Shown: piece by piece, positions 1 through 49,865 of the stretch
Layout: the number at the start of each line of letters is the position of its first letter
Numbering within the stretch: position 1 is the first letter of the stretch
Assembly: GCA_040877935.1 (NCBI GenBank)
Contig: JBBDNB010000042.1
Location: 21,726 to 71,590, forward strand
DNA from: Chitinophagales bacterium
GTDB taxonomy: Bacteria > Bacteroidota > Bacteroidia > Chitinophagales > CAIOSU01
DNA: 49,865 nt
Direction of reading: 5' to 3'
Notes under the pieces: generated by a model
The model's input: the letters and a program-made list of their open reading frames with translations, nothing else
Databases searched by the model: none
Told to the model about the DNA's origin: nothing
Made by a program: the position numbers and the translations under genes

Positions 1-203
1 ATTTCATGATCCCTTTGACTCCATTGTCAAAGCAAAAGTCCAATCTGCTGGCGCACATTCACTTTTTCATTTTAAATACACTTTATAAACAAGTTTAGCA
101 GGGATTATTTCATGATCCCTTTGACTCCATTGTCAAAGCAAAAGTCCAATCTGCTGGCGCAGATTAATTTTTTCATTTTAAATACACTTTATAAACAAGT
201 TTA
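1..203. repeat. Tandem repeat, two units, 106-bp period
   Basis: Copy 1 (1-97) and copy 2 (107-203) are nearly identical and differ at a few bases around 56-62 and 162-168. Each unit contains a CTTTGAC/GTCAAAG hairpin. Copy 2 also has a perfect AATCTGC/GCAGATT hairpin, which a point change breaks in copy 1. The 9 bp between the units, 98-106, read gcagggatt and match the tRNA-Arg 3' arm at 268-276 up to the T-loop. The array may continue left of the window. I see no coding capacity. Confidence 0.85.
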
Positions 204-225
204 TAGTGTATTTTAAATGAAAAAA
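168..225. repeat. Long AT-rich inverted repeat
   Basis: The left arm (168 to about 196) is the reverse complement of the right arm (about 199-225) apart from a 2-nt bulge, giving a stem of about 27 bp with almost no loop. It starts inside the second tandem unit and ends against the tRNA-Arg terminator. It could be a strong cruciform or hairpin, or the end of a small non-autonomous element. Confidence 0.75.
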
Positions 226-251
226 GTCCAGACCTTTCGATCTGGACTTTT
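222..251 (-). terminator. Intrinsic terminator of tRNA-Arg
   Basis: The 11-bp perfect stem AAAAGTCCAGA/TCTGGACTTTT has an 8-nt loop. On the minus strand it is followed by a run of T. It lies 10 bp beyond the 3' end of the tRNA-Arg gene. Confidence 0.8.
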
Positions 252-260
252 GCTCATCTG

Positions 261-334
261 TGACTCTGCAGGGATTCGAACCCCGAACCTTCGCATCCGT
301 AGTGCGATGCTCTATCCAGTTAAGCTACAGAGCC
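261..334 (-). tRNA. tRNA-Arg (anticodon ACG)
   Basis: Read on the minus strand, a full cloverleaf forms. The acceptor GGCTCTG pairs with CAGAGTC and the discriminator is A. The D-arm includes GCTTAACTGGATAGAGC. The anticodon stem TCGCA/TGCGA encloses loop CTACGGA, giving anticodon ACG (read as ICG after deamination, decoding CGU/CGC/CGA). The T-arm holds TTCGAAT. The CCA end is not encoded. A terminator follows at once, and the repeats further downstream may mark this gene as an old integration target. Confidence 0.95.
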
Positions 335-421
335 AAAGCGGCTGCAAATTTATGAAATTAAATTGAAAACACACCTCTATACTCTTATTAAAAGCGATCC
401 ATAAAATCAGATCAAAAAAAT

Positions 422-453
422 AAAGGTGGCTGAGCATAAGCCCAGCCACCTTT
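422..453 (-). terminator. Intrinsic terminator after floA
   Basis: An 11-bp perfect stem, AAAGGTGGCTG/CAGCCACCTTT, has a 10-nt loop. On the minus strand it is followed by a T-rich tract (complement of 412-421). It lies 22 bp past the floA stop codon. Confidence 0.85.
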
Positions 454-475
454 GAATATTTAAAATCAGAAAGGA

Positions 476-1489
476 CTATTTATCCTCGTCCTCATCGATA
501 TTATCCCTGTCCTGCTGTTTTCTTTCGCTGTCTTCACCTTTGGCAAAAGAATCCCTCATTCCAGTATCTGCTTCTACATTCTTCATTTTATAATAATCCA
601 TTACACCGAGATTACCGCTTCTAAAAGCTTCTGCCATTGCTTTAGGCACTTCGGCTTCGGCCTGAATTACATTGGCACGTGCTTCCTGTGCTTTGGCTTT
701 CATTTCCTGTTCTTCGGCTACGGCCATTGCCCTGCGCTCTTCAGCTTTGGCTTGTGCAATCTTCTTATCGGCCTGTGCCTGATCTGTTTGCAGCACGGCT
801 CCAATATTTTTCCCTATGTCCACATCCGCAATATCAATGGAGAGGATTTCAAATGCAGTTCCTGAATCCAAACCTTTGGCCAATACCACCTTGGAAATGG
901 AATCGGGGTTTTCCAACACCGCCTTGTGCGAGGCAGCAGAACCAATAGAGGAAACTACGCCCTCTCCTACCCTGGCAAGCACCGTTTCTTCACCGGCACC
1001 ACCTACCAATTGGCGGATATTGGCGCGAACCGTTACCCTGGCCTTGGCAATCAACTGAATACCATCCTTGGCTACAGCCGTTACGGGCGGAGTATCTATC
1101 ACTTTGGGATTCACCGACATTTGCACCGCCTCAAACACATCACGTCCTGCCAAATCAATTGCTGTGGCCGCTTTAAAGTCCAAATCAATATTGGCCTTAT
1201 CGGCAGAAACCAATGCATTTACGACAGGAACAATGCGTCCTCCAGCAAGATAATGCGCCTCCAGATCATCGCGGGAAAGATCTAGCCCTGCTTTTTTGGA
1301 TGTGATCATTGCATTTACAATCACAGAAGGCGGAACACGTCTCCAACGCATTAAAATCAATTGAATAAGCGATACACTTACTCCCGACAAAGTGGCTGAA
1401 AACCACAATCCAAGCGGCACCAGCCAGAAAAAGGCCAAAACCCCTATTATTACACCCACAATTGTGAGAATCAATACCAAAGCTTCCAT
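476..1489 (-). CDS. floA: Flotillin-like protein FloA
   Basis: This is a 337-residue SPFH-family scaffold protein of the bacterial FloA/YqfA type, which marks functional membrane microdomains. An N-terminal hydrophobic hairpin (about residues 3-45) anchors it to the membrane. The SPFH domain follows, and then an Ala/Glu/Lys-rich coiled-coil stretch (about 230-290) containing many AEE/AQA heptads, which drives oligomerisation. The tail is very acidic. Length and layout match FloA along the whole sequence. It is the last gene of a minus-strand set: the nfeD-type gene ends only 3 bp upstream, the classic NfeD-flotillin pairing. A strong terminator follows. The ATG start at 1489 is directly in front of the membrane segment, so I see no reason for another start. 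Confidence 0.95.
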
Positions 1490-1492
1490 AAT

Positions 1493-1969
1493 TTAACTTG
1501 TTTTACTTTTTACAAAAATTTTATGATCATAGACGGAGTCCACTTCTACAGCAGTTCCCGCCTTTATATATTCTCCCAAGGAATAAACTTGCAGCTTTTC
1601 CTTGTCAAATCGTGCCTTGCCATTTGGCCGCAGATCGGTAACAGTTACTCCCTCAGTTCCGGGCTTTATTGTTTCCTCCTGCAAATAGCTTTTACTGTCA
1701 ATCGCTGAATTTACCGATAATTTATTAGAAGTATAAACTTTAAACCCACTGTAAACACTAATACCTGAAGCAATAAATGCAACAACTAAAAACAAAAGAC
1801 CGATACGGGTACCCTGACTGTAAAATGCCAGTACCACTGCTGCAATCATTATCAGGCTGCCTATTATCCCTACGACTGTAGTTCCGGGGATCAGGAAAAA
1901 TTCAATTAGAATCAACAGCAGCCCCAGCAGTAATAATGCCCCTAAAATACTGATACTCAATTCATCCAT
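1493..1969 (-). CDS. NfeD family membrane protein
   Basis: This 158-residue protein has an N-terminal membrane part of three or four helices (about residues 5-80) and a soluble C-terminal domain (about 100-155) with the small beta-rich OB-fold pattern of NfeD proteins (GTEGVTVTDLRPNGKARF, then a late valine-rich strand). It is the short NfeD form, without the Clp-like protease domain found in the long form. NfeD proteins work with flotillins in membrane microdomains, and floA lies immediately downstream, so a shared transcript and function are likely. The start is just after the stop of the upstream lipoprotein gene (3 bp apart). Confidence 0.88.
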   Translation of the reverse strand: MDELSISILGALLLLGLLLILIEFFLIPGTTVVGIIGSLIMIAAVVLAFYSQGTRIGLLFLVVAFIASGISVYSGFKVYTSNKLSVNSAIDSKSYLQEETIKPGTEGVTVTDLRPNGKARFDKEKLQVYSLGEYIKAGTAVEVDSVYDHKIFVKSKTS

Positions 1970-1972
1970 TGC

Positions 1973-2386
1973 TTATTTTTCTTCTTCAAGGGAACGCATT
2001 GTTAAAATAAGATCCTTTCCATTGGACTCTCCCTGTAACACGACCAATGAATCAGTCAGGCTTTTAATAGTCAAATATTCCTCTTCACCGGGATTGGAAA
2101 AAGTAGTAGTGACTAATGTATCTCCAATGAAATACCATTTGCCGGAATCCGCCATATTTTGAAAAGTCATTTTGTAAGTGCTGTCTTCTGAAAAGATCAT
2201 TCTCGGACTGCCCATTTGCTCACCGGGAAAAACGGTGCCTTCTATATCAACCTTATCATAAACCCAGGCACGGCTCATTTGCTGCACTCGCGGGTCTGTC
2301 ACTTTTTTCTTAGTGTTTTCACAAGCAACAAGAATCATGAAAATTCCAAATGCAAAAAACAGTAGTTTAATTTGATTGCTTATCAT
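1973..2386 (-). CDS. Lipocalin-like lipoprotein, unknown role
   Basis: I place the start at the ATG at 2386, giving 137 residues. A GGAG ribosome-binding site lies about 10 bp upstream, and the protein then begins with a signal peptide and the lipobox LVAC at about residue 21. The frame is open further upstream, but that part looks non-coding. The mature region alternates short beta strands (MIFSEDSTYKMTF, GKWYFIGDTLV, LILTMRSL), the pattern of the small Bacteroidota lipocalin-like lipoproteins. No catalytic motif is visible. It is the first gene of the lipoprotein-nfeD-floA transcription unit, so it may be an envelope partner of the flotillin system; that is inference from position only. Confidence 0.7.
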   Translation of the reverse strand: MISNQIKLLFFAFGIFMILVACENTKKKVTDPRVQQMSRAWVYDKVDIEGTVFPGEQMGSPRMIFSEDSTYKMTFQNMADSGKWYFIGDTLVTTTFSNPGEEEYLTIKSLTDSLVVLQGESNGKDLILTMRSLEEEK

Positions 2387-2616
2387 TTGATTAATTGCTC
2401 CGTTTAATTTTTTTTTCAAAATTGATATTGTATTGACTTTTTGAAGAAAGAATACAGTTCCTGAAACCACATTGTACAGAATTCGTGCTGCAAAGAATAG
2501 TATTCTTAAATTCGCGCTTTAAGTTAGCATTATTTCGCCAAAAAATGGCCAAATGCTTCCGTTTGCTGCAAAATCAAATTGCTGCATTTCTGTTTAAATT
2601 TTTCAATTCCGCTATC
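2387..2616. other. Divergent intergenic region
   Basis: These 230 bp separate the minus-strand lipoprotein operon from rlmH and must hold both promoters. The stretch is AT-rich. I found no clear TAnnTTTG motif at a convincing distance from either start, and no hairpin of note. Confidence 0.4.
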
Positions 2617-3087
2617 ATGAAATTTTCACTTTGGGTGATTGGTAAAAGTGACAAAAACATTGAGTCGCTGCTGCAAAAATATGAGCAACGGATTGGGCAT
2701 TATATTAATTTCAGCAGGGAAGAAAAAGAATTGAAAAAATCCAACAGCAAAATTCCTGCTGCACAATTGAAGCGTCTCGAAGCAGAAATAATATTGAGCA
2801 AACTCGAGCCTCAGGATCTTTTGGTTTTACTGGATGAATCGGGCAAAAATTACGATTCAAGAGCTTTTGCCACTCAAGTAGAAAAATGGATGCAAAGCAG
2901 TAAAAAACAAGTGGTCTTTCTGGTAGGCGGGGCATTTGGCTTTGCTCCGGAAATATATCAGCGGGCAGATGCCAGGCTTTCCCTTTCTAAAATGACCTTC
3001 TCGCATCAAATCATTAGAATACTTTTTTTAGAACAACTTTACCGCGCATTTAGCATTATAAACAAAGAACCTTACCACAACGATTGA
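2617..3087 (+). CDS. rlmH: 23S rRNA (pseudouridine1915-N3)-methyltransferase RlmH
   Basis: RlmH is a small SPOUT methyltransferase that methylates pseudouridine 1915 in helix 69 of 23S rRNA on the assembled 70S ribosome. The protein is 156 residues from ATG 2617, the usual family length (about 155-160). The start at MKFSLWVIGK is chosen because the extra 44 residues of the longer open frame have no family counterpart. Diagnostic motifs are LDESGK in the middle, the SAM-binding knot loop FLVGGAFGF, and the C-terminal MTFSHQIIRILFLEQLYRA followed by a conserved Tyr-His end (YHND). It opens a plus-strand operon with the rhomboid protease gene 1 bp downstream. Confidence 0.95.
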   Translation: MKFSLWVIGKSDKNIESLLQKYEQRIGHYINFSREEKELKKSNSKIPAAQLKRLEAEIILSKLEPQDLLVLLDESGKNYDSRAFATQVEKWMQSSKKQVVFLVGGAFGFAPEIYQRADARLSLSKMTFSHQIIRILFLEQLYRAFSIINKEPYHND

Positions 3088-3088
3088 T

Positions 3089-3721
3089 ATGAATATTAAC
3101 CTTACGACTATTATTATTGCATTGACTGTAATCAGCTCTATTAGTGCCTTCAACAACAGAGGCACAATGCAAAAAATGATCTTTTCTCCCTACACCATAA
3201 AAAGGCGCGGAGAATACAGCCGTTTTCTCACCTCGGGATTGATACATGGCAACTGGATGCACCTGATATTCAATATGTTTGTACTCTATTCCTTTGGCAC
3301 ATCTACAGAGTATTATTTCGGGGAAATTTTTGGGATGGCCGGAAAATGGCTTTATCTCGCTATGTATATTATTGGCATTGCATTGTCAGAGGTATATTCC
3401 TATTTTCTGCATCAGGACAATCCGCATTACGCCAGTCTGGGTGCATCGGGAGCAGTATCCGCAGTGGTATTTGCCTCTATACTGATCAATCCCTGGGCAG
3501 GTATTGTTTTTATATTTTTCCCATTCTTCCCCATTCCCGGTTTTGTAATCGGTATTTTATATTTGGCCTATTCGGCCTATATGGCTAAAAAAGGCAGCGA
3601 TAATATCGGGCACTATGCACATTTTTTTGGAGCTGTCTTTGGGTTTATATTTCCGGTACTGTTTAAACCGGCCTTGATCATTCATTTTTTTAATGAAATT
3701 CTTACAGGATTAACGCAATGA
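3089..3721 (+). CDS. Rhomboid family intramembrane serine protease
   Basis: This 210-residue multi-pass membrane protein has the rhomboid catalytic parts. The HGNWMHLIFN motif (residues 53-62) is the usual HxxxxHxxxN of TM2. The nucleophile Ser120 lies in GASGA, and the catalytic His is His178 in AHFFGAVFG. About six transmembrane helices are visible, the minimal bacterial form. Rhomboids cleave transmembrane segments of substrate proteins inside the membrane; the substrate cannot be told here. The gene starts 1 bp after rlmH, and its stop overlaps the ltaE start (ATGA), so translation of the three genes is probably coupled. Confidence 0.92.
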   Translation: MNINLTTIIIALTVISSISAFNNRGTMQKMIFSPYTIKRRGEYSRFLTSGLIHGNWMHLIFNMFVLYSFGTSTEYYFGEIFGMAGKWLYLAMYIIGIALSEVYSYFLHQDNPHYASLGASGAVSAVVFASILINPWAGIVFIFFPFFPIPGFVIGILYLAYSAYMAKKGSDNIGHYAHFFGAVFGFIFPVLFKPALIIHFFNEILTGLTQ

Positions 3722-4749
3722 ACCAAACAATTGACCTCAGAAGCGACACGGTAACCCGTCCAACGCCCGGGATGCTGAAAGCCATGCACAATGCAGAAGT
3801 AGGCGATGATGTTTTTGGCGAGGATCCTACCGTAAACAAGCTGGAAGCAAAAGCGGCTGAAATGTTTGGCGTTGAAGCAGGTTTATTCTGTCCCTCCGGC
3901 ACCATGACCAATCAAATTGCGGTGAAAACCCATACCGAAGCACTCACTGAAGTAATCATCCACGAGTTGTCGCATATTTATGTGTATGAAGCCGGAGGTA
4001 TGATGTTCAATTCGGGAGTATCGGTAAAATTGGTCAGGAACAACAGGGGAAAGATTTTCCCGCAGGATATTGCCAATCGCGTAAGCCCTGAGAATGTACA
4101 TTTCCCCAGGACAAAATTAGTCTGTGTAGAAAACACGGTAAACAAGGCCGGTGGTGTAGTATATCATATTGATGAAATAAGGGAAATACGCAAAGCCTGT
4201 GGAAAAAATGGATTGAAACTACATATGGATGGTGCACGGCTCTTCAATGCCATAGTGGCCAATCATGAAAGACCTGAAGATTATGGCACTGCCGTGGATT
4301 CCATTTCCATTTGCCTTTCTAAGGGGCTTGGCGCTCCGGTAGGTTCATTGCTGTTGGGCAATAAGGATTTTATTCACGAAGCGCGCAGGTTCAGAAAAGT
4401 ATTTGGTGGAGGAATGCGACAAGCCGGATACCTTGCTGCTGCTGGAATATATGCTTTAGACCACCATGTAAATCGTTTGGAAGAAGACCACCTGAAAGCC
4501 AAAGCTATTGAACGGGAATTGTTGCAAAAGGAATTTATCAAAGAAGTGATCCCGGTGGAGAGCAATATTGTGATTTTCAAAACCGAAACTGAAGCAGAAG
4601 GGACATTATTCCTTGAAAAAATGAAAGCCAAAAATATCTTGGGCATTCCTATGGGCGAGGGTTTTTTCCGCTTTGTGACACATTTGGATTTCACGGATGA
4701 GATGCTAATCCACTTTAAAAAGGCCATTAAAGAAGTGGACTTGAGTTAA
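3718..4749 (+). CDS. ltaE: Low-specificity L-threonine aldolase
   Basis: This 343-residue PLP enzyme of fold type I cleaves L-threonine and L-allo-threonine to glycine and acetaldehyde. The N-terminus IDLRSDTVTRPT is characteristic of the family. The PLP-binding Asp is in HMDGARL (Asp171), and the Schiff-base Lys is Lys202 in the SKGLGAPVGS motif. Length equals that of typical LtaE proteins. The start overlaps the rhomboid stop codon by four bases. The CDF transporter starts 33 bp downstream, so it may be on the same transcript. No defect is visible. Confidence 0.95.
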   Translation: MNQTIDLRSDTVTRPTPGMLKAMHNAEVGDDVFGEDPTVNKLEAKAAEMFGVEAGLFCPSGTMTNQIAVKTHTEALTEVIIHELSHIYVYEAGGMMFNSGVSVKLVRNNRGKIFPQDIANRVSPENVHFPRTKLVCVENTVNKAGGVVYHIDEIREIRKACGKNGLKLHMDGARLFNAIVANHERPEDYGTAVDSISICLSKGLGAPVGSLLLGNKDFIHEARRFRKVFGGGMRQAGYLAAAGIYALDHHVNRLEEDHLKAKAIERELLQKEFIKEVIPVESNIVIFKTETEAEGTLFLEKMKAKNILGIPMGEGFFRFVTHLDFTDEMLIHFKKAIKEVDLS

Positions 4750-4782
4750 TTCAGGCTTTTGACTAAAAGATATTTATTTTAG

Positions 4783-5688
4783 ATGCTTATGGGGCACCAT
4801 CACCAGCATGATCTTAAGGAAGCATCCGGAAAGAATCTGAAAATCGCCTTTTTCCTCAATTTCGGATTTACTATCCTTGAAATAGTTGGCGGACTGTATG
4901 TCAATAGTATCGCCATTATCTCCGATGCGATTCACGACCTGGGCGATAGCCTTTCATTAGGAATAGCTTGGTATCTCAACAAAAAGTCAAAAAAAGGAGC
5001 CAGTGAAAAATTTTCATTTGGCTATGCGCGCTTTTCCCTTCTGGGAGCTGTGATCAACAGTTTGGTTTTAATCCTCGGTTCGGTGTTTGTCATCAATGAA
5101 GCCATCAGTCGCATACTTGAACCTGAGGCGAGCAATGCACAAGGCATGATCTTGTTTGCCATTTTTGGTATAGCTGTAAATGGCTATGCCGCCTGGAAAC
5201 TCAGCGGTGGAAAATCCATGAATGAAAAAGTAGTATCCCTGCACCTGTTGGAAGATGTGTTGGGCTGGGTGGCTGTTTTGATTGTGGGTATTGTATTGTT
5301 GTTTAAAGAAATCAATTACCTGGATCCTGCACTTTCACTTTTGATCACTATTTATATTCTGTGGAATGTGATCAAACGACTGAAAGAAAGCGTGTATATA
5401 TTTCTGCAGAAAAAGCCTGAGGACATCAATCAACAGGAAATAGAGGCTGAAATCATGAAAATTGAGAACATAGATTCGCTACACCACACCCATATTTGGT
5501 CCTTGGAAGGCGAAAACCATGTTTTTACTACCCATGTAAAACTCAAAAACATTTCCGATCCCAATCAAATCATCGATATTAAAAAGCAATTGAAAGAAAT
5601 CCTGGGCAAATACCCTTTTCAGCATTATACCATTGAAACAGAGTTGGACAAAGAAACCTGTGATATGTTGGATGCCAATTCAAACTGA
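4783..5688 (+). CDS. Cation diffusion facilitator (CDF) metal exporter
   Basis: This 301-residue CDF-family transporter exchanges protons for divalent metal (Zn, Co, Cd type) at the inner membrane. A His-rich N-terminus (HHHQHD) precedes six predicted helices. The transport-site pairs are visible: Asp48 with His51/Asp52 in TM2 (SDAIHDLGD) and His154 with Asp158 in TM5 (HLLED). The cytoplasmic C-terminal domain has the HHTHIWSLEGE motif typical of CzcD/ZitB-like members. ATG 4783 is used; a second ATG at 4789 is equally possible and would remove two residues. The metal cannot be predicted safely; HxxxD at the site is usual for Zn/Cd carriers. Confidence 0.93.
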   Translation: MLMGHHHQHDLKEASGKNLKIAFFLNFGFTILEIVGGLYVNSIAIISDAIHDLGDSLSLGIAWYLNKKSKKGASEKFSFGYARFSLLGAVINSLVLILGSVFVINEAISRILEPEASNAQGMILFAIFGIAVNGYAAWKLSGGKSMNEKVVSLHLLEDVLGWVAVLIVGIVLLFKEINYLDPALSLLITIYILWNVIKRLKESVYIFLQKKPEDINQQEIEAEIMKIENIDSLHHTHIWSLEGENHVFTTHVKLKNISDPNQIIDIKKQLKEILGKYPFQHYTIETELDKETCDMLDANSN

Positions 5689-5785
5689 ATTTGAACAGAT
5701 TTTTTAGAAAAATTGTATTAAACTTGATTCTTGCAGACTATTCACCCCGGAAATTGCACAAGAAAATTAATGATAGCTAAAAAAA

Positions 5786-5806
5786 TGTAATAACTTTGTA
5801 ATTACA
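5786..5806 (+). promoter_or_regulatory. Promoter and likely operator of the mazE locus
   Basis: TAACTTTG (5791-5798) matches the Bacteroidota -7 motif TAnnTTTG, 24 bp before the antitoxin start. It is embedded in an inverted repeat TGTAAT-N9-ATTACA (5786-5806). An operator over the promoter fits the autorepression usual for MazE-type antitoxins. No convincing -33 TTTG is seen. Confidence 0.55.
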
Positions 5807-5822
5807 CCTTAATTTATAATCA

Positions 5823-6068
5823 ATGGAAATTTCAATCATACAAATTGGCAATTCAAAAGGGATCAGGTTCACAAAATCAATCCTTGAAAAATACAATATC
5901 AAGGATCAGGTTGAAATCATTTTTGAAAAAGGTCAAATAATTCTCAAACCTATTGATGAACCCCGTAAAGGATGGGATAAAGCTTTCAAGGAACAACATG
6001 AAAACAAGGACGATAAATTACTAATGGAGGATGTTTTTGATGATGAAGATTTTGAAGAATGGAATTGA
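5823..6068 (+). CDS. mazE: MazE-like (AbrB-fold) antitoxin
   Basis: This is an 81-residue AbrB/SpoVT-type antitoxin. The N-terminal swapped-hairpin DNA-binding domain (residues 1-45) carries the characteristic IGNSKGIRF and LEKYNIKDQVEI segments. The acidic, disordered C-terminus (about 48-81; DDEDFEEW) is the part that in known MazE proteins wraps around and blocks MazF. Its stop codon overlaps the TTG start of the adjacent mazF (TTGA). That partner is broken (next entry), so this is now an orphan antitoxin. It looks intact and still has a palindrome over its promoter, so it may persist as a plain autorepressor or protect against a related toxin elsewhere. Confidence 0.88.
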   Translation: MEISIIQIGNSKGIRFTKSILEKYNIKDQVEIIFEKGQIILKPIDEPRKGWDKAFKEQHENKDDKLLMEDVFDDEDFEEWN

Positions 6069-6368
6069 AACAATACGATATTGTTTTGGTGAATCTAAAC
6101 CCAACCAAGGGTAGTGAAATCAAGAAAACCAGGCCTTGATTAATAATAAAATGATAACTTGAGAACGATTACAATTGCACCAATGATCACCAGAGGCAGA
6201 AATTACCCAACAAGAGTTAGGGTTTTGCATAACAATCAGATTGGGTGGGTAGTTTTAGATCAAATAAGAAGTATTGACAAGACTCGGGTGATCAAAAAAT
6301 TAGGAAAAATATCAAGCAAAGAAATCAGGATGTGCAAATCAATTATTAAGGAAACATTTGTTGATTAA
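6065..6368 (+). pseudogene. mazF: Broken mazF mRNA interferase toxin
   Basis: From TTG 6065 the frame reads a typical MazF N-terminus (YDIVLVNLNPTKGSEIKKTRP) and then meets TGA at 6137-6139, where family members usually have Cys (RPC). Two or three codons later (LII) the frame shifts. From about 6150 a different frame continues with NDNLRTITIAPM and RVLHNNQIGWVVLDQIRSID to the natural C-terminus at 6368. The usual SPDEM-type segment between the two parts is missing, which fits a net deletion of about 14 nt. The catalytic-site Arg of the N-terminal motif is present, but no intact toxin can be made. The internal TTG at 6159 could give only a C-terminal fragment of 69 residues. Confidence 0.9.
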
Positions 6369-6378
6369 GAGCCATGCT

Positions 6379-8487
6379 ATGAACAAGACATTTATACTTA
6401 TTTTTTTTCTATTAATTCCTCTACTACTTACTTCAAAACACCAGCCTGAAGCACACGCAACCGGTCTGCCATTTTTTTATAAGCGCATTGTAAAACTGGA
6501 GTTTCCAAAAAATGAAAAGTTACCCAATCCTGAAAACGACAAATTTGTACTACAATATATCAGTGATGAATTAATCAATTTAGCTGAGGGTGAAACACTG
6601 ACAATGCTTGCCAAAAGAAGCAATGCACACAGCATTCACATACTCACACAGCAAAGCTACAAGGGATATCCTGTTTACGGGGCGCAATTCAAAATCAATT
6701 ATCAGAAAAACGGCAAAATACTTTCCTACAGCAACGGTTTTTTTTCAATCCCGAATGAACTAAAAGCAATAGCCACAGAACCCGGAAACCTGGATGAAAG
6801 AGCAATTGTGCAACAATGGCTTTCCGATAAAAACTGGACAATTGAACAATTGGATATTACTCCAACCTGGCTTTTTTGGAATGGACAATTACAGGCTGTA
6901 CTAAAGATCAATGTTAATGATCCTGAAGAAGCATACTTCAGTGAATGGCTTGTTAATGCCCAGGGTCAAAGCATCTCAGAAAAAGACCTCAACAGTTATC
7001 AAGGCAGCAGGGCTACGGCAAATGCCACTGTATTTTTTCCCGACCCAGTTAGCTCGGCAGAAACCTATTATGGTGGAGATTATATAGATAGCAACGATTG
7101 GGACAACCCTGCATTGACGAATGAACTTAAAAATGTCACAATAGATGTATTTCATAACAGCTTAACCGGGACTTATCACTTACAAAGTAATTTTCTTAAA
7201 ATAGAAGACTTGGGCTCACCAAACATTGCCCCTCCTGCTCCTAACAATCCAAATTTCAATTTTACCAGGGGACAAAATTCATTTGAAGCAGTAAATACTT
7301 ATTATCATATTCAGCGATTTGCAAAGCATATTGAATCTCTTGGTTTTAATAACTTGCTCATTGATCAAGTTGAAGTAGATGCCAATGGAAAAACTGATGA
7401 CCAAAGCATTTTTTCACCCATGAATCCTCCTAAAATTTATTTTGGTGAAGGTGGCATAGATGATGCGGAGGATGCAAACGTAGTAGTGCATGAATACGGG
7501 CATTACCTCTCGCACGCGGCTGCACCATTCACGAATTCCGGCTTTGATCGCACAGGAATAGATGAGGGGCTGTGCGATTATTTTGCGGTTTCTTATTCCA
7601 AAGCAGACAATGTTTTCCGATGGTTTGATGTCTTTACCTGGGACGGCCACAATGAATTTTGGTCGGGGCGCAGCGCTCAAAGCACAAAAAAATATCCCGA
7701 TGATATGGTCAGTAGCTATCACCTGAATGGAGAAATACTTTCTTCAGCTATGATGCGTATCCAAAATGAAATTGGCAAGAATGCTGCCGATGCTATAATG
7801 GTTCAGGTTATTTATTCTTTATACGAAAACATGAAAATGATAAATGCTGGAAACCTTATTTTACAGGCAGATACAATATTATTCAGCGGAGCCCATTATT
7901 GTAGCATTTTCAATATTCTGAATGAATACGGATTGACGGATTCTGAATTTTTGATAAATGCCTGCCTTCGCAAAGACAATTCAATAGCATTGCCTAAACT
8001 GGATGACAAAAAAATATGTGCAGGAGAGTCTGTGTCGCTTATGGATGAATCTAAAATAGATTCAACATACAGTTACTTATGGAGTGAAAATTCCACTAAA
8101 CTGATCTATCAAAACCAGACAGTACCAGTTGTCTCTCCTATTAAGAATAGCATTTATGAGTTAGAAGTACGTGCGTCTGACGGGCGTTTCAATACTGTCG
8201 AAATGATGGTTTTAATTGAAAAATGTGATTTTGATTACATCAACACACTTGGATTTGCTGAAGGAAGTGCTCCAATGAAGATTGCTCTTCCAGAAAGAAT
8301 TTCACTGCGCCCGGAATGGATCAGGCTGATAGACTTCAACGGCAGGGTAATCGGAAAGTGGAATATCGACAACAGTTCGGAAAACTGGGAGCTCAGCCCT
8401 GATATCGTGCCTTCGGGTGTTTATATTTTGCAATTGCGCATAAATAATGGCGATTACAAGACTAAAAAGGTTTTGCGATTGAATTAA
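6379..8487 (+). CDS. Secreted fungalysin/thermolysin-like metalloprotease with T9SS sorting domain
   Basis: This 702-residue protein has a signal peptide (residues 1-25) and a propeptide resembling the FTP domain (about 60-200). A zinc metalloprotease domain follows, with HEYGH at residues 371-375 and the third zinc ligand probably Glu396 in GIDEGLCDYF. A PKD/Ig-like stretch comes next, then a C-terminal type A T9SS sorting domain (last about 70 residues, ending VPSGVYILQLRI...TKKVLRLN). The spacing of HExxH and the downstream Glu suits the M36/M4 clan. The T9SS tail predicts export across the outer membrane with later cleavage or surface anchoring. The start is ATG 6379, because the seven residues before it in the open frame run back into the mazF remnant. 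Confidence 0.85.
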   Translation: MNKTFILIFFLLIPLLLTSKHQPEAHATGLPFFYKRIVKLEFPKNEKLPNPENDKFVLQYISDELINLAEGETLTMLAKRSNAHSIHILTQQSYKGYPVYGAQFKINYQKNGKILSYSNGFFSIPNELKAIATEPGNLDERAIVQQWLSDKNWTIEQLDITPTWLFWNGQLQAVLKINVNDPEEAYFSEWLVNAQGQSISEKDLNSYQGSRATANATVFFPDPVSSAETYYGGDYIDSNDWDNPALTNELKNVTIDVFHNSLTGTYHLQSNFLKIEDLGSPNIAPPAPNNPNFNFTRGQNSFEAVNTYYHIQRFAKHIESLGFNNLLIDQVEVDANGKTDDQSIFSPMNPPKIYFGEGGIDDAEDANVVVHEYGHYLSHAAAPFTNSGFDRTGIDEGLCDYFAVSYSKADNVFRWFDVFTWDGHNEFWSGRSAQSTKKYPDDMVSSYHLNGEILSSAMMRIQNEIGKNAADAIMVQVIYSLYENMKMINAGNLILQADTILFSGAHYCSIFNILNEYGLTDSEFLINACLRKDNSIALPKLDDKKICAGESVSLMDESKIDSTYSYLWSENSTKLIYQNQTVPVVSPIKNSIYELEVRASDGRFNTVEMMVLIEKCDFDYINTLGFAEGSAPMKIALPERISLRPEWIRLIDFNGRVIGKWNIDNSSENWELSPDIVPSGVYILQLRINNGDYKTKKVLRLN

Positions 8488-8499
8488 TCCGTAAAAACA

Positions 8500-9081
8500 T
8501 CAATGCACCCGATCACCGCGCATTTCCAGGGCGTTGATTATTTCCGCTTCCTTTTCCAGGTATTCTTTCCAGCGCTGATTGACTTTTTCCGTGCCACAAT
8601 ACATCCTTGCCAAATCAATAAACAAGCGATAGTGTCCGGCTTCAGCCACCATAAATTCGTGATAAAACTGTCGCAGTTCGGCATCTTCTAATTGGGTACT
8701 CAAGGCTCTGAAACGCTCGCAACTCCTGGCTTCTATCAATGCTGCTGTCAGGAGCTTTTCCATCAGCTTATCATCACGCGAACCTCCTTTTTTCTGAGAA
8801 GCGAGCAATTGCTGCACATATTCATCTTTGCGTTGAAAGCCCAGTTGCAGCCCCCGTTTTTTCAATTCGTGCAAAACCATTCTGAAATGCCCCCACTCTT
8901 CTGTGACAAGGGGTGCCACTTTTTCTACCAATGCTGTTTTTTCAGGAAAGAGTTGAATAAGCGAAATACAGGTAGATGCTGCTTTCTGTTCGCAATAGGC
9001 ATGATCGGTAAATATTTCAGTAAGGCTTTTTTCCGCCAGATTCACCCAGCGCGGATCAGTAGGCAATTTCAATCCCAGCAT
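8500..9081 (-). CDS. miaE: tRNA 2-methylthio-N6-isopentenyl-adenosine-37 hydroxylase MiaE
   Basis: This 193-residue ferritin-like diiron enzyme hydroxylates the isopentenyl group of ms2i6A37 in tRNAs reading UNN codons, which needs oxygen. Iron ligands are visible as two Glu/ExxH sets: CEQKAA and EEWGHFRM in the first half, EARSCERF and AEAGHYRLF in the second. The length matches the family. It is convergent with the metalloprotease gene, 12 bp away, with no room for a clear terminator. A TAAATTTG motif lies about 15 bp upstream of the ATG and may be its promoter. Confidence 0.92.
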   Translation of the reverse strand: MLGLKLPTDPRWVNLAEKSLTEIFTDHAYCEQKAASTCISLIQLFPEKTALVEKVAPLVTEEWGHFRMVLHELKKRGLQLGFQRKDEYVQQLLASQKKGGSRDDKLMEKLLTAALIEARSCERFRALSTQLEDAELRQFYHEFMVAEAGHYRLFIDLARMYCGTEKVNQRWKEYLEKEAEIINALEMRGDRVH

Positions 9082-9167
9082 ATTCTCAGTTTTTGGGCAA
9101 ATTTAAGGAGATTAAAGCTTTTTAGTTTGGTTAAGAAAAAACCAAGCATTGAATACCTTAACCCGCA

Positions 9168-10337
9168 TTACTCACAAAGCTCACGAACCCCTTCATCAAT
9201 AGTGGTAACAAATGCTTTCCCTTGCAGGCCGGTTTGGACATAATAGGCTTTTTCTATATGCTGCATAAATTGTGGCACTTGCTTTTGGGCAATCAGCGCA
9301 ATAGCACAACCGCCAAACCCTGCCCCGGTCATTTTTGCGCCCATACAGCCCGCCTCTTTTATAGCACTTTCTACAAAAAAATCCAGTTCAGGACAGGACA
9401 CTTCAAAATCATCTTTCAACGAGCGATGAGATTGTGTCATTAATTGTCCAAAGGCTTTTAGCTCCCCTTTTTTCAGTAATTCTTCAGCTTCTGATACGCG
9501 TTGTATTTCAGTCAGCAAATGTCTTCCTCTCTTTTTAAGTGTAGGATCTTCGAGTAAATTCAATGCATCCTGCCCAATGTCTCTCCATTGCAAAAGCTCC
9601 CCTTTTTTATTCGAAATCTGTTCTAAAGCATTTTGGCATTCTTCCACACGTTCATTAAAAGCACTGGCAGCAAGTTCCCTGCTTTTATTGGTATTAAAAA
9701 CCACAAGTGCACAGGAATGGGCGGCCAAATCCAGTGGAATATATTCGAAATCTTCTGTAGCGCAATCGAGCGATATCAAGTAATCCTTTTTACCCAGGGC
9801 AATGGCCAGTGGATCCATCAATCCACAATTGACTCCAATAAAGTCGTTTTCTACTTTCCTGCAAATTTCCGCCAGCTTCTTTTTAGTGTAATCAGCTTTA
9901 AGTACAGTATTGAGAATAAAAGCTGTGAGCACAGTAAGTGCTGCTGAAGATGAAAGCCCTGCTCCCACAGGCAAATCACTGTGAAACAAAATTTCAGCAC
10001 CGCTCAATTTCCATCCCTTTTCAGCAAATGACCTGTACACACCCAGCACATAATTCCCCCATTCATTGCCTTGCTGATACACAATCGGTGATTCCAGATC
10101 AATAATCATTTCTTTTTCCTGCTGTAATGAGGATATGCAAAGCACATGATTAAGTGTTGGGCGATAAACAGCTGAAATTCCCAGGGCTATAGAAGCAGGC
10201 AATACCACTGCATTGTTGTAATCTAAATGTTCCCCTAATAGACAAACTCTTCCCGGTGCAAAAAAACACCTTTTACCTAAAGCTGCATCCCGGCCATAAA
10301 CCGCCTCAAATGCATTAAAGAGCTTTGTCTCATTCAT
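9168..10337 (-). CDS. galK: Galactokinase
   Basis: This 389-residue GHMP-superfamily kinase phosphorylates galactose at C1, the first step of the Leloir pathway. Family motifs are all present: the substrate-binding GRVCLLGEHLDYNN near residue 28, the ATP loop PVGAGLSSSAALTVL in the middle, and the third GHMP motif MTGAGFGGCAIALI near residue 345. No galT, galE or sugar transporter is adjacent, so the gene seems to stand alone. The distance to miaE (87 bp) and the lipoprotein gene upstream with its own terminator suggest an independent transcript. Confidence 0.95.
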   Translation of the reverse strand: MNETKLFNAFEAVYGRDAALGKRCFFAPGRVCLLGEHLDYNNAVVLPASIALGISAVYRPTLNHVLCISSLQQEKEMIIDLESPIVYQQGNEWGNYVLGVYRSFAEKGWKLSGAEILFHSDLPVGAGLSSSAALTVLTAFILNTVLKADYTKKKLAEICRKVENDFIGVNCGLMDPLAIALGKKDYLISLDCATEDFEYIPLDLAAHSCALVVFNTNKSRELAASAFNERVEECQNALEQISNKKGELLQWRDIGQDALNLLEDPTLKKRGRHLLTEIQRVSEAEELLKKGELKAFGQLMTQSHRSLKDDFEVSCPELDFFVESAIKEAGCMGAKMTGAGFGGCAIALIAQKQVPQFMQHIEKAYYVQTGLQGKAFVTTIDEGVRELCE

Positions 10338-10387
10338 TATCAGAAAACTTGAACTTCATTGATAAATATATAAACCACAAACAAAAA

Positions 10388-10407
10388 AAGCGGGCAAAAG
10401 CCCGCTT
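10388..10407 (-). terminator. Intrinsic terminator after the 122-residue lipoprotein gene
   Basis: A perfect 8-bp GC-rich stem, AAGCGGGC/GCCCGCTT, has a 4-nt loop. It is followed on the minus strand by seven T. It lies 26 bp past the lipoprotein stop and upstream of galK. Confidence 0.88.
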
Positions 10408-10433
10408 ACAAATTTATACTTATTCCAAATTAA

Positions 10434-10802
10434 TTATTCTACCCTGGTGAATATCACTTTTTCGCTGTCGTCAATACGCATAATCACTTCATCCGGTGTC
10501 ATGCGTACAACAGTTAATCGGTTGAAAGTACTTTGTGTTAAATTTTCAACATTTATCTTATTGCAATGCTCAATGCTGTATTTCAACTCATCATCAGAGC
10601 CTTTTATTTGCATTGTACTATTTCTCCTAAACATGACTACCGGCATTGATTCAACCAGTTGATCATTGCTTTTCCACCACTTGTCAACCAAATCCGGTTC
10701 AGACAATTGACAATTCGGTTTTATAATGTCATTCTCAAGGGAACATGCGTGTAACAAAGCAAAGAAGAATGCTCCAAGAGAAAAGAGTAGGAATTTTTTC
10801 AT
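10434..10802 (-). CDS. Small lipoprotein, lipocalin-like, unknown role
   Basis: This 122-residue protein has a signal peptide and the lipobox LLHAC (Cys at about residue 20), so it should be lipid-anchored. The mature part has a short N-terminal segment and several beta strands (TMQIKGSDDELKYSI, TVVRMTPDEVIMRI, KVIFTRVE), like the small lipocalin-type lipoproteins common in this phylum. No further domain or motif is recognised. It is divergent from the sugar dehydrogenase gene and is closed by its own terminator, so it is probably monocistronic. Confidence 0.7.
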   Translation of the reverse strand: MKKFLLFSLGAFFFALLHACSLENDIIKPNCQLSEPDLVDKWWKSNDQLVESMPVVMFRRNSTMQIKGSDDELKYSIEHCNKINVENLTQSTFNRLTVVRMTPDEVIMRIDDSEKVIFTRVE

Positions 10803-10889
10803 AGCCTAAGGTTTTGTTTTAAAATGCAATTGATAGCTGATTCTACGGATTACAAGACAAAGGGTTACAAATAAAAGTGTTCGATTGAT

Positions 10890-10897
10890 TAAATTTG
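10890..10897 (+). promoter_or_regulatory. Putative -7 promoter element of the sugar dehydrogenase gene
   Basis: TAAATTTG matches the Bacteroidota consensus TAnnTTTG and ends 5 bp before ATG 10903. Transcription would then start at or next to the start codon, giving a leaderless or nearly leaderless message. A -33 TTTG is not evident. Confidence 0.4.
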
Positions 10898-10902
10898 AAA
10901 AA

Positions 10903-12039
10903 ATGAAAGCTTTACAAATACGAAACATATTACTGTGTCTGCTTTCCCTGCAAATTTTACTTTTTGCTTTTTGCGGAAATAAAAATATGGAGCAATTCTC
11001 CTCTGATCTATCATTCATAAAGCTTCCGGAAGGATTTAACATAAGCATTTATGCCGATGATGTTAAAAATGCAAGGGGCATGTGCCTGGGAGATGAAGGG
11101 ACTATATTTGTAGGAAGTAGGCACGAAGGCAAAGTTTATGCACTAAAAGACAATAACGGAGATTTTAAAGTCGATAAAAAATGGGGGCTGGCAGAAAACA
11201 TAAATATGCCTGTGGGTGTGGCTTTCAAAAATGGTGATCTGTACATTTCTGCTGTGGGAGAAATTCTGGTATTGCGGAATATTGAATCCAATCTGGATAA
11301 TCCGGGTAAGCCTGAACTGTATTCGGATGTTTTTCCCGACAATAACAGTCACGGTTGGCGGTATATAGCATTTGGCCCGGACGAAAAGCTCTATGTTCCC
11401 GTAGGATCGCCCTGCAACAATTGCCTGAAAGAAGACTCGATTTTCGCCAGTATCACCAGGATTGAAAACGAAAATTCCGAACCGGAAATAATTGCTCATG
11501 GTGTGCGCAATACGGTTGGTTTTGACTGGCATCCACAAAGCGGGGAACTTTGGTTTACCGACAATGGACGCGACTGGATGGGCGATGACCTACCTCCTTG
11601 TGAACTCAATCGTTTGTCTGAAGAAGCTGCGCATTTTGGTTTTCCATTTTGCCATGGTGAAGCAATCTCTGATCCTGAAAATGGAGATCAGACAGCTTGC
11701 GAAAATTTCACTGCCCCTGTTCAGGAACTTGGTCCACATGTAGCACCTCTGGGTATGAAATTCTATACCGGAGATCAATTTCCCGCAGAATACAAAAACC
11801 AGGTTTTTATAGCCGAGCATGGCAGTTGGAACCGAAGCACAAAAATCGGTTACCGGATCACGCTGGTAAAATTAGATGCTGCCGGAAATTCACTGGGCTA
11901 TACTACCTTTGCTGAAGGTTGGGAACAAGGTGGAGAAGTATATGGCCGTCCCGTAGATTTATTAGAATTGAAAGACGGCTCTTTGCTGGTTTCCGATGAT
12001 TATGGAGATAAAATTTATAGAATCACTTATGGAAAATAA
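10903..12039 (+). CDS. PQQ-dependent sugar (sorbosone-type) dehydrogenase-like lipoprotein
   Basis: This 378-residue protein has a lipobox ending at Cys24 (LLFAFC). A six-bladed beta-propeller of the soluble quinoprotein aldose/sorbosone dehydrogenase family follows. Signature segments are HGVRNTVGFDWHP with ELWFTDNGRDW, which carry the His and Arg near PQQ, and the later EHGSWNR. Members oxidise sugars or related alcohols with PQQ in the periplasm. Which sugar, and whether this cell makes PQQ, cannot be told from the window. The start at ATG 10903 gives a normal signal peptide; the open frame upstream adds only six residues. Its 3' end overlaps the next gene by 11 bp. Confidence 0.85.
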   Translation: MKALQIRNILLCLLSLQILLFAFCGNKNMEQFSSDLSFIKLPEGFNISIYADDVKNARGMCLGDEGTIFVGSRHEGKVYALKDNNGDFKVDKKWGLAENINMPVGVAFKNGDLYISAVGEILVLRNIESNLDNPGKPELYSDVFPDNNSHGWRYIAFGPDEKLYVPVGSPCNNCLKEDSIFASITRIENENSEPEIIAHGVRNTVGFDWHPQSGELWFTDNGRDWMGDDLPPCELNRLSEEAAHFGFPFCHGEAISDPENGDQTACENFTAPVQELGPHVAPLGMKFYTGDQFPAEYKNQVFIAEHGSWNRSTKIGYRITLVKLDAAGNSLGYTTFAEGWEQGGEVYGRPVDLLELKDGSLLVSDDYGDKIYRITYGK

Positions 12040-12541
12040 ATATTACAATCAATTAAAAGCACAGGTACAGAAAAAGGATACGGTATTCATTGCCCCCGGT
12101 GCACATGTTTTGGGCAATATAGAATTGGGAGAACAAGTATCCATTTGGTACAATGCCGTTTTGAGGGCGGATTTCGATCAAATTAAAATTGGTGCCCGCA
12201 GCAATGTGCAGGAAAATGTAATAATGCACGTTGACCCGGGCTATCCTATCAGTATCGGCACTGATAATATTATCGGACACGGAGCTGTTTTGCACGGCTG
12301 CAGTATTGGAAACAATAATCTTATTGGCATCAGAGCTACCGTGTTGAACGGTGCCAAAATCGGAAACAATTGTATTATAGGGGCACATGCGCTGGTCACA
12401 GAAGGCATGGAAGTACCTGATTACTCAATGGTTTTGGGTGTACCGGGAAAAATTGTAAAAACACTGCCCGAGGGCGTAAAAGATATGATTCAACTCGGAG
12501 TGCACGAATACCTGGAAGAATCGAAGAAATACCTTCAATAA
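12029..12541 (+). CDS. Gamma carbonic anhydrase family (hexapeptide-repeat) protein
   Basis: This 170-residue left-handed beta-helix protein of the YrdA/PaaY type has many imperfect hexapeptides (IGTDNI, IGNNNL, IGNNCI). The three His expected to bind metal in gamma carbonic anhydrases are present in VIMHVDPG and in GHGAVLHGCSIG. These proteins are trimers with metal between subunits; for many family members carbonic anhydrase activity is weak or unproven. The start ATG 12029 lies inside the end of the sugar dehydrogenase gene, so the two are translationally coupled. The glycosyltransferase starts 10 bp downstream. Confidence 0.9.
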   Translation: MENKYYNQLKAQVQKKDTVFIAPGAHVLGNIELGEQVSIWYNAVLRADFDQIKIGARSNVQENVIMHVDPGYPISIGTDNIIGHGAVLHGCSIGNNNLIGIRATVLNGAKIGNNCIIGAHALVTEGMEVPDYSMVLGVPGKIVKTLPEGVKDMIQLGVHEYLEESKKYLQ

Positions 12542-12551
12542 AGCTCTGAAA

Positions 12552-13520
12552 TTGAAAATACTACTGATACGGCTCAGCTCTATTGGCGATATTGTGCTTT
12601 GCAGCCCGGTAATCCGCTGCCTGAAGACTCAAATCCCCGATCTTGAATTGCATTTTTTGTGCAAGGATAGTTTTAAAGCAGTTGTTGAGCACAATCCATT
12701 CATCGATAGGATTCACTATTTTGAAAATTACAAGAAAATCAAAAGTGAGCTAAAACCCCTGCAATTTGATCAGGTTATTGATCTGCACAACAACCAGCGC
12801 ACGTATATTATCAAGAAAATTCTTAGAGTGCCCTCCTACTCTTTTGACAAGCAAAATATTCAAAAATGGATTTATTGCAATTTCAAAATCAACCTGATGC
12901 GCAAAGTGCATATTGTGGAGCGCTATATGGAAACAATAAAACATTTGCGTGTAAAAAATGACAATAAGGGGCTGGACTATTTTATTGCCGAATCGGATAA
13001 AGTTGATTTAAATAAAATTGATCCCGAAATAAAAACGGACAATTATATTGTCTGGGTAATTGGCGGGCAGCACAAAGGCAAAATTTATCCGTCTGAAAAA
13101 ATCATTTCCATCACTAAGCAATTAAAACAAAAAATCCTGTTGCTGGGTGGCCCAGATGATGTTACTATGGGAAAAGATATTGCAGAAAAAAGCGGCCATC
13201 GTGTTTTTAATACTTGTGGTCAATTCAGTTTGAATCAGTCAGCATCCATAATACAACAAAGCAGATTGCTTATTACAAATGACACTGGTTTGATGCACAT
13301 TGCTGCTGCATTTAAAAAGAAGCTCATTTCGCTTTGGGGTGGTACTGTTCCTGAATTTGGAATGTATCCCTATATGCCACATCCTGACAGTAAAATATTG
13401 GTGGGGCGCTCCTTTCTTTCACCTTCTTCCAAGCTTGGCAAACCCACGCTGTTCAATCCCAGTCCAATGGACAAAATCCCTGAATCAGAAGTATTAAAGG
13501 CTGTTGAGGAATTGTGGTGA
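12552..13520 (+). CDS. Glycosyltransferase family 9 (ADP-heptose:LPS heptosyltransferase-like)
   Basis: This 322-residue GT-B enzyme of family GT9 is usually involved in adding heptose to the LPS inner core. The N-terminal RLSSIGDIVLCSPVI motif and the C-terminal donor-site segment TNDTGLMHIAAAF, followed by a WGGT loop, are characteristic. A TTG start at 12552 is used; the protein begins directly with the first beta strand (KILLIRL), so nothing seems lost. It is the last gene of the dehydrogenase-carbonic anhydrase-GT9 run. The acceptor cannot be inferred. Confidence 0.9.
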   Translation: MKILLIRLSSIGDIVLCSPVIRCLKTQIPDLELHFLCKDSFKAVVEHNPFIDRIHYFENYKKIKSELKPLQFDQVIDLHNNQRTYIIKKILRVPSYSFDKQNIQKWIYCNFKINLMRKVHIVERYMETIKHLRVKNDNKGLDYFIAESDKVDLNKIDPEIKTDNYIVWVIGGQHKGKIYPSEKIISITKQLKQKILLLGGPDDVTMGKDIAEKSGHRVFNTCGQFSLNQSASIIQQSRLLITNDTGLMHIAAAFKKKLISLWGGTVPEFGMYPYMPHPDSKILVGRSFLSPSSKLGKPTLFNPSPMDKIPESEVLKAVEELW

Positions 13521-13560
13521 TTTGTATTCAATTAAACTCGGGTTATTCAATAGAGAAAAT

Positions 13561-13643
13561 GATTAATGACGAAAAATGCTTTTTAATGCGTTTTTGTCAG
13601 GTCGTCCAAACCAGGCTTTTGAAAATCACCAAAGAGGTTTCCT
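13561..13643. repeat. Dispersed structured repeat, copy 1
   Basis: This stretch of about 83 bp is closely similar to 42431-42511. Both contain an A-run/T-run hairpin (GAC-AAAAA...TTTTTGTC). In the hairpin a C-G pair of one copy is a T-G pair in the other, so pairing in RNA is kept. Both then share gaaaatcaccaaagaggttt. This copy lies between the convergent GT9 and HmuY-like genes and may serve as their terminator. Confidence 0.8.
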
Positions 13644-13685
13644 TTACGGGAAATATTAAGTATGTAGTGGCTTGAACCGCTCTTT

Positions 13686-14657
13686 TCACAATCTCTGATA
13701 CTCAAAAACAAAATTCCCTTTTTCGCCTTTGCTTGTGTAGAAATCGATAAAATGCAGCTTGAAGAGAAAGGCACTTCGGGTTTTTAGAATATAGTTTTTG
13801 CTCATGTCCGTAATGAAAACGGCATTGGCACTGGTAAAATCAATTTCCTTCCAATCGTAGCCTATTGCATCCTTTTGATTGGCAAACAGTGTTTCATTTA
13901 CATTCTCGATTGTAATTGCTCCAAACTCATTGACCGAATCGCAGTAGGCCATTGTGTTATTGGTATTCAACAATACGCCCGTAACCAAATAGGGCGTATA
14001 TGGCTCGTAAAATACGTGAGTATATTGTGAAAACAGCAGATCAAACTGATCCTTGGGCGGCTCAAACAAAATTTCCGAATCGTTCTCAATGGAAAAACCT
14101 ACCCGATTGTAGGTCGTGTTTTTTGAAACCTTTGCCTCCCTTGCACTTTCACCGTCTTTGGCGTATTTAAAAGTATAAGTCCCATTGTTTTCTCCAAGAA
14201 ATTGAATTTTCACAAAACCCCGTTCATTTCCCTCGGGCGTATAGCCCAAATCCAGCAAATAAACATTTCCCGAGTTCCAGTTTTTCAGTGCCAAACTATC
14301 TCGAATGCCACTGTTGTGGTCGCCCCGAAAATTGAGCGTGTTTTTATCAAATGAATTTTCAAAATCCTTAGATCCTGTATTGGCAGCGCGCATGGCCAAG
14401 CTGCTGTTTAGGTAAATCGCATTTTCGCCAGAACAGTCAAAAGCAATGTCCCAATCGGTTTTCAGCGATTTCTTCACCGTTTTGTTTTCCTCCAAATCAT
14501 ACCAAATTTGGTACTGATAATTGCTATTGATAAATACCTCAGAACTAATCACACCGCCCCTATCCGTCTTTTCAATCGGCAATTCTTCTTTTTCGCAGGA
14601 AGCCAAAATCAAAACTGCCAAAAACAGAAAAATCGATTTACTCAGCATGGTGTTCAT
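13686..14657 (-). CDS. hmuY: HmuY-like haem-binding lipoprotein
   Basis: This 323-residue lipoprotein (lipobox LILASC, Cys at about residue 21) belongs to the HmuY family of surface haemophores, which take haem from host or environmental proteins and hand it to a TonB-dependent receptor. Two recognisable blocks are repeated in the second HmuY-like protein of this operon: an early TDWDIAFDC block and a late YLVTGVLL...IGYDWKEIDF...FKLHFIDFYTS...GNFVFEYQ block. It is longer than P. gingivalis HmuY (about 220 residues). Its start overlaps the end of the TonB-dependent receptor gene by four bases. I cannot identify the haem ligands with confidence. Confidence 0.85.
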   Translation of the reverse strand: MNTMLSKSIFLFLAVLILASCEKEELPIEKTDRGGVISSEVFINSNYQYQIWYDLEENKTVKKSLKTDWDIAFDCSGENAIYLNSSLAMRAANTGSKDFENSFDKNTLNFRGDHNSGIRDSLALKNWNSGNVYLLDLGYTPEGNERGFVKIQFLGENNGTYTFKYAKDGESAREAKVSKNTTYNRVGFSIENDSEILFEPPKDQFDLLFSQYTHVFYEPYTPYLVTGVLLNTNNTMAYCDSVNEFGAITIENVNETLFANQKDAIGYDWKEIDFTSANAVFITDMSKNYILKTRSAFLFKLHFIDFYTSKGEKGNFVFEYQRL

Positions 14658-16936
14658 TTTAGTTTTGAGGGTGAAAAATTGATATTCAAGCGGGCAAACA
14701 ACATCCTGCCCGTAGCCACGGCCACAGAACCCGCTCCTGAACTGTGCGCTCCACCAGCACTCAGATTGGCATTTACATTCTGCACATCCAGCAAGTTTTT
14801 CATGCCTATCGTAATGCCCAATATTTCCCTGAAAAAACTTTTACTCAAATTGACATCCAGCGTATGGTAATCATCAATGAAATTCTCGGAAACAGACCCA
14901 TTCACCAGTACAAAATTTGGCAATCGGCCCTGATACTTGTAAAATACAGCCGCTTGCAATCCGGTCTTTTGCCATTTGTAAACCAAATTGGAAGTAAGCT
15001 CTGGCGAAAAATTGAATTTTCTAGAAACTTCATCCGCCTCTATTTGATTGGATCGGCCAATGTACCCGGCAGCCAAATTAAAATCCAAATTTTTCCAATT
15101 GAGCTTAAAATCGGCATTGGCTCCCACGGTTTGGAATTGACCAATATTGGTATAAGTAAATTCTTGTCCGTCAATCTGTGCAAGGGTTATAAGGTTGTTG
15201 ATGTCATTGTAAAAACCAGAAATTCCTGATTTTACAAACACGTTTTTCCCCAGTGATTTACGATGCTGCAAATTGAGTGAATAGTTGTGTCCGTATTCGG
15301 CCTTTAAATCTTGATTGCCCACAATATTGTGGTTGATATCTACAAAATAGAAATACAATTCCTTGATGCCGGGAGCCCTAAATCCACGGGCATAGGAAGC
15401 GCGCAAAGTGAAATCCTTTAAGACATAGCGCAAATTCAGGGAAGGTACCAAGGGCGCTCTGTAGCCAGAATTATAGCCATAGCGCAGTCCCGGGCGAACA
15501 ACAAAACCCTCGAAAGCCTCCATTTCGGCAGTGGCAAACAGGGCATAGTCGCCAATATATTGCTGCTGACCTTCTATGCGTGCACCCCTTGCGGTTTCAA
15601 TATTGACATCATAGCCCAATTCATAATTGAACCAATCGTCCGAATTGGATTTTGAGAAATTCCCACGCGACATCCACTGCTGAAAAACACTGGTGTCTTG
15701 GTCGCTGGGGTTTTCCGTTAGCGATTCTTCTAGAGTGGTCAAATCCTTGCTAAAGGTATTTTTCTTTCGGTTGAAATAATTGTAGGCAGCCGTGATATTG
15801 ATAAACTTGTTTTTGGCCACATTCCCATCCAAATAAACCGCTTGATCTATTCGTGTTGTGTAGTAATAATCGTCAAAGGCATTTTCAAAATAGGGTGCTC
15901 TTGGCCTTCCCCTGTTGGTGATTTTTTCCTTGAAAAATTCCGCTTTATAGCCCAGCTTTAGCTTTTTGAATTGATAATTGTATTGCGCTCTGCCAAAATA
16001 TTGGGTTCTTGGTTTCCAATTTTTAAAACGAGTGGAATCTGCTCGGGGCTGTTTGAAATCGGGCCAAAAATTATCTGAAGGATTCCAGCCATCAAAAAAA
16101 TTGCGCCCGCCCGATAGGCTTAAAAAATGTTTTTTGTGTGCAAATGAAATGCCCGCATCTGCATTGTAAGTGCCTATGTTTTCCGAGTATCCATTCAAAT
16201 AAACCGAATATTTTTCCCTACTGGTTTTTTTGGTGATAATATTCAAAGTACCCGCCAAAGCATTGCTGCCGTAGTTTACGGCCAACGGTCCTTCCACCAG
16301 CTCTACCCGCTCAATATTGTTCAGGTTGATCTGCGAAAGATCGATGTTTCCATTTTGCCGACCGATGATCGGAACGCCATCTATCATTATTTTCACATTT
16401 TCGCCAGATAAGCCTTGCATGCTCATGCTACTGCCCAAAATATTGTCTTGCGAAAGGCGAATGTTCAGGTTATTGCTCAGCAAGTCGCGCAAATTCACGG
16501 CCGCCATATTGTTGATTTTTTCGGCATCAATCACCTCTACTTTGTGCACTGTTTTGGCCGTGCTTGTTGGCAAATATTGTGCACTCACCACCACTTCTTG
16601 CAGTGCCGCTTCATCGGCTTTCAATGCTATTTGATTGGGCAACATTTTCAGCGTAGCAAATGTATCTTGATAACTTTCGAAACCGAGATGGCTCAATTTT
16701 AATACAAATCTCGTTTTTGGATTTTCTTGCAAATATTTGGGAATGGACAATTCACCACTTTGATTGCTCAAGTAGCCCCATTCCTGGTTTTCGGAAGGCG
16801 GCAACAAATAAAAATGCGCATGTACATAAGGCAATACGGCTTTATCATCGTGAACAGTGATGGTCTTTTGAGCAAATAACCCAAAAGACCACATGAAAAA
16901 CACTGTCAGAAAAAACCATTTATTATGCTGAAGCAT
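14654..16936 (-). CDS. hmuR: TonB-dependent haem receptor
   Basis: This 760-residue outer membrane receptor has a signal peptide (1-22, ending FAQ) and a carboxypeptidase-regulatory-like beta sandwich (about 25-110). The plug follows (about 125-240, ending with NYGSNALAGTLNIITKK), then a 22-strand barrel to the C-terminus. The haem-receptor motif FRAP is present, followed by a His in INHNIVGNQDL at the place of the NPNL box; a His between these boxes is the haem ligand in HmuR/HemR-type receptors. It lies between the small Cys protein gene (14-bp overlap) and the HmuY-like gene (ATGA overlap), the expected HmuR-HmuY pairing. Haem as substrate is strongly supported by the whole operon. Confidence 0.92.
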   Translation of the reverse strand: MLQHNKWFFLTVFFMWSFGLFAQKTITVHDDKAVLPYVHAHFYLLPPSENQEWGYLSNQSGELSIPKYLQENPKTRFVLKLSHLGFESYQDTFATLKMLPNQIALKADEAALQEVVVSAQYLPTSTAKTVHKVEVIDAEKINNMAAVNLRDLLSNNLNIRLSQDNILGSSMSMQGLSGENVKIMIDGVPIIGRQNGNIDLSQINLNNIERVELVEGPLAVNYGSNALAGTLNIITKKTSREKYSVYLNGYSENIGTYNADAGISFAHKKHFLSLSGGRNFFDGWNPSDNFWPDFKQPRADSTRFKNWKPRTQYFGRAQYNYQFKKLKLGYKAEFFKEKITNRGRPRAPYFENAFDDYYYTTRIDQAVYLDGNVAKNKFINITAAYNYFNRKKNTFSKDLTTLEESLTENPSDQDTSVFQQWMSRGNFSKSNSDDWFNYELGYDVNIETARGARIEGQQQYIGDYALFATAEMEAFEGFVVRPGLRYGYNSGYRAPLVPSLNLRYVLKDFTLRASYARGFRAPGIKELYFYFVDINHNIVGNQDLKAEYGHNYSLNLQHRKSLGKNVFVKSGISGFYNDINNLITLAQIDGQEFTYTNIGQFQTVGANADFKLNWKNLDFNLAAGYIGRSNQIEADEVSRKFNFSPELTSNLVYKWQKTGLQAAVFYKYQGRLPNFVLVNGSVSENFIDDYHTLDVNLSKSFFREILGITIGMKNLLDVQNVNANLSAGGAHSSGAGSVAVATGRMLFARLNINFSPSKLK

Positions 16937-17249
16937 CTATGAACATTTTTTTCAAGCTCCTCTGTAAGAGCGAAATCGAAACCAAATCCTGCAATTCAAT
17001 TAATTCTGCTTTGGTAAATTTCAATTGAATGCTCTTTACGGGTGTGGCAAATTGAAAATTCACATCACTGCGATTGAGCAATTCTGCTTCCTCTAAATCT
17101 GCTTCAATTTTTTCCAAAAACTGGCTTAAATGAACAGACTGAAAAGAAAGCTGCACTATTTTGTAATCCAATTGCATGGAATCGCAGTGCGGACACCAAA
17201 TAACTTTGCCATTTTTCGTGTGGTGTAATATTTTATCCTCATTGCACAT
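16923..17249 (-). CDS. Small cysteine-containing protein of the haem operon
   Basis: I choose ATG 17249, 5 bp past the hemS-like stop, which gives 108 residues; the open frame upstream only overlaps the hemS-like gene. There is no signal peptide, so it should be cytoplasmic. An N-terminal motif CNEDKILHHTKNGKVIWCPHC contains three Cys and two adjacent His. It could bind metal or haem. The rest is an amphipathic helix-rich domain ending LLQRSLKKMFIDASA. I recall similar uncharacterised Bacteroidota proteins but cannot confirm a family. It overlaps the receptor gene by 14 bp, so it is co-translated with it. Its position between HemS and the receptor suggests a job in haem handling or its control. 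Confidence 0.75.
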   Translation of the reverse strand: MCNEDKILHHTKNGKVIWCPHCDSMQLDYKIVQLSFQSVHLSQFLEKIEADLEEAELLNRSDVNFQFATPVKSIQLKFTKAELIELQDLVSISLLQRSLKKMFIDASA

Positions 17250-17254
17250 TGGCC

Positions 17255-18322
17255 CTAGATTTTGCAGCTTTCTTCTACTTGCGAAACAATGTCTCTCCAC
17301 TCCTGCAATTCGGGAATACCGGGCTTGCGCTTGCCAAAAAACTGTGCAATTTGTTCTCCCTCTGCATTGAAGCATTCCAGTGCTGTTACTGTTCCGTCCT
17401 CTGTAGGTTTGCGCACGACCCAGCATGAATCCAGCGCGCTTTCCTTGATGTGCAAATTGAAATCGGGATCCAAAACATTGTACCACTCTCCATATTCCAT
17501 CAATTTCTTCACCGGTCCGGTATGGATTTGAATCATTCCGGGATTGCCCACAAAAACCATAATGGGCGTTTGGGTTTCCGCTGCTTTTTCCAAAATGGCA
17601 CGAACCACTTTTGGATCGACCTTGATTGCATAATTTCCCTCAGGAGCCAATCGCAATGCCTGCGTCCTACTGACTTTGTATTTTTTCAACATGCCAAAGA
17701 AATGGTGCGTGTCTTTCAGGTTCAACCATTCCTGTTGAAAGCCCGAAATATCAATTTCCGAGTCCTGCAATTCAGGGGCTTTTTCAGGCGATGCTTGCAC
17801 GCTTTCCTCTGTGCTTTGATCTTCGTTCCTGTATTTTTCTACCAAATTTTTATAGGCCTCCAAATCACTTTGGGGCGTGAGGTAAATTTTGTGCACTGCT
17901 GTTCCGTCTTTTGCAAAAAACTGTATGCTGTAGCGGGGTTTTTCATTGCTAATTTCGGTTACTGCAAATGCAGATTTCCAGCATTGGAAGAAAATTCTCA
18001 AGTCAATATCCTCGCCCACAAAAAGGCCTACATGCGCATTTTCCAGCGATGCATTTTTATAAATCCCCTTGCGCTCGTGCACCACATCATTGTTTCGGGT
18101 CAATGCCATCACTTTTCCAAGCGATTTGATTTCCGTCAAAATATTTTGGAATTCTGGCTTCAAGCGGCTTACGTTAGTTCCGCATTTGGTGGCCAATAAT
18201 TCCACTTCGCTCACACCCAATTCCTGGGCGGCATTGCGAATGCGCAAATTGGGTTGCTTTTCCAAAAGCGCTTCCCATTTTTTCGATAAAGTGTTATTTG
18301 CTAGTGTTTCCATGAGTTTCAA
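17255..18322 (-). CDS. hemS: HemS/ChuS-like haem-binding or haem-degrading factor
   Basis: This 355-residue cytoplasmic protein consists of two homologous halves, as in HemS/ChuS/HmuS. The haem ligand of HemS (His196) corresponds to His206 here in LKDTHHFFG, followed by the family segment VSRTQALRLAPEGNYAI. The first half has RNNDVVHERKGIY. Members store haem, pass it on, or break it open to release iron. The linker between halves (about 165-195) is charged and poorly conserved. ATG 18322 is used; ATG 18313 is also possible. It sits between the ATPase gene (3 bp) and the small Cys protein gene (5 bp), so it is clearly part of the operon. Confidence 0.93.
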   Translation of the reverse strand: MKLMETLANNTLSKKWEALLEKQPNLRIRNAAQELGVSEVELLATKCGTNVSRLKPEFQNILTEIKSLGKVMALTRNNDVVHERKGIYKNASLENAHVGLFVGEDIDLRIFFQCWKSAFAVTEISNEKPRYSIQFFAKDGTAVHKIYLTPQSDLEAYKNLVEKYRNEDQSTEESVQASPEKAPELQDSEIDISGFQQEWLNLKDTHHFFGMLKKYKVSRTQALRLAPEGNYAIKVDPKVVRAILEKAAETQTPIMVFVGNPGMIQIHTGPVKKLMEYGEWYNVLDPDFNLHIKESALDSCWVVRKPTEDGTVTALECFNAEGEQIAQFFGKRKPGIPELQEWRDIVSQVEESCKI

Positions 18323-18325
18323 AAT

Positions 18326-19189
18326 TTAATTGATAAAAGTGCTTTGTTTTTCTGTTGAATAATTTTTGTGCTGTTTATGATTGTTTTTGCTTTCCAAAAT
18401 TGTATTGCCAAAATAGGCCACCGGACATTTGCAAAAAGGATGCTGCTGCACGCATACAGGCATATCGTAGCAGATGCTGAGTTGCTCCTCGCCCAAGACT
18501 TCTGCTGGAGTGCCGTGGGCAAATATTTTTCCGTTTTTCAGCAGAATAATTTCATCGGCATACATGGCGGCAAGGTTTACATCGTGCAATACCGCTAGCA
18601 CCACATTTTCCCGATGTGCAAAATCCCTGGAAAGCTGTAGGATTTCGTGCTGGTGCTTGATGTCCAAATTGTTGAGCGGTTCATCCAATAAAAGTAGTTT
18701 TTCGCTGTAGGCAATTTTATTTTCGTCCCACAATTGCGCCAAGACTCTTGCCAAATGCACTCTTTGCTGTTCTCCACCAGAAAGTGAAAGAAAATTGCGT
18801 GTTTTAAATTCGAGCATTTGAACAGCTTGCAGACTTTCCTCCACTGCTGTGTAGTCCCCTTTTTGAGGATGATTTTTGAAATGCGGATATCGTCCCATCA
18901 TTACCACCTCCTGCACGGGAAAGTCATAATTCATACTTGATTTTTGGGTCAAGACCGCTCTTTCCCTTGCCAAATCCGCTGCCTTGTATTTTTCAAGAGG
19001 CGCACCCCTCCATTTAATTTCACCCGAATGGGCATTCAATTCCTTGCTGATCAATTTTACCAAAGTGGATTTTCCTGCACCATTGGCTCCCAGAATTGCA
19101 GTAAAAGTATTTTTCTTCAACCGCCCATTGATGGCCGTTAAAATCTGTTTGTTGGCAATGCCCCAATTCAATTCGCTGAGCTGTATCAT
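18326..19189 (-). CDS. hmuV: Haemin ABC transporter ATP-binding protein
   Basis: This 287-residue ABC ATPase of the FecE/HmuV type powers haem import at the inner membrane. Walker A is GANGAGKST (near residue 37), the signature is LSGGEQQRV, Walker B is LLLLDEPLNNLD, and the H-loop His is in AVLHDVN. The start is ATG 19189, which overlaps the permease stop (ATGA); the frame is open further upstream but overlaps the permease and lacks family similarity. An oddity is the Cys-rich C-terminus (PVCVQQHPFCKCPVAYFG) followed by a Lys/His/Asn-rich tail, which could interact with the metal or haem cargo. That last point is inference. Confidence 0.94.
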   Translation of the reverse strand: MIQLSELNWGIANKQILTAINGRLKKNTFTAILGANGAGKSTLVKLISKELNAHSGEIKWRGAPLEKYKAADLARERAVLTQKSSMNYDFPVQEVVMMGRYPHFKNHPQKGDYTAVEESLQAVQMLEFKTRNFLSLSGGEQQRVHLARVLAQLWDENKIAYSEKLLLLDEPLNNLDIKHQHEILQLSRDFAHRENVVLAVLHDVNLAAMYADEIILLKNGKIFAHGTPAEVLGEEQLSICYDMPVCVQQHPFCKCPVAYFGNTILESKNNHKQHKNYSTEKQSTFIN

Positions 19190-20232
19190 AGGAATACCTC
19201 CCTTTTTTTGCGAACCAATAGATATAGGAACAAGGGCGCTCCGGTGATGGCCGTAATGATGCCTACCGGAATTTCCGTGGGCATGGCAATGGTTCTTGCC
19301 AAAGTATCTCCCCAGCAGAGCAGGACTGCCCCGCCCAATGCGGATGCGGGCAATAAATATCGGTGGTCGGCACCGCCCAATAACCTCAGAACATGGGGCG
19401 CTACCAAGCCGATAAAGCCAATCATTCCGCAAAATGCTACGGAGCAGCCTACTGCCAGGGATGTGAATAAAATCACCTCAATTTTTAATCGCTCAATGGG
19501 AATGCCCAAGTGCGTGGCTTCTGTTTCGCCCAAAGCCAGGGCATTGAAGGCTTTGAAATGCCGGGATAAAAAAAGCAAACTGACAAAAGTGGCAAAAGCT
19601 ACGATTCCGGTATTGAGCCAATTGGCACCGCCCAAACTACCCAAGGTCCAAAAGGTAAGCGTTCTGAGCGAAGCATCATCTGCAATAAAAGTTAGCAGTC
19701 CCGTAAACGCCATCGCCAATGCATTGATGGCAATTCCACCTAAAAGCATGGTGGCTACATTGGTGCGCTTGTTTTCCCTTGCCAATCGGAAAATAAGAAT
19801 GGAAGCGAGCAGTGCACCGAGAAATGTCGCCAGGGATAAGACAGATAAGCCGGCAATGGCTGCGCTGGAAATGGCCAGTGTAGGAAATAAAACGATTACC
19901 GTTGCTGCCGCCAAGGATGCCCCCGCAGAAATGCCAATGATGGAAGGATCTGCCAGCGGATTTCTAAACAAACCCTGCATGGCTGCGCCCGAAATGGCCA
20001 AAGCAGTACCAACCAATGCGCTCATCAAAATACGGGGCGAGCGGATTTTTAAGAATACCGATTCCTGAACATTACTGAATTCCTTCCATTCCATTTCTGG
20101 ACTGATATTATTTGCCAAAATAGAAACCACCTGTGCCGGAGAAATTGATACTGCGCCCAAGCCAGCCGACACGAGCATCGAAAGACTTAGACACAGCAAC
20201 AGAAAAAGCACTATGGTTTTTTGCTTTAACAT
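19186..20232 (-). CDS. hmuU: Haemin ABC transporter permease (FecCD family)
   Basis: This 348-residue inner membrane permease of the BtuC/FecCD family has about nine or ten hydrophobic helices. The family segments ALVGTALAISGAAMQGLFRNPLADPSIIGISAGA, near residue 75, and GMIGFIGLVAPHVLRLLGGADHR, near residue 270, are complete; the second is the coupling region to the ATPase. It would form a homodimer with two HmuV subunits. It overlaps both neighbours: one base with the binding-protein gene (TGATG) and four with hmuV. Confidence 0.95.
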   Translation of the reverse strand: MLKQKTIVLFLLLCLSLSMLVSAGLGAVSISPAQVVSILANNISPEMEWKEFSNVQESVFLKIRSPRILMSALVGTALAISGAAMQGLFRNPLADPSIIGISAGASLAAATVIVLFPTLAISSAAIAGLSVLSLATFLGALLASILIFRLARENKRTNVATMLLGGIAINALAMAFTGLLTFIADDASLRTLTFWTLGSLGGANWLNTGIVAFATFVSLLFLSRHFKAFNALALGETEATHLGIPIERLKIEVILFTSLAVGCSVAFCGMIGFIGLVAPHVLRLLGGADHRYLLPASALGGAVLLCWGDTLARTIAMPTEIPVGIITAITGAPLFLYLLVRKKREVFL

Positions 20233-21134
20233 CAGTTGTTAGAAATTGCTTTTAGTTTTTGGTTCAATTCATAAGTTGCCTGTCCCAATCTTGGACCAAA
20301 GCCAGAAAGGAGCAGTCCGTTCATGTTGATGAAATTTTTGTTTTTTCCCGCATTGGTTTCTGCTACACCCGGCACGGCCAAAAGCCCTATGCTTTGCTCC
20401 AGGCTTTCCTTTCCGCTGGAAAAAAGCAAGATTGCATCGGGGTTGCTGCCCACCAAAGCTTCGGAAGTCAGTGGTTTGAAATCCTCAAAATAGGCAGAAA
20501 TGTTTTTGCCGCCAGCTAAATGGATGATGCTTTGCAAAGGGGTTTTTCTACCCGCCACCAATAAAGTGCCCGGGCCACGCGCATAGATGAAAAGCACTGT
20601 TGGAGCATTTTCCAATGGCTCTACCTTTGAAAGCTCGGCATTCATTTCCTTTATCAGGCTTTCCCCTTTTTCAGATTTACCCAAGATGCTGCTGACCTCC
20701 CGGATTAAATTTTGCGTTCCCTCAGCAGTAAACTCCTGTTCCAAAGCGATCAGCTCAATGCCCAATTCCTCAATTTGATTTTTCAAATCGGGCTTTAGCT
20801 CCTCTTTTCGCACAAAAACCATATCGGGATTCAATGCTGCCAAGCCCTCGGCTTTTATCCCCGTTACGTGTCCAAGTTTTTGAACGGAGGCAATTGACTC
20901 AGGGTAAGTGCTCGTTACATCTACCCCGACTATGTTTTCCTCAAAACCCAAAGCAGAGAGCAGCTCCGTGAAAGTTCCGTTTAGGGAAACAATTCGGGTG
21001 TCCGCATTAATTTGCGGCCCCGATTGTTCCGTTTTTTCATCATTGGAATTTTCGCTTTCTCCAGCAGATTGGCACGCATAAATGCCACCAATAAGGAGGA
21101 GCGCAAATAGCCTAATTGTGATTGAGTATTGCAT
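20232..21134 (-). CDS. hmuT: Haemin-binding lipoprotein of the ABC importer
   Basis: This 300-residue periplasmic binding protein (cluster A-II, BtuF/HmuT fold) has a lipobox at Cys21 (GGIYAC). A low-complexity Glu/Asn/Ser linker precedes two lobes joined by a long helix. Typical segments are RIVSLNGTFTELLSALGFEENIVGVD at the start and ARGPGTLLVAGRKTPLQSIIHLAGG in the second lobe. It delivers haem from the outer membrane receptor to the permease. The gene lies 15 bp downstream of the T9SS-sorted HmuY-like gene and overlaps the permease gene by one base. Confidence 0.92.
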   Translation of the reverse strand: MQYSITIRLFALLLIGGIYACQSAGESENSNDEKTEQSGPQINADTRIVSLNGTFTELLSALGFEENIVGVDVTSTYPESIASVQKLGHVTGIKAEGLAALNPDMVFVRKEELKPDLKNQIEELGIELIALEQEFTAEGTQNLIREVSSILGKSEKGESLIKEMNAELSKVEPLENAPTVLFIYARGPGTLLVAGRKTPLQSIIHLAGGKNISAYFEDFKPLTSEALVGSNPDAILLFSSGKESLEQSIGLLAVPGVAETNAGKNKNFINMNGLLLSGFGPRLGQATYELNQKLKAISNN

Positions 21135-21149
21135 TGTTTAGCTTGAATT

Positions 21150-22439
21150 TTACTGTATGATCAATTTCTGCTGAATGCGGAATGATTCATTGCCCAACTG
21201 CAAGACATAAGCCCCTGCCGCCAGATTTGAAATATTGATATTGTTTTGCTGAAAGCCACCATCCACAAATATTTGCTCTTGGTGCAGCATTGCCCCATTT
21301 AAGCTGTGAATGCTCAATACTGCATTTCCGCTGAAATCAGACCCATCCAGCAGGAGTGTGATATTGCTGCCAGAAGCAGGATTGGGATAGGTTTTGATTT
21401 TGGGTAATTTTTCGGAAAAATCCCTGATGCTAACCGTATTGGTATCGGCAGGTTCTTCTTCAAATGGACCTAGATTTTCCTTGGCGAAAATGAAGTTGCC
21501 TCCAGAAGAAGTCCCTTCAAATCCTGTGAACTGAATGCGCCAAACGCTGTCTGCTCTGGTTTTTACAAAAAATGCAAGGGAATCCTGTAATTCAAAGCTG
21601 AAAGTCGTTTGGTTAAAACTTTTCCAGTCCCAGCCAATGGTATTGATCATTTCAGAAAAAGTAAAATTCTCAAAATCAGAAATTTCATCGGGATTTGCCA
21701 CAGGGTATGCTTTGGCAATTTCCACCCCGGCATTGGCCAAAACACCCGTTACGAGATAGGGCGAAGGAATAAATGTAATGTACTGCCCAAAGAACAATTC
21801 CCACTCGTCTGAAATTGGCTCCAAGTCTGCTTCATCCTCATCTACCAAGGAATAATAGCCGAAGTTTTTGCCAGCGAAATCACCTTTTACCAAGCTGGTA
21901 TTTACATCATTTGTACCGTCCAAATTGGCAAATCGGAAAGTGTAGGAACCGCTGGCCAATTGGTCAATCCAAAGTTTTTTGTAAGTGCCATCTGCCGCTT
22001 TGATAACGTAAAGGCTGTCGCCCGTTACATAATGGGTGACCATGCTGTAAGTGCCCCAGCCCAGATCAAAATCATCATTGGGATCAGCGGTTTGTGAAAA
22101 TGCACCGACTGCCCAAGTTTCCTCTGAATTGTAAAGTTGTTGCCAGGTGCTGATTCCGGCAGTGTCTGTCAAACTTGCCCAATCGGAAGTGCTGCCATTG
22201 GGAAAGCGCCACAGCTCTACATCAGCAGCGGAATTGATCCAGATGGTAGAAGACATGCCTCCGGTAGCAAAAGCAATGTCCCAAGTATTTTTCGCAACGG
22301 TGGTCGTATTGCCACTTTGCAGTTGGTACCATGCTTGGTTTGCATATCCATTGCCCAATGAAACGGTATCATAAGTAGCTTGGGCAAAAAGGGAATGCAT
22401 TAAAAAAATTAGAATGGAATTAGTAATTAGCGTTTTCAT
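21150..22439 (-). CDS. HmuY-like haem-binding protein with T9SS sorting domain
   Basis: This 429-residue protein has a signal peptide (1-19, ending LFAQ) but no lipobox Cys. The central region (about 25-320) has the HmuY pattern also found in the last gene of the operon: NTWDIAFATGG near the start, SPYLVTGVLANAG in the middle, then INTIGWDWKSFN and the closing WRIQFTGFEG...GGNFIFAKE. The last about 80 residues (from KIKTYPNPASGS to RIQQKLIIQ) form a type A T9SS C-terminal sorting domain. It is therefore predicted to be exported to the cell surface or medium as a haemophore, while the other HmuY-like protein is lipid-anchored. It is the first gene of the operon. Confidence 0.85.
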   Translation of the reverse strand: MKTLITNSILIFLMHSLFAQATYDTVSLGNGYANQAWYQLQSGNTTTVAKNTWDIAFATGGMSSTIWINSAADVELWRFPNGSTSDWASLTDTAGISTWQQLYNSEETWAVGAFSQTADPNDDFDLGWGTYSMVTHYVTGDSLYVIKAADGTYKKLWIDQLASGSYTFRFANLDGTNDVNTSLVKGDFAGKNFGYYSLVDEDEADLEPISDEWELFFGQYITFIPSPYLVTGVLANAGVEIAKAYPVANPDEISDFENFTFSEMINTIGWDWKSFNQTTFSFELQDSLAFFVKTRADSVWRIQFTGFEGTSSGGNFIFAKENLGPFEEEPADTNTVSIRDFSEKLPKIKTYPNPASGSNITLLLDGSDFSGNAVLSIHSLNGAMLHQEQIFVDGGFQQNNINISNLAAGAYVLQLGNESFRIQQKLIIQ

Positions 22440-22626
22440 AATCTTGTGTTTTGTTTTAGTTTATTTGGACTTAATCTAAATTAACACAAAGATATGCTCT
22501 GAAAATTTTGCTTTGCAATACCTACTTATGGTGATAAATAAAGCTTAGTTGATCTAATGTTGGACAATATTCACTAAGCAAAAGAGGTATAATGATATAA
22601 TGAACTAATAGTGAGGTATTATGTAG
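22440..22626 (-). promoter_or_regulatory. Promoter region of the haem operon
   Basis: On the minus strand TATCTTTG (22487-22494) matches TAnnTTTG, with a TTG about 21 bp further upstream as a possible -33 box. Just downstream is a short dyad, TTAAT-N4-ATTAA (about 22471-22484), which could be a repressor site for iron or haem control. The dyad is weak, and I do not claim a Fur box. Confidence 0.45.
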
Positions 22627-23400
22627 CTAAAACCTATACCCAACAGAAATTTCAAAAAGCAGGGCATCAACTATGTTGAAATTGGTACTGGGACCAGTCT
22701 CGGCACTGAAATAATTATCTGATTTAATAGGAATTTGCGCCATATAATCTATGACCATAGTGCTGACCAATATCCACCTTTTGCTCAAGTGTACATTTAC
22801 CCCAACTATTGGCGAAAAACCAACGACAAAATTCAGCACTTCTTCTGACCTATATGATGAATAAGTATTAAAACTAGTAAAATCAACAAAAGTAGTTAAA
22901 GTATCCAGTTTTTGAATACTCGTTGAGCTTTGCCAAACCTGATCTCTCTGGTATTGATTCAGTCCGAAAGCAAAATCCACTCCCAACAGAAACTTCACCC
23001 TTCTTGTACCAAAGCGATGGTCAATTCCAAAACGCAATGTGTGCCAATTGCTTTCGTAATAATTTGTTTCTTGAGTACGGGTAATCCTTATGGCATCAAC
23101 AGCTATTTTTCTGGTGGACAAATAATCGCCTTCTTCGCGAATTCTATCCGTGAGGGTGGTTCTAAAACCAGTTCGAAAAGCAGTTTTATAGTTTTTAAAA
23201 AACCGCCTGTAAGTGATTGCGGCACTGAAAAGCTCTGCATTGGTGTACAAAAAAGCAAGTGTACCCCCATGATCAATCGAAAGTTCATGTCTGTGTTTTA
23301 ACAACTCTGGCGAAAATTCACGAATTGCTTTCTCTTCTTCCTGGCTGAACAAAAAACCTGAAAAGAAGAGGGATAATAGAATTAAAATTGCATGTTTCAT
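22627..23400 (-). CDS. Outer membrane beta-barrel protein, unknown role
   Basis: This 257-residue protein has a signal peptide (1-19, ending FLFSQ). The mature chain is rich in alternating hydrophobic and aromatic strands (TLAFLYTNAELFSAAITYRRF, WHTLRFGIDHRFG, VKFLLGVDFAFG) and ends in Phe (SVGYRF), the usual signal for assembly of barrel proteins by BAM. The strand number looks like 8-10. No family is recognised. It lies 110 bp from lepB and 227 bp from the haem operon and probably has its own promoter. Confidence 0.75.
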   Translation of the reverse strand: MKHAILILLSLFFSGFLFSQEEEKAIREFSPELLKHRHELSIDHGGTLAFLYTNAELFSAAITYRRFFKNYKTAFRTGFRTTLTDRIREEGDYLSTRKIAVDAIRITRTQETNYYESNWHTLRFGIDHRFGTRRVKFLLGVDFAFGLNQYQRDQVWQSSTSIQKLDTLTTFVDFTSFNTYSSYRSEEVLNFVVGFSPIVGVNVHLSKRWILVSTMVIDYMAQIPIKSDNYFSAETGPSTNFNIVDALLFEISVGYRF

Positions 23401-23510
23401 AATGTGCTGAATTGAAAATTCTAAAAATAATCAGGCACACTAATTTAAATATTTTTATTACGGCAATCTAAGCTATTGTTTAGTATTTATAGCACAGGTT
23501 CTATAACAGC

Positions 23511-24950
23511 TTACTCGGCCTTCCCATCCCATCCATGTATAGGCATAAAGAGGCGATTCCAGCGGATATTGAACGGGAAAGATTCTCCTTTGTCTAAAGA
23601 CAGCCAAACAAGCCAGGCTTTACCCACAATATGATTTTCGGGAACAAATCCCCAAAAACGCGAATCTTCAGAATTGTGGCGATTGTCGCCCATCATAAAG
23701 TAATAGTCCATTTTAAAAGTATAGGAATCTGCCGGGGCTCCATTGATCTTGATCTGATCGCCCTCAATCAACAGCTCATTGCCTTCAAAAACTTCTATTA
23801 TACGCTTATAAATCAAAATATTATCACCAGTGATCTCCACAGTCTCTCCTTTAGCAGGTACTTTTAAAGGCCCGAAATAATCCACATTCCAGGGGTATTT
23901 CTCAATATCCGGTGGATAGTAGTAGCGTTGTGGTTGTACTTTATTCTTTGTAGCCAAATGCTTTTTCACTTCCCTGATATTTTTAAAAGCTTCCAACTGT
24001 TTCACTTTATCATCGGTGAGACTGAATAAATAAAGTCCTTCGTGTGCTGAAACCATGCCCCCATCGGTAATCTGCATATCGCGAATCACTTTTCGGTTTA
24101 AGGGTTGTCCATCTGTTCTCACGCGATATTGGTATTGCATTTCTACCGGTTCATAGGCCTTTTCACCATTTACATACAAGACACTTTTATCTACATGGAT
24201 TTCATCACCGGGAACAGCTACACAGCGCTTAATATAATTTTCCCGCTTATCTACCGGTCTGAAATCTTCCTGTGGCCAATTGAAAACCACAATATCATTC
24301 CGTTCCACTTCCTGAAAACCGGGAATTCTAAAATAAGGCAATTGAATGGCATCCGAATAAGACTTACCTCCCACTACCGGCATGGTGTGGTGGGCAAAAG
24401 GAAAAGATATGGGTGTCATAGGTGTACGTGGGCCATAGTGGAATTTGCTCACAAAAAGAAAATCACCAACGAGCAGGGTTTTCTCCATTGAAGAAGTAGG
24501 AATAGTATAGGCTTCAATAATAAACGAGCGAATTATTGTAGCTGCTACTACTGCAAATATCAATGCATCTATCCATTCGCGTGCCTGGCTTTTTTTTCTG
24601 CGATTTTTTACGCCCAAAAATTTAAATTCCTTCTTTTTATCCAAGTAAGGCAAATACACAAACCAGAAGAATATACCGAGAATCTGGTCTAAGAATGATG
24701 AGCGGTCGAAGTTTTTCAAAAATTCAGTCACCATCCAGATAATAAGAATAACATTCACATAGGGGATAAAAAATACAATGATCCAGGCTTTGTTCTTCTC
24801 AATAATTTCGAACCAAACAAGCACATTGCGCATAGGTTTTTTGGCCTCATCAGCACCTTTGCCTGCTGCCTCAAAAAAATTAGGAAGTAAAACCGTGATT
24901 CCGCTAAACAGCAAAAATGGTAGAAATATGAGTAGTAAATAAATGCCCAT
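23511..24950 (-). CDS. lepB: Signal peptidase I
   Basis: This 479-residue S26A protease removes signal peptides on the outer face of the inner membrane. It is of the long Bacteroidota type: an N-terminal membrane part with several helices (residues 1-110) precedes the catalytic domain. The nucleophile is Ser154 in IPTSSMEKTLLVGDF, and the general base is Lys241 in ENYIKRCVAVPGDE. The C-terminal box MMGDNRHNSEDSRFWGFV is complete. A long insertion between the Lys box and the GDNR box is usual in this phylum. It is the last gene of the parA-parB-DUF5683-dapB-lepB run and starts 10 bp after dapB. Confidence 0.95.
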   Translation of the reverse strand: MGIYLLLIFLPFLLFSGITVLLPNFFEAAGKGADEAKKPMRNVLVWFEIIEKNKAWIIVFFIPYVNVILIIWMVTEFLKNFDRSSFLDQILGIFFWFVYLPYLDKKKEFKFLGVKNRRKKSQAREWIDALIFAVVAATIIRSFIIEAYTIPTSSMEKTLLVGDFLFVSKFHYGPRTPMTPISFPFAHHTMPVVGGKSYSDAIQLPYFRIPGFQEVERNDIVVFNWPQEDFRPVDKRENYIKRCVAVPGDEIHVDKSVLYVNGEKAYEPVEMQYQYRVRTDGQPLNRKVIRDMQITDGGMVSAHEGLYLFSLTDDKVKQLEAFKNIREVKKHLATKNKVQPQRYYYPPDIEKYPWNVDYFGPLKVPAKGETVEITGDNILIYKRIIEVFEGNELLIEGDQIKINGAPADSYTFKMDYYFMMGDNRHNSEDSRFWGFVPENHIVGKAWLVWLSLDKGESFPFNIRWNRLFMPIHGWDGKAE

Positions 24951-24960
24951 CTGTTCTTTG

Positions 24961-25689
24961 TTAAAATTTGAGTAAATCTTTCATTTCAAAATAGCCTTTC
25001 TCCTTCTTATTGTGCACCCATTTTGCAGCCATTACTGCCCCTTGCACAAATCCTCTGCGCGACTTAGCTTCATGACTGATGGTGATATAATCAATATCCG
25101 ATTCGTAATGGATAATATGGGTACCGGGCACATCAGGCTCTCTTCTGGAAATAATGGGCAATACATACTCCTTTTCATCTTTCGGATTATTTTCCCATTT
25201 TGACTTTCGCTTTAAATTAGAAAGAATACCTTCAGCAAGTGTAATGGCCGTTCCACTTGGGCTGTCGAGTTTTTCTGTGTGGTGAATTTCTTCAATATCA
25301 GGTTCGTATTGTTCCTGGCCATTCATCAGCTTAGCCAATTGCCTGTTTACTTCAAAAAAAATATTGACCCCAATACTAAAATTTGAAGCATAAAAAAGTG
25401 TCTTGTCATTTTCCAGACAGTATTTTTTAATGCGCTCAAAATCATCAAGCCAGCCTGTAGTACCCACCACAACTGGAATATCTGCTTCAAAACATTTCTC
25501 AATATGCTTAACAGCCGTATCGGGAGTAGAAAATTCTATTGCTATATCCGCCTTTTGCAGATTTTCAACAGTGAGTTCATCTTTGTTGTCCTTATGGATT
25601 TTAAGCACTACTTCATCTTCTCCCTGTTGATCAATGAGTTGTGCAATAGAGCCTCCCATTCTTCCATATCCTAATAATGCTATGTTCAT
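24961..25689 (-). CDS. dapB: 4-hydroxy-tetrahydrodipicolinate reductase
   Basis: This 242-residue enzyme of lysine and diaminopimelate synthesis reduces HTPA with NAD(P)H. The N-terminal Rossmann motif GYGRMGG, the VVGTTGW segment, and the catalytic HHTEKLDSPSGTA motif with the active His and Lys are all present. The protein is slightly shorter than the E. coli enzyme, as is common in Bacteroidota. The start overlaps the DUF5683 gene by four bases. Confidence 0.95.
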   Translation of the reverse strand: MNIALLGYGRMGGSIAQLIDQQGEDEVVLKIHKDNKDELTVENLQKADIAIEFSTPDTAVKHIEKCFEADIPVVVGTTGWLDDFERIKKYCLENDKTLFYASNFSIGVNIFFEVNRQLAKLMNGQEQYEPDIEEIHHTEKLDSPSGTAITLAEGILSNLKRKSKWENNPKDEKEYVLPIISRREPDVPGTHIIHYESDIDYITISHEAKSRRGFVQGAVMAAKWVHNKKEKGYFEMKDLLKF

Positions 25690-26297
25690 AACCTAAAAAT
25701 TATTGAAACACCGGCAGTAGCAGAACCTCTCTGGGAATGAAATCCCATATCAGGTTGCACATGCATGCTTAAATCATCGCTAATATCATAATTGAAAAGA
25801 TGCGCATCTACTGCTGCATCTACCAAATTTAAAGCATACAAAACCGCTGTAAATATCACACTTAAATCTATATTTCTTTTGTAATGATTTTTTAGTTCCA
25901 GCAGATTGTTCTCGCTCACACTGCCTTCAAATTCATCCACCGTATTGGGGTCGCCATCTACTCTTAATTTATAGGCATCGCGATACATACGCCAGTCTTG
26001 TGTATTGGTATAAATGGAATAACCCAGACCGCCAAATCCAGCATAAATAATCGGCAGTTTCCAATATTTTTTGTTGTAAATCTGCCCCAGTCCTGGCAGT
26101 ACGGCACTGAAAATCACCGCCTTTTTGGGGCTGTGTTTTTTAGGTTGCCTGGAAACTTCTTTCACCTCCACCTGGCTGCTGAGCGTGTCCTTAGGTTCGG
26201 TATAGACTTCTGCCTGGGCCAAAAGCACTTTTGGAAAAACAAAAAACAAAAGCAGGGGGATAAAAAAGATGGATTTCAAAAAGTAAGTTTTAGCCAT
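25686..26297 (-). CDS. DUF5683 domain protein
   Basis: This 203-residue envelope protein of a Bacteroidota family has a signal peptide (residues 1-27, ending LLAQA) and a proline- and lysine-rich linker. The conserved segment SAVLPGLGQIYNKKYWKLPIIYAGFGG contains a hydrophobic hairpin, and another hydrophobic segment lies near residue 150 (VIFTAVLYALNLVDAAVDAHLF). It ends with a short strand (VSIIFRL). The biochemical role is unknown. The gene overlaps parB by 8 bp and dapB by 4 bp, a neighbourhood often seen in the phylum. Confidence 0.85.
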   Translation of the reverse strand: MAKTYFLKSIFFIPLLLFFVFPKVLLAQAEVYTEPKDTLSSQVEVKEVSRQPKKHSPKKAVIFSAVLPGLGQIYNKKYWKLPIIYAGFGGLGYSIYTNTQDWRMYRDAYKLRVDGDPNTVDEFEGSVSENNLLELKNHYKRNIDLSVIFTAVLYALNLVDAAVDAHLFNYDISDDLSMHVQPDMGFHSQRGSATAGVSIIFRL

Positions 26298-27186
26298 TAC
26301 TCAGTTGATCTAATAGTCGGTCTAATTCTTCATCAGAGGAATAATTGATCACAATTTCGCCTTTATTGCCCTTTTTGGGTTTGAGCAATACTTTCGCAGA
26401 AAGCACCGAAGAAAGTTCATCCTGAATTTTGCGATAAGCCAAAGGCAAATCCTTGTTTTTTTCTGCGTTTCGTTTGGCTTTGGGCTTGTAATTCTTCGAC
26501 AAATTTTCCACTTGCCGCACCGATAAGCCGCGCTTCATAATCTGATTAAAAATATCGATTTGCGCTATAGAATCATCCAGGGCAATCAAGGCACGGGCAT
26601 GTCCCATGCTGAGTTTGCGGTCTCTAATACCGCTTTGTATTTCGGGGGGCAATTTCAAAAGGCGCAGATAATTGGTTACTGTACTGCGGTTTTTGCCCAG
26701 TCTTTTTCCCAGGGCATCCTGGGTCAATTCACATTCTTCGAGCAGGCGCTGATAATTGATTGAAATTTCTATGGCATTGAGGTCTTCGCGCTGAATATTT
26801 TCTATCAATGCAATTTCCAGCATCTCCTGGTCATCGGCTTCACGCACATAAGCGGGAATGTCTTTCAATCCTGCCAGTTTTGAAGCGCGCAGCCTTCTTT
26901 CTCCCGAAATCAACTGGTATTTATTTTTGCCCAATGCACGAAGCGTAATGGGCTGAATAACACCATGTGTTTCTATGGAATCTTTTAATTCATTGAGTTT
27001 TTCTTCATTAAACTCAGCTCTGGGTTGAAAAGGATTGATCTCAATCAGGTCGAGTGGTATGCGGCTAATGCCTGTTTTGGCAGCAATATCTTTTGAATTG
27101 AGATTTTCTGCTGCCCCCACATCATCCTCAATGCCACTTAAAAGGGCACGTATTCCTTTTCCCAATGCTTCTTTTTTAGCACTCAT
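26290..27186 (-). CDS. parB: Chromosome partitioning protein ParB
   Basis: This 298-residue CTP-dependent DNA clamp binds parS and spreads to organise the origin region. An N-terminal tail for ParA contact precedes the ParB/Srx domain with NPFQPR, GVIQPITLR and the CTP-binding GERRLRASKLAG motif. The ENIQREDLNAIE segment and the helix-turn-helix (LTQDALGKRLGKNRSTVTNYLRLLKLP) follow, then the dimerisation domain. It overlaps parA by four bases. I saw no parS-like 16-mer in the window, so parS sites should lie elsewhere, nearer the origin. Confidence 0.95.
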   Translation of the reverse strand: MSAKKEALGKGIRALLSGIEDDVGAAENLNSKDIAAKTGISRIPLDLIEINPFQPRAEFNEEKLNELKDSIETHGVIQPITLRALGKNKYQLISGERRLRASKLAGLKDIPAYVREADDQEMLEIALIENIQREDLNAIEISINYQRLLEECELTQDALGKRLGKNRSTVTNYLRLLKLPPEIQSGIRDRKLSMGHARALIALDDSIAQIDIFNQIMKRGLSVRQVENLSKNYKPKAKRNAEKNKDLPLAYRKIQDELSSVLSAKVLLKPKKGNKGEIVINYSSDEELDRLLDQLSNG

Positions 27187-27995
27187 TTTTTAAAATCTAA
27201 TATTTTATCGCCAGAATCCATTTTGGTATCATTGTTCTTTTGCAAAATCTCTCGGGCGAGATTTAAATAATTTACTGCACCGGTACTTTCCGCATCGTAA
27301 AGTATTGCAGGCTTTCCAAAACTCGGTGCTTCTCCCAATCTTGTATTTCTGTGCACAATGGTATCAAAAACCAGTTCGCCAAAGTGGCGCTTCACTTCAG
27401 ATGCTACCTGATTGGACAAACGTAAACGTGTATCATACATGGTTAGTATAATGCCTTCAATTTCCAGATCCGGGTTTAATCGGCTTTGCACAATTTTAAT
27501 TGTATTGAGCAATTTACCCAATCCTTCCAGTGCAAAATATTCGCATTGAACGGGAATGACAACACTATCTGCAGCTGAAAGTGCATTCACGGTAATCAAG
27601 CCCAGAGATGGAGAACAGTCTATTACGATATAGTCGTAATCGTCTTTCAGGGCTTCAATTGCCGTTTTCATAATCATTTCCCTGTTGGGCTGATTAATCA
27701 GCTCTATTTCCGCCCCTACCAAATCTAAATGAGCAGGCAGCAGATGCAGGTGCGGGGTTTCTGTTTCAAGTATTATATCTCTTGGATCTGATTCATTGAC
27801 CAGTATATCATAAACACTGGCTTTAATGTTTTTGGGATCAAAGCCAATACCCGAAGTACTGTTTGCCTGCGGATCCGCATCAATCAAAAGTGTTTTGTAT
27901 TCCAACACTGCAAAACTCGCTGCCAGATTTATGGCTGAAGTAGTTTTGCCCACTCCCCCTTTCTGATTTGCTAAAGTTATTATTCTTGCCATCAC
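27183..27995 (-). CDS. parA: Chromosome partitioning ATPase ParA/Soj
   Basis: This 270-residue ParA-type ATPase has the deviant Walker A motif KGGVGKTTSAINLA near the N-terminus. Walker A' is in LLIDADPQANST and Walker B is in YIVIDCSPSLG. It forms the ATP-dependent gradient on the nucleoid that moves ParB-parS complexes. The start at 27995 gives Met-Met-Ala; the next ATG (27992) is equally likely. It is the first gene of the minus-strand cluster that runs through parB to lepB. Confidence 0.95.
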   Translation of the reverse strand: MMARIITLANQKGGVGKTTSAINLAASFAVLEYKTLLIDADPQANSTSGIGFDPKNIKASVYDILVNESDPRDIILETETPHLHLLPAHLDLVGAEIELINQPNREMIMKTAIEALKDDYDYIVIDCSPSLGLITVNALSAADSVVIPVQCEYFALEGLGKLLNTIKIVQSRLNPDLEIEGIILTMYDTRLRLSNQVASEVKRHFGELVFDTIVHRNTRLGEAPSFGKPAILYDAESTGAVNYLNLAREILQKNNDTKMDSGDKILDFKK

Positions 27996-28282
27996 ATATT
28001 ATTCTGGAAATAAAAAAATAAGTGTCAATAAATCAGAACCTTTAATTTTCAATTTAAGGACAAAGGAATTATCGACCCTCCTGACTATTTAGTACTTAGC
28101 ATTGCTACCTTTAAAATAAATATCCCGATAGATTTGCTTACTAAATTCGCAGGGAAGTATGAAGATACGGATAATGCTAAAAATCTGATAGGGAGCAGCA
28201 GGCTTTTATAAACAATGCGCTGTTAATAAGCACTTCAAATTGCCAACATAATAGGGTAATTTTGTTGAAAATCTAAAATAAA
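27996..28282. other. Divergent intergenic region between parA and the FMN reductase gene
   Basis: About 290 bp without a gene. It holds the parA promoter, which I cannot pin down, and the promoter of the plus-strand gene. A long imperfect inverted repeat joins a sequence near 28120-28135 (atcccgatagattt) with one near 28182-28196 (aaatctgataggga). Its meaning is unclear. Confidence 0.4.
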
Positions 28283-28290
28283 TATTTTTG
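28261..28290 (+). promoter_or_regulatory. Bacteroidota-type promoter of the FMN reductase operon
   Basis: The -33 box TTTG (28261-28264) and the -7 box TATTTTTG (28283-28290) are 18 bp apart, a good match to the TTTG/TAnnTTTG consensus. The ATG follows the -7 box by only 5 bp, so the mRNA should be leaderless or nearly so. Confidence 0.6.
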
Positions 28291-28295
28291 CACTA

Positions 28296-28820
28296 ATGAC
28301 CACTCTCATTTCTGCTACCAATCGTCCTGGAAGTATGACCCTTTTGGTAGCCCAAACATATAAAAAAATACTTGATAAAAAAGGCTACCCCGTAACGCTT
28401 TGCAATCTTGAGGATTTACCTGTAGATGCCTTACACAGTGCTATGTATGGCAACCCAAGCACCGCATTTGATGTTTTTCAAAACAAATACCTGATTCCTG
28501 CCGATAAATTCCTGATCATAGCACCCGAATACAATGGTGGTTTTCCCGGAATTTTAAAACTGATGATCGATGCCAGTGATATTCCCAATGCCTATCACGG
28601 TAAAAAAGTAGCCTTAACGGGCGTGTCTTCAGGAAGAGCGGGAAACTTGCGTGGAATGGAGCACCTTACCGGTATTTTCAATTACCTGCAAATGCAGGTG
28701 ATGTATAATAAACTACCTATCTCAAAAATAGAAACCCTTATCGATAAAGAAGGATTTCTTGCAGATATGGAAACCTTAAAAGCCATAGACAAACAATGCG
28801 ATCAATTTATAAAATTTTAA
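28296..28820 (+). CDS. NADPH-dependent FMN reductase family protein
   Basis: This 174-residue flavodoxin-fold oxidoreductase resembles SsuE/ArsH/azoreductase-type NADPH:FMN reductases. The phosphate-binding loop TNRPGSMTL near the N-terminus and the flavin-contact motif APEYNGGFPGILKLMIDA in the middle are typical, as is GVSSGRAGNLRGMEHL. The true electron acceptor is unknown. The next gene starts 25 bp before this one ends, in another frame, so the two are coupled. Confidence 0.85.
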   Translation: MTTLISATNRPGSMTLLVAQTYKKILDKKGYPVTLCNLEDLPVDALHSAMYGNPSTAFDVFQNKYLIPADKFLIIAPEYNGGFPGILKLMIDASDIPNAYHGKKVALTGVSSGRAGNLRGMEHLTGIFNYLQMQVMYNKLPISKIETLIDKEGFLADMETLKAIDKQCDQFIKF

Positions 28821-30397
28821 GCTTCTGCTTGCTCTTATTGCTGCTCTCTGCCTGCAATCCAAATGAAAAGAAAGAACTGGGCAGCGTTTTTCGTTTCAAT
28901 ATTTCTTCGGCAATAAACTCCCTTGATCCTGCATTTGCAAAAGACCAGGCTTCTATTTGGTTGGTCTATCAAATGTACAACGGGCTAATTACGCTCGATA
29001 ATGAATTGAATGTAAAACCCGCCCTGGCTAAATCCTGGGAAATCAGTGAAGATGGACTGCACTATACTTTTCACCTGAGAACGGATGTGCATTTCCACAA
29101 AAATGATCTCATTGCCAAAGAACGCACATTAAAAGCTTCAGATGTAGTTTATAGTTTTCAGCGCATTATTGATCCAAAAGTAGCTTCTCCAGGCTCATGG
29201 ATTTTTAATGATAAACTTGCTGAAAACAAACCTTTTAAAGCTCTGAACGACAGCACTTTTCAGCTTAGCTTAAACAGCCCTTTCGGGCCAATGCTCTCCC
29301 TGCTATCAATGCCTTATTGCTTTGTGCTGCCTGAAGAAGTGGTGGCGCATTACAAAAGTGATTTCAGGAAAAATCCGGTGGGGACAGGTCCTTTTCAATT
29401 AAAAGTATGGAAGGAAGGGCAGGTCATTATCCTGGAAAAAAATCAGGATTATTTCGAAGAAGGATTGCCAAAATTAGATGCCGTAAGGGTAAGTTTTATT
29501 GAAAGCAAAGAAACCGAATACCTCAAATTTATCCAGGGAGATATTGATTTTATGAGCGGTATTGACCCCGCTTATATTGATGAATTGCTGGATAAAGAAG
29601 GTAAATTAAAAGCCGAATGGAACGGTAAAATTGAATTGCTAAAGGCACCATATCTCAATACGGAATACCTTGGCATTTTACAAAGTACAGACAATACGGC
29701 ACTCAATAAGAAAGCCATTCGACAGGCCATCAATTACGGTTTTGATCGCAGGCAAATGATCCGTTTTCTGCGCAATAATATCGGTATTCCGGCAGAACAA
29801 GGTTTTATCCCATTTGGCTTGCCCGGTTTCAATCCGCAAGCAGATTATGGCTATTCCTATAATCCGGATAAAGCAAGACAATTGATCAAACAATCGGGCT
29901 ACAGCGGGGAAAAAATAAAACTGCTGACCAACTCGAGCTATGAAGATATCGGCACCTATATCGTGCGCCAGTTGAATGAAATTGGGCTGAACATTGAAAT
30001 GGATATTGTTCCCCCGGCTTTTCAGCGGGAAATGATGGCCAAAGGGGATGCAGATTTTTTCCGTGGCTCCTGGATTGCCGATTATCCCGATGCTGAAAAT
30101 TACCTGGCACTATTTTATGGCCCGCTTGGAGCACCACCCAATTACACCAATTATTCCAATCCTGTTTATGACAAACTGTACGAAGCTGCTTTGAAAGAAA
30201 ACAATGAAGCCGAACGCTTAAAACTCTATCGCAATATGGACAGCCTTATAATGAAAGATGCGGTAGTTGTTCCTCTTTATTATGACCAGGTTTTGCGTTT
30301 TGTGCAAAAAAATATCAGTGGATTAAATCCCAATCCCATTAATCTTTTAGTTTTGAAAAATGTTAGTATTCAGAAACCAATAAAAACAGACGAATGA
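28796..30397 (+). CDS. Peptide-type ABC transporter substrate-binding lipoprotein
   Basis: This 533-residue cluster C binding protein (SBP_bac_5, OppA/DppA-like) has a lipobox at Cys20 (LLLSAC). The fold begins with FRFNISSAINSLDPAFAKDQA, and the SWEISEDGLHYTFHLR and KASDVVYSFQRI blocks are characteristic. The C-terminal part has DADFFRGSWIADYPDAENYLALFYG. No permease or ATPase genes follow; the next genes are a thioredoxin and a small protein. It therefore either works with a transporter encoded elsewhere or has another envelope role. The overlap with thioredoxin is four bases. Confidence 0.9.
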   Translation: MRSIYKILSFCLLLLLLSACNPNEKKELGSVFRFNISSAINSLDPAFAKDQASIWLVYQMYNGLITLDNELNVKPALAKSWEISEDGLHYTFHLRTDVHFHKNDLIAKERTLKASDVVYSFQRIIDPKVASPGSWIFNDKLAENKPFKALNDSTFQLSLNSPFGPMLSLLSMPYCFVLPEEVVAHYKSDFRKNPVGTGPFQLKVWKEGQVIILEKNQDYFEEGLPKLDAVRVSFIESKETEYLKFIQGDIDFMSGIDPAYIDELLDKEGKLKAEWNGKIELLKAPYLNTEYLGILQSTDNTALNKKAIRQAINYGFDRRQMIRFLRNNIGIPAEQGFIPFGLPGFNPQADYGYSYNPDKARQLIKQSGYSGEKIKLLTNSSYEDIGTYIVRQLNEIGLNIEMDIVPPAFQREMMAKGDADFFRGSWIADYPDAENYLALFYGPLGAPPNYTNYSNPVYDKLYEAALKENNEAERLKLYRNMDSLIMKDAVVVPLYYDQVLRFVQKNISGLNPNPINLLVLKNVSIQKPIKTDE

Positions 30398-30711
30398 GTT
30401 TGATAAAAGCAGATGATGCTCAATTTAGCGAAGCATTAAAATCCAATGAAAAAGTAATTGTGAAATTCTATGCTGACTGGTGCGGCTCATGCCGGCTGAT
30501 GGCTCCCAAATACAAAAGACTTGCCGAAAATGAAGCTTATAGCGATGTGGCTTTTCTGGATGTAAATGCTGAACACAGCCCTGGAGCCAGGAAAGCTGCC
30601 GGAGTGGATAACCTGCCCTTTTTTGCAGCATTTAAAAATGGTGAACTGGTGGAAGGTTCCTCTGCCGGAAAAATTGATTTTGTAGAAAAACTGATTGAAA
30701 AAGTAAGCTGA
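30394..30711 (+). CDS. Thioredoxin family protein
   Basis: This 105-residue cytoplasmic thioredoxin-fold protein has active site WCGSC (Cys30 and Cys33) instead of the usual WCGPC; Ser in place of Pro normally changes the redox potential. The cis-Pro loop is VDNLPFF (Pro75). There is no signal peptide, and the length is that of a single thioredoxin domain. It overlaps the upstream lipoprotein gene (ATGA) and is followed 5 bp later by a small gene, a pairing I recall from other Bacteroidota. Confidence 0.9.
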   Translation: MSLIKADDAQFSEALKSNEKVIVKFYADWCGSCRLMAPKYKRLAENEAYSDVAFLDVNAEHSPGARKAAGVDNLPFFAAFKNGELVEGSSAGKIDFVEKLIEKVS

Positions 30712-30716
30712 TAATT

Positions 30717-30959
30717 ATGAAGATCCCTGTAATAAAAAAGCTGGTAGAACAATACGATGTCAACACCCTGATGGCTGCTGAAGAAGCCATTATAGAAGAA
30801 GATACCCCCGCAATACAAATTGAAGGCAATGATGAAGGAGAGCAATTGACCCACGTGCTGGCCGCCATTTGGATATTAGAGGATATGAAAAATAAGGGCC
30901 ATGATTTTAAAACTGCGCTGCGCGCCTATTCACAAAAGGTCAGGAATTCTATTTCTTAG
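30717..30959 (+). CDS. Small conserved protein next to thioredoxin
   Basis: This is an 80-residue, mainly helical, acidic cytoplasmic protein. It starts KIPVIKKLVEQYD and has a central acidic stretch (AAEEAIIEEDTP) and a C-terminal helix pair (HVLAAIWILEDMKNKG, ALRAYSQKVRNS). It resembles small Bacteroidota proteins that sit just downstream of a thioredoxin gene (I believe the DUF6952 group, not verified). Function is unknown; the fixed position suggests a thioredoxin partner. It ends the plus-strand operon. Confidence 0.75.
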   Translation: MKIPVIKKLVEQYDVNTLMAAEEAIIEEDTPAIQIEGNDEGEQLTHVLAAIWILEDMKNKGHDFKTALRAYSQKVRNSIS

Positions 30960-31218
30960 AGTTTTTTAGACATCAAGCTTGAGTTGTCTTCCGGAGATGC
31001 CTGAAAAAATACACAACGATCCCCCAGGAACTCAGAACACAAGCCTTGCAAATGGGGGCGATATTTTAAGTTATGTTTTACCTAATAGTGGGTAGTCTAT
31101 TGCATTCAGCATGAGTTATTGAAATAACAGTACTGTCCGATAAAAATCTAAAATAGCAAAAAAGCACTGTCAGGCCTTCGGCTTCAAGGATCAGGTTTCC
31201 TATGCAAATTCAGAAAAT
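30960..31218. other. Intergenic region with no recognised feature
   Basis: About 260 bp between convergent genes. I see no gene, no strong terminator and no repeat shared with the rest of the window. Confidence 0.4.
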
Positions 31219-31608
31219 TTAATTTTTTCTATTGGGTTTGTATATGGGTATAGCCTGTAAAATACAAACGGCTGAATCTTTTAAGTAACCCGGAGTCCAT
31301 TTGGGCATTTTTGCAAATTGATTTTCAATGGCTTCTGCACATAAATCTTTGAAACCTACAGCTTCTATAGCTGTTGCTTTACCTTCTTTATTGATGATAA
31401 ATTTTACATATTCCAGATCATGAACCGTACAATTCTCCGGATATTCCAGGTCTCTGATAAAGTGGGAAAAGGCAATATCCCCACCGGGAAATTGTGGCAT
31501 GGAATCAACTATATTGTAAATTTTCCCGCAGTCATTATCTGATGTGATTTGGGACTGCAATTGAAGACCAAAAAACAATATTACAATAATTGAAAAGAGC
31601 CTGATCAT
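31219..31608 (-). CDS. Secreted TonB-C-terminal-like domain protein
   Basis: This 129-residue protein has a signal peptide (1-18, ending LQSQ). The mature part resembles the C-terminal domain of energy transducer TonB as used widely in Bacteroidota: the DSMPQFPGGDIAFSHFI opening, the KFIINKEGKATAIEAVG strand and the MPKWTPGYLKDSAVCILQAIPI ending. It lacks the membrane anchor and Pro-rich linker of true TonB, so it cannot energise a receptor by itself. Three Cys are present (CGKIY, NCTVH, DLCAEA). It lies 19 bp downstream of the ELWxxDGT gene and is probably co-transcribed with it. Confidence 0.75.
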   Translation of the reverse strand: MIRLFSIIVILFFGLQLQSQITSDNDCGKIYNIVDSMPQFPGGDIAFSHFIRDLEYPENCTVHDLEYVKFIINKEGKATAIEAVGFKDLCAEAIENQFAKMPKWTPGYLKDSAVCILQAIPIYKPNRKN

Positions 31609-31627
31609 AGGAAATTAATGGTTGAAC

Positions 31628-33271
31628 TCAGTGTATTTTAACAAAATGCTCAACCGCTGAGCCATAGTCATTTGAAAGGTGTAACAAATAGGAGCCTGTT
31701 TGAAGTGCCCTGGTGTTGACCTGGCATGAATTAGCACCCTCTGAAATTTCGTCTTCAAATATTATGCGTCCCATTAGGTCATAAACCTGAAGGTGCATTT
31801 CTTGCTTAAGTTCTTGTTCAAACTCAATTTGCAATTGTTCATTAACAGGATTGGGGAATGCTACAAAACCAATGTCTCCAGATTCAAGTAATTCAACTGA
31901 AGTCGTGTCATTATCTGTTGCAGTGGTATCTTCATAAGTCCACAACTGCTCCCCGGCAAAATTAAAATCAGCATCGAAAAACAACTTGCCCTGAAATTCA
32001 ACAAACCCCGAAGGATTGTCGAATGGATCATTATTAGGGGCTATGGGAGGCATTATGATTTCAGTACCCGCTTCTGTCCCATCTGAAACCCACATTTTGC
32101 GGCCATTTCCATCATTGGCCTGGAAATACAATTTGTCCTTGTAAACAATTGGCCAGGCAGGGAATGCATCACCGGAAGGATTCAGGTCTTTGAGCATTTG
32201 TGTTCCTGCTGTGGTACCATCGCTAAACCAATACTCCTGTTCGTGGGTGCCGTCATCTGCTCTGAAATAGAGCTTATCCCCGTATTCAACAAACCAACCC
32301 TGGATTGTTGAAGAACCCGAGGTATTGATGTTTTTAAGCATTTGGGTACCACTTGATGTGCCATCACTTATCCAGAGCTCATCTCCATTTGTACCGTCAT
32401 TGGCAGAAAAGTAAAGTTTATCCTTAAATACAAACGGATAATTAAAATCACATGACCCTGCACCTGGGTTAATATCTTTGAACAATTGGGTGCCCGCTGT
32501 TGTACCATCACTTACCCAAAGCTCTTTACCATTCACACCATCATCTGCGTTGAAATATAATTTATTGTCATAAACAATAAAATCAGCAGGACTACTGTTG
32601 CCTGCACCCGGGTTGATGTCTTTGATCATTTGCGTTCCGGCAGAAGTGCCGTCTGTTGACCAAAATTCATCACCACTGGAGCTAATGGCAGAAAAATAAA
32701 CCTTGCCATTGAATTCAGTAAAGTTAAAAGGAAGAGAGCTGCCTATACCCGGGGATATGTCTTTGATCATTTTAGTGCCGACAGTAGTGCCGTCAGATCC
32801 CCACAATTCTTTACCATTGGTGCCTTCATTTGCAGCAAACAACAACAGATCCAATGCAGGTGCAAAATGACTGATTTCCCCGGCTATAGCACCGGGATTG
32901 ATATCTTTCAACAATTGTGTACCCGCTTCAGTACCATCACTGATCCACAGCTCTGCTCCAATACTTCCGTTGTTGGCTGAAAAGAACAAAGTATTGTTAA
33001 CAGATGCTATATTACTTATAGATGAACCAAACATACCGGGATTGATATCCTTGAGCATCATGGTTCCCGATTCGGTACCGTCCGTTACCCATAATTCATT
33101 TCCATGGGAAGTATCGGTTGCTGTAAAGAAAAGCTTGCCTGATGACAAGGTGAAATTTTCAATACCGGCACTGCCGTTCTGGTTGATTACTTTTAAAAGA
33201 TTGAAATGTTGAGCTCTTAAACTGCTGCAGCAGCAAATCATCAAAATAAATAAGCTGTATTTTGCGGTCAT
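31628..33271 (-). CDS. ELWxxDGT-repeat protein with T9SS sorting domain
   Basis: This 547-residue secreted protein has a signal peptide (1-20, ending LRAQ). Eight repeats of about 46 residues follow, each centred on a version of ELWxSDGTxxGT (ELWVTDGT, ELWISDGT, ELWGSDGT, EFWSTDGT, ELWVSDGT, ELWISDGT, EYWFSDGT, KMWVSDGT), which should form a beta-propeller. The last about 80 residues are a type A T9SS sorting domain (VAFPNPVNEQLQIEF...TGSYLLHLS). The family is probably an extracellular or surface adhesin/scaffold; no enzymatic motif is visible. The repeats are very similar at the DNA level, so copy-number change by recombination is likely. Confidence 0.9.
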   Translation of the reverse strand: MTAKYSLFILMICCCSSLRAQHFNLLKVINQNGSAGIENFTLSSGKLFFTATDTSHGNELWVTDGTESGTMMLKDINPGMFGSSISNIASVNNTLFFSANNGSIGAELWISDGTEAGTQLLKDINPGAIAGEISHFAPALDLLLFAANEGTNGKELWGSDGTTVGTKMIKDISPGIGSSLPFNFTEFNGKVYFSAISSSGDEFWSTDGTSAGTQMIKDINPGAGNSSPADFIVYDNKLYFNADDGVNGKELWVSDGTTAGTQLFKDINPGAGSCDFNYPFVFKDKLYFSANDGTNGDELWISDGTSSGTQMLKNINTSGSSTIQGWFVEYGDKLYFRADDGTHEQEYWFSDGTTAGTQMLKDLNPSGDAFPAWPIVYKDKLYFQANDGNGRKMWVSDGTEAGTEIIMPPIAPNNDPFDNPSGFVEFQGKLFFDADFNFAGEQLWTYEDTTATDNDTTSVELLESGDIGFVAFPNPVNEQLQIEFEQELKQEMHLQVYDLMGRIIFEDEISEGANSCQVNTRALQTGSYLLHLSNDYGSAVEHFVKIH

Positions 33272-33354
33272 GTCAGAAGATTTTGTATTACAATTTAAAA
33301 AATTATAACTGAACTACACAAAATCTTGATGTGAAAGGGTTTTTCTGTTCTGTG

Positions 33355-33370
33355 TGGGTGCTGCTGGATT
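33355..33370 (-). other. tRNA-Val 3'-end remnant 1
   Basis: The sequence tgggtgctgctggatt matches the 3' end of the intact tRNA-Val (34241-34256) at 14 of 16 positions and stops exactly at the T-loop. It is flanked on the left by a fragment like the tRNA terminator region (gaaagggtttttct, from about 33333). It touches the hipA remnant stop codon. Confidence 0.7.
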
Positions 33371-33590
33371 AAAAATTTTGAAAGGCCCGGGCTTTTAGCT
33401 CGATCTCCCTTTTTGACAAGCCGTAATTTTTAGCAACAACTTTCCATTCAGACACCGCATTTTTCACTTCTTTTATTATTGAAAGGGCTTTTTTCTCTGG
33501 TAAGCGAAAATATTCATGTACTTGCATGGCAAGCTCCAGACTTAAGGCATTGTCATTTTCGGAAATGTTAATATTAATTGATTTTTTTTG
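33369..33590 (-). pseudogene. hipA: hipA C-terminal remnant
   Basis: Read on the minus strand in the frame shifted by one from hipB, about 70 codons encode a HipA C-terminus: ISENDNALSLELAMQVHEYFRL, then KKALSIIKEVKNAVSEWK, and GLSKREIELKARAF, with a stop at 33369-33371. No start, no N-terminal domain and no kinase core are present, so about five sixths of the toxin is gone. The junction with hipB falls in a run of eight A. The toxin HipA normally phosphorylates glutamyl-tRNA synthetase; this fragment cannot do so. It is bounded on the left by tRNA-Val remnant 1. Confidence 0.85.
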
Positions 33591-33891
33591 GAGCCCTTTT
33601 CCTTGTAATCAAATCTATATCCTGCAATTTCCTGCCCAACTCATCGTCTTTTGCCAAAAGCAAAAAATCTTTCTCAAGACCAAGAACTTTTAGCACGCTC
33701 AGGTAATACCCGATACTCACTCCGCGATTTCCCTTTTCTATTTTCACAAGTGTAGAGCGCCCCATACCGGCACGTTCAGCAACTTGAGCACTACTGAGCC
33801 TTCTCCTCAACCTTGCCAGCTTAATATTTTCGCCAAGCTCGGTTAGTATCCTTTGTGTTTTAGGTAATAATATTGGACTTTTATTTGCCAT
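33574..33891 (-). CDS. hipB: HipB-like antitoxin (XRE helix-turn-helix)
   Basis: This 105-residue DNA-binding antitoxin has its XRE helix-turn-helix at about residues 20-75 (ENIKLARLRRRLSSAQVAERAGMGRSTLVKIEKG), followed by the C-terminal HipB tail LLLAKDDELGRKLQDIDLITRKRAPKK. In complete loci this tail directly precedes hipA. Here only the hipA end is left (previous entry), so it is an orphan antitoxin/regulator. The reading frame is intact and the start has a normal helix order. It sits inside a tRNA-Val locus scarred by integration, so it probably arrived with a mobile element. Confidence 0.88.
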   Translation of the reverse strand: MANKSPILLPKTQRILTELGENIKLARLRRRLSSAQVAERAGMGRSTLVKIEKGNRGVSIGYYLSVLKVLGLEKDFLLLAKDDELGRKLQDIDLITRKRAPKKIN

Positions 33892-33968
33892 AATGTCTCT
33901 TTATAAATACAAATATACCCATTTTGTATCAATAATGACACATTAATTTCTAAAATCACAATCAACAA

Positions 33969-34084
33969 TCCAATAGATCATGACCCATTGAAAACCAAAA
34001 AGCCCTCCAGTTTCCTGAAAGGCTTTTCTATTGTGTGTGGGCACTTGCTGGATTCCCTGCTCCAATGGGTCATGACCCATTGGA
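33969..34084. repeat. Two copies of a palindrome around tRNA-Val remnant 2
   Basis: Positions 34061-34084 form a perfect 24-nt palindrome built on CCAATGGGTCAT and its complement. A near copy (tccaatagatcatgacccattga) lies at 33969-33991. The right copy starts 6 bp after the T-loop cut of remnant 2. Confidence 0.85.
33997..34054 (-). other. tRNA-Val 3'-end remnant 2 with its terminator
   Basis: The terminator-like hairpin AAAAAGCC...GGCTTTT (33997-34027) is followed by tgggcacttgctggatt (34038-34054), the tRNA-Val 3' end with one inserted base, again cut at the T-loop. The arrangement copies that of the intact tRNA and its terminator. Confidence 0.8.
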
Positions 34085-34093
34085 TTAACAAAA

Positions 34094-34198
34094 AAAGGCT
34101 CCAGAAATAAATCTGAAGCCTTTATCCGTGGGCCCTGCTGGATTCCCCGCCCGAACGCCTTCAGGCGGGCGGGGAACCTGCGACCTCCCGCTTGTCAA
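34094..34198 (-). other. tRNA-Val remnant 3 with terminator and inserted palindrome
   Basis: The hairpin AAAGGCT...AGCCTTT (34094-34123) and tgggccctgctggatt (34129-34144) repeat the terminator and 3' end of tRNA-Val. At the T-loop a GC-rich palindrome interrupts the match: TTCCCCGCCCG at 34143-34153 and CGGGCGGGGAA at 34166-34176. After it, similarity to the T-stem and variable region resumes (aacctgcgacctcccgcttgt) and ends at the anticodon loop. No cloverleaf can form. Confidence 0.75.
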
Positions 34199-34200
34199 TA

Positions 34201-34230
34201 AAAAAGCCCTCCAAAATCTGAAAGGCTTTT
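34201..34230 (-). terminator. Terminator of tRNA-Val
   Basis: An AAAAAGCC/GGCTTTT stem-loop lies 10 bp beyond the tRNA 3' end and is followed by a T-run on the minus strand. The same hairpin accompanies each remnant. Confidence 0.7.
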
Positions 34231-34240
34231 CCATTCTATG

Positions 34241-34315
34241 TGGGCACTGCTGGATTCGAACCAGCGACCCCCTGCTTGTAAGGCAGGTGCTCTAAACCAA
34301 CTGAGCTAAGCGCCC
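34241..34315 (-). tRNA. tRNA-Val (anticodon TAC)
   Basis: On the minus strand the acceptor GGGCGCT pairs with AGTGCCC (one G-T pair) and the discriminator is A. The D-arm is AGCTCAGTTGGTTTAGAGC. The anticodon stem CCTGC/GCAGG encloses CTTACAA, giving TAC. The T-arm CTGGTTCGAATCCAG is complete. CCA is not encoded. Three displaced copies of its 3' end lie downstream. Confidence 0.95.
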
Positions 34316-34441
34316 TGCTTAATTGCGACTGCAAATCTAAATGAGTTCGACTTATTTACCAACAAAAAAATGAAATTACTGGCATTTATTTTTTAAAATC
34401 GCATAAGCGCATTCAAATTATAGCGTTATTAGCCCTTGTAT

Positions 34442-36931
34442 ATGATCCTGCGCATCTTCAAATATTTTCTCTGGCTCCTCTCCTTTCTTTTGATCGCTGG
34501 CTTTGCTATCTATCTGCTTTTCAACAGTTTTTTTATGGATACGCTCAAAACACAGGTCATCAACACGCTGAATGAAGAGTTGCAAACACCGATATCGGTT
34601 GAGGGGCGTGTTAACCTCAACTGGTGGACTCATTTTCCTCGCTTGAGTATAGAACTGAATCAATTGCAAGCTCTGGAAAGTATTGAGAATAGTGAAGCAG
34701 TTTTGCTCAAAGCAGACAAGGTGTTTTTGATGCTCAATCTTCAAAAGCTTTGGCGACAGGAATGGGAAATTGAGCAGCTCGCCATTGCACACGGTCAACT
34801 TTCAATGCACAAAGACAAAACCGGGCTGATCAATTACCGCTTTTTAAAAGAGAAAAGCGACACCATACAGGGTGAAGCAAAAGGCATTAGCCTGAAAATT
34901 GCTGCCGCTCAGCTCAAAGACATACAGTTCACCTACATTGATGACAAAAGCAATGTCAATCTGAATTGTCATGTTCAAAATCTTAAACTCTCGGGAGACT
35001 TCAGTGCCGATTCCATTGCGCTAAAGTTGGAAACGCAGTTCCATGCGGGACAAATCGACATCAAAGAAACGCGCTATATTGATGACCAACAAATCAGGCT
35101 CAGCGGTACTTTTACACTTTTCCCAAAGGAAGAACGCTACAACTTTTATGAAATGCAACTGAGCATTGGCGATAATCCCTTTCTGCTCAATGGGGAAATA
35201 GATCAGCGCAAATACAGCACTTACTACAATCTTAAGATTTTAGGCCAGGATTTACAAGTCAATGATTTTCTTAAAATTCTACCAGAACGATTTGCAGAAT
35301 GGGCTCCAAAATTCGAAGCAGAGGGAAAGTTCTTGTTTGAAACCAAAATTCGCGGTTATCTAAATGCACAAAACAATCCCTACATCAAGATCAACTACAC
35401 ACTGGATGATGCAACACTTTTGGCAAAAAGCGAAAATATCAAACTGGAAAATCTGAGTACAAAAGGCAGTTTCAACAATGGCGAAAGCCACACCTTAGAA
35501 GACGCAGCACTTTCAATGGACCATATTAAATTTCGCAATCAGGGCAGTGAACTCATTGCGCAATTGTTCTACAAAAATTTCAACAACCCCTATCTTATTC
35601 TAAAGCTGAATGGAGCACTTGAAACAGCACATTTTGGCCTGTGGGACAGTACATGGCCTGTTCAGAATTTTAACGGGGTTTTAAATTTTGAACAATTTGA
35701 CCTGCGCGGAAGATTTATCAATACTGCTCAGCGCAACAATATTGCCCTGAAAGGAAAAGTCAGCGGTTCAATGCTGCAATTTGACTGGGAAGCACGTCCA
35801 CTTTCTTTAGAAAATTTCAATATTGATTTTCAGGAAGATCAGATTTTGATTCCAAAAGCAATAGCCATGATTTCGGGGCAAAAAATAGAGCTCAACGGAA
35901 CACTTTCCACCATTGACAAATGGCTGAAATATACCCCCCAAATCAAAATTGAAGCTGCAATTAAAGCAGAGAATGTAAATCTGCTGGCACTTGAAAAATG
36001 GTGGGCCAAGAGCAGGCCGCTTGACAATTCAGAAGATAAAACAGCTGCAGCGATTACGGGAACCATAAAATTTGATTTGGCACAAATATCATATAAAAAA
36101 CTATATGCCAAAAACATCAATGCAAATGTAGAATTGCTGAACAAAGAAAATCAAAAGTTTGCCTTGCGATTTGAAAGCATGGAAGGCAGTGGAAAATTGC
36201 TTGCCGAAAAATCAGGGAATTGCAGCACTTGTCTGGAAATCAAATACCAGCTCGACAGCATCAATATCAAGAACCTGTTCAATCAAATGGATAATTTCGG
36301 GCAAAAGGAACTTACTGCAGAAAACCTGGAAGGACAACTCAACAGCAATGGCACTTTGAATTTCCCCGACTGGAACAGTATTACAGAAGCTAAACAAATG
36401 CAGGGCAATATTTACATGAATATCAAAAACGGTGCTTTACGGGGATTCAAACCACTGGAAAGTCTTTCAAAATTTATCAAACTGGACGATTTGCGCAATA
36501 TTCAATTTCACACCCTGGAAAATGAATTTATTATAAAAAACGGAACAATCGATATTCCCGAAATGCTGATCTTGTCCAATGCTTTTACCCTGGCACTTTC
36601 AGGGCAGCATCACTTCGATTCCCGCATTGATTATCTGATCAAGCTCAATATCTACAATGTGCTGGGCAATAAATTCCGCTTGCGCAAAAGCGAAGTCCCC
36701 GATGCGGAAATGGTGGATACGGACGATTTCAATTTTTACCTGAAAATGCAGGGCACTACGGACAACCCCATTGTTTCATTTGACAAGCAGGGTGTTAAAC
36801 ACCGCTTTCAGCAACAGAGAAAAGACTGGGAGAAGTTGCGCAATCCTGAAGAAAGAAAATACAGCACAAGGCAAGAAAGACTACACTGGGATACTGAAGA
36901 AGAACTGGAAACGATTGAGTGGGAGAAATGA
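34442..36931 (+). CDS. AsmA-like envelope protein
   Basis: This 829-residue protein has an N-terminal membrane anchor (about residues 8-30) and a very long, beta-rich periplasmic region. AsmA-type segments lie near the start (TPISVEGRVNLNWWTHFPRLSIELNQL), and the C-terminal block has LNSNGTLNFPDW, GRIDYLIKLNIYNVLG-like and GTTDNPIVSFDKQG segments. AsmA/TamB-type proteins form hydrophobic grooves that bridge the envelope and are thought to move phospholipids to the outer membrane. ATG 34442 is chosen over TTG 34436. The C-terminal tail is charged and rich in Arg and Glu. It is followed by a low-complexity repeat. Confidence 0.85.
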   Translation: MILRIFKYFLWLLSFLLIAGFAIYLLFNSFFMDTLKTQVINTLNEELQTPISVEGRVNLNWWTHFPRLSIELNQLQALESIENSEAVLLKADKVFLMLNLQKLWRQEWEIEQLAIAHGQLSMHKDKTGLINYRFLKEKSDTIQGEAKGISLKIAAAQLKDIQFTYIDDKSNVNLNCHVQNLKLSGDFSADSIALKLETQFHAGQIDIKETRYIDDQQIRLSGTFTLFPKEERYNFYEMQLSIGDNPFLLNGEIDQRKYSTYYNLKILGQDLQVNDFLKILPERFAEWAPKFEAEGKFLFETKIRGYLNAQNNPYIKINYTLDDATLLAKSENIKLENLSTKGSFNNGESHTLEDAALSMDHIKFRNQGSELIAQLFYKNFNNPYLILKLNGALETAHFGLWDSTWPVQNFNGVLNFEQFDLRGRFINTAQRNNIALKGKVSGSMLQFDWEARPLSLENFNIDFQEDQILIPKAIAMISGQKIELNGTLSTIDKWLKYTPQIKIEAAIKAENVNLLALEKWWAKSRPLDNSEDKTAAAITGTIKFDLAQISYKKLYAKNINANVELLNKENQKFALRFESMEGSGKLLAEKSGNCSTCLEIKYQLDSINIKNLFNQMDNFGQKELTAENLEGQLNSNGTLNFPDWNSITEAKQMQGNIYMNIKNGALRGFKPLESLSKFIKLDDLRNIQFHTLENEFIIKNGTIDIPEMLILSNAFTLALSGQHHFDSRIDYLIKLNIYNVLGNKFRLRKSEVPDAEMVDTDDFNFYLKMQGTTDNPIVSFDKQGVKHRFQQQRKDWEKLRNPEERKYSTRQERLHWDTEEELETIEWEK

Positions 36932-36959
36932 TGCACAACAAATGACGAGTTATGAATAA

Positions 36960-37062
36960 AGGTTCTAAGCTCTAACTTCCAATTTCTAACTTCTAACTCC
37001 CAACTTCTATCTTCCAGTTTCTAACCTCTAACTCCCAATTTCTTATTTCTATCTTCTAACTA
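36960..37062. repeat. Degenerate TTCTAACTCCCAA-type tandem repeat
   Basis: About seven imperfect units of 13-14 bp (ttctaactcccaa, ttctatcttccag, tttctaacctctaa) run from 36960 to about 37062, in the gap between the AsmA-like gene and the histidine kinase gene. One strand is almost pure pyrimidine plus A. I see no coding sense in it. Confidence 0.8.
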
Positions 37063-37088
37063 AACAGAGAAGAGCAGCAGACTTTTCC

Positions 37089-37096
37089 TAAATTTG
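37089..37096 (+). promoter_or_regulatory. Putative -7 promoter element of the histidine kinase gene
   Basis: TAAATTTG fits TAnnTTTG and ends 4 bp before ATG 37101, again predicting a nearly leaderless message. No clear -33 box is present. Confidence 0.4.
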
Positions 37097-37100
37097 GCGA

Positions 37101-38288
37101 ATGAATTTATACAGGCAACAATCTACCTGGCGGCTAATGCTGATTATTGGGGCACTATTAATAGTATCAGCTTCGCTATGGTACACCAATCACCTGGCCA
37201 AAGATATTGCGCGCAGCGAGCAGAAAAAAGTAGAGCTATGGGCCAATGCCAATAAAAACCTCTACCAGGCTGATGACAATACAGATTTAAATTTTCTATT
37301 TGATGTCATTAAAAACAACCAAAGCGTACCCGTTATTCTCACCAATGAAGAAAATGAAATATTGGCCTGGCGTAATCTGGATTCTGTCAAAGTAAAAAAC
37401 AACGACACCTACCTGGCCGAGCGACTGCGGGAAATGAAAAAGAACAAAGCACCACTTCAAATTGAATATTACGAAGGCAGCTACATATATATTTATTACG
37501 AAGATTCGATATTACTGAAGCAATTGCGCTATTATCCCTTCGTTCAACTGGGTATTATCGGGCTCTTTCTCTTTGTCGCCTACCTGAGTTTTTCAACCGT
37601 AAAATCTGCCGAACAAAACCAGGTATGGGTGGGAATGGCCAAAGAAACTGCACATCAATTGGGCACCCCCATTTCCTCATTGGTAGCCTGGGTGGAATAC
37701 CTGAAAGATCATTTACCTGAAGATACAAGCAAAGAGGAAATCATCACGGAACTGGGCAAAGATGTAGATCGCCTGGAACTGATAGCCGACCGTTTTTCTA
37801 AAATCGGCTCCAAACCGAAGCTCGAAGAAATCCAATTGGTTCAGCCTTTAGAAAAGACTTTCCATTATATCAAGCGCAGATCATCCGACCGGGTGCATTT
37901 TAAAATGGATGTGCCCGAAAATCTTAAAGTGCAGATCAATGCGCCTCTGTTTGAATGGGTTTTGGAAAATTTATTGAAAAATGCACTGGATGCCATGGAT
38001 GGAAGCGGAAGCATTGAAATGATTGCCTTTGAAGAAAACAATAAAACAATTGTAGAAATTAAAGACAGTGGAAAAGGCATTGCTTCTTCAAAATTCAAAA
38101 CCGTATTTCAGCCGGGCTACAGCACTAAAAAACGCGGCTGGGGACTGGGGCTAACCCTTACCAAAAGAATTATTGAACAATATCATGGTGGCAAAATATT
38201 CGTAAAAAATTCAGAAATTGATAAGGGCACAACTTTTAGAATTGAATTGCCTAAAAAGAAAAAAACCAATAAAATCAGAATCTCCTAA
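37101..38288 (+). CDS. Membrane sensor histidine kinase
   Basis: This 395-residue kinase has two transmembrane helices (about 11-28 and 146-165) enclosing a periplasmic sensor of about 115 residues that fits no family I know. The cytoplasmic part has no HAMP or PAS. The H-box is KETAHQLGTPISSLVAW with His185, the N-box is ENLLKNALDAMDGSG, and the G1/G2 boxes are DSGKGIASSKF and KKRGWGLGLTLTKRII. The H-box with Gln-Leu-Gly-Thr-Pro is the form common in Bacteroidota. No response regulator gene is adjacent, so it is an orphan kinase here. Its possible promoter gives a 4-nt leader. Confidence 0.92.
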   Translation: MNLYRQQSTWRLMLIIGALLIVSASLWYTNHLAKDIARSEQKKVELWANANKNLYQADDNTDLNFLFDVIKNNQSVPVILTNEENEILAWRNLDSVKVKNNDTYLAERLREMKKNKAPLQIEYYEGSYIYIYYEDSILLKQLRYYPFVQLGIIGLFLFVAYLSFSTVKSAEQNQVWVGMAKETAHQLGTPISSLVAWVEYLKDHLPEDTSKEEIITELGKDVDRLELIADRFSKIGSKPKLEEIQLVQPLEKTFHYIKRRSSDRVHFKMDVPENLKVQINAPLFEWVLENLLKNALDAMDGSGSIEMIAFEENNKTIVEIKDSGKGIASSKFKTVFQPGYSTKKRGWGLGLTLTKRIIEQYHGGKIFVKNSEIDKGTTFRIELPKKKKTNKIRIS

Positions 38289-38437
38289 ACCCTCATTTTG
38301 CAATTGAAAATCAATTGCATAATTTGACGAATGAAAATCAATAACTTATCATGAAATGGAGAATACCAAAATGGTGATTTTCATTGTCAGGGTTAAACGA
38401 TTCAATAAATTGCTTGTTCATTGTAAAAAAATACAGC

Positions 38438-39142
38438 ATGGATTTAAAAGGAAAGAAAATACTTATTACAGGAGGAAGTCTCGGAATTGGGAAAGCCACA
38501 GCTAAATTGCTGGTAGAAAAAGGTGCACAGGTAGCCATAACAGGAAGAACCGGTATCCGGCTTTCTGAAGCTGCCAAAGAAACAGGAGCCTTCCCGATAG
38601 TAGCAGATGTATCTGAAGAAGCCGATGTTAAACGCAGCTTTGATTTATTTTTAGATGAATTTGGGAAAATAGATGTGCTAATCAACAATGCGGGAATTGG
38701 CATTCGCAAAAATGTGGATGAACTGAAACCTGATCATTTCCAAAAAATCTTTGATGTAAACGTTGTCGGTGCATCAATGATGGCTGCAGTAGCCGCCAAA
38801 CATTTCAAACAACAAAAAAGCGGCAGCCTGATCAATATTGGCTCTACAGCCGGACTAAAAGGATATCCTGGCGGCAGTGTATATGTGGCTTCTAAATTTG
38901 CCCTGCGCGGGCTCACAGAATGCTGGCGTGCTGAATTAAGACCTTTTAATGTGCGGGTGATGCTGATCAACCCAAGTGAGGTAACTACTGCTTTTGGCAA
39001 TCCCGAACGCAAAGAAAGAGCTGAGATCAAAAACAAATTGCGTCCCCTGGAAATTGCCCATGCCATTGTTTCGGGACTGGAAATGGACGAGCGGGGCTTT
39101 GTTCCAGAATTGTCAGTCTGGGCTACCAATCCTTTTGATTAA
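38438..39142 (+). CDS. SDR-family oxidoreductase
   Basis: This 234-residue classical short-chain dehydrogenase starts at ATG 38438. The cofactor loop is TGGSLGIGKAT, followed by NNAGIG. The catalytic Ser is in INIGSTAG and the YxxxK pair is in YVASKFAL. It is FabG-like in length and motifs, but a role in fatty acid synthesis is not implied because many SDRs look this way. The longer open frame upstream adds 18 residues with no family match and is ignored. The distance from the kinase (149 bp) suggests a separate promoter. Confidence 0.9.
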   Translation: MDLKGKKILITGGSLGIGKATAKLLVEKGAQVAITGRTGIRLSEAAKETGAFPIVADVSEEADVKRSFDLFLDEFGKIDVLINNAGIGIRKNVDELKPDHFQKIFDVNVVGASMMAAVAAKHFKQQKSGSLINIGSTAGLKGYPGGSVYVASKFALRGLTECWRAELRPFNVRVMLINPSEVTTAFGNPERKERAEIKNKLRPLEIAHAIVSGLEMDERGFVPELSVWATNPFD

Positions 39143-39189
39143 TCGCATAGTTGCATAACTGCGACCTGATCAATCCGGCATACAAATTA

Positions 39190-39270
39190 AGGATCTACGA
39201 CTTTTTAAGACTTAAAACGCCTCACTAAACTTTAGGCACTTTAGTACACTTTAAATACTTAAGGCACTCT
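39190..39270. repeat. Low-complexity ACTTTA/GGCACT repeat
   Basis: Imperfect copies of ctttaggcac and actttaaatactt follow each other between the convergent SDR and lipoprotein genes. This is probably a degenerate short tandem repeat; no gene is present. Confidence 0.5.
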
Positions 39271-39275
39271 TGAAA

Positions 39276-39794
39276 TTATTCCCCGGCACGGATATAGTAG
39301 GAAATTTCCAAATCCATATAACCGTAATCCATGACCAAAGTATCATTTTTGAGATGCGCAATAGCTGTTCGGTATCCCCCGATTCTCACTGTAATTCTAT
39401 GATCATTCAGGGCATTGCCCACTTCATACTCCTCCTGATAAACCTGTTTTCCATTTTCATATTTGGTAGCAGTACTGTCTTCAGAAAAATATATGCTTTT
39501 GGATTGTTCTGAATCTTTGGCTAAAGTAGTTTGGGGTGTACGTGCACAGCAAATGGTTTTGTGCCAGTTCCACTTGCCGTAGAGTTCTTCCCTAAATTTA
39601 TTGAGCGAAAATTCATTGAGTTTAACTTTATTCAGCTCCATTTTTTTTGTCTGCACACTCACTTCCATAGTTTTCAATTTCTCTTCCCTGGTCAGTTCCC
39701 TGGTCTGGGTTTCAGCTTCTTTGCTCGATTTACAAGCGGCCATAGTTCCAGCCAATATAAAAAGCATAAGTAAGCCAGCTAAAATTTTTGTCAT
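39276..39794 (-). CDS. Lipoprotein, unknown role
   Basis: The start at ATG 39794 gives 172 residues with a lipobox TMAAC (Cys at about residue 21). A highly charged, helical N-terminal part (about 25-75, rich in Glu, Lys and Arg; likely a coiled coil) is followed by a small beta-rich domain (GKWNWHKTICCARTPQTT to LEISYYIRAGE) resembling the lipocalin-like lipoproteins. A Cys pair (TICCAR) stands in it. The longer open frame adds 16 residues before the signal peptide and is rejected. It lies 52 bp from the next gene upstream and may be co-transcribed with it. Confidence 0.7.
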   Translation of the reverse strand: MTKILAGLLMLFILAGTMAACKSSKEAETQTRELTREEKLKTMEVSVQTKKMELNKVKLNEFSLNKFREELYGKWNWHKTICCARTPQTTLAKDSEQSKSIYFSEDSTATKYENGKQVYQEEYEVGNALNDHRITVRIGGYRTAIAHLKNDTLVMDYGYMDLEISYYIRAGE

Positions 39795-39846
39795 TGTGTG
39801 TTTTTTTAAATAAAAAGATATGTAAGCCGAAAAACAGCTCAAGTGA

Positions 39847-40605
39847 TTAAAATTTTAAAGTAAAAGATGCTCCGGGTCCTGCTGCCGCTCCGGGACTGAT
39901 ATCCCAAATCAACTGTCGCGAAGCACTGCCATCTTTGGATTCACGGTCTATTTTACGGTTTCTTACTGCGGCTACTACCGGTGCATCAATCACAGACCAT
40001 AAAAAAGATCCAAAGGCTGCACCTGCGCCAATGCCCATAGCTACTTTTTGTCTTTGGGTAAATCGATCACCGGTACCGGGACAGTTGGAATTGCCAAAGC
40101 GGTCTATTGTGCATGGTTCGTTATCGTTCCTGCTGGATGCGATCAATGTGCCGATCACAGTGCTGCCACCAGCTACCCACAATCCGGACATAACAACGCC
40201 TTTGGCAACATCCCCATTGTAGTACTGACCCGCACCGGGCAAAAACCAGGACATTGTAAAAGCAAGAATAGGAAGGCGCTTGCCCTTCTCATGATAATCT
40301 GACCTTTCCTGCGCTGCATCGGCCATTGTTTCGCGATCAACTGTTCTTCCGGGAACCCTGGGGCGTTGTGTTGCAGTAATTACTTTTGATTGACCATCGG
40401 CAAATTGAATCATGAAAACCTGGGAACGGGGCACCGTAAAAATGGCCGGCTCTTCTCCTTCTGAAATACGGTACTTGATTTCCCTGTCATTCACTTCCAG
40501 CACTTTAGCCGATTCTTCTGTGCCATCAACATAAATAATATTGTCTTGTGCTAAAAGCATACAAGAAAAAAATACCATAAATACATTCAGAATTAGCGTT
40601 TTCAT
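39847..40605 (-). CDS. Envelope protein with DUF5683-like membrane segment
   Basis: This 252-residue protein has a signal peptide (1-19, ending LLAQ). An N-terminal beta domain (about 20-85; IIYVDGTEESAKVLEVNDREIKY) is of the kind found in many Bacteroidota membrane proteins. A membrane part begins with FTMSWFLPGAGQYYNGDVAKGVVMSG, like DUF5683/TM2-type segments, and a second hydrophobic hairpin lies near 190-215. It ends in Phe (SFTLKF). The role is unknown. It is related in layout, not closely in sequence, to the DUF5683 gene beside parB. Confidence 0.7.
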   Translation of the reverse strand: MKTLILNVFMVFFSCMLLAQDNIIYVDGTEESAKVLEVNDREIKYRISEGEEPAIFTVPRSQVFMIQFADGQSKVITATQRPRVPGRTVDRETMADAAQERSDYHEKGKRLPILAFTMSWFLPGAGQYYNGDVAKGVVMSGLWVAGGSTVIGTLIASSRNDNEPCTIDRFGNSNCPGTGDRFTQRQKVAMGIGAGAAFGSFLWSVIDAPVVAAVRNRKIDRESKDGSASRQLIWDISPGAAAGPGASFTLKF

Positions 40606-40630
40606 AATGAATTGATTTTGATTTACAATA

Positions 40631-41773
40631 TTACAAAGTGCCTCTCAGTTCCTGCTCTCTTTCAATGGATTCAAACAATGCTTTGAAATTTCCTTTCCCA
40701 AAAGAACGTGCACCTTTTCTTTGAATAATTTCATAAAATACTGTTGGTCTGTCCTGTACCGGTTTGGTAAATATTTGAAGCAAATAGCCTTCGTCATCAC
40801 GGTCAACAAGTATATTCAGTTTTTTCAATTCGGCAATTTTTTCATCAATCTCGCCACAGCGATCCAATACTGTATCGTAATAAGTATCGGGCACATTCAG
40901 AAATTCCACACCGCGCCTGCGCAATTCAGCCACAGTCTTCAAAATATCATCAGTTGCAATGGCAATATGCTGCACTCCGGAGCCTTTGTAAAAATCTATG
41001 TATTCTTCAATCTGTGATTTTTTCTTGCCTTTTGCCGGCTCATTAATGGGGAATTTAATTCTGCCGTTTCCATTGGACATTACCTTACTCATAAGGGCGG
41101 TGTATTCAGTGGAAATATCTTTGTCATCAAATGATACCAATTGGGAAAAACCCATTACCTCTTTGTAGAATTTACACCATTTGTTCATTTCGCCCCAACC
41201 TACATTTCCTACCATATGGTCTACATATTTAAAGCCCAGTGTTTCGGTTTTGTAGGTTGCTTTCCATTTTACAAAGCCGGGCAAAAAGACGCCATTGTAG
41301 GCTTTGCGCTCTACAAACAAATGAGCGGTATCGCCATAGGTGCGAATTCCTGAAAACACAACTTTTCCCGATTCATCTTTTGCCTCAGTAGGTTCCAGGT
41401 ATGCCTCAGCTCCTCGCCTGGTACATTCTTCAAAAGACTTTTTGGCATCTTCTACCCATAAAGCAATATGCTTTACACCATCTCCGTGTAGTTTTTGATG
41501 CTCGGCAATTTCACTATCGGGTTCAAGCGCAGTGCTGAGCATTATGGTCACTTTTCCCTGCCGCAATACATAGGAGGTTTTTTCTTTGTCTCCTGTTTCA
41601 AGACCACTATAGGCCAATGGCTGGAAACCAAAGGCATGCGCATAGTAAAAAGCCGATTGCTTGGCATTGCCCACGTAAAACTCTATATAATCCGTGCCCA
41701 TAATGGGCAAAAAATCCTCACCCTGAAGTGCTTCGGGCGAAAGTTTTTGATTGGCTGTATTTGTATTTTCCAT
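40631..41773 (-). CDS. hppD: 4-hydroxyphenylpyruvate dioxygenase
   Basis: This 380-residue non-haem Fe(II) enzyme of tyrosine breakdown converts 4-hydroxyphenylpyruvate to homogentisate. The three iron ligands of the VOC fold are recognisable: His in YVDHMVGNVG, His in GVQHIAIATDD, and Glu in VFYEIIQRKG. The C-terminal RSFGKGNFKALFESIEREQ is characteristic. Its product is the substrate of HmgA, encoded 0.85 kb upstream on the same strand. Confidence 0.96.
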   Translation of the reverse strand: MENTNTANQKLSPEALQGEDFLPIMGTDYIEFYVGNAKQSAFYYAHAFGFQPLAYSGLETGDKEKTSYVLRQGKVTIMLSTALEPDSEIAEHQKLHGDGVKHIALWVEDAKKSFEECTRRGAEAYLEPTEAKDESGKVVFSGIRTYGDTAHLFVERKAYNGVFLPGFVKWKATYKTETLGFKYVDHMVGNVGWGEMNKWCKFYKEVMGFSQLVSFDDKDISTEYTALMSKVMSNGNGRIKFPINEPAKGKKKSQIEEYIDFYKGSGVQHIAIATDDILKTVAELRRRGVEFLNVPDTYYDTVLDRCGEIDEKIAELKKLNILVDRDDEGYLLQIFTKPVQDRPTVFYEIIQRKGARSFGKGNFKALFESIEREQELRGTL

Positions 41774-41785
41774 TTCAATAAAAAT

Positions 41786-42370
41786 TTAAAAGTTCTGAAT
41801 TGTGCTTATCACCAAATTACTAATTGGATAAGCAATTACCAACAAAATTAGGTTCAATATCTTTTGCTCTGCCGGAATCAATGCCTTATCTATTTCTGTT
41901 TTGATTTTAATTGTGGCGATCAGTCCGAGCAGTATATAATATAAGTTTGTGCCCAGTGCCATCCATTTCTCATTGGCAAAAAGCAATATCACTACATGCA
42001 ATAACAAAACAACTGCTGTAACGGACACATAAATTGAATCTCCACCTATTTTCTTGTGCAATACACGAGAGGTCCAAAACAGTAAAATACCAAACAAGGC
42101 ATGTGCAGCAATAAATAAATTGATTACCAAAGGGAAATGATATGCGCTATAAAATCCGGCAATCTGCGCCAGAAAACTAATGGCATACAAACCCATCACA
42201 AGTGTATAGATCGAAACTTGACTAATTCTCATGTAGTGGAGGTTCAGCAAAAAAGCGCAGGCAAAAAACAAACCCAAAAGAATTTCATTCCCCGGATAAT
42301 CAAATACAGGCAATAATATCGCAAACACTATCAGCAAACTACAGGCACGGCCCAGTATTCTTTCTATCAT
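41786..42370 (-). CDS. Multi-pass membrane protein between hmgA and hppD
   Basis: This 194-residue, strongly hydrophobic protein has about six predicted helices separated by short loops, with few charged residues (HKKIGGDS; KIKTEIDKA). I recognise no family or transport motif. It starts 244 bp after hmgA and ends 12 bp before hppD, so it is probably co-transcribed with hppD. An import or quinone-related role in aromatic catabolism would be pure guesswork. Confidence 0.7.
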   Translation of the reverse strand: MIERILGRACSLLIVFAILLPVFDYPGNEILLGLFFACAFLLNLHYMRISQVSIYTLVMGLYAISFLAQIAGFYSAYHFPLVINLFIAAHALFGILLFWTSRVLHKKIGGDSIYVSVTAVVLLLHVVILLFANEKWMALGTNLYYILLGLIATIKIKTEIDKALIPAEQKILNLILLVIAYPISNLVISTIQNF

Positions 42371-42430
42371 TTAGTTTTATTTATAGGAGGTTCTGTTTTT
42401 ATTTAACCCGCATTATTCATTATAAAAAAT

Positions 42431-42511
42431 TATTAATGACAAAAAACGCCTTTTAATACGTTTTTGTCTGGGTTTAACCCAGACATTTGAAAATCACCAA
42501 AGAGGTTTCCT
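42431..42511. repeat. Dispersed structured repeat, copy 2
   Basis: This is the partner of 13561-13643. It has the same order: tattaatgac, an A-run/T-run hairpin, a variable stretch (here the perfect palindrome TCTGGGTTTAACCCAGA less one base), then gaaaatcaccaaagaggttt. It lies in the 244-bp gap between hmgA and the membrane protein gene. Confidence 0.8.
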
Positions 42512-42614
42512 CTATAACATAATAAGTTGTTGATTTTCAAATCGTCTGACTTGTGCTGACCAAAAGCGTCAGTATTATGCAATAGTTTCCTATTGCATAA
42601 TTCCGGTTTAATCT

Positions 42615-43772
42615 TTATTCTTCCTGCCAACTCAAATAATAATCTGCATCCTGGATATCCATTGCTTGTTTTGTCAATTTCAGTGGTTTAAATGTATCGA
42701 TCATCACGGCCAGTTCTTTGGTTTCTTTTGCCCCTATGCTTTTCTCAACCGTGCCCGGATGCGGCCCGTGGGGAATACCCATAGGGTGCAGCGTAATCAT
42801 TCCTTTTTCCACATGTTTTCTGCTCATAAAATCTCCATCGACATAATAGAGCAATTCATCAGAATCTATATTGCTGTGATTGTAGGGCGCAGGAATAGAT
42901 TCGGGATGGTAATCAAACAAACGCGGTACAAAAGAACAGATCACAAAATTATGTGCCTCAAAAGTCTGGTGCACCGGTGGCGGCTGATGAACACGGCCTG
43001 TAATGGGCTCAAAATCTTGGATTGAAAAGGCATACGGATAGAGATAGCCATCCCACCCCACAGCATCAAAAGGATGGGTGGCATAAGTATAAGGATATAA
43101 AAAGCCGTTTTTCTTGATCATTACTTTGAATTCCCCCTGCTCATCATTGGTTTCCAGGTTTTCAGGCTTGCGAATATCCCTTTCGCAAAAGGGCGAATGT
43201 TCCAGCAATTGCCCAAACTGGTTTCTATAGCGTTTTGGTGTACGTATTGGGCTGAAAGATTCGGTGATCAACAGCCTGTTCTCTGCATTGTTAAAATTCA
43301 ACTGGTATATTGTTCCCCTCGGAATTACAAGATAATCTCCATAGGAAAACCTGATGGCACCGTACAAGGTACGCAAAGTGCCATTGCCCTTGTGAACAAA
43401 CAGCACTTCATCAGCAGAAGCATTTTTAAAGAAGTAATCATTAAACGATTCCTGTGGGGCAGCTAAAGATATCTCCAGATCATTATTGAACAATACTGTT
43501 TTGCGACTTTCGAGATAATCCGATTCGGGTTTTACATTAAAGCCATTGAATGCCCTGTGCTGCATATTTTGTTCCAGAGCTGCTTCGGGACGAATGTCTT
43601 TGGCTGCTTCAACCGATTTGATTAGTGTTGGTGGATAGCAGTGATAAACCAAAGCATAAACATCTGAAAAGCCTTCGGCAGAAACCAGTTCTTCGGCATA
43701 AAGTGCGCCTCCCGGTTTTCTAAACTGCGTGTGTCTTTTATGTGGGATTTCCCCAAGTGTATGATAATGCAT
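42615..43772 (-). CDS. hmgA: Homogentisate 1,2-dioxygenase
   Basis: This 385-residue Fe(II) enzyme opens the ring of homogentisate to maleylacetoacetate, the step after HppD. It is of the shorter bacterial type. Cupin segments VLFVHKGNGTLRTLYG and GDYLVIPRGTIYQ are in the N-terminal half. The C-terminal metal region has YNHSNIDSDELLYYVDGDF and HPMGIPHGPHPG, which supply the His/Glu ligands. Fumarylacetoacetase and maleylacetoacetate isomerase genes are not in the window. The start at 43772 gives MHYHTLGEIPHKRH, typical of the family. Confidence 0.95.
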   Translation of the reverse strand: MHYHTLGEIPHKRHTQFRKPGGALYAEELVSAEGFSDVYALVYHCYPPTLIKSVEAAKDIRPEAALEQNMQHRAFNGFNVKPESDYLESRKTVLFNNDLEISLAAPQESFNDYFFKNASADEVLFVHKGNGTLRTLYGAIRFSYGDYLVIPRGTIYQLNFNNAENRLLITESFSPIRTPKRYRNQFGQLLEHSPFCERDIRKPENLETNDEQGEFKVMIKKNGFLYPYTYATHPFDAVGWDGYLYPYAFSIQDFEPITGRVHQPPPVHQTFEAHNFVICSFVPRLFDYHPESIPAPYNHSNIDSDELLYYVDGDFMSRKHVEKGMITLHPMGIPHGPHPGTVEKSIGAKETKELAVMIDTFKPLKLTKQAMDIQDADYYLSWQEE

Positions 43773-43904
43773 AGCTATGAAATTTTCTTGTTCAAAAATA
43801 CTGAATTAATTGGGGGCTTTGAAATTGGGCTGATTTTTAGGTATAATCCCAAAGAAGATATTTATCAGGACATGCAGAACTGCCCTCACTCATCATATCT
43901 AATT
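43773..43904. other. Boundary between core genes and the repeat-bounded array
   Basis: A 130-bp AT-rich gap upstream of hmgA and left of repeat copy A. It should hold the hmgA promoter. No repeat or gene is recognised. Confidence 0.4.
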
Positions 43905-44005
43905 AAACCCAAACAACAAACAGCCATTTTTTCTTATTTTTATTTTCATATGGAGGCGACTACAAGATGTAATATTGAAAGGGATTCCCACAAGTTGCAA
44001 GCTTT
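43905..44005 (+). repeat. Array repeat, copy A
   Basis: About 100 bp: cccaaacaacaaacagcc, a T-rich block, catatggaggcgactacaag, then atgtaatattgaaaggg and cacaagttgcaag. It is shared with copies B-E and has the same orientation. It diverges after 44005, where the MORN-type gene begins. Confidence 0.92.
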
Positions 44006-44010
44006 CGTGA

Positions 44011-44726
44011 TGTGGAGGGAACTCATAGGAAAAATATTAGCAACAGGACTATCACTATTATCAAATACATACCAAGTAATTAAACTGTTTGTTTTTTTAT
44101 TTTTAATAATTTCTTGTAATGACTGCAGAAAGGATGGACTTAATTCAGAAGAACAATCAAAATTAACTGATTCAGTAATAATTCACTACAAAGATTCAAC
44201 CATTCACATAGTTTACCATGTAGAAGATTCTTTATTACATGGTAAATATTTATTTTACTACAAAAGCGGTCGACTTTTTACTGAAGGTTATTATAAAAAA
44301 GGCTGGCAATCAGGGGTATGGAAATATTACTATGAAAATGGAGAGGTTAGTGAAATAGGCAAATATGATCAAAACGAACTTGATACTTCATTAGTTAATA
44401 AAGTCCATCTTACAAAACAACAAAGTTCCGATTGTCATTTCATAAGTTCTTGGAATACGCATCAAGCATATAAAAAAGAAGGAGAAGCTCCAAGAGTAGG
44501 GATTTGGTCTGAATATTTTAAAAATGGGGCAATAAAAGCTAAAGGTAAATATTTACCTATTACGTTTTGTGAATTTGAAATTGATCCAGATACATTTAGA
44601 GAAATTGAATGGGTTCATTATCCAAAAGATAGTATTTGGAATTACTGGGATTCAACTGGCAAATTGATTAGACAGGAGTTTTACAAAAATGGTATGATGG
44701 TTGATTCTACAATATTTAATAAGTGA
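44011..44726 (+). CDS. MORN/YwqK-type lipoprotein
   Basis: The start is uncertain: ATG 44011 gives 238 residues, and ATG 43951 inside repeat A is in frame and would add 20. A hydrophobic signal segment ends in a lipobox (LIISC), giving an unusually long leader with either start. The mature part has MORN_2/YwqK-like repeats (HGKYLFYYKSGRLFTEGYYKKGWQSG, VWKYYYENGEVSEIGKY, IWSEYFKNGAIKAKGKY). These beta-hairpin repeats occur in surface and toxin-immunity-like proteins. A later segment (YPKDSIWNYWDSTGKLIRQEFYKNG) repeats the pattern. Codon use is much more AT-rich than in hmgA next door. Confidence 0.75.
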
Positions 44727-44754
44727 TAAATACCCTCCATAACTGCCCCCATCC

Positions 44755-44776
44755 TGCCGCAACGCACCTTGCGGCA
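44755..44776. terminator. Hairpin between convergent genes
   Basis: A perfect 8-bp GC-rich stem, TGCCGCAA/TTGCGGCA, has a 6-nt loop and sits between the ends of the MORN-type gene (+) and the Fic gene (-). The U-tract is weak on both sides, so the terminator call is tentative. Confidence 0.45.
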
Positions 44777-44804
44777 AGTAAAAACTTTCAAATTCTCAAA
44801 AACT

Positions 44805-45932
44805 TTATTTTCTAAAAAGATCAATGTATTCGTGCAGCATGTATCTGCGATTTCTGGACTGACCTGAAATTTCAAGCAATATTTTTGCCTTTTCCATTTC
44901 CTTCAATAAAGCATTTGCAGTGGCAGGAACTACACCCAGCATTTCTTCAGCCCTTCTTGGCGATACAATTGGTTCAGAATACAACTTGTTAATGAGTTGT
45001 CTTGCCAATTGGCTTCTTCTTCCAAAATCCCTGGTCAATTCATGGTATTTTGAGCGTAAAGATTCAATAGCAGACAATGTCCTTTTGCTATCTTCTGCTG
45101 TTTCTATAACCACAGATAAAAAGAATTTGAGCCATTGGTCCATATCAGCGGATTTGGTAACTCTAAGCAGGGCATCGTAATATTCACCCCTGTATTTTTC
45201 AATAAAGGCAGAGATATAGAAAATAGGCTTGTTCAGAATACCGTATTCAAGCATCTGTAATATTATAAGCAGCCTTCCAATGCGTCCATTTCCATCGAGG
45301 AAAGGATGTATTGCTTCAAATTGATAATGGGATATAGCAATTCTGATAAGCGGTGGTAATTGCCAGTCCGTATTGTGCCAGAATTTTTCAAGATCACCCA
45401 GCAATTCAGGGAGCAATGAGTCATGAGGAGGAATATACATCGCATTTTCAAGATTTGTACCCCCGATCCAGTTTTGCGAAGAACGGATCTCGCCCGGTCT
45501 TTTTCGCTCGCCCCTTACACCTGATAAAAGTATTTCATGAGCTTCTCTCAATAGCCTCATCGACAGTGGGAGTTTGTCTGCTCTTTCTATCGCATAGTTG
45601 AGCGCATCGATATAATTGCGCACCTCTTGCCAATCGTCTTTTTTTTCCGGGGCAATGTCCTTTTCACTCAACACAGCCTCGTCAATATTTGTACGTGTAC
45701 CTTCAATTCGGCTGGAAGTAGTGGCCTCTTTAATCTTGTGCATTTCGATAAAGAAACTGACATCAGGAAGCAATTCCGCATAAACATTCAATGCCCCCAA
45801 TGCTTCCGAGGCCTTGGAAACCAATGAAAGCACAGCATCGCTCCTCCATTCAAATGGCTGGTCCAAAAGCGGGGGGACAAAGCATTTGTATTGATACTGT
45901 TGCCTATAAGTGCCTTTTTTATACGATTCCAT
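44805..45932 (-). CDS. Fic-domain protein with C-terminal winged helix
   Basis: This 375-residue Fic protein transfers AMP (or a related group) from a nucleotide to a target hydroxyl. The Fic motif HPFLDGNGRIGR (residues 209-220) is complete, with catalytic His209. The N-terminal inhibitory helix carries the S/TxxxEG/N motif as SSRIEG (Ser73 to Gly78), whose Glu77 should block ATP binding (class II, autoinhibited). The C-terminal about 70 residues (VSPRRAEEMLGVVPATANALLKEME) form a winged helix that could bind DNA. Two palindromes just upstream of the start (45941-46013) are candidate operators for it. It is the only minus-strand gene in the repeat-bounded array. Confidence 0.92.
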   Translation of the reverse strand: MESYKKGTYRQQYQYKCFVPPLLDQPFEWRSDAVLSLVSKASEALGALNVYAELLPDVSFFIEMHKIKEATTSSRIEGTRTNIDEAVLSEKDIAPEKKDDWQEVRNYIDALNYAIERADKLPLSMRLLREAHEILLSGVRGERKRPGEIRSSQNWIGGTNLENAMYIPPHDSLLPELLGDLEKFWHNTDWQLPPLIRIAISHYQFEAIHPFLDGNGRIGRLLIILQMLEYGILNKPIFYISAFIEKYRGEYYDALLRVTKSADMDQWLKFFLSVVIETAEDSKRTLSAIESLRSKYHELTRDFGRRSQLARQLINKLYSEPIVSPRRAEEMLGVVPATANALLKEMEKAKILLEISGQSRNRRYMLHEYIDLFRK

Positions 45933-45940
45933 TCTATCTC

Positions 45941-46013
45941 AAACTTAAAATAAAAATTTCGTTATTTTAAGTTTATGGCTCAACTTAAAATAAAAAAGTC
46001 GTTGTTTTAAGTT
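45941..46013 (-). promoter_or_regulatory. Twin palindromic operators upstream of the Fic gene
   Basis: Site 1 (45941-45974) is a perfect 13-bp inverted repeat, AAACTTAAAATAA/TTATTTTAAGTTT, with an 8-nt spacer. Site 2 (45982-46013) repeats it with one mismatch and the same spacing. The centres are 40 bp apart, and the first site begins 9 bp from the Fic start codon. Confidence 0.75.
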
Positions 46014-46363
46014 ACCAAGCTAAAGTTTCAGAGCAAAATTGAGTAGCGTTTATACTGAGGCATTTTCCACGATATTCAATAGTTACGGAATCAGTAAACC
46101 CAATAGAAAACGGAATCCGGGAGAGAATGGCATTGAGCAATTGAGCCATAAAACAAGCATAAACGTAGTGGTCATTGCGACTTTGTCCGAAGCACAGCAA
46201 TCGGGAAATTTTTTTAAAATTTCCCGCTAATTGCGTAGCTAGTTTAGTCGCAATAACGCAGTGTTGCGTAGCTTTTATGAGTTCAATTGGTCGCAGCCTT
46301 GAATTTTTTGGTACTTTTTTTTCAAGAAAAAAGTACGAATAAAATGTAAAATATTAATGACAT
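46014..46363. other. Gene-free stretch with strong hairpins
   Basis: About 350 bp with no gene. It contains a perfect 11-bp stem with a 3-nt loop (CGGGAAATTTT/AAAATTTCCCG, 46202-46226), a 10-bp stem GTACTTTTTT/AAAAAAGTAC (46311-46336), and a doubled tgcgtagc. It may be another small repeat element or transcription-stop region placed before repeat B. Confidence 0.6.
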
Positions 46364-46433
46364 CCCACCAAGCCCAACCAACAAACAGCCATTTTTTCTT
46401 ATTTTTATTTTCATATGGAGGCGACTACAAGAC
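46364..46433 (+). repeat. Array repeat, copy B (short)
   Basis: Same sequence as copy A from the cccaaccaacaaacagcc part through catatggaggcgactacaag, but it stops at 46433. The rest of the element is replaced by the coding sequence of the TPR gene, whose ATG (46415) is inside the repeat. Confidence 0.9.
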
Positions 46434-47335
46434 AGATTTTTCTACAAATTTTCAAAAGCATTAAAAAAACATGGTTTTTAGGCACTTTGTTTTTTATGTC
46501 TTGCTTTAATACCTATGAAAATGAAAATCGTGATTTTCAAGCTGATATAGATTCTTTTGTAAGTATTCTAAATGACACTATCCTAGGAAAAAGAGATTTT
46601 GTAATTGAAAAAACTTCACAGCTAATAAAGAAAAATAGTTCATGTGGTGAATGTTATTTGTTTAGAGCTTTTGCTAAAGAGGATCTTTCTTTAGAAAATG
46701 AAGCAATACAAGATTACTCTTATATCATAAACAATAAAGACAGCTTATCATTTGAATACACTTCATTAAGTGTAGACACAATATTATCAATAGCTCATAA
46801 AAATAGAAGTACCCTTTATTTTAAAAATGAAGAGTATATAAAATCAATTTATGATTCAGAAACTCACTTAAAATTTAAAGGAGACAACATACACGACCTA
46901 AATAATATCGGTGCTCTTCAAATGAAATTAGGAAGACCATCTATAGCATTAGCTTATTTAAAACTAGCCTACAAAATAGATAGCTTACATTTTAATGTGT
47001 TATTAAATATTTCGCAGGTCTACTTAAATATTGACTCACTAGTTTTAGCCAAGAAATATATTAATTCTGCTTTGAAGCAAAAATATGATTACGAAGCCTT
47101 TTATACCCGTGCTTTAATAAATAGCGAACAAAGAAACATTGATGAAGCAGAAGAAGATTTTCAAAGATGTTTTAAGCTAAACAACACTGATCCAGAAATA
47201 TATAAAGCATATGCACTGCTGAAACTTTCGCTAAAAGATACTTCAGCATTTTGTAAAAACATAAAAACTGCATTGGAGCTAAATGGTCGTTTTGATGAAA
47301 AGCAGATTTCTGAAATTTGTTACAAATACCCATAG
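46415..47335 (+). CDS. TPR-repeat lipoprotein
   Basis: This 306-residue protein has its only usable ATG at 46415, inside repeat B (first residues MEATTRQ). A hydrophobic segment follows, ending in a lipobox-like FFMSC (Cys at about residue 29). The mature part is a chain of helical TPR-like repeats: CGECYLFRAFAKEDLSLENEAIQDYSYI, DLNNIGALQMKLGRPSIALAYLKLAY, LNISQVYLNIDSLVLAKKYI, FYTRALINSEQRNIDEAEEDF, IYKAYALLKLSLKDTSAFCK. It should be a lipid-anchored protein-interaction scaffold. Base composition is very AT-rich. Confidence 0.82.
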   Translation: MEATTRQIFLQIFKSIKKTWFLGTLFFMSCFNTYENENRDFQADIDSFVSILNDTILGKRDFVIEKTSQLIKKNSSCGECYLFRAFAKEDLSLENEAIQDYSYIINNKDSLSFEYTSLSVDTILSIAHKNRSTLYFKNEEYIKSIYDSETHLKFKGDNIHDLNNIGALQMKLGRPSIALAYLKLAYKIDSLHFNVLLNISQVYLNIDSLVLAKKYINSALKQKYDYEAFYTRALINSEQRNIDEAEEDFQRCFKLNNTDPEIYKAYALLKLSLKDTSAFCKNIKTALELNGRFDEKQISEICYKYP

Positions 47336-47367
47336 CTGATGCAATGACACCTAAGCAGTGAGCATAG

Positions 47368-47546
47368 TCTTCTTCTACCAAACACAACCTTGCCCAAACA
47401 ACAAACAGCCATTTTTTCATAATTTTATTTTCATATGGAGGCGACTACAAGATGTAATATTGAAAGGGATTCACAGAAGTTGCAAGCTTTGCAAACTTTG
47501 GGATGGAGGCACAAGAACCGCTTTGCTAATTCTTGCGCCAGCGGGA
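47368..47546 (+). repeat. Array repeat, copy C (long)
   Basis: A full-length copy: the acc-rich start, aacaacaaacagcc, the T-block, catatggaggcgactacaag, atgtaatattgaaaggg, agttgcaag, and a right part ggaggcacaagaaccgc...ttcttgcgccagc that forms the hairpin GGC-a-CAAGAA/TTCTTG-c-GCC. Confidence 0.92.
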
Positions 47547-47593
47547 AAAAAAGCAGTTAATAAAACAATAATTAAATAATTTGATTTACAATA

Positions 47594-48205
47594 ATGTTTA
47601 GTTTTAAAAGGCAATTTATGATTCCCAAACTAATATTTTATTTTATTTTGATTATTTTTTTTATTAAATGTTCATCAAATGACAAAAGTAATGAAAGCTC
47701 ACATAGTTACTCAAATAATTGGTTTAACTATTGTAATAAAAGTGGCGGATATTCTATACAATTTCCAAACGAGCCAACTGATTATGATACAGTAATAACA
47801 GGACACTTTAGTAAATACAACCTAAACAGTTATTTTATATCATACAACCCCTATAAAAATGAATACAATAACTTCTATCTTATTGAGCACAAAATATATT
47901 CTGACTCAATTTTGAAACTTATTGGTTTAAAAGATTTTGAACTCATTAATTCTCAAATCGACACAATACAAAAATTATTTGAATCAGAAATTGTTAGATC
48001 AGAAATTGAAAAGTCAGACATTGGTTATTGTAAAGCCAAAAGAGTTAAAATGTTTAACGCGGATAAAAGTACTATACTTTCTGTTAAAGTGATATTTTGC
48101 AATAATACACTGTACACTTTGATGGTTTCCTCAACACCTAAAGAACAAAGAAACATTTATATAAATAAGTATATGAACTCATTCGCTATTAAAAACTGTA
48201 AATAA
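47594..48205 (+). CDS. Lipoprotein, paralogue 1 of a tandem pair
   Basis: This 203-residue lipoprotein (lipobox FFIKC, Cys26) starts at ATG 47594; ATG 47618 would also give a good signal peptide. A Ser/Asn linker precedes a domain opening with WFNYCNKSGGYSIQFPNEPTDYDTVI. The pattern of a Tyr-Ser-Ile strand followed by FPxxP occurs in PsbP/DcrB-like folds, but I cannot assign it firmly. Cys residues near the end (GYCKAKR, VIFCNN) could form a disulphide. It shares the domain opening, the late Cys pair (CYIKRIK in the partner) and its length with the next gene. Confidence 0.78.
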   Translation: MFSFKRQFMIPKLIFYFILIIFFIKCSSNDKSNESSHSYSNNWFNYCNKSGGYSIQFPNEPTDYDTVITGHFSKYNLNSYFISYNPYKNEYNNFYLIEHKIYSDSILKLIGLKDFELINSQIDTIQKLFESEIVRSEIEKSDIGYCKAKRVKMFNADKSTILSVKVIFCNNTLYTLMVSSTPKEQRNIYINKYMNSFAIKNCK

Positions 48206-48250
48206 TCTAATAAGAAGAAGGCTATTGAATAAAAATTATTAATATTCAAG

Positions 48251-48838
48251 ATGAATTATTGTGCATTAATATTTAGCATTATCTTATTGCTATTAGCAAT
48301 TATTTTTGGTTGTAATAATGCTAATAATAAAAACGATAGTATTAAAAACAAATGGTTTAGACATATAGATCTTAATGGAAATTACATTTCTTACTTTCCA
48401 GAACCACCCAATCATTTTGATACTATCATAGATATTTATTCAAGTGGTAATGCGTACAAGTATACCACAGTTTACAAACCTGAACAAAAAGATCCAAATC
48501 ATTTATATCAAGTATCATTCGAAAAAATCTCAAGCTTAGCAATAAATAAGTTTGAACAAAATAAATATGCATTTATAGATTCATCTATAAAATCAATAAA
48601 AAATAATCTTGATGCACAATTAATTGAAAGTAAAAAAATATCCGAATCTAATAGTTGTTACATCAAAAGGATCAAAATGCTTTCTAAGCCGATAAATGCT
48701 ATAATAAACACTAAGTTATATTTGTGTGACACCATACTTTATACAGCTTCAGTGATTTCACCTGCTAAAAATCAAGATAATACTAATATTGACTTATTTT
48801 TAAACTCTTTTGAACCCTTTAATAACTCTGAAAAGTAA
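48251..48838 (+). CDS. Lipoprotein, paralogue 2 of a tandem pair
   Basis: This 195-residue lipoprotein (lipobox IIFGC, Cys21) starts 45 bp after paralogue 1. It matches that gene in layout: WFRHIDLNGNYISYFPEPPNHFDTII near the start, a middle helix-rich segment with IDSSIKSIKNNLDAQLIESKK, then SCYIKRIKM and LYLCDTILYTASV near the end. The two have diverged strongly, so the duplication is old. Together they form one cassette between repeats C and D. Function is unknown. Confidence 0.78.
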   Translation: MNYCALIFSIILLLLAIIFGCNNANNKNDSIKNKWFRHIDLNGNYISYFPEPPNHFDTIIDIYSSGNAYKYTTVYKPEQKDPNHLYQVSFEKISSLAINKFEQNKYAFIDSSIKSIKNNLDAQLIESKKISESNSCYIKRIKMLSKPINAIINTKLYLCDTILYTASVISPAKNQDNTNIDLFLNSFEPFNNSEK

Positions 48839-48910
48839 ATTTATGTGAAGGGTAATAATAGTGAGAAAGGCTCCATAGTTGGCAAGAATGGCACTCTGGC
48901 CCGCCCGAAT

Positions 48911-49080
48911 GCCTTCTTCCACCAAACCCAATCAAACCCAAACAAACAGCCATTTTTTCTTATTTTTATTTTCATATGGAGGCGACTACAAAATGTAATA
49001 TTGAAAGGGATTCCCACAAGTTGCAAACTTGCTTTGGAGGCACAAGAACCGCTTTGCTAATTCTTGCGCCAGCAGGGGAA
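48911..49080 (+). repeat. Array repeat, copy D (long)
   Basis: Full length, close to copy C, from cttcttccaccaaaccc to gcgccagcagggg. It contains the palindrome CAAGTT-gca-AACTTG and the CAAGAA/TTCTTG hairpin. Confidence 0.92.
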
Positions 49081-49100
49081 TAACAATTTAAATAATATAT

Positions 49101-49661
49101 ATGCAAAATATTGACAGAGTTAAAAGAAATGGCAGAATAAAACCTTCGATCTTTGATTACATTATATCATTTGGGGTGTTGTTTTTTTTTATAATGTTTT
49201 GGCTAGTTGCTTCATCATTGTTTTTATCTCATTTTCTTGATTATTTACTAGGAAATGAATTAATAATAAGCAATCTAATTATTTTCTCTGTGACATTTTT
49301 TTTAAGCACATTAGTATTGATTCGTTCTATATCAATGATACCTGGAAGGCTCAGACTGCATACAATAGTAGAAAACCTGAATGATAATATAAACAAAGAG
49401 GCTGTTGTAGAAAATGCTCTTAAAAGACTTCAATGGACCTATTATAAAGTTTCAGATCATGAATATCATGCTACTACAGGTTATACAATCTACTCCTTTG
49501 GACAAGAAATTACCATACTCTACTTTGAGGACAAAATATTAGCTAATAGTGTTGATTACAAACATGCTTTAATATTTAATAGTAATAAAAAAAATATCGC
49601 CATTTTAAAGAAAGTAGTCCATGATATTTTAAGAAATCCACCTTTGGAAATAAAAAAGTAA
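49101..49661 (+). CDS. Membrane protein, unknown role
   Basis: This 186-residue protein has two transmembrane helices (about 19-45 and 54-76) close to the N-terminus. A cytoplasmic or periplasmic domain of about 110 residues follows (LHTIVENLNDNINKEAVVENALKRLQWTYYKV, YHATTGYTIYSFGQEITILYFEDKILANSVD). The soluble part is alpha/beta and has no motif I recognise; the pattern resembles small Bacteroidota proteins with a short-strand PH-like domain. It forms a single-gene cassette between repeats D and E. Confidence 0.75.
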   Translation: MQNIDRVKRNGRIKPSIFDYIISFGVLFFFIMFWLVASSLFLSHFLDYLLGNELIISNLIIFSVTFFLSTLVLIRSISMIPGRLRLHTIVENLNDNINKEAVVENALKRLQWTYYKVSDHEYHATTGYTIYSFGQEITILYFEDKILANSVDYKHALIFNSNKKNIAILKKVVHDILRNPPLEIKK

Positions 49662-49672
49662 TGGGTTCATAT

Positions 49673-49800
49673 CCCACCTTCTTCCACCAAACCCAAACAA
49701 TCCCAACCAACAAACAGCCATTTTTTCTTATTTTTATTTCCATATGGAGGCGACTACAAGATGTATTGAAAGGAATTCCCACAAGTTGCAAACTTGCGGG
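49673..49800 (+). repeat. Array repeat, copy E
   Basis: From cccaccttcttccacc through aacaaacagcc, the T-block, catatggaggcgactacaag, then a small deletion (atgtattgaaagg) and the hairpin CCC-a-CAAGTT-gca-AACTTG-c-GGG. After 49800 the sequence turns G-rich and a new open frame starts. Confidence 0.92.
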
Positions 49801-49814
49801 AGGTGGGGCGGGGT

Positions 49815-49865
49815 ATGCTGGACAAGGAGCTGAAAAAGGATTTGAAGGGGATGATCAGGCACCTT
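49815..49865 (+). CDS. Start of a gene running off the window (tentative)
   Basis: From ATG 49815 a frame is open to the window end (17 codons; MLDKELKKDLKGMIRHL). The frame is also open upstream through repeat E. The stretch is much richer in G than the preceding array genes. With so little sequence I cannot name a product, and it could also be part of the repeat. Confidence 0.35.
   Translation, partial: MLDKELKKDLKGMIRHL

Follow-up and report, generated by a model that had tools for sequence, protein, structure and literature searches.

Integron cassette arrays are composed of co-oriented small genes, including toxin-antitoxin pairs, with a repeat at many of their boundaries, and Rhs-type toxins are associated with displaced toxin tips and orphan immunity genes. 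Among dispersed repeats, in-frame fusions with genes have been described for bacterial MITEs and for the Rickettsia palindromic elements (RPE), according to the available part of the source (PMC10969869). The recombinase-associated acquired interbacterial defence (rAID) arrays, in turn, are described from the Bacteroidales, in an article available in part (PMC12247911).

The locus presented here belongs to a Chitinophagales bacterium, in an assembly of 63 contigs, and was analysed in a window of 49,865 nucleotides (positions 21726-71590 of contig C42), the last base of which is also the contig end. In this window, copies of a modular repeat separate co-oriented genes, and one of them, copy B, runs in frame into a TPR lipoprotein gene. 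The features of the window are the following:

43901..44018, + strand: repeat copy A, with an ATG at 43950 in frame with the following MORN lipoprotein ORF
43950..44726, + strand: MORN-repeat lipoprotein ORF read from copy A, with ATT 44079 at the normal start place; the ORF tool starts it at GTG 43731
46364..46414, + strand: module R1 of copy B, a G-poor, C-rich leader followed by the T-rich core CATTTTTTCTTATTTTTATTTTCAT at 46390-46414
46415..46432, + strand: first 18 nt of module R2 in copy B, containing ATG 46415 and encoding MEATTR
46415..47335, + strand: TPR lipoprotein ORF of 306 aa, with its start within copy B and its stop codon TAG at the edge of copy C
46433..47329, + strand: DNA specific to the TPR lipoprotein gene, 897 nt or 299 codons between copies B and C
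46460..46462, + strand: ATT codon at the normal lipoprotein start place, 14 codons before the lipobox Cys, with 4/4 favourable upstream adenines
47330..47546, + strand: copy C, with all modules (R1 with a 5' extension, R2 and hairpin R3), followed by a gene with an ATG of its own at 47594
48909..49077, + strand: copy D, followed by a gene with an ATG of its own at 49101
49677..49810, + strand: copy E, near the contig end (within about 70 nt)

Structure and Distribution of the Repeat

The repeat has three modules: R1, which is G-poor and ends with a T-rich core; R2, which starts with GGAGG; and R3, a hairpin. Regarding R1, a role as a Rho-type terminator was considered for its C-rich, G-poor sequence followed by a T-rich stretch, and would be conjectural. 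Two small palindromes are present in the less altered copies of R2, and, folded singly, R2 and R3 are no stabler than shuffled sequences (z-scores of -1.1 and -0.2, respectively). R2 also exists without R1, and as both such aligned copies have no ATG, the start codon looks like a product of the seam between R1 and R2. This ATG is found in the MEATTR frame in copies A to H, lies two bases earlier in J and K, was lost in I, and is missing from L, which is truncated before it.

The alignment comprises twelve copies: A-E in the window (C42); F, G, H and L on C13; I on C14; J on C11; and K on C43. A sequence model built from them finds these 12 again, plus at least two weaker R1 copies, on the same five contigs, with 150 of 7153 and 150 of 3402 first-look candidates scored in the searches, so that weak copies may be missed. 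The weaker copies are at C14:15128 (E 1.6e-4) and C43:236064 (E 0.007); in the latter, the T-rich core is altered and the downstream ORF can be read as a thioredoxin reductase. The remaining 13 of the 27 model matches have E > 0.05 and are probably due to chance. Copy K (L019 6296-6541, 246 nt) consists of R1 and R3 with no R2; it starts with CCCCGCTGGTGCAA and ends with the complement of CCCCGCTGGCGCAA. Its inverted ends match each other (CCCCGCTGG-Y-GCAA), while the ends of the other copies are worn or missing, and its R3 end runs in frame into an apparent toxin-tip fragment.

Beyond this genome, a weak 28-nt match to the repeat was observed in one of 59 other relatives (E 7.8e-4), and none of 395 other genomes of the order matched in a shallow search that scored two candidates per genome and recovered no more than 2 copies from the genome itself. 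The exact junction pattern is absent from public genome and viral contig collections, where records of this genome may be left out, and the Rfam search returned one match only, under the gathering score (E 0.24). Within what was searched, the repeat thus appears to be restricted to this genome.

The genes separated by the repeats comprise orphan lipoproteins (MORN, TPR and others of unknown type), a DUF433/DUF5615 pair, a PemK toxin with its small partner, and Fic and DUF4062 genes, arranged in arrays on C42 (46.4-49.7 kb of the window) and C13 (0.2-8.3 kb). A same-strand gene is located downstream of the repeat in 10 of the 12 copies, the other two being copy E, which meets the contig end, and copy I. 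Pfam names the lipoproteins that it recognises as TPR and MORN, padloc gave no match for any of eight array proteins, and NCBIfam gave matches for two of the eight, all under the cut-off. With regard to REP/RAYT elements, Y1-transposases have three matches in the genome, one of which is on the array contig C43, more than 200 kb from the array.

Other repeated sequences were noticed around these genes. Two segments, L016 5809-5934 and 7299-7423, form a 126-nt repeat, the first copy of which encodes a NGKTSAAFEKNGEDIYFN-like sequence and is perhaps the remains of a Rhs-type toxin tip. Another strong hairpin repeat (z-score of -3.5 for one copy) lies by orphan genes at L016 7529-7582, L019 4954-4997 and L019 7260-7312. 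In the window, two near-identical 32-nt palindromic units at 45942-46013, upstream of the Fic gene, are a possible operator. Upstream of copy A lies a likely gene remnant of 40 nt (43831-43870), which shares 87.5% identity with the 3' end of the small gene preceding PemK on C13 (L016 1307-1345).

Junction of Copy B with the TPR Lipoprotein Gene

The alignment of copy B (about 46364-46432) with copy A shows 98% identity over query positions 1-60 (E 1.9e-23). From the ATG, both copies are identical for 18 nt, down to 46432, and are unrelated beyond this point. The statement in the preliminary description that copy B breaks off where the gene-specific sequence starts is therefore borne out, the break being 18 nt inside the ORF. 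The same description held that the only usable ATG of the gene lies in this copy, and this agrees with the ORF analysis: as the tool opens the frame at 46415, there is no ATG, GTG or TTG between the preceding stop codon and this position, making ATG 46415 the sole start of these kinds ahead of the signal-peptide region. Further on, an in-frame TTG (46487) and an ATG (46496) precede the lipobox Cys (46502), too close to it for a signal peptide. The ATG of the repeat is consequently the best canonical start for the TPR gene, and to this extent the proposal that the repeat gives the start to whatever follows it is partly supported. The first six residues, MEATTR, are shared by copies A, B, C and E, as had been noted, and also by F, with the last one differing in D (MEATTK), G (MEATTQ) and H (MEATTS). 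Read from 46415, the N-terminal part would include MEATTRQIFLQIFK, with 29 residues ahead of the Cys.

At the other end of the gene, the similarity of copy C to copy H starts at 47330, which places the TAG stop codon (47333-47335) at the 5' edge of this copy, so that both the start and the stop codon of the TPR gene lie in repeats (47330-47335 for the latter). This arrangement, with exactly 299 codons between the two copies, would also be expected of a dead or broken gene fragment, or of an assembly mis-join at copy B, as short-read assemblies break at repeats, the genome is in 63 pieces, and the contig itself ends within about 70 nt of copy E. Such a reading seems unlikely, however, as the ORF is free of stops through its 306 codons and has four TPR families over the Pfam cut-offs. 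Moreover, copy B carries sequence differences of its own and hence is no plain copy of a neighbour, and the read-through from repeat to gene is seen in A and J as well. Searches for a homologue of the TPR gene that retains a native N-terminus gave only weak matches of the TPR type (20-41% identity), in 24 of 59 other relatives, and none was confirmed as a homologue among the contigs of a public genome collection.

Start Context at ATG 46415 and ATT 46460

According to the available part of a study of Flavobacterium johnsoniae (PMC6847099), Shine-Dalgarno signals are absent in Bacteroidota, and initiation is favoured by A at positions -3, -6, -12 and -13. This preference for upstream adenines is also seen in the present genome, at 311 unambiguous starts collected from about one quarter of it (965,655 bases). 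ATG 46415 has none of the four favourable adenines, a state shared by 11.9% of the 311 true starts and 26.8% of 2392 internal ATGs, and its context score corresponds to the 21st percentile of true starts and the 95th percentile of internal ATGs, suggesting that it is a weak but possible start. Regarding the length of the signal peptide, 59 of 64 lipoprotein-like ORFs have an ATG at 60 codons or fewer from the Cys, with the nearest ATG at 23 codons or fewer in 53 of the 59. The TPR gene, counted among the 59, and three others have it at 29 codons, one of the three being the array gene after copy K.

It may be asked, then, whether translation begins at the near-cognate AUU at 46460, with an ordinary signal peptide, (I/M)KKTWFLGTLFFMSC, the repeat being a mere upstream neighbour and its in-frame ATG a coincidence or a weak second start. 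By eye, the sequence after this codon, (I)KKTWFLGTLFFMSC, is a textbook lipoprotein signal peptide, and its 14 codons to the Cys are within the usual range. All four adenines are in place, as in 8% of the 311 true starts, 0.8% of 4592 internal ATTs and 2 of 99 ATTs in ten array genes, and the context reaches the 78th percentile of true starts, a score equalled or exceeded by 3 of those 99 ATTs. In addition, an ATT is present at the matching place in the genes following A (44079) and J, and the rough chance of finding it in all three is 0.0008, or 0.008 for any of ATT, ATA and ATC, with two positions allowed in each gene and the count made post hoc. On the other side, the context of the counterparts is middling in A (1/4 adenines) and poor in J (0/4, score -2.4), and the in-frame AUG upstream would compete. 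AUU starts are, besides, rare and weak. In Porphyromonas gingivalis, AUG makes up 97.4% of the curated starts and the remainder are UUG and GUG, as given in the accessible portion of PMC5771137. As the three-of-three count is post hoc and the context is good in B only, initiation at the AUU is kept as a rival explanation, one that we consider unlikely. The native start of the gene after copy A is not fixed by its MORN paralogue on C13, as the N-terminus of the latter is unaligned. Taken together, either the native ATG has probably been lost or else the AUU is used, and the simplest reading would be that the native ATG was lost and the start of the repeat took over.

The Other Copies and the T-Rich Core

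Ten copies have an ATG (A-H, J and K). The frame continues into the following gene in three of them, A and B using the MEATTR frame and J another one (MRRHLQDTILKAI...). After six of the ten (C, D, F, G, H and K) comes a gene with an ATG of its own, and in copy E the MEATTR frame closes after 29 codons. The fused frames of A and J are opened upstream by the ORF tool, at GTG 43731 and L018 GTG 7780, respectively, and there is another in-frame ATG in copy A, at 44010. Copy G has a third open frame, which starts at an upstream TTG and continues through the repeat into the Fic gene; L016 1930 was taken as the ATG belonging to this gene. Comparing the first 51 nt of copies C-H with those of A, 21 substitutions were counted. 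Of these, 16 are nonsynonymous and 5 synonymous, codon position 3 has 9, position 2 has 7 and position 1 has 5, and 12 of the 21 are in copy G, which also has an out-of-frame deletion. These counts give no sign of a conserved peptide. By hand and post hoc, it was observed that the fused copies A, B and J (43901, 46364 and L018 7770) follow an opposite-strand gene, while C-H, K and L follow a same-strand ORF.

The T-rich core shows another behaviour. Over all pairs of A-K, 40 of 1365 positions differ in the core vs. 445 of 1923 in the stretch just upstream, and in a subset chosen by us (A, I, J and K), the counts are 0 of 147 vs. 61 of 225, with a one-base gap in J set aside. Within the genome sample, the core is confined to the repeat copies, even with 4 mismatches allowed. 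A 25-nt form of it is unchanged at 43925-43949, L017 6891, L018 7814 (J, one base shorter) and L019 6375, with diverged flanks. Such unusual conservation suggests that the core may have a function, and it is a candidate for a functional site. Regarding promoters, the TTTG/TAnnTTTG consensus, as given in the part of PMC6847099 at hand, was scanned at a threshold of 8 of 10; no match was found in 11 of the 12 copies, and copy F has one weak match 70 nt upstream. Upstream of 46415, at a distance of 100-180 nt and outside the repeat, there are three weak 8-of-10 matches, compared with 1.3 from plain shuffles of 46001-46415.

These data bear on the possibility of an evolved expression or capture platform, in which R1 would carry a promoter or another active site and the genes behind it would be expressed from the ATG of the repeat. 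The conserved core, the same-strand gene after most copies and the three fusions are in line with it. Nevertheless, the genes after six of the ten copies with an ATG have starts of their own, the fusions use two frames, the ATG was lost or shifted in I, J and K, the repeat itself lacks the promoter consensus, and the search of the array contigs for a tyrosine recombinase was negative, so that we regard such a platform as quite improbable. The preliminary description had extended the case of the TPR gene to a general rule, the repeat being an expression start for any gene that follows. In that form the idea is weak, as only three of the ten copies fuse, in two frames, most of the next genes have their own ATG, the peptide is not conserved and the T-rich part has no promoter consensus. 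Least probable of all, and by our estimate very unlikely, is an integron- or rAID-like capture system with the core of R1 as the insertion boundary, where the flanking repeats would complete and express gene bodies devoid of start or stop (for the TPR gene, the start from copy B and the stop from copy C) and the AUU would be a relic or a regulated native start.

Proposed Origin of the Fusion

With a probability slightly above one half, in our estimation, the TPR gene is the outcome of a chance fusion, a MITE-like intergenic repeat having incidentally provided its start, rather than of an evolved expression platform. The sequence, the junction, the frame and the sole canonical start are shown by the DNA itself, and the order of events, translation and function are inferred as follows. 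The element, short and non-coding, is made of R1 with its conserved core, R2 and the hairpin R3, and punctuates a series of orphan lipoprotein genes, toxin-antitoxin genes and Fic genes. Its ATG may have arisen at the seam where R1 met R2. At copy B, recombination or insertion would have cut R2 after 18 nt, abutting the TPR lipoprotein gene in frame, and the ATG of the repeat would then open this frame, adding MEATTR and a few residues ahead of the signal peptide. Before or after the fusion, the native start would have been lost, its place being probably that of the present ATT 46460, and translation, if any, would proceed from 46415 with the long signal peptide of 29 residues before the Cys.

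The chance fusion is favoured by the ATG, frame and junction, by the 306 open codons and the TPR families, by the seam position of the ATG, and by three fusions in two frames among ten copies with no coding conservation. It is further favoured by a repeat found essentially in its own genome, by the ATT that stands in A, B and J where the native start is expected, and by the precedent of MITEs and RPE. Against it stand the poor context of ATG 46415, far better at ATT 46460, and a signal peptide longer than in 53 of the 59 lipoprotein-like genes. The conservation of the T-rich core above its neighbourhood also speaks against it, suggesting some function of the repeat. Moreover, if the position of A, B and J after an opposite-strand gene, recognised post hoc, is not due to chance, a simple accident leaves this pattern unexplained.

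The TPR gene would be a small, clear case of a dispersed repeat rescuing or re-starting a gene that has lost its own start. It is also a warning for the annotation of start codons in Bacteroidota, where the favoured start context is rich in adenines. If the conserved T-rich core is truly an active site, this group would seem to have a new kind of gene-array organiser.

Comparison with Known Systems

Similar to Rhs-type displaced tips, orphan lipoproteins adjoin an apparent toxin-tip fragment here (L019 6463-6705), for which no Pfam match was obtained. The Rhs core has a single short match in the genome, on C39, which is not an array contig; as a source of the repeat it was discarded, because the 15 kb surrounding this core have no match to R1-R3 at E 1e-4. 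With integron arrays, the locus shares co-oriented small genes, toxin-antitoxin pairs and a repeat at many boundaries. The search for the IntI integrase (TIGR02249) gave 7 matches, none over the cut-off, and RNAalifold returned 0 pairs for seven extended R1 copies in a gappy alignment. On these grounds the locus was not classed as an integron, the integrase matches being all under the cut-off and the gappy R1 alignment giving no conserved fold.

The rAID arrays, as far as the available part of their description goes, resemble the locus in their co-oriented short genes, many orphan lipoproteins and conserved intergenic sequence in between, and probably in belonging to the same phylum, the Bacteroidota, to which the start context and the gene content of the present genome also point; co-oriented short genes with a conserved intergenic motif were indeed found on C42 and C13. 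Unlike rAID arrays as covered by the same portion, toxin-antitoxin and Fic genes are mixed in, and the array genes are only candidate immunity genes. The tyrosine recombinase (PF00589) was found on none of the array contigs (C42, C13, C14, C11 and C43), with matches on C48, C56 and C39 and one below the cut-off on C1, and the locus was not classed as rAID for this lack on the array contigs. As C42 ends and C13 begins in or near the array, the recombinase could be missing from the assembly.

Compared by features alone, the repeat differs from the RPE because it is placed at the 5' end of the gene and provides its start, its peptide is not conserved and most copies are purely intergenic. The in-frame insertion inside genes with a conserved peptide that defines RPE is not its pattern, the copies being intergenic and 3 of 10 reading through. 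Regarding MITEs, no direct repeat common to the flanks was seen as a target site duplication when copy K, and only this copy, was inspected by eye, so that the element is called MITE-like and not a MITE. Its dispersed copies without coding capacity of their own, at least 12 clear and at least two weaker R1 copies with no coding constraint, are as in MITEs. Finally, like both RPE and MITEs, it is a short dispersed repeat of about 100-250 bp that gives codons to unrelated genes and has small palindromes, here in R2 and R3.
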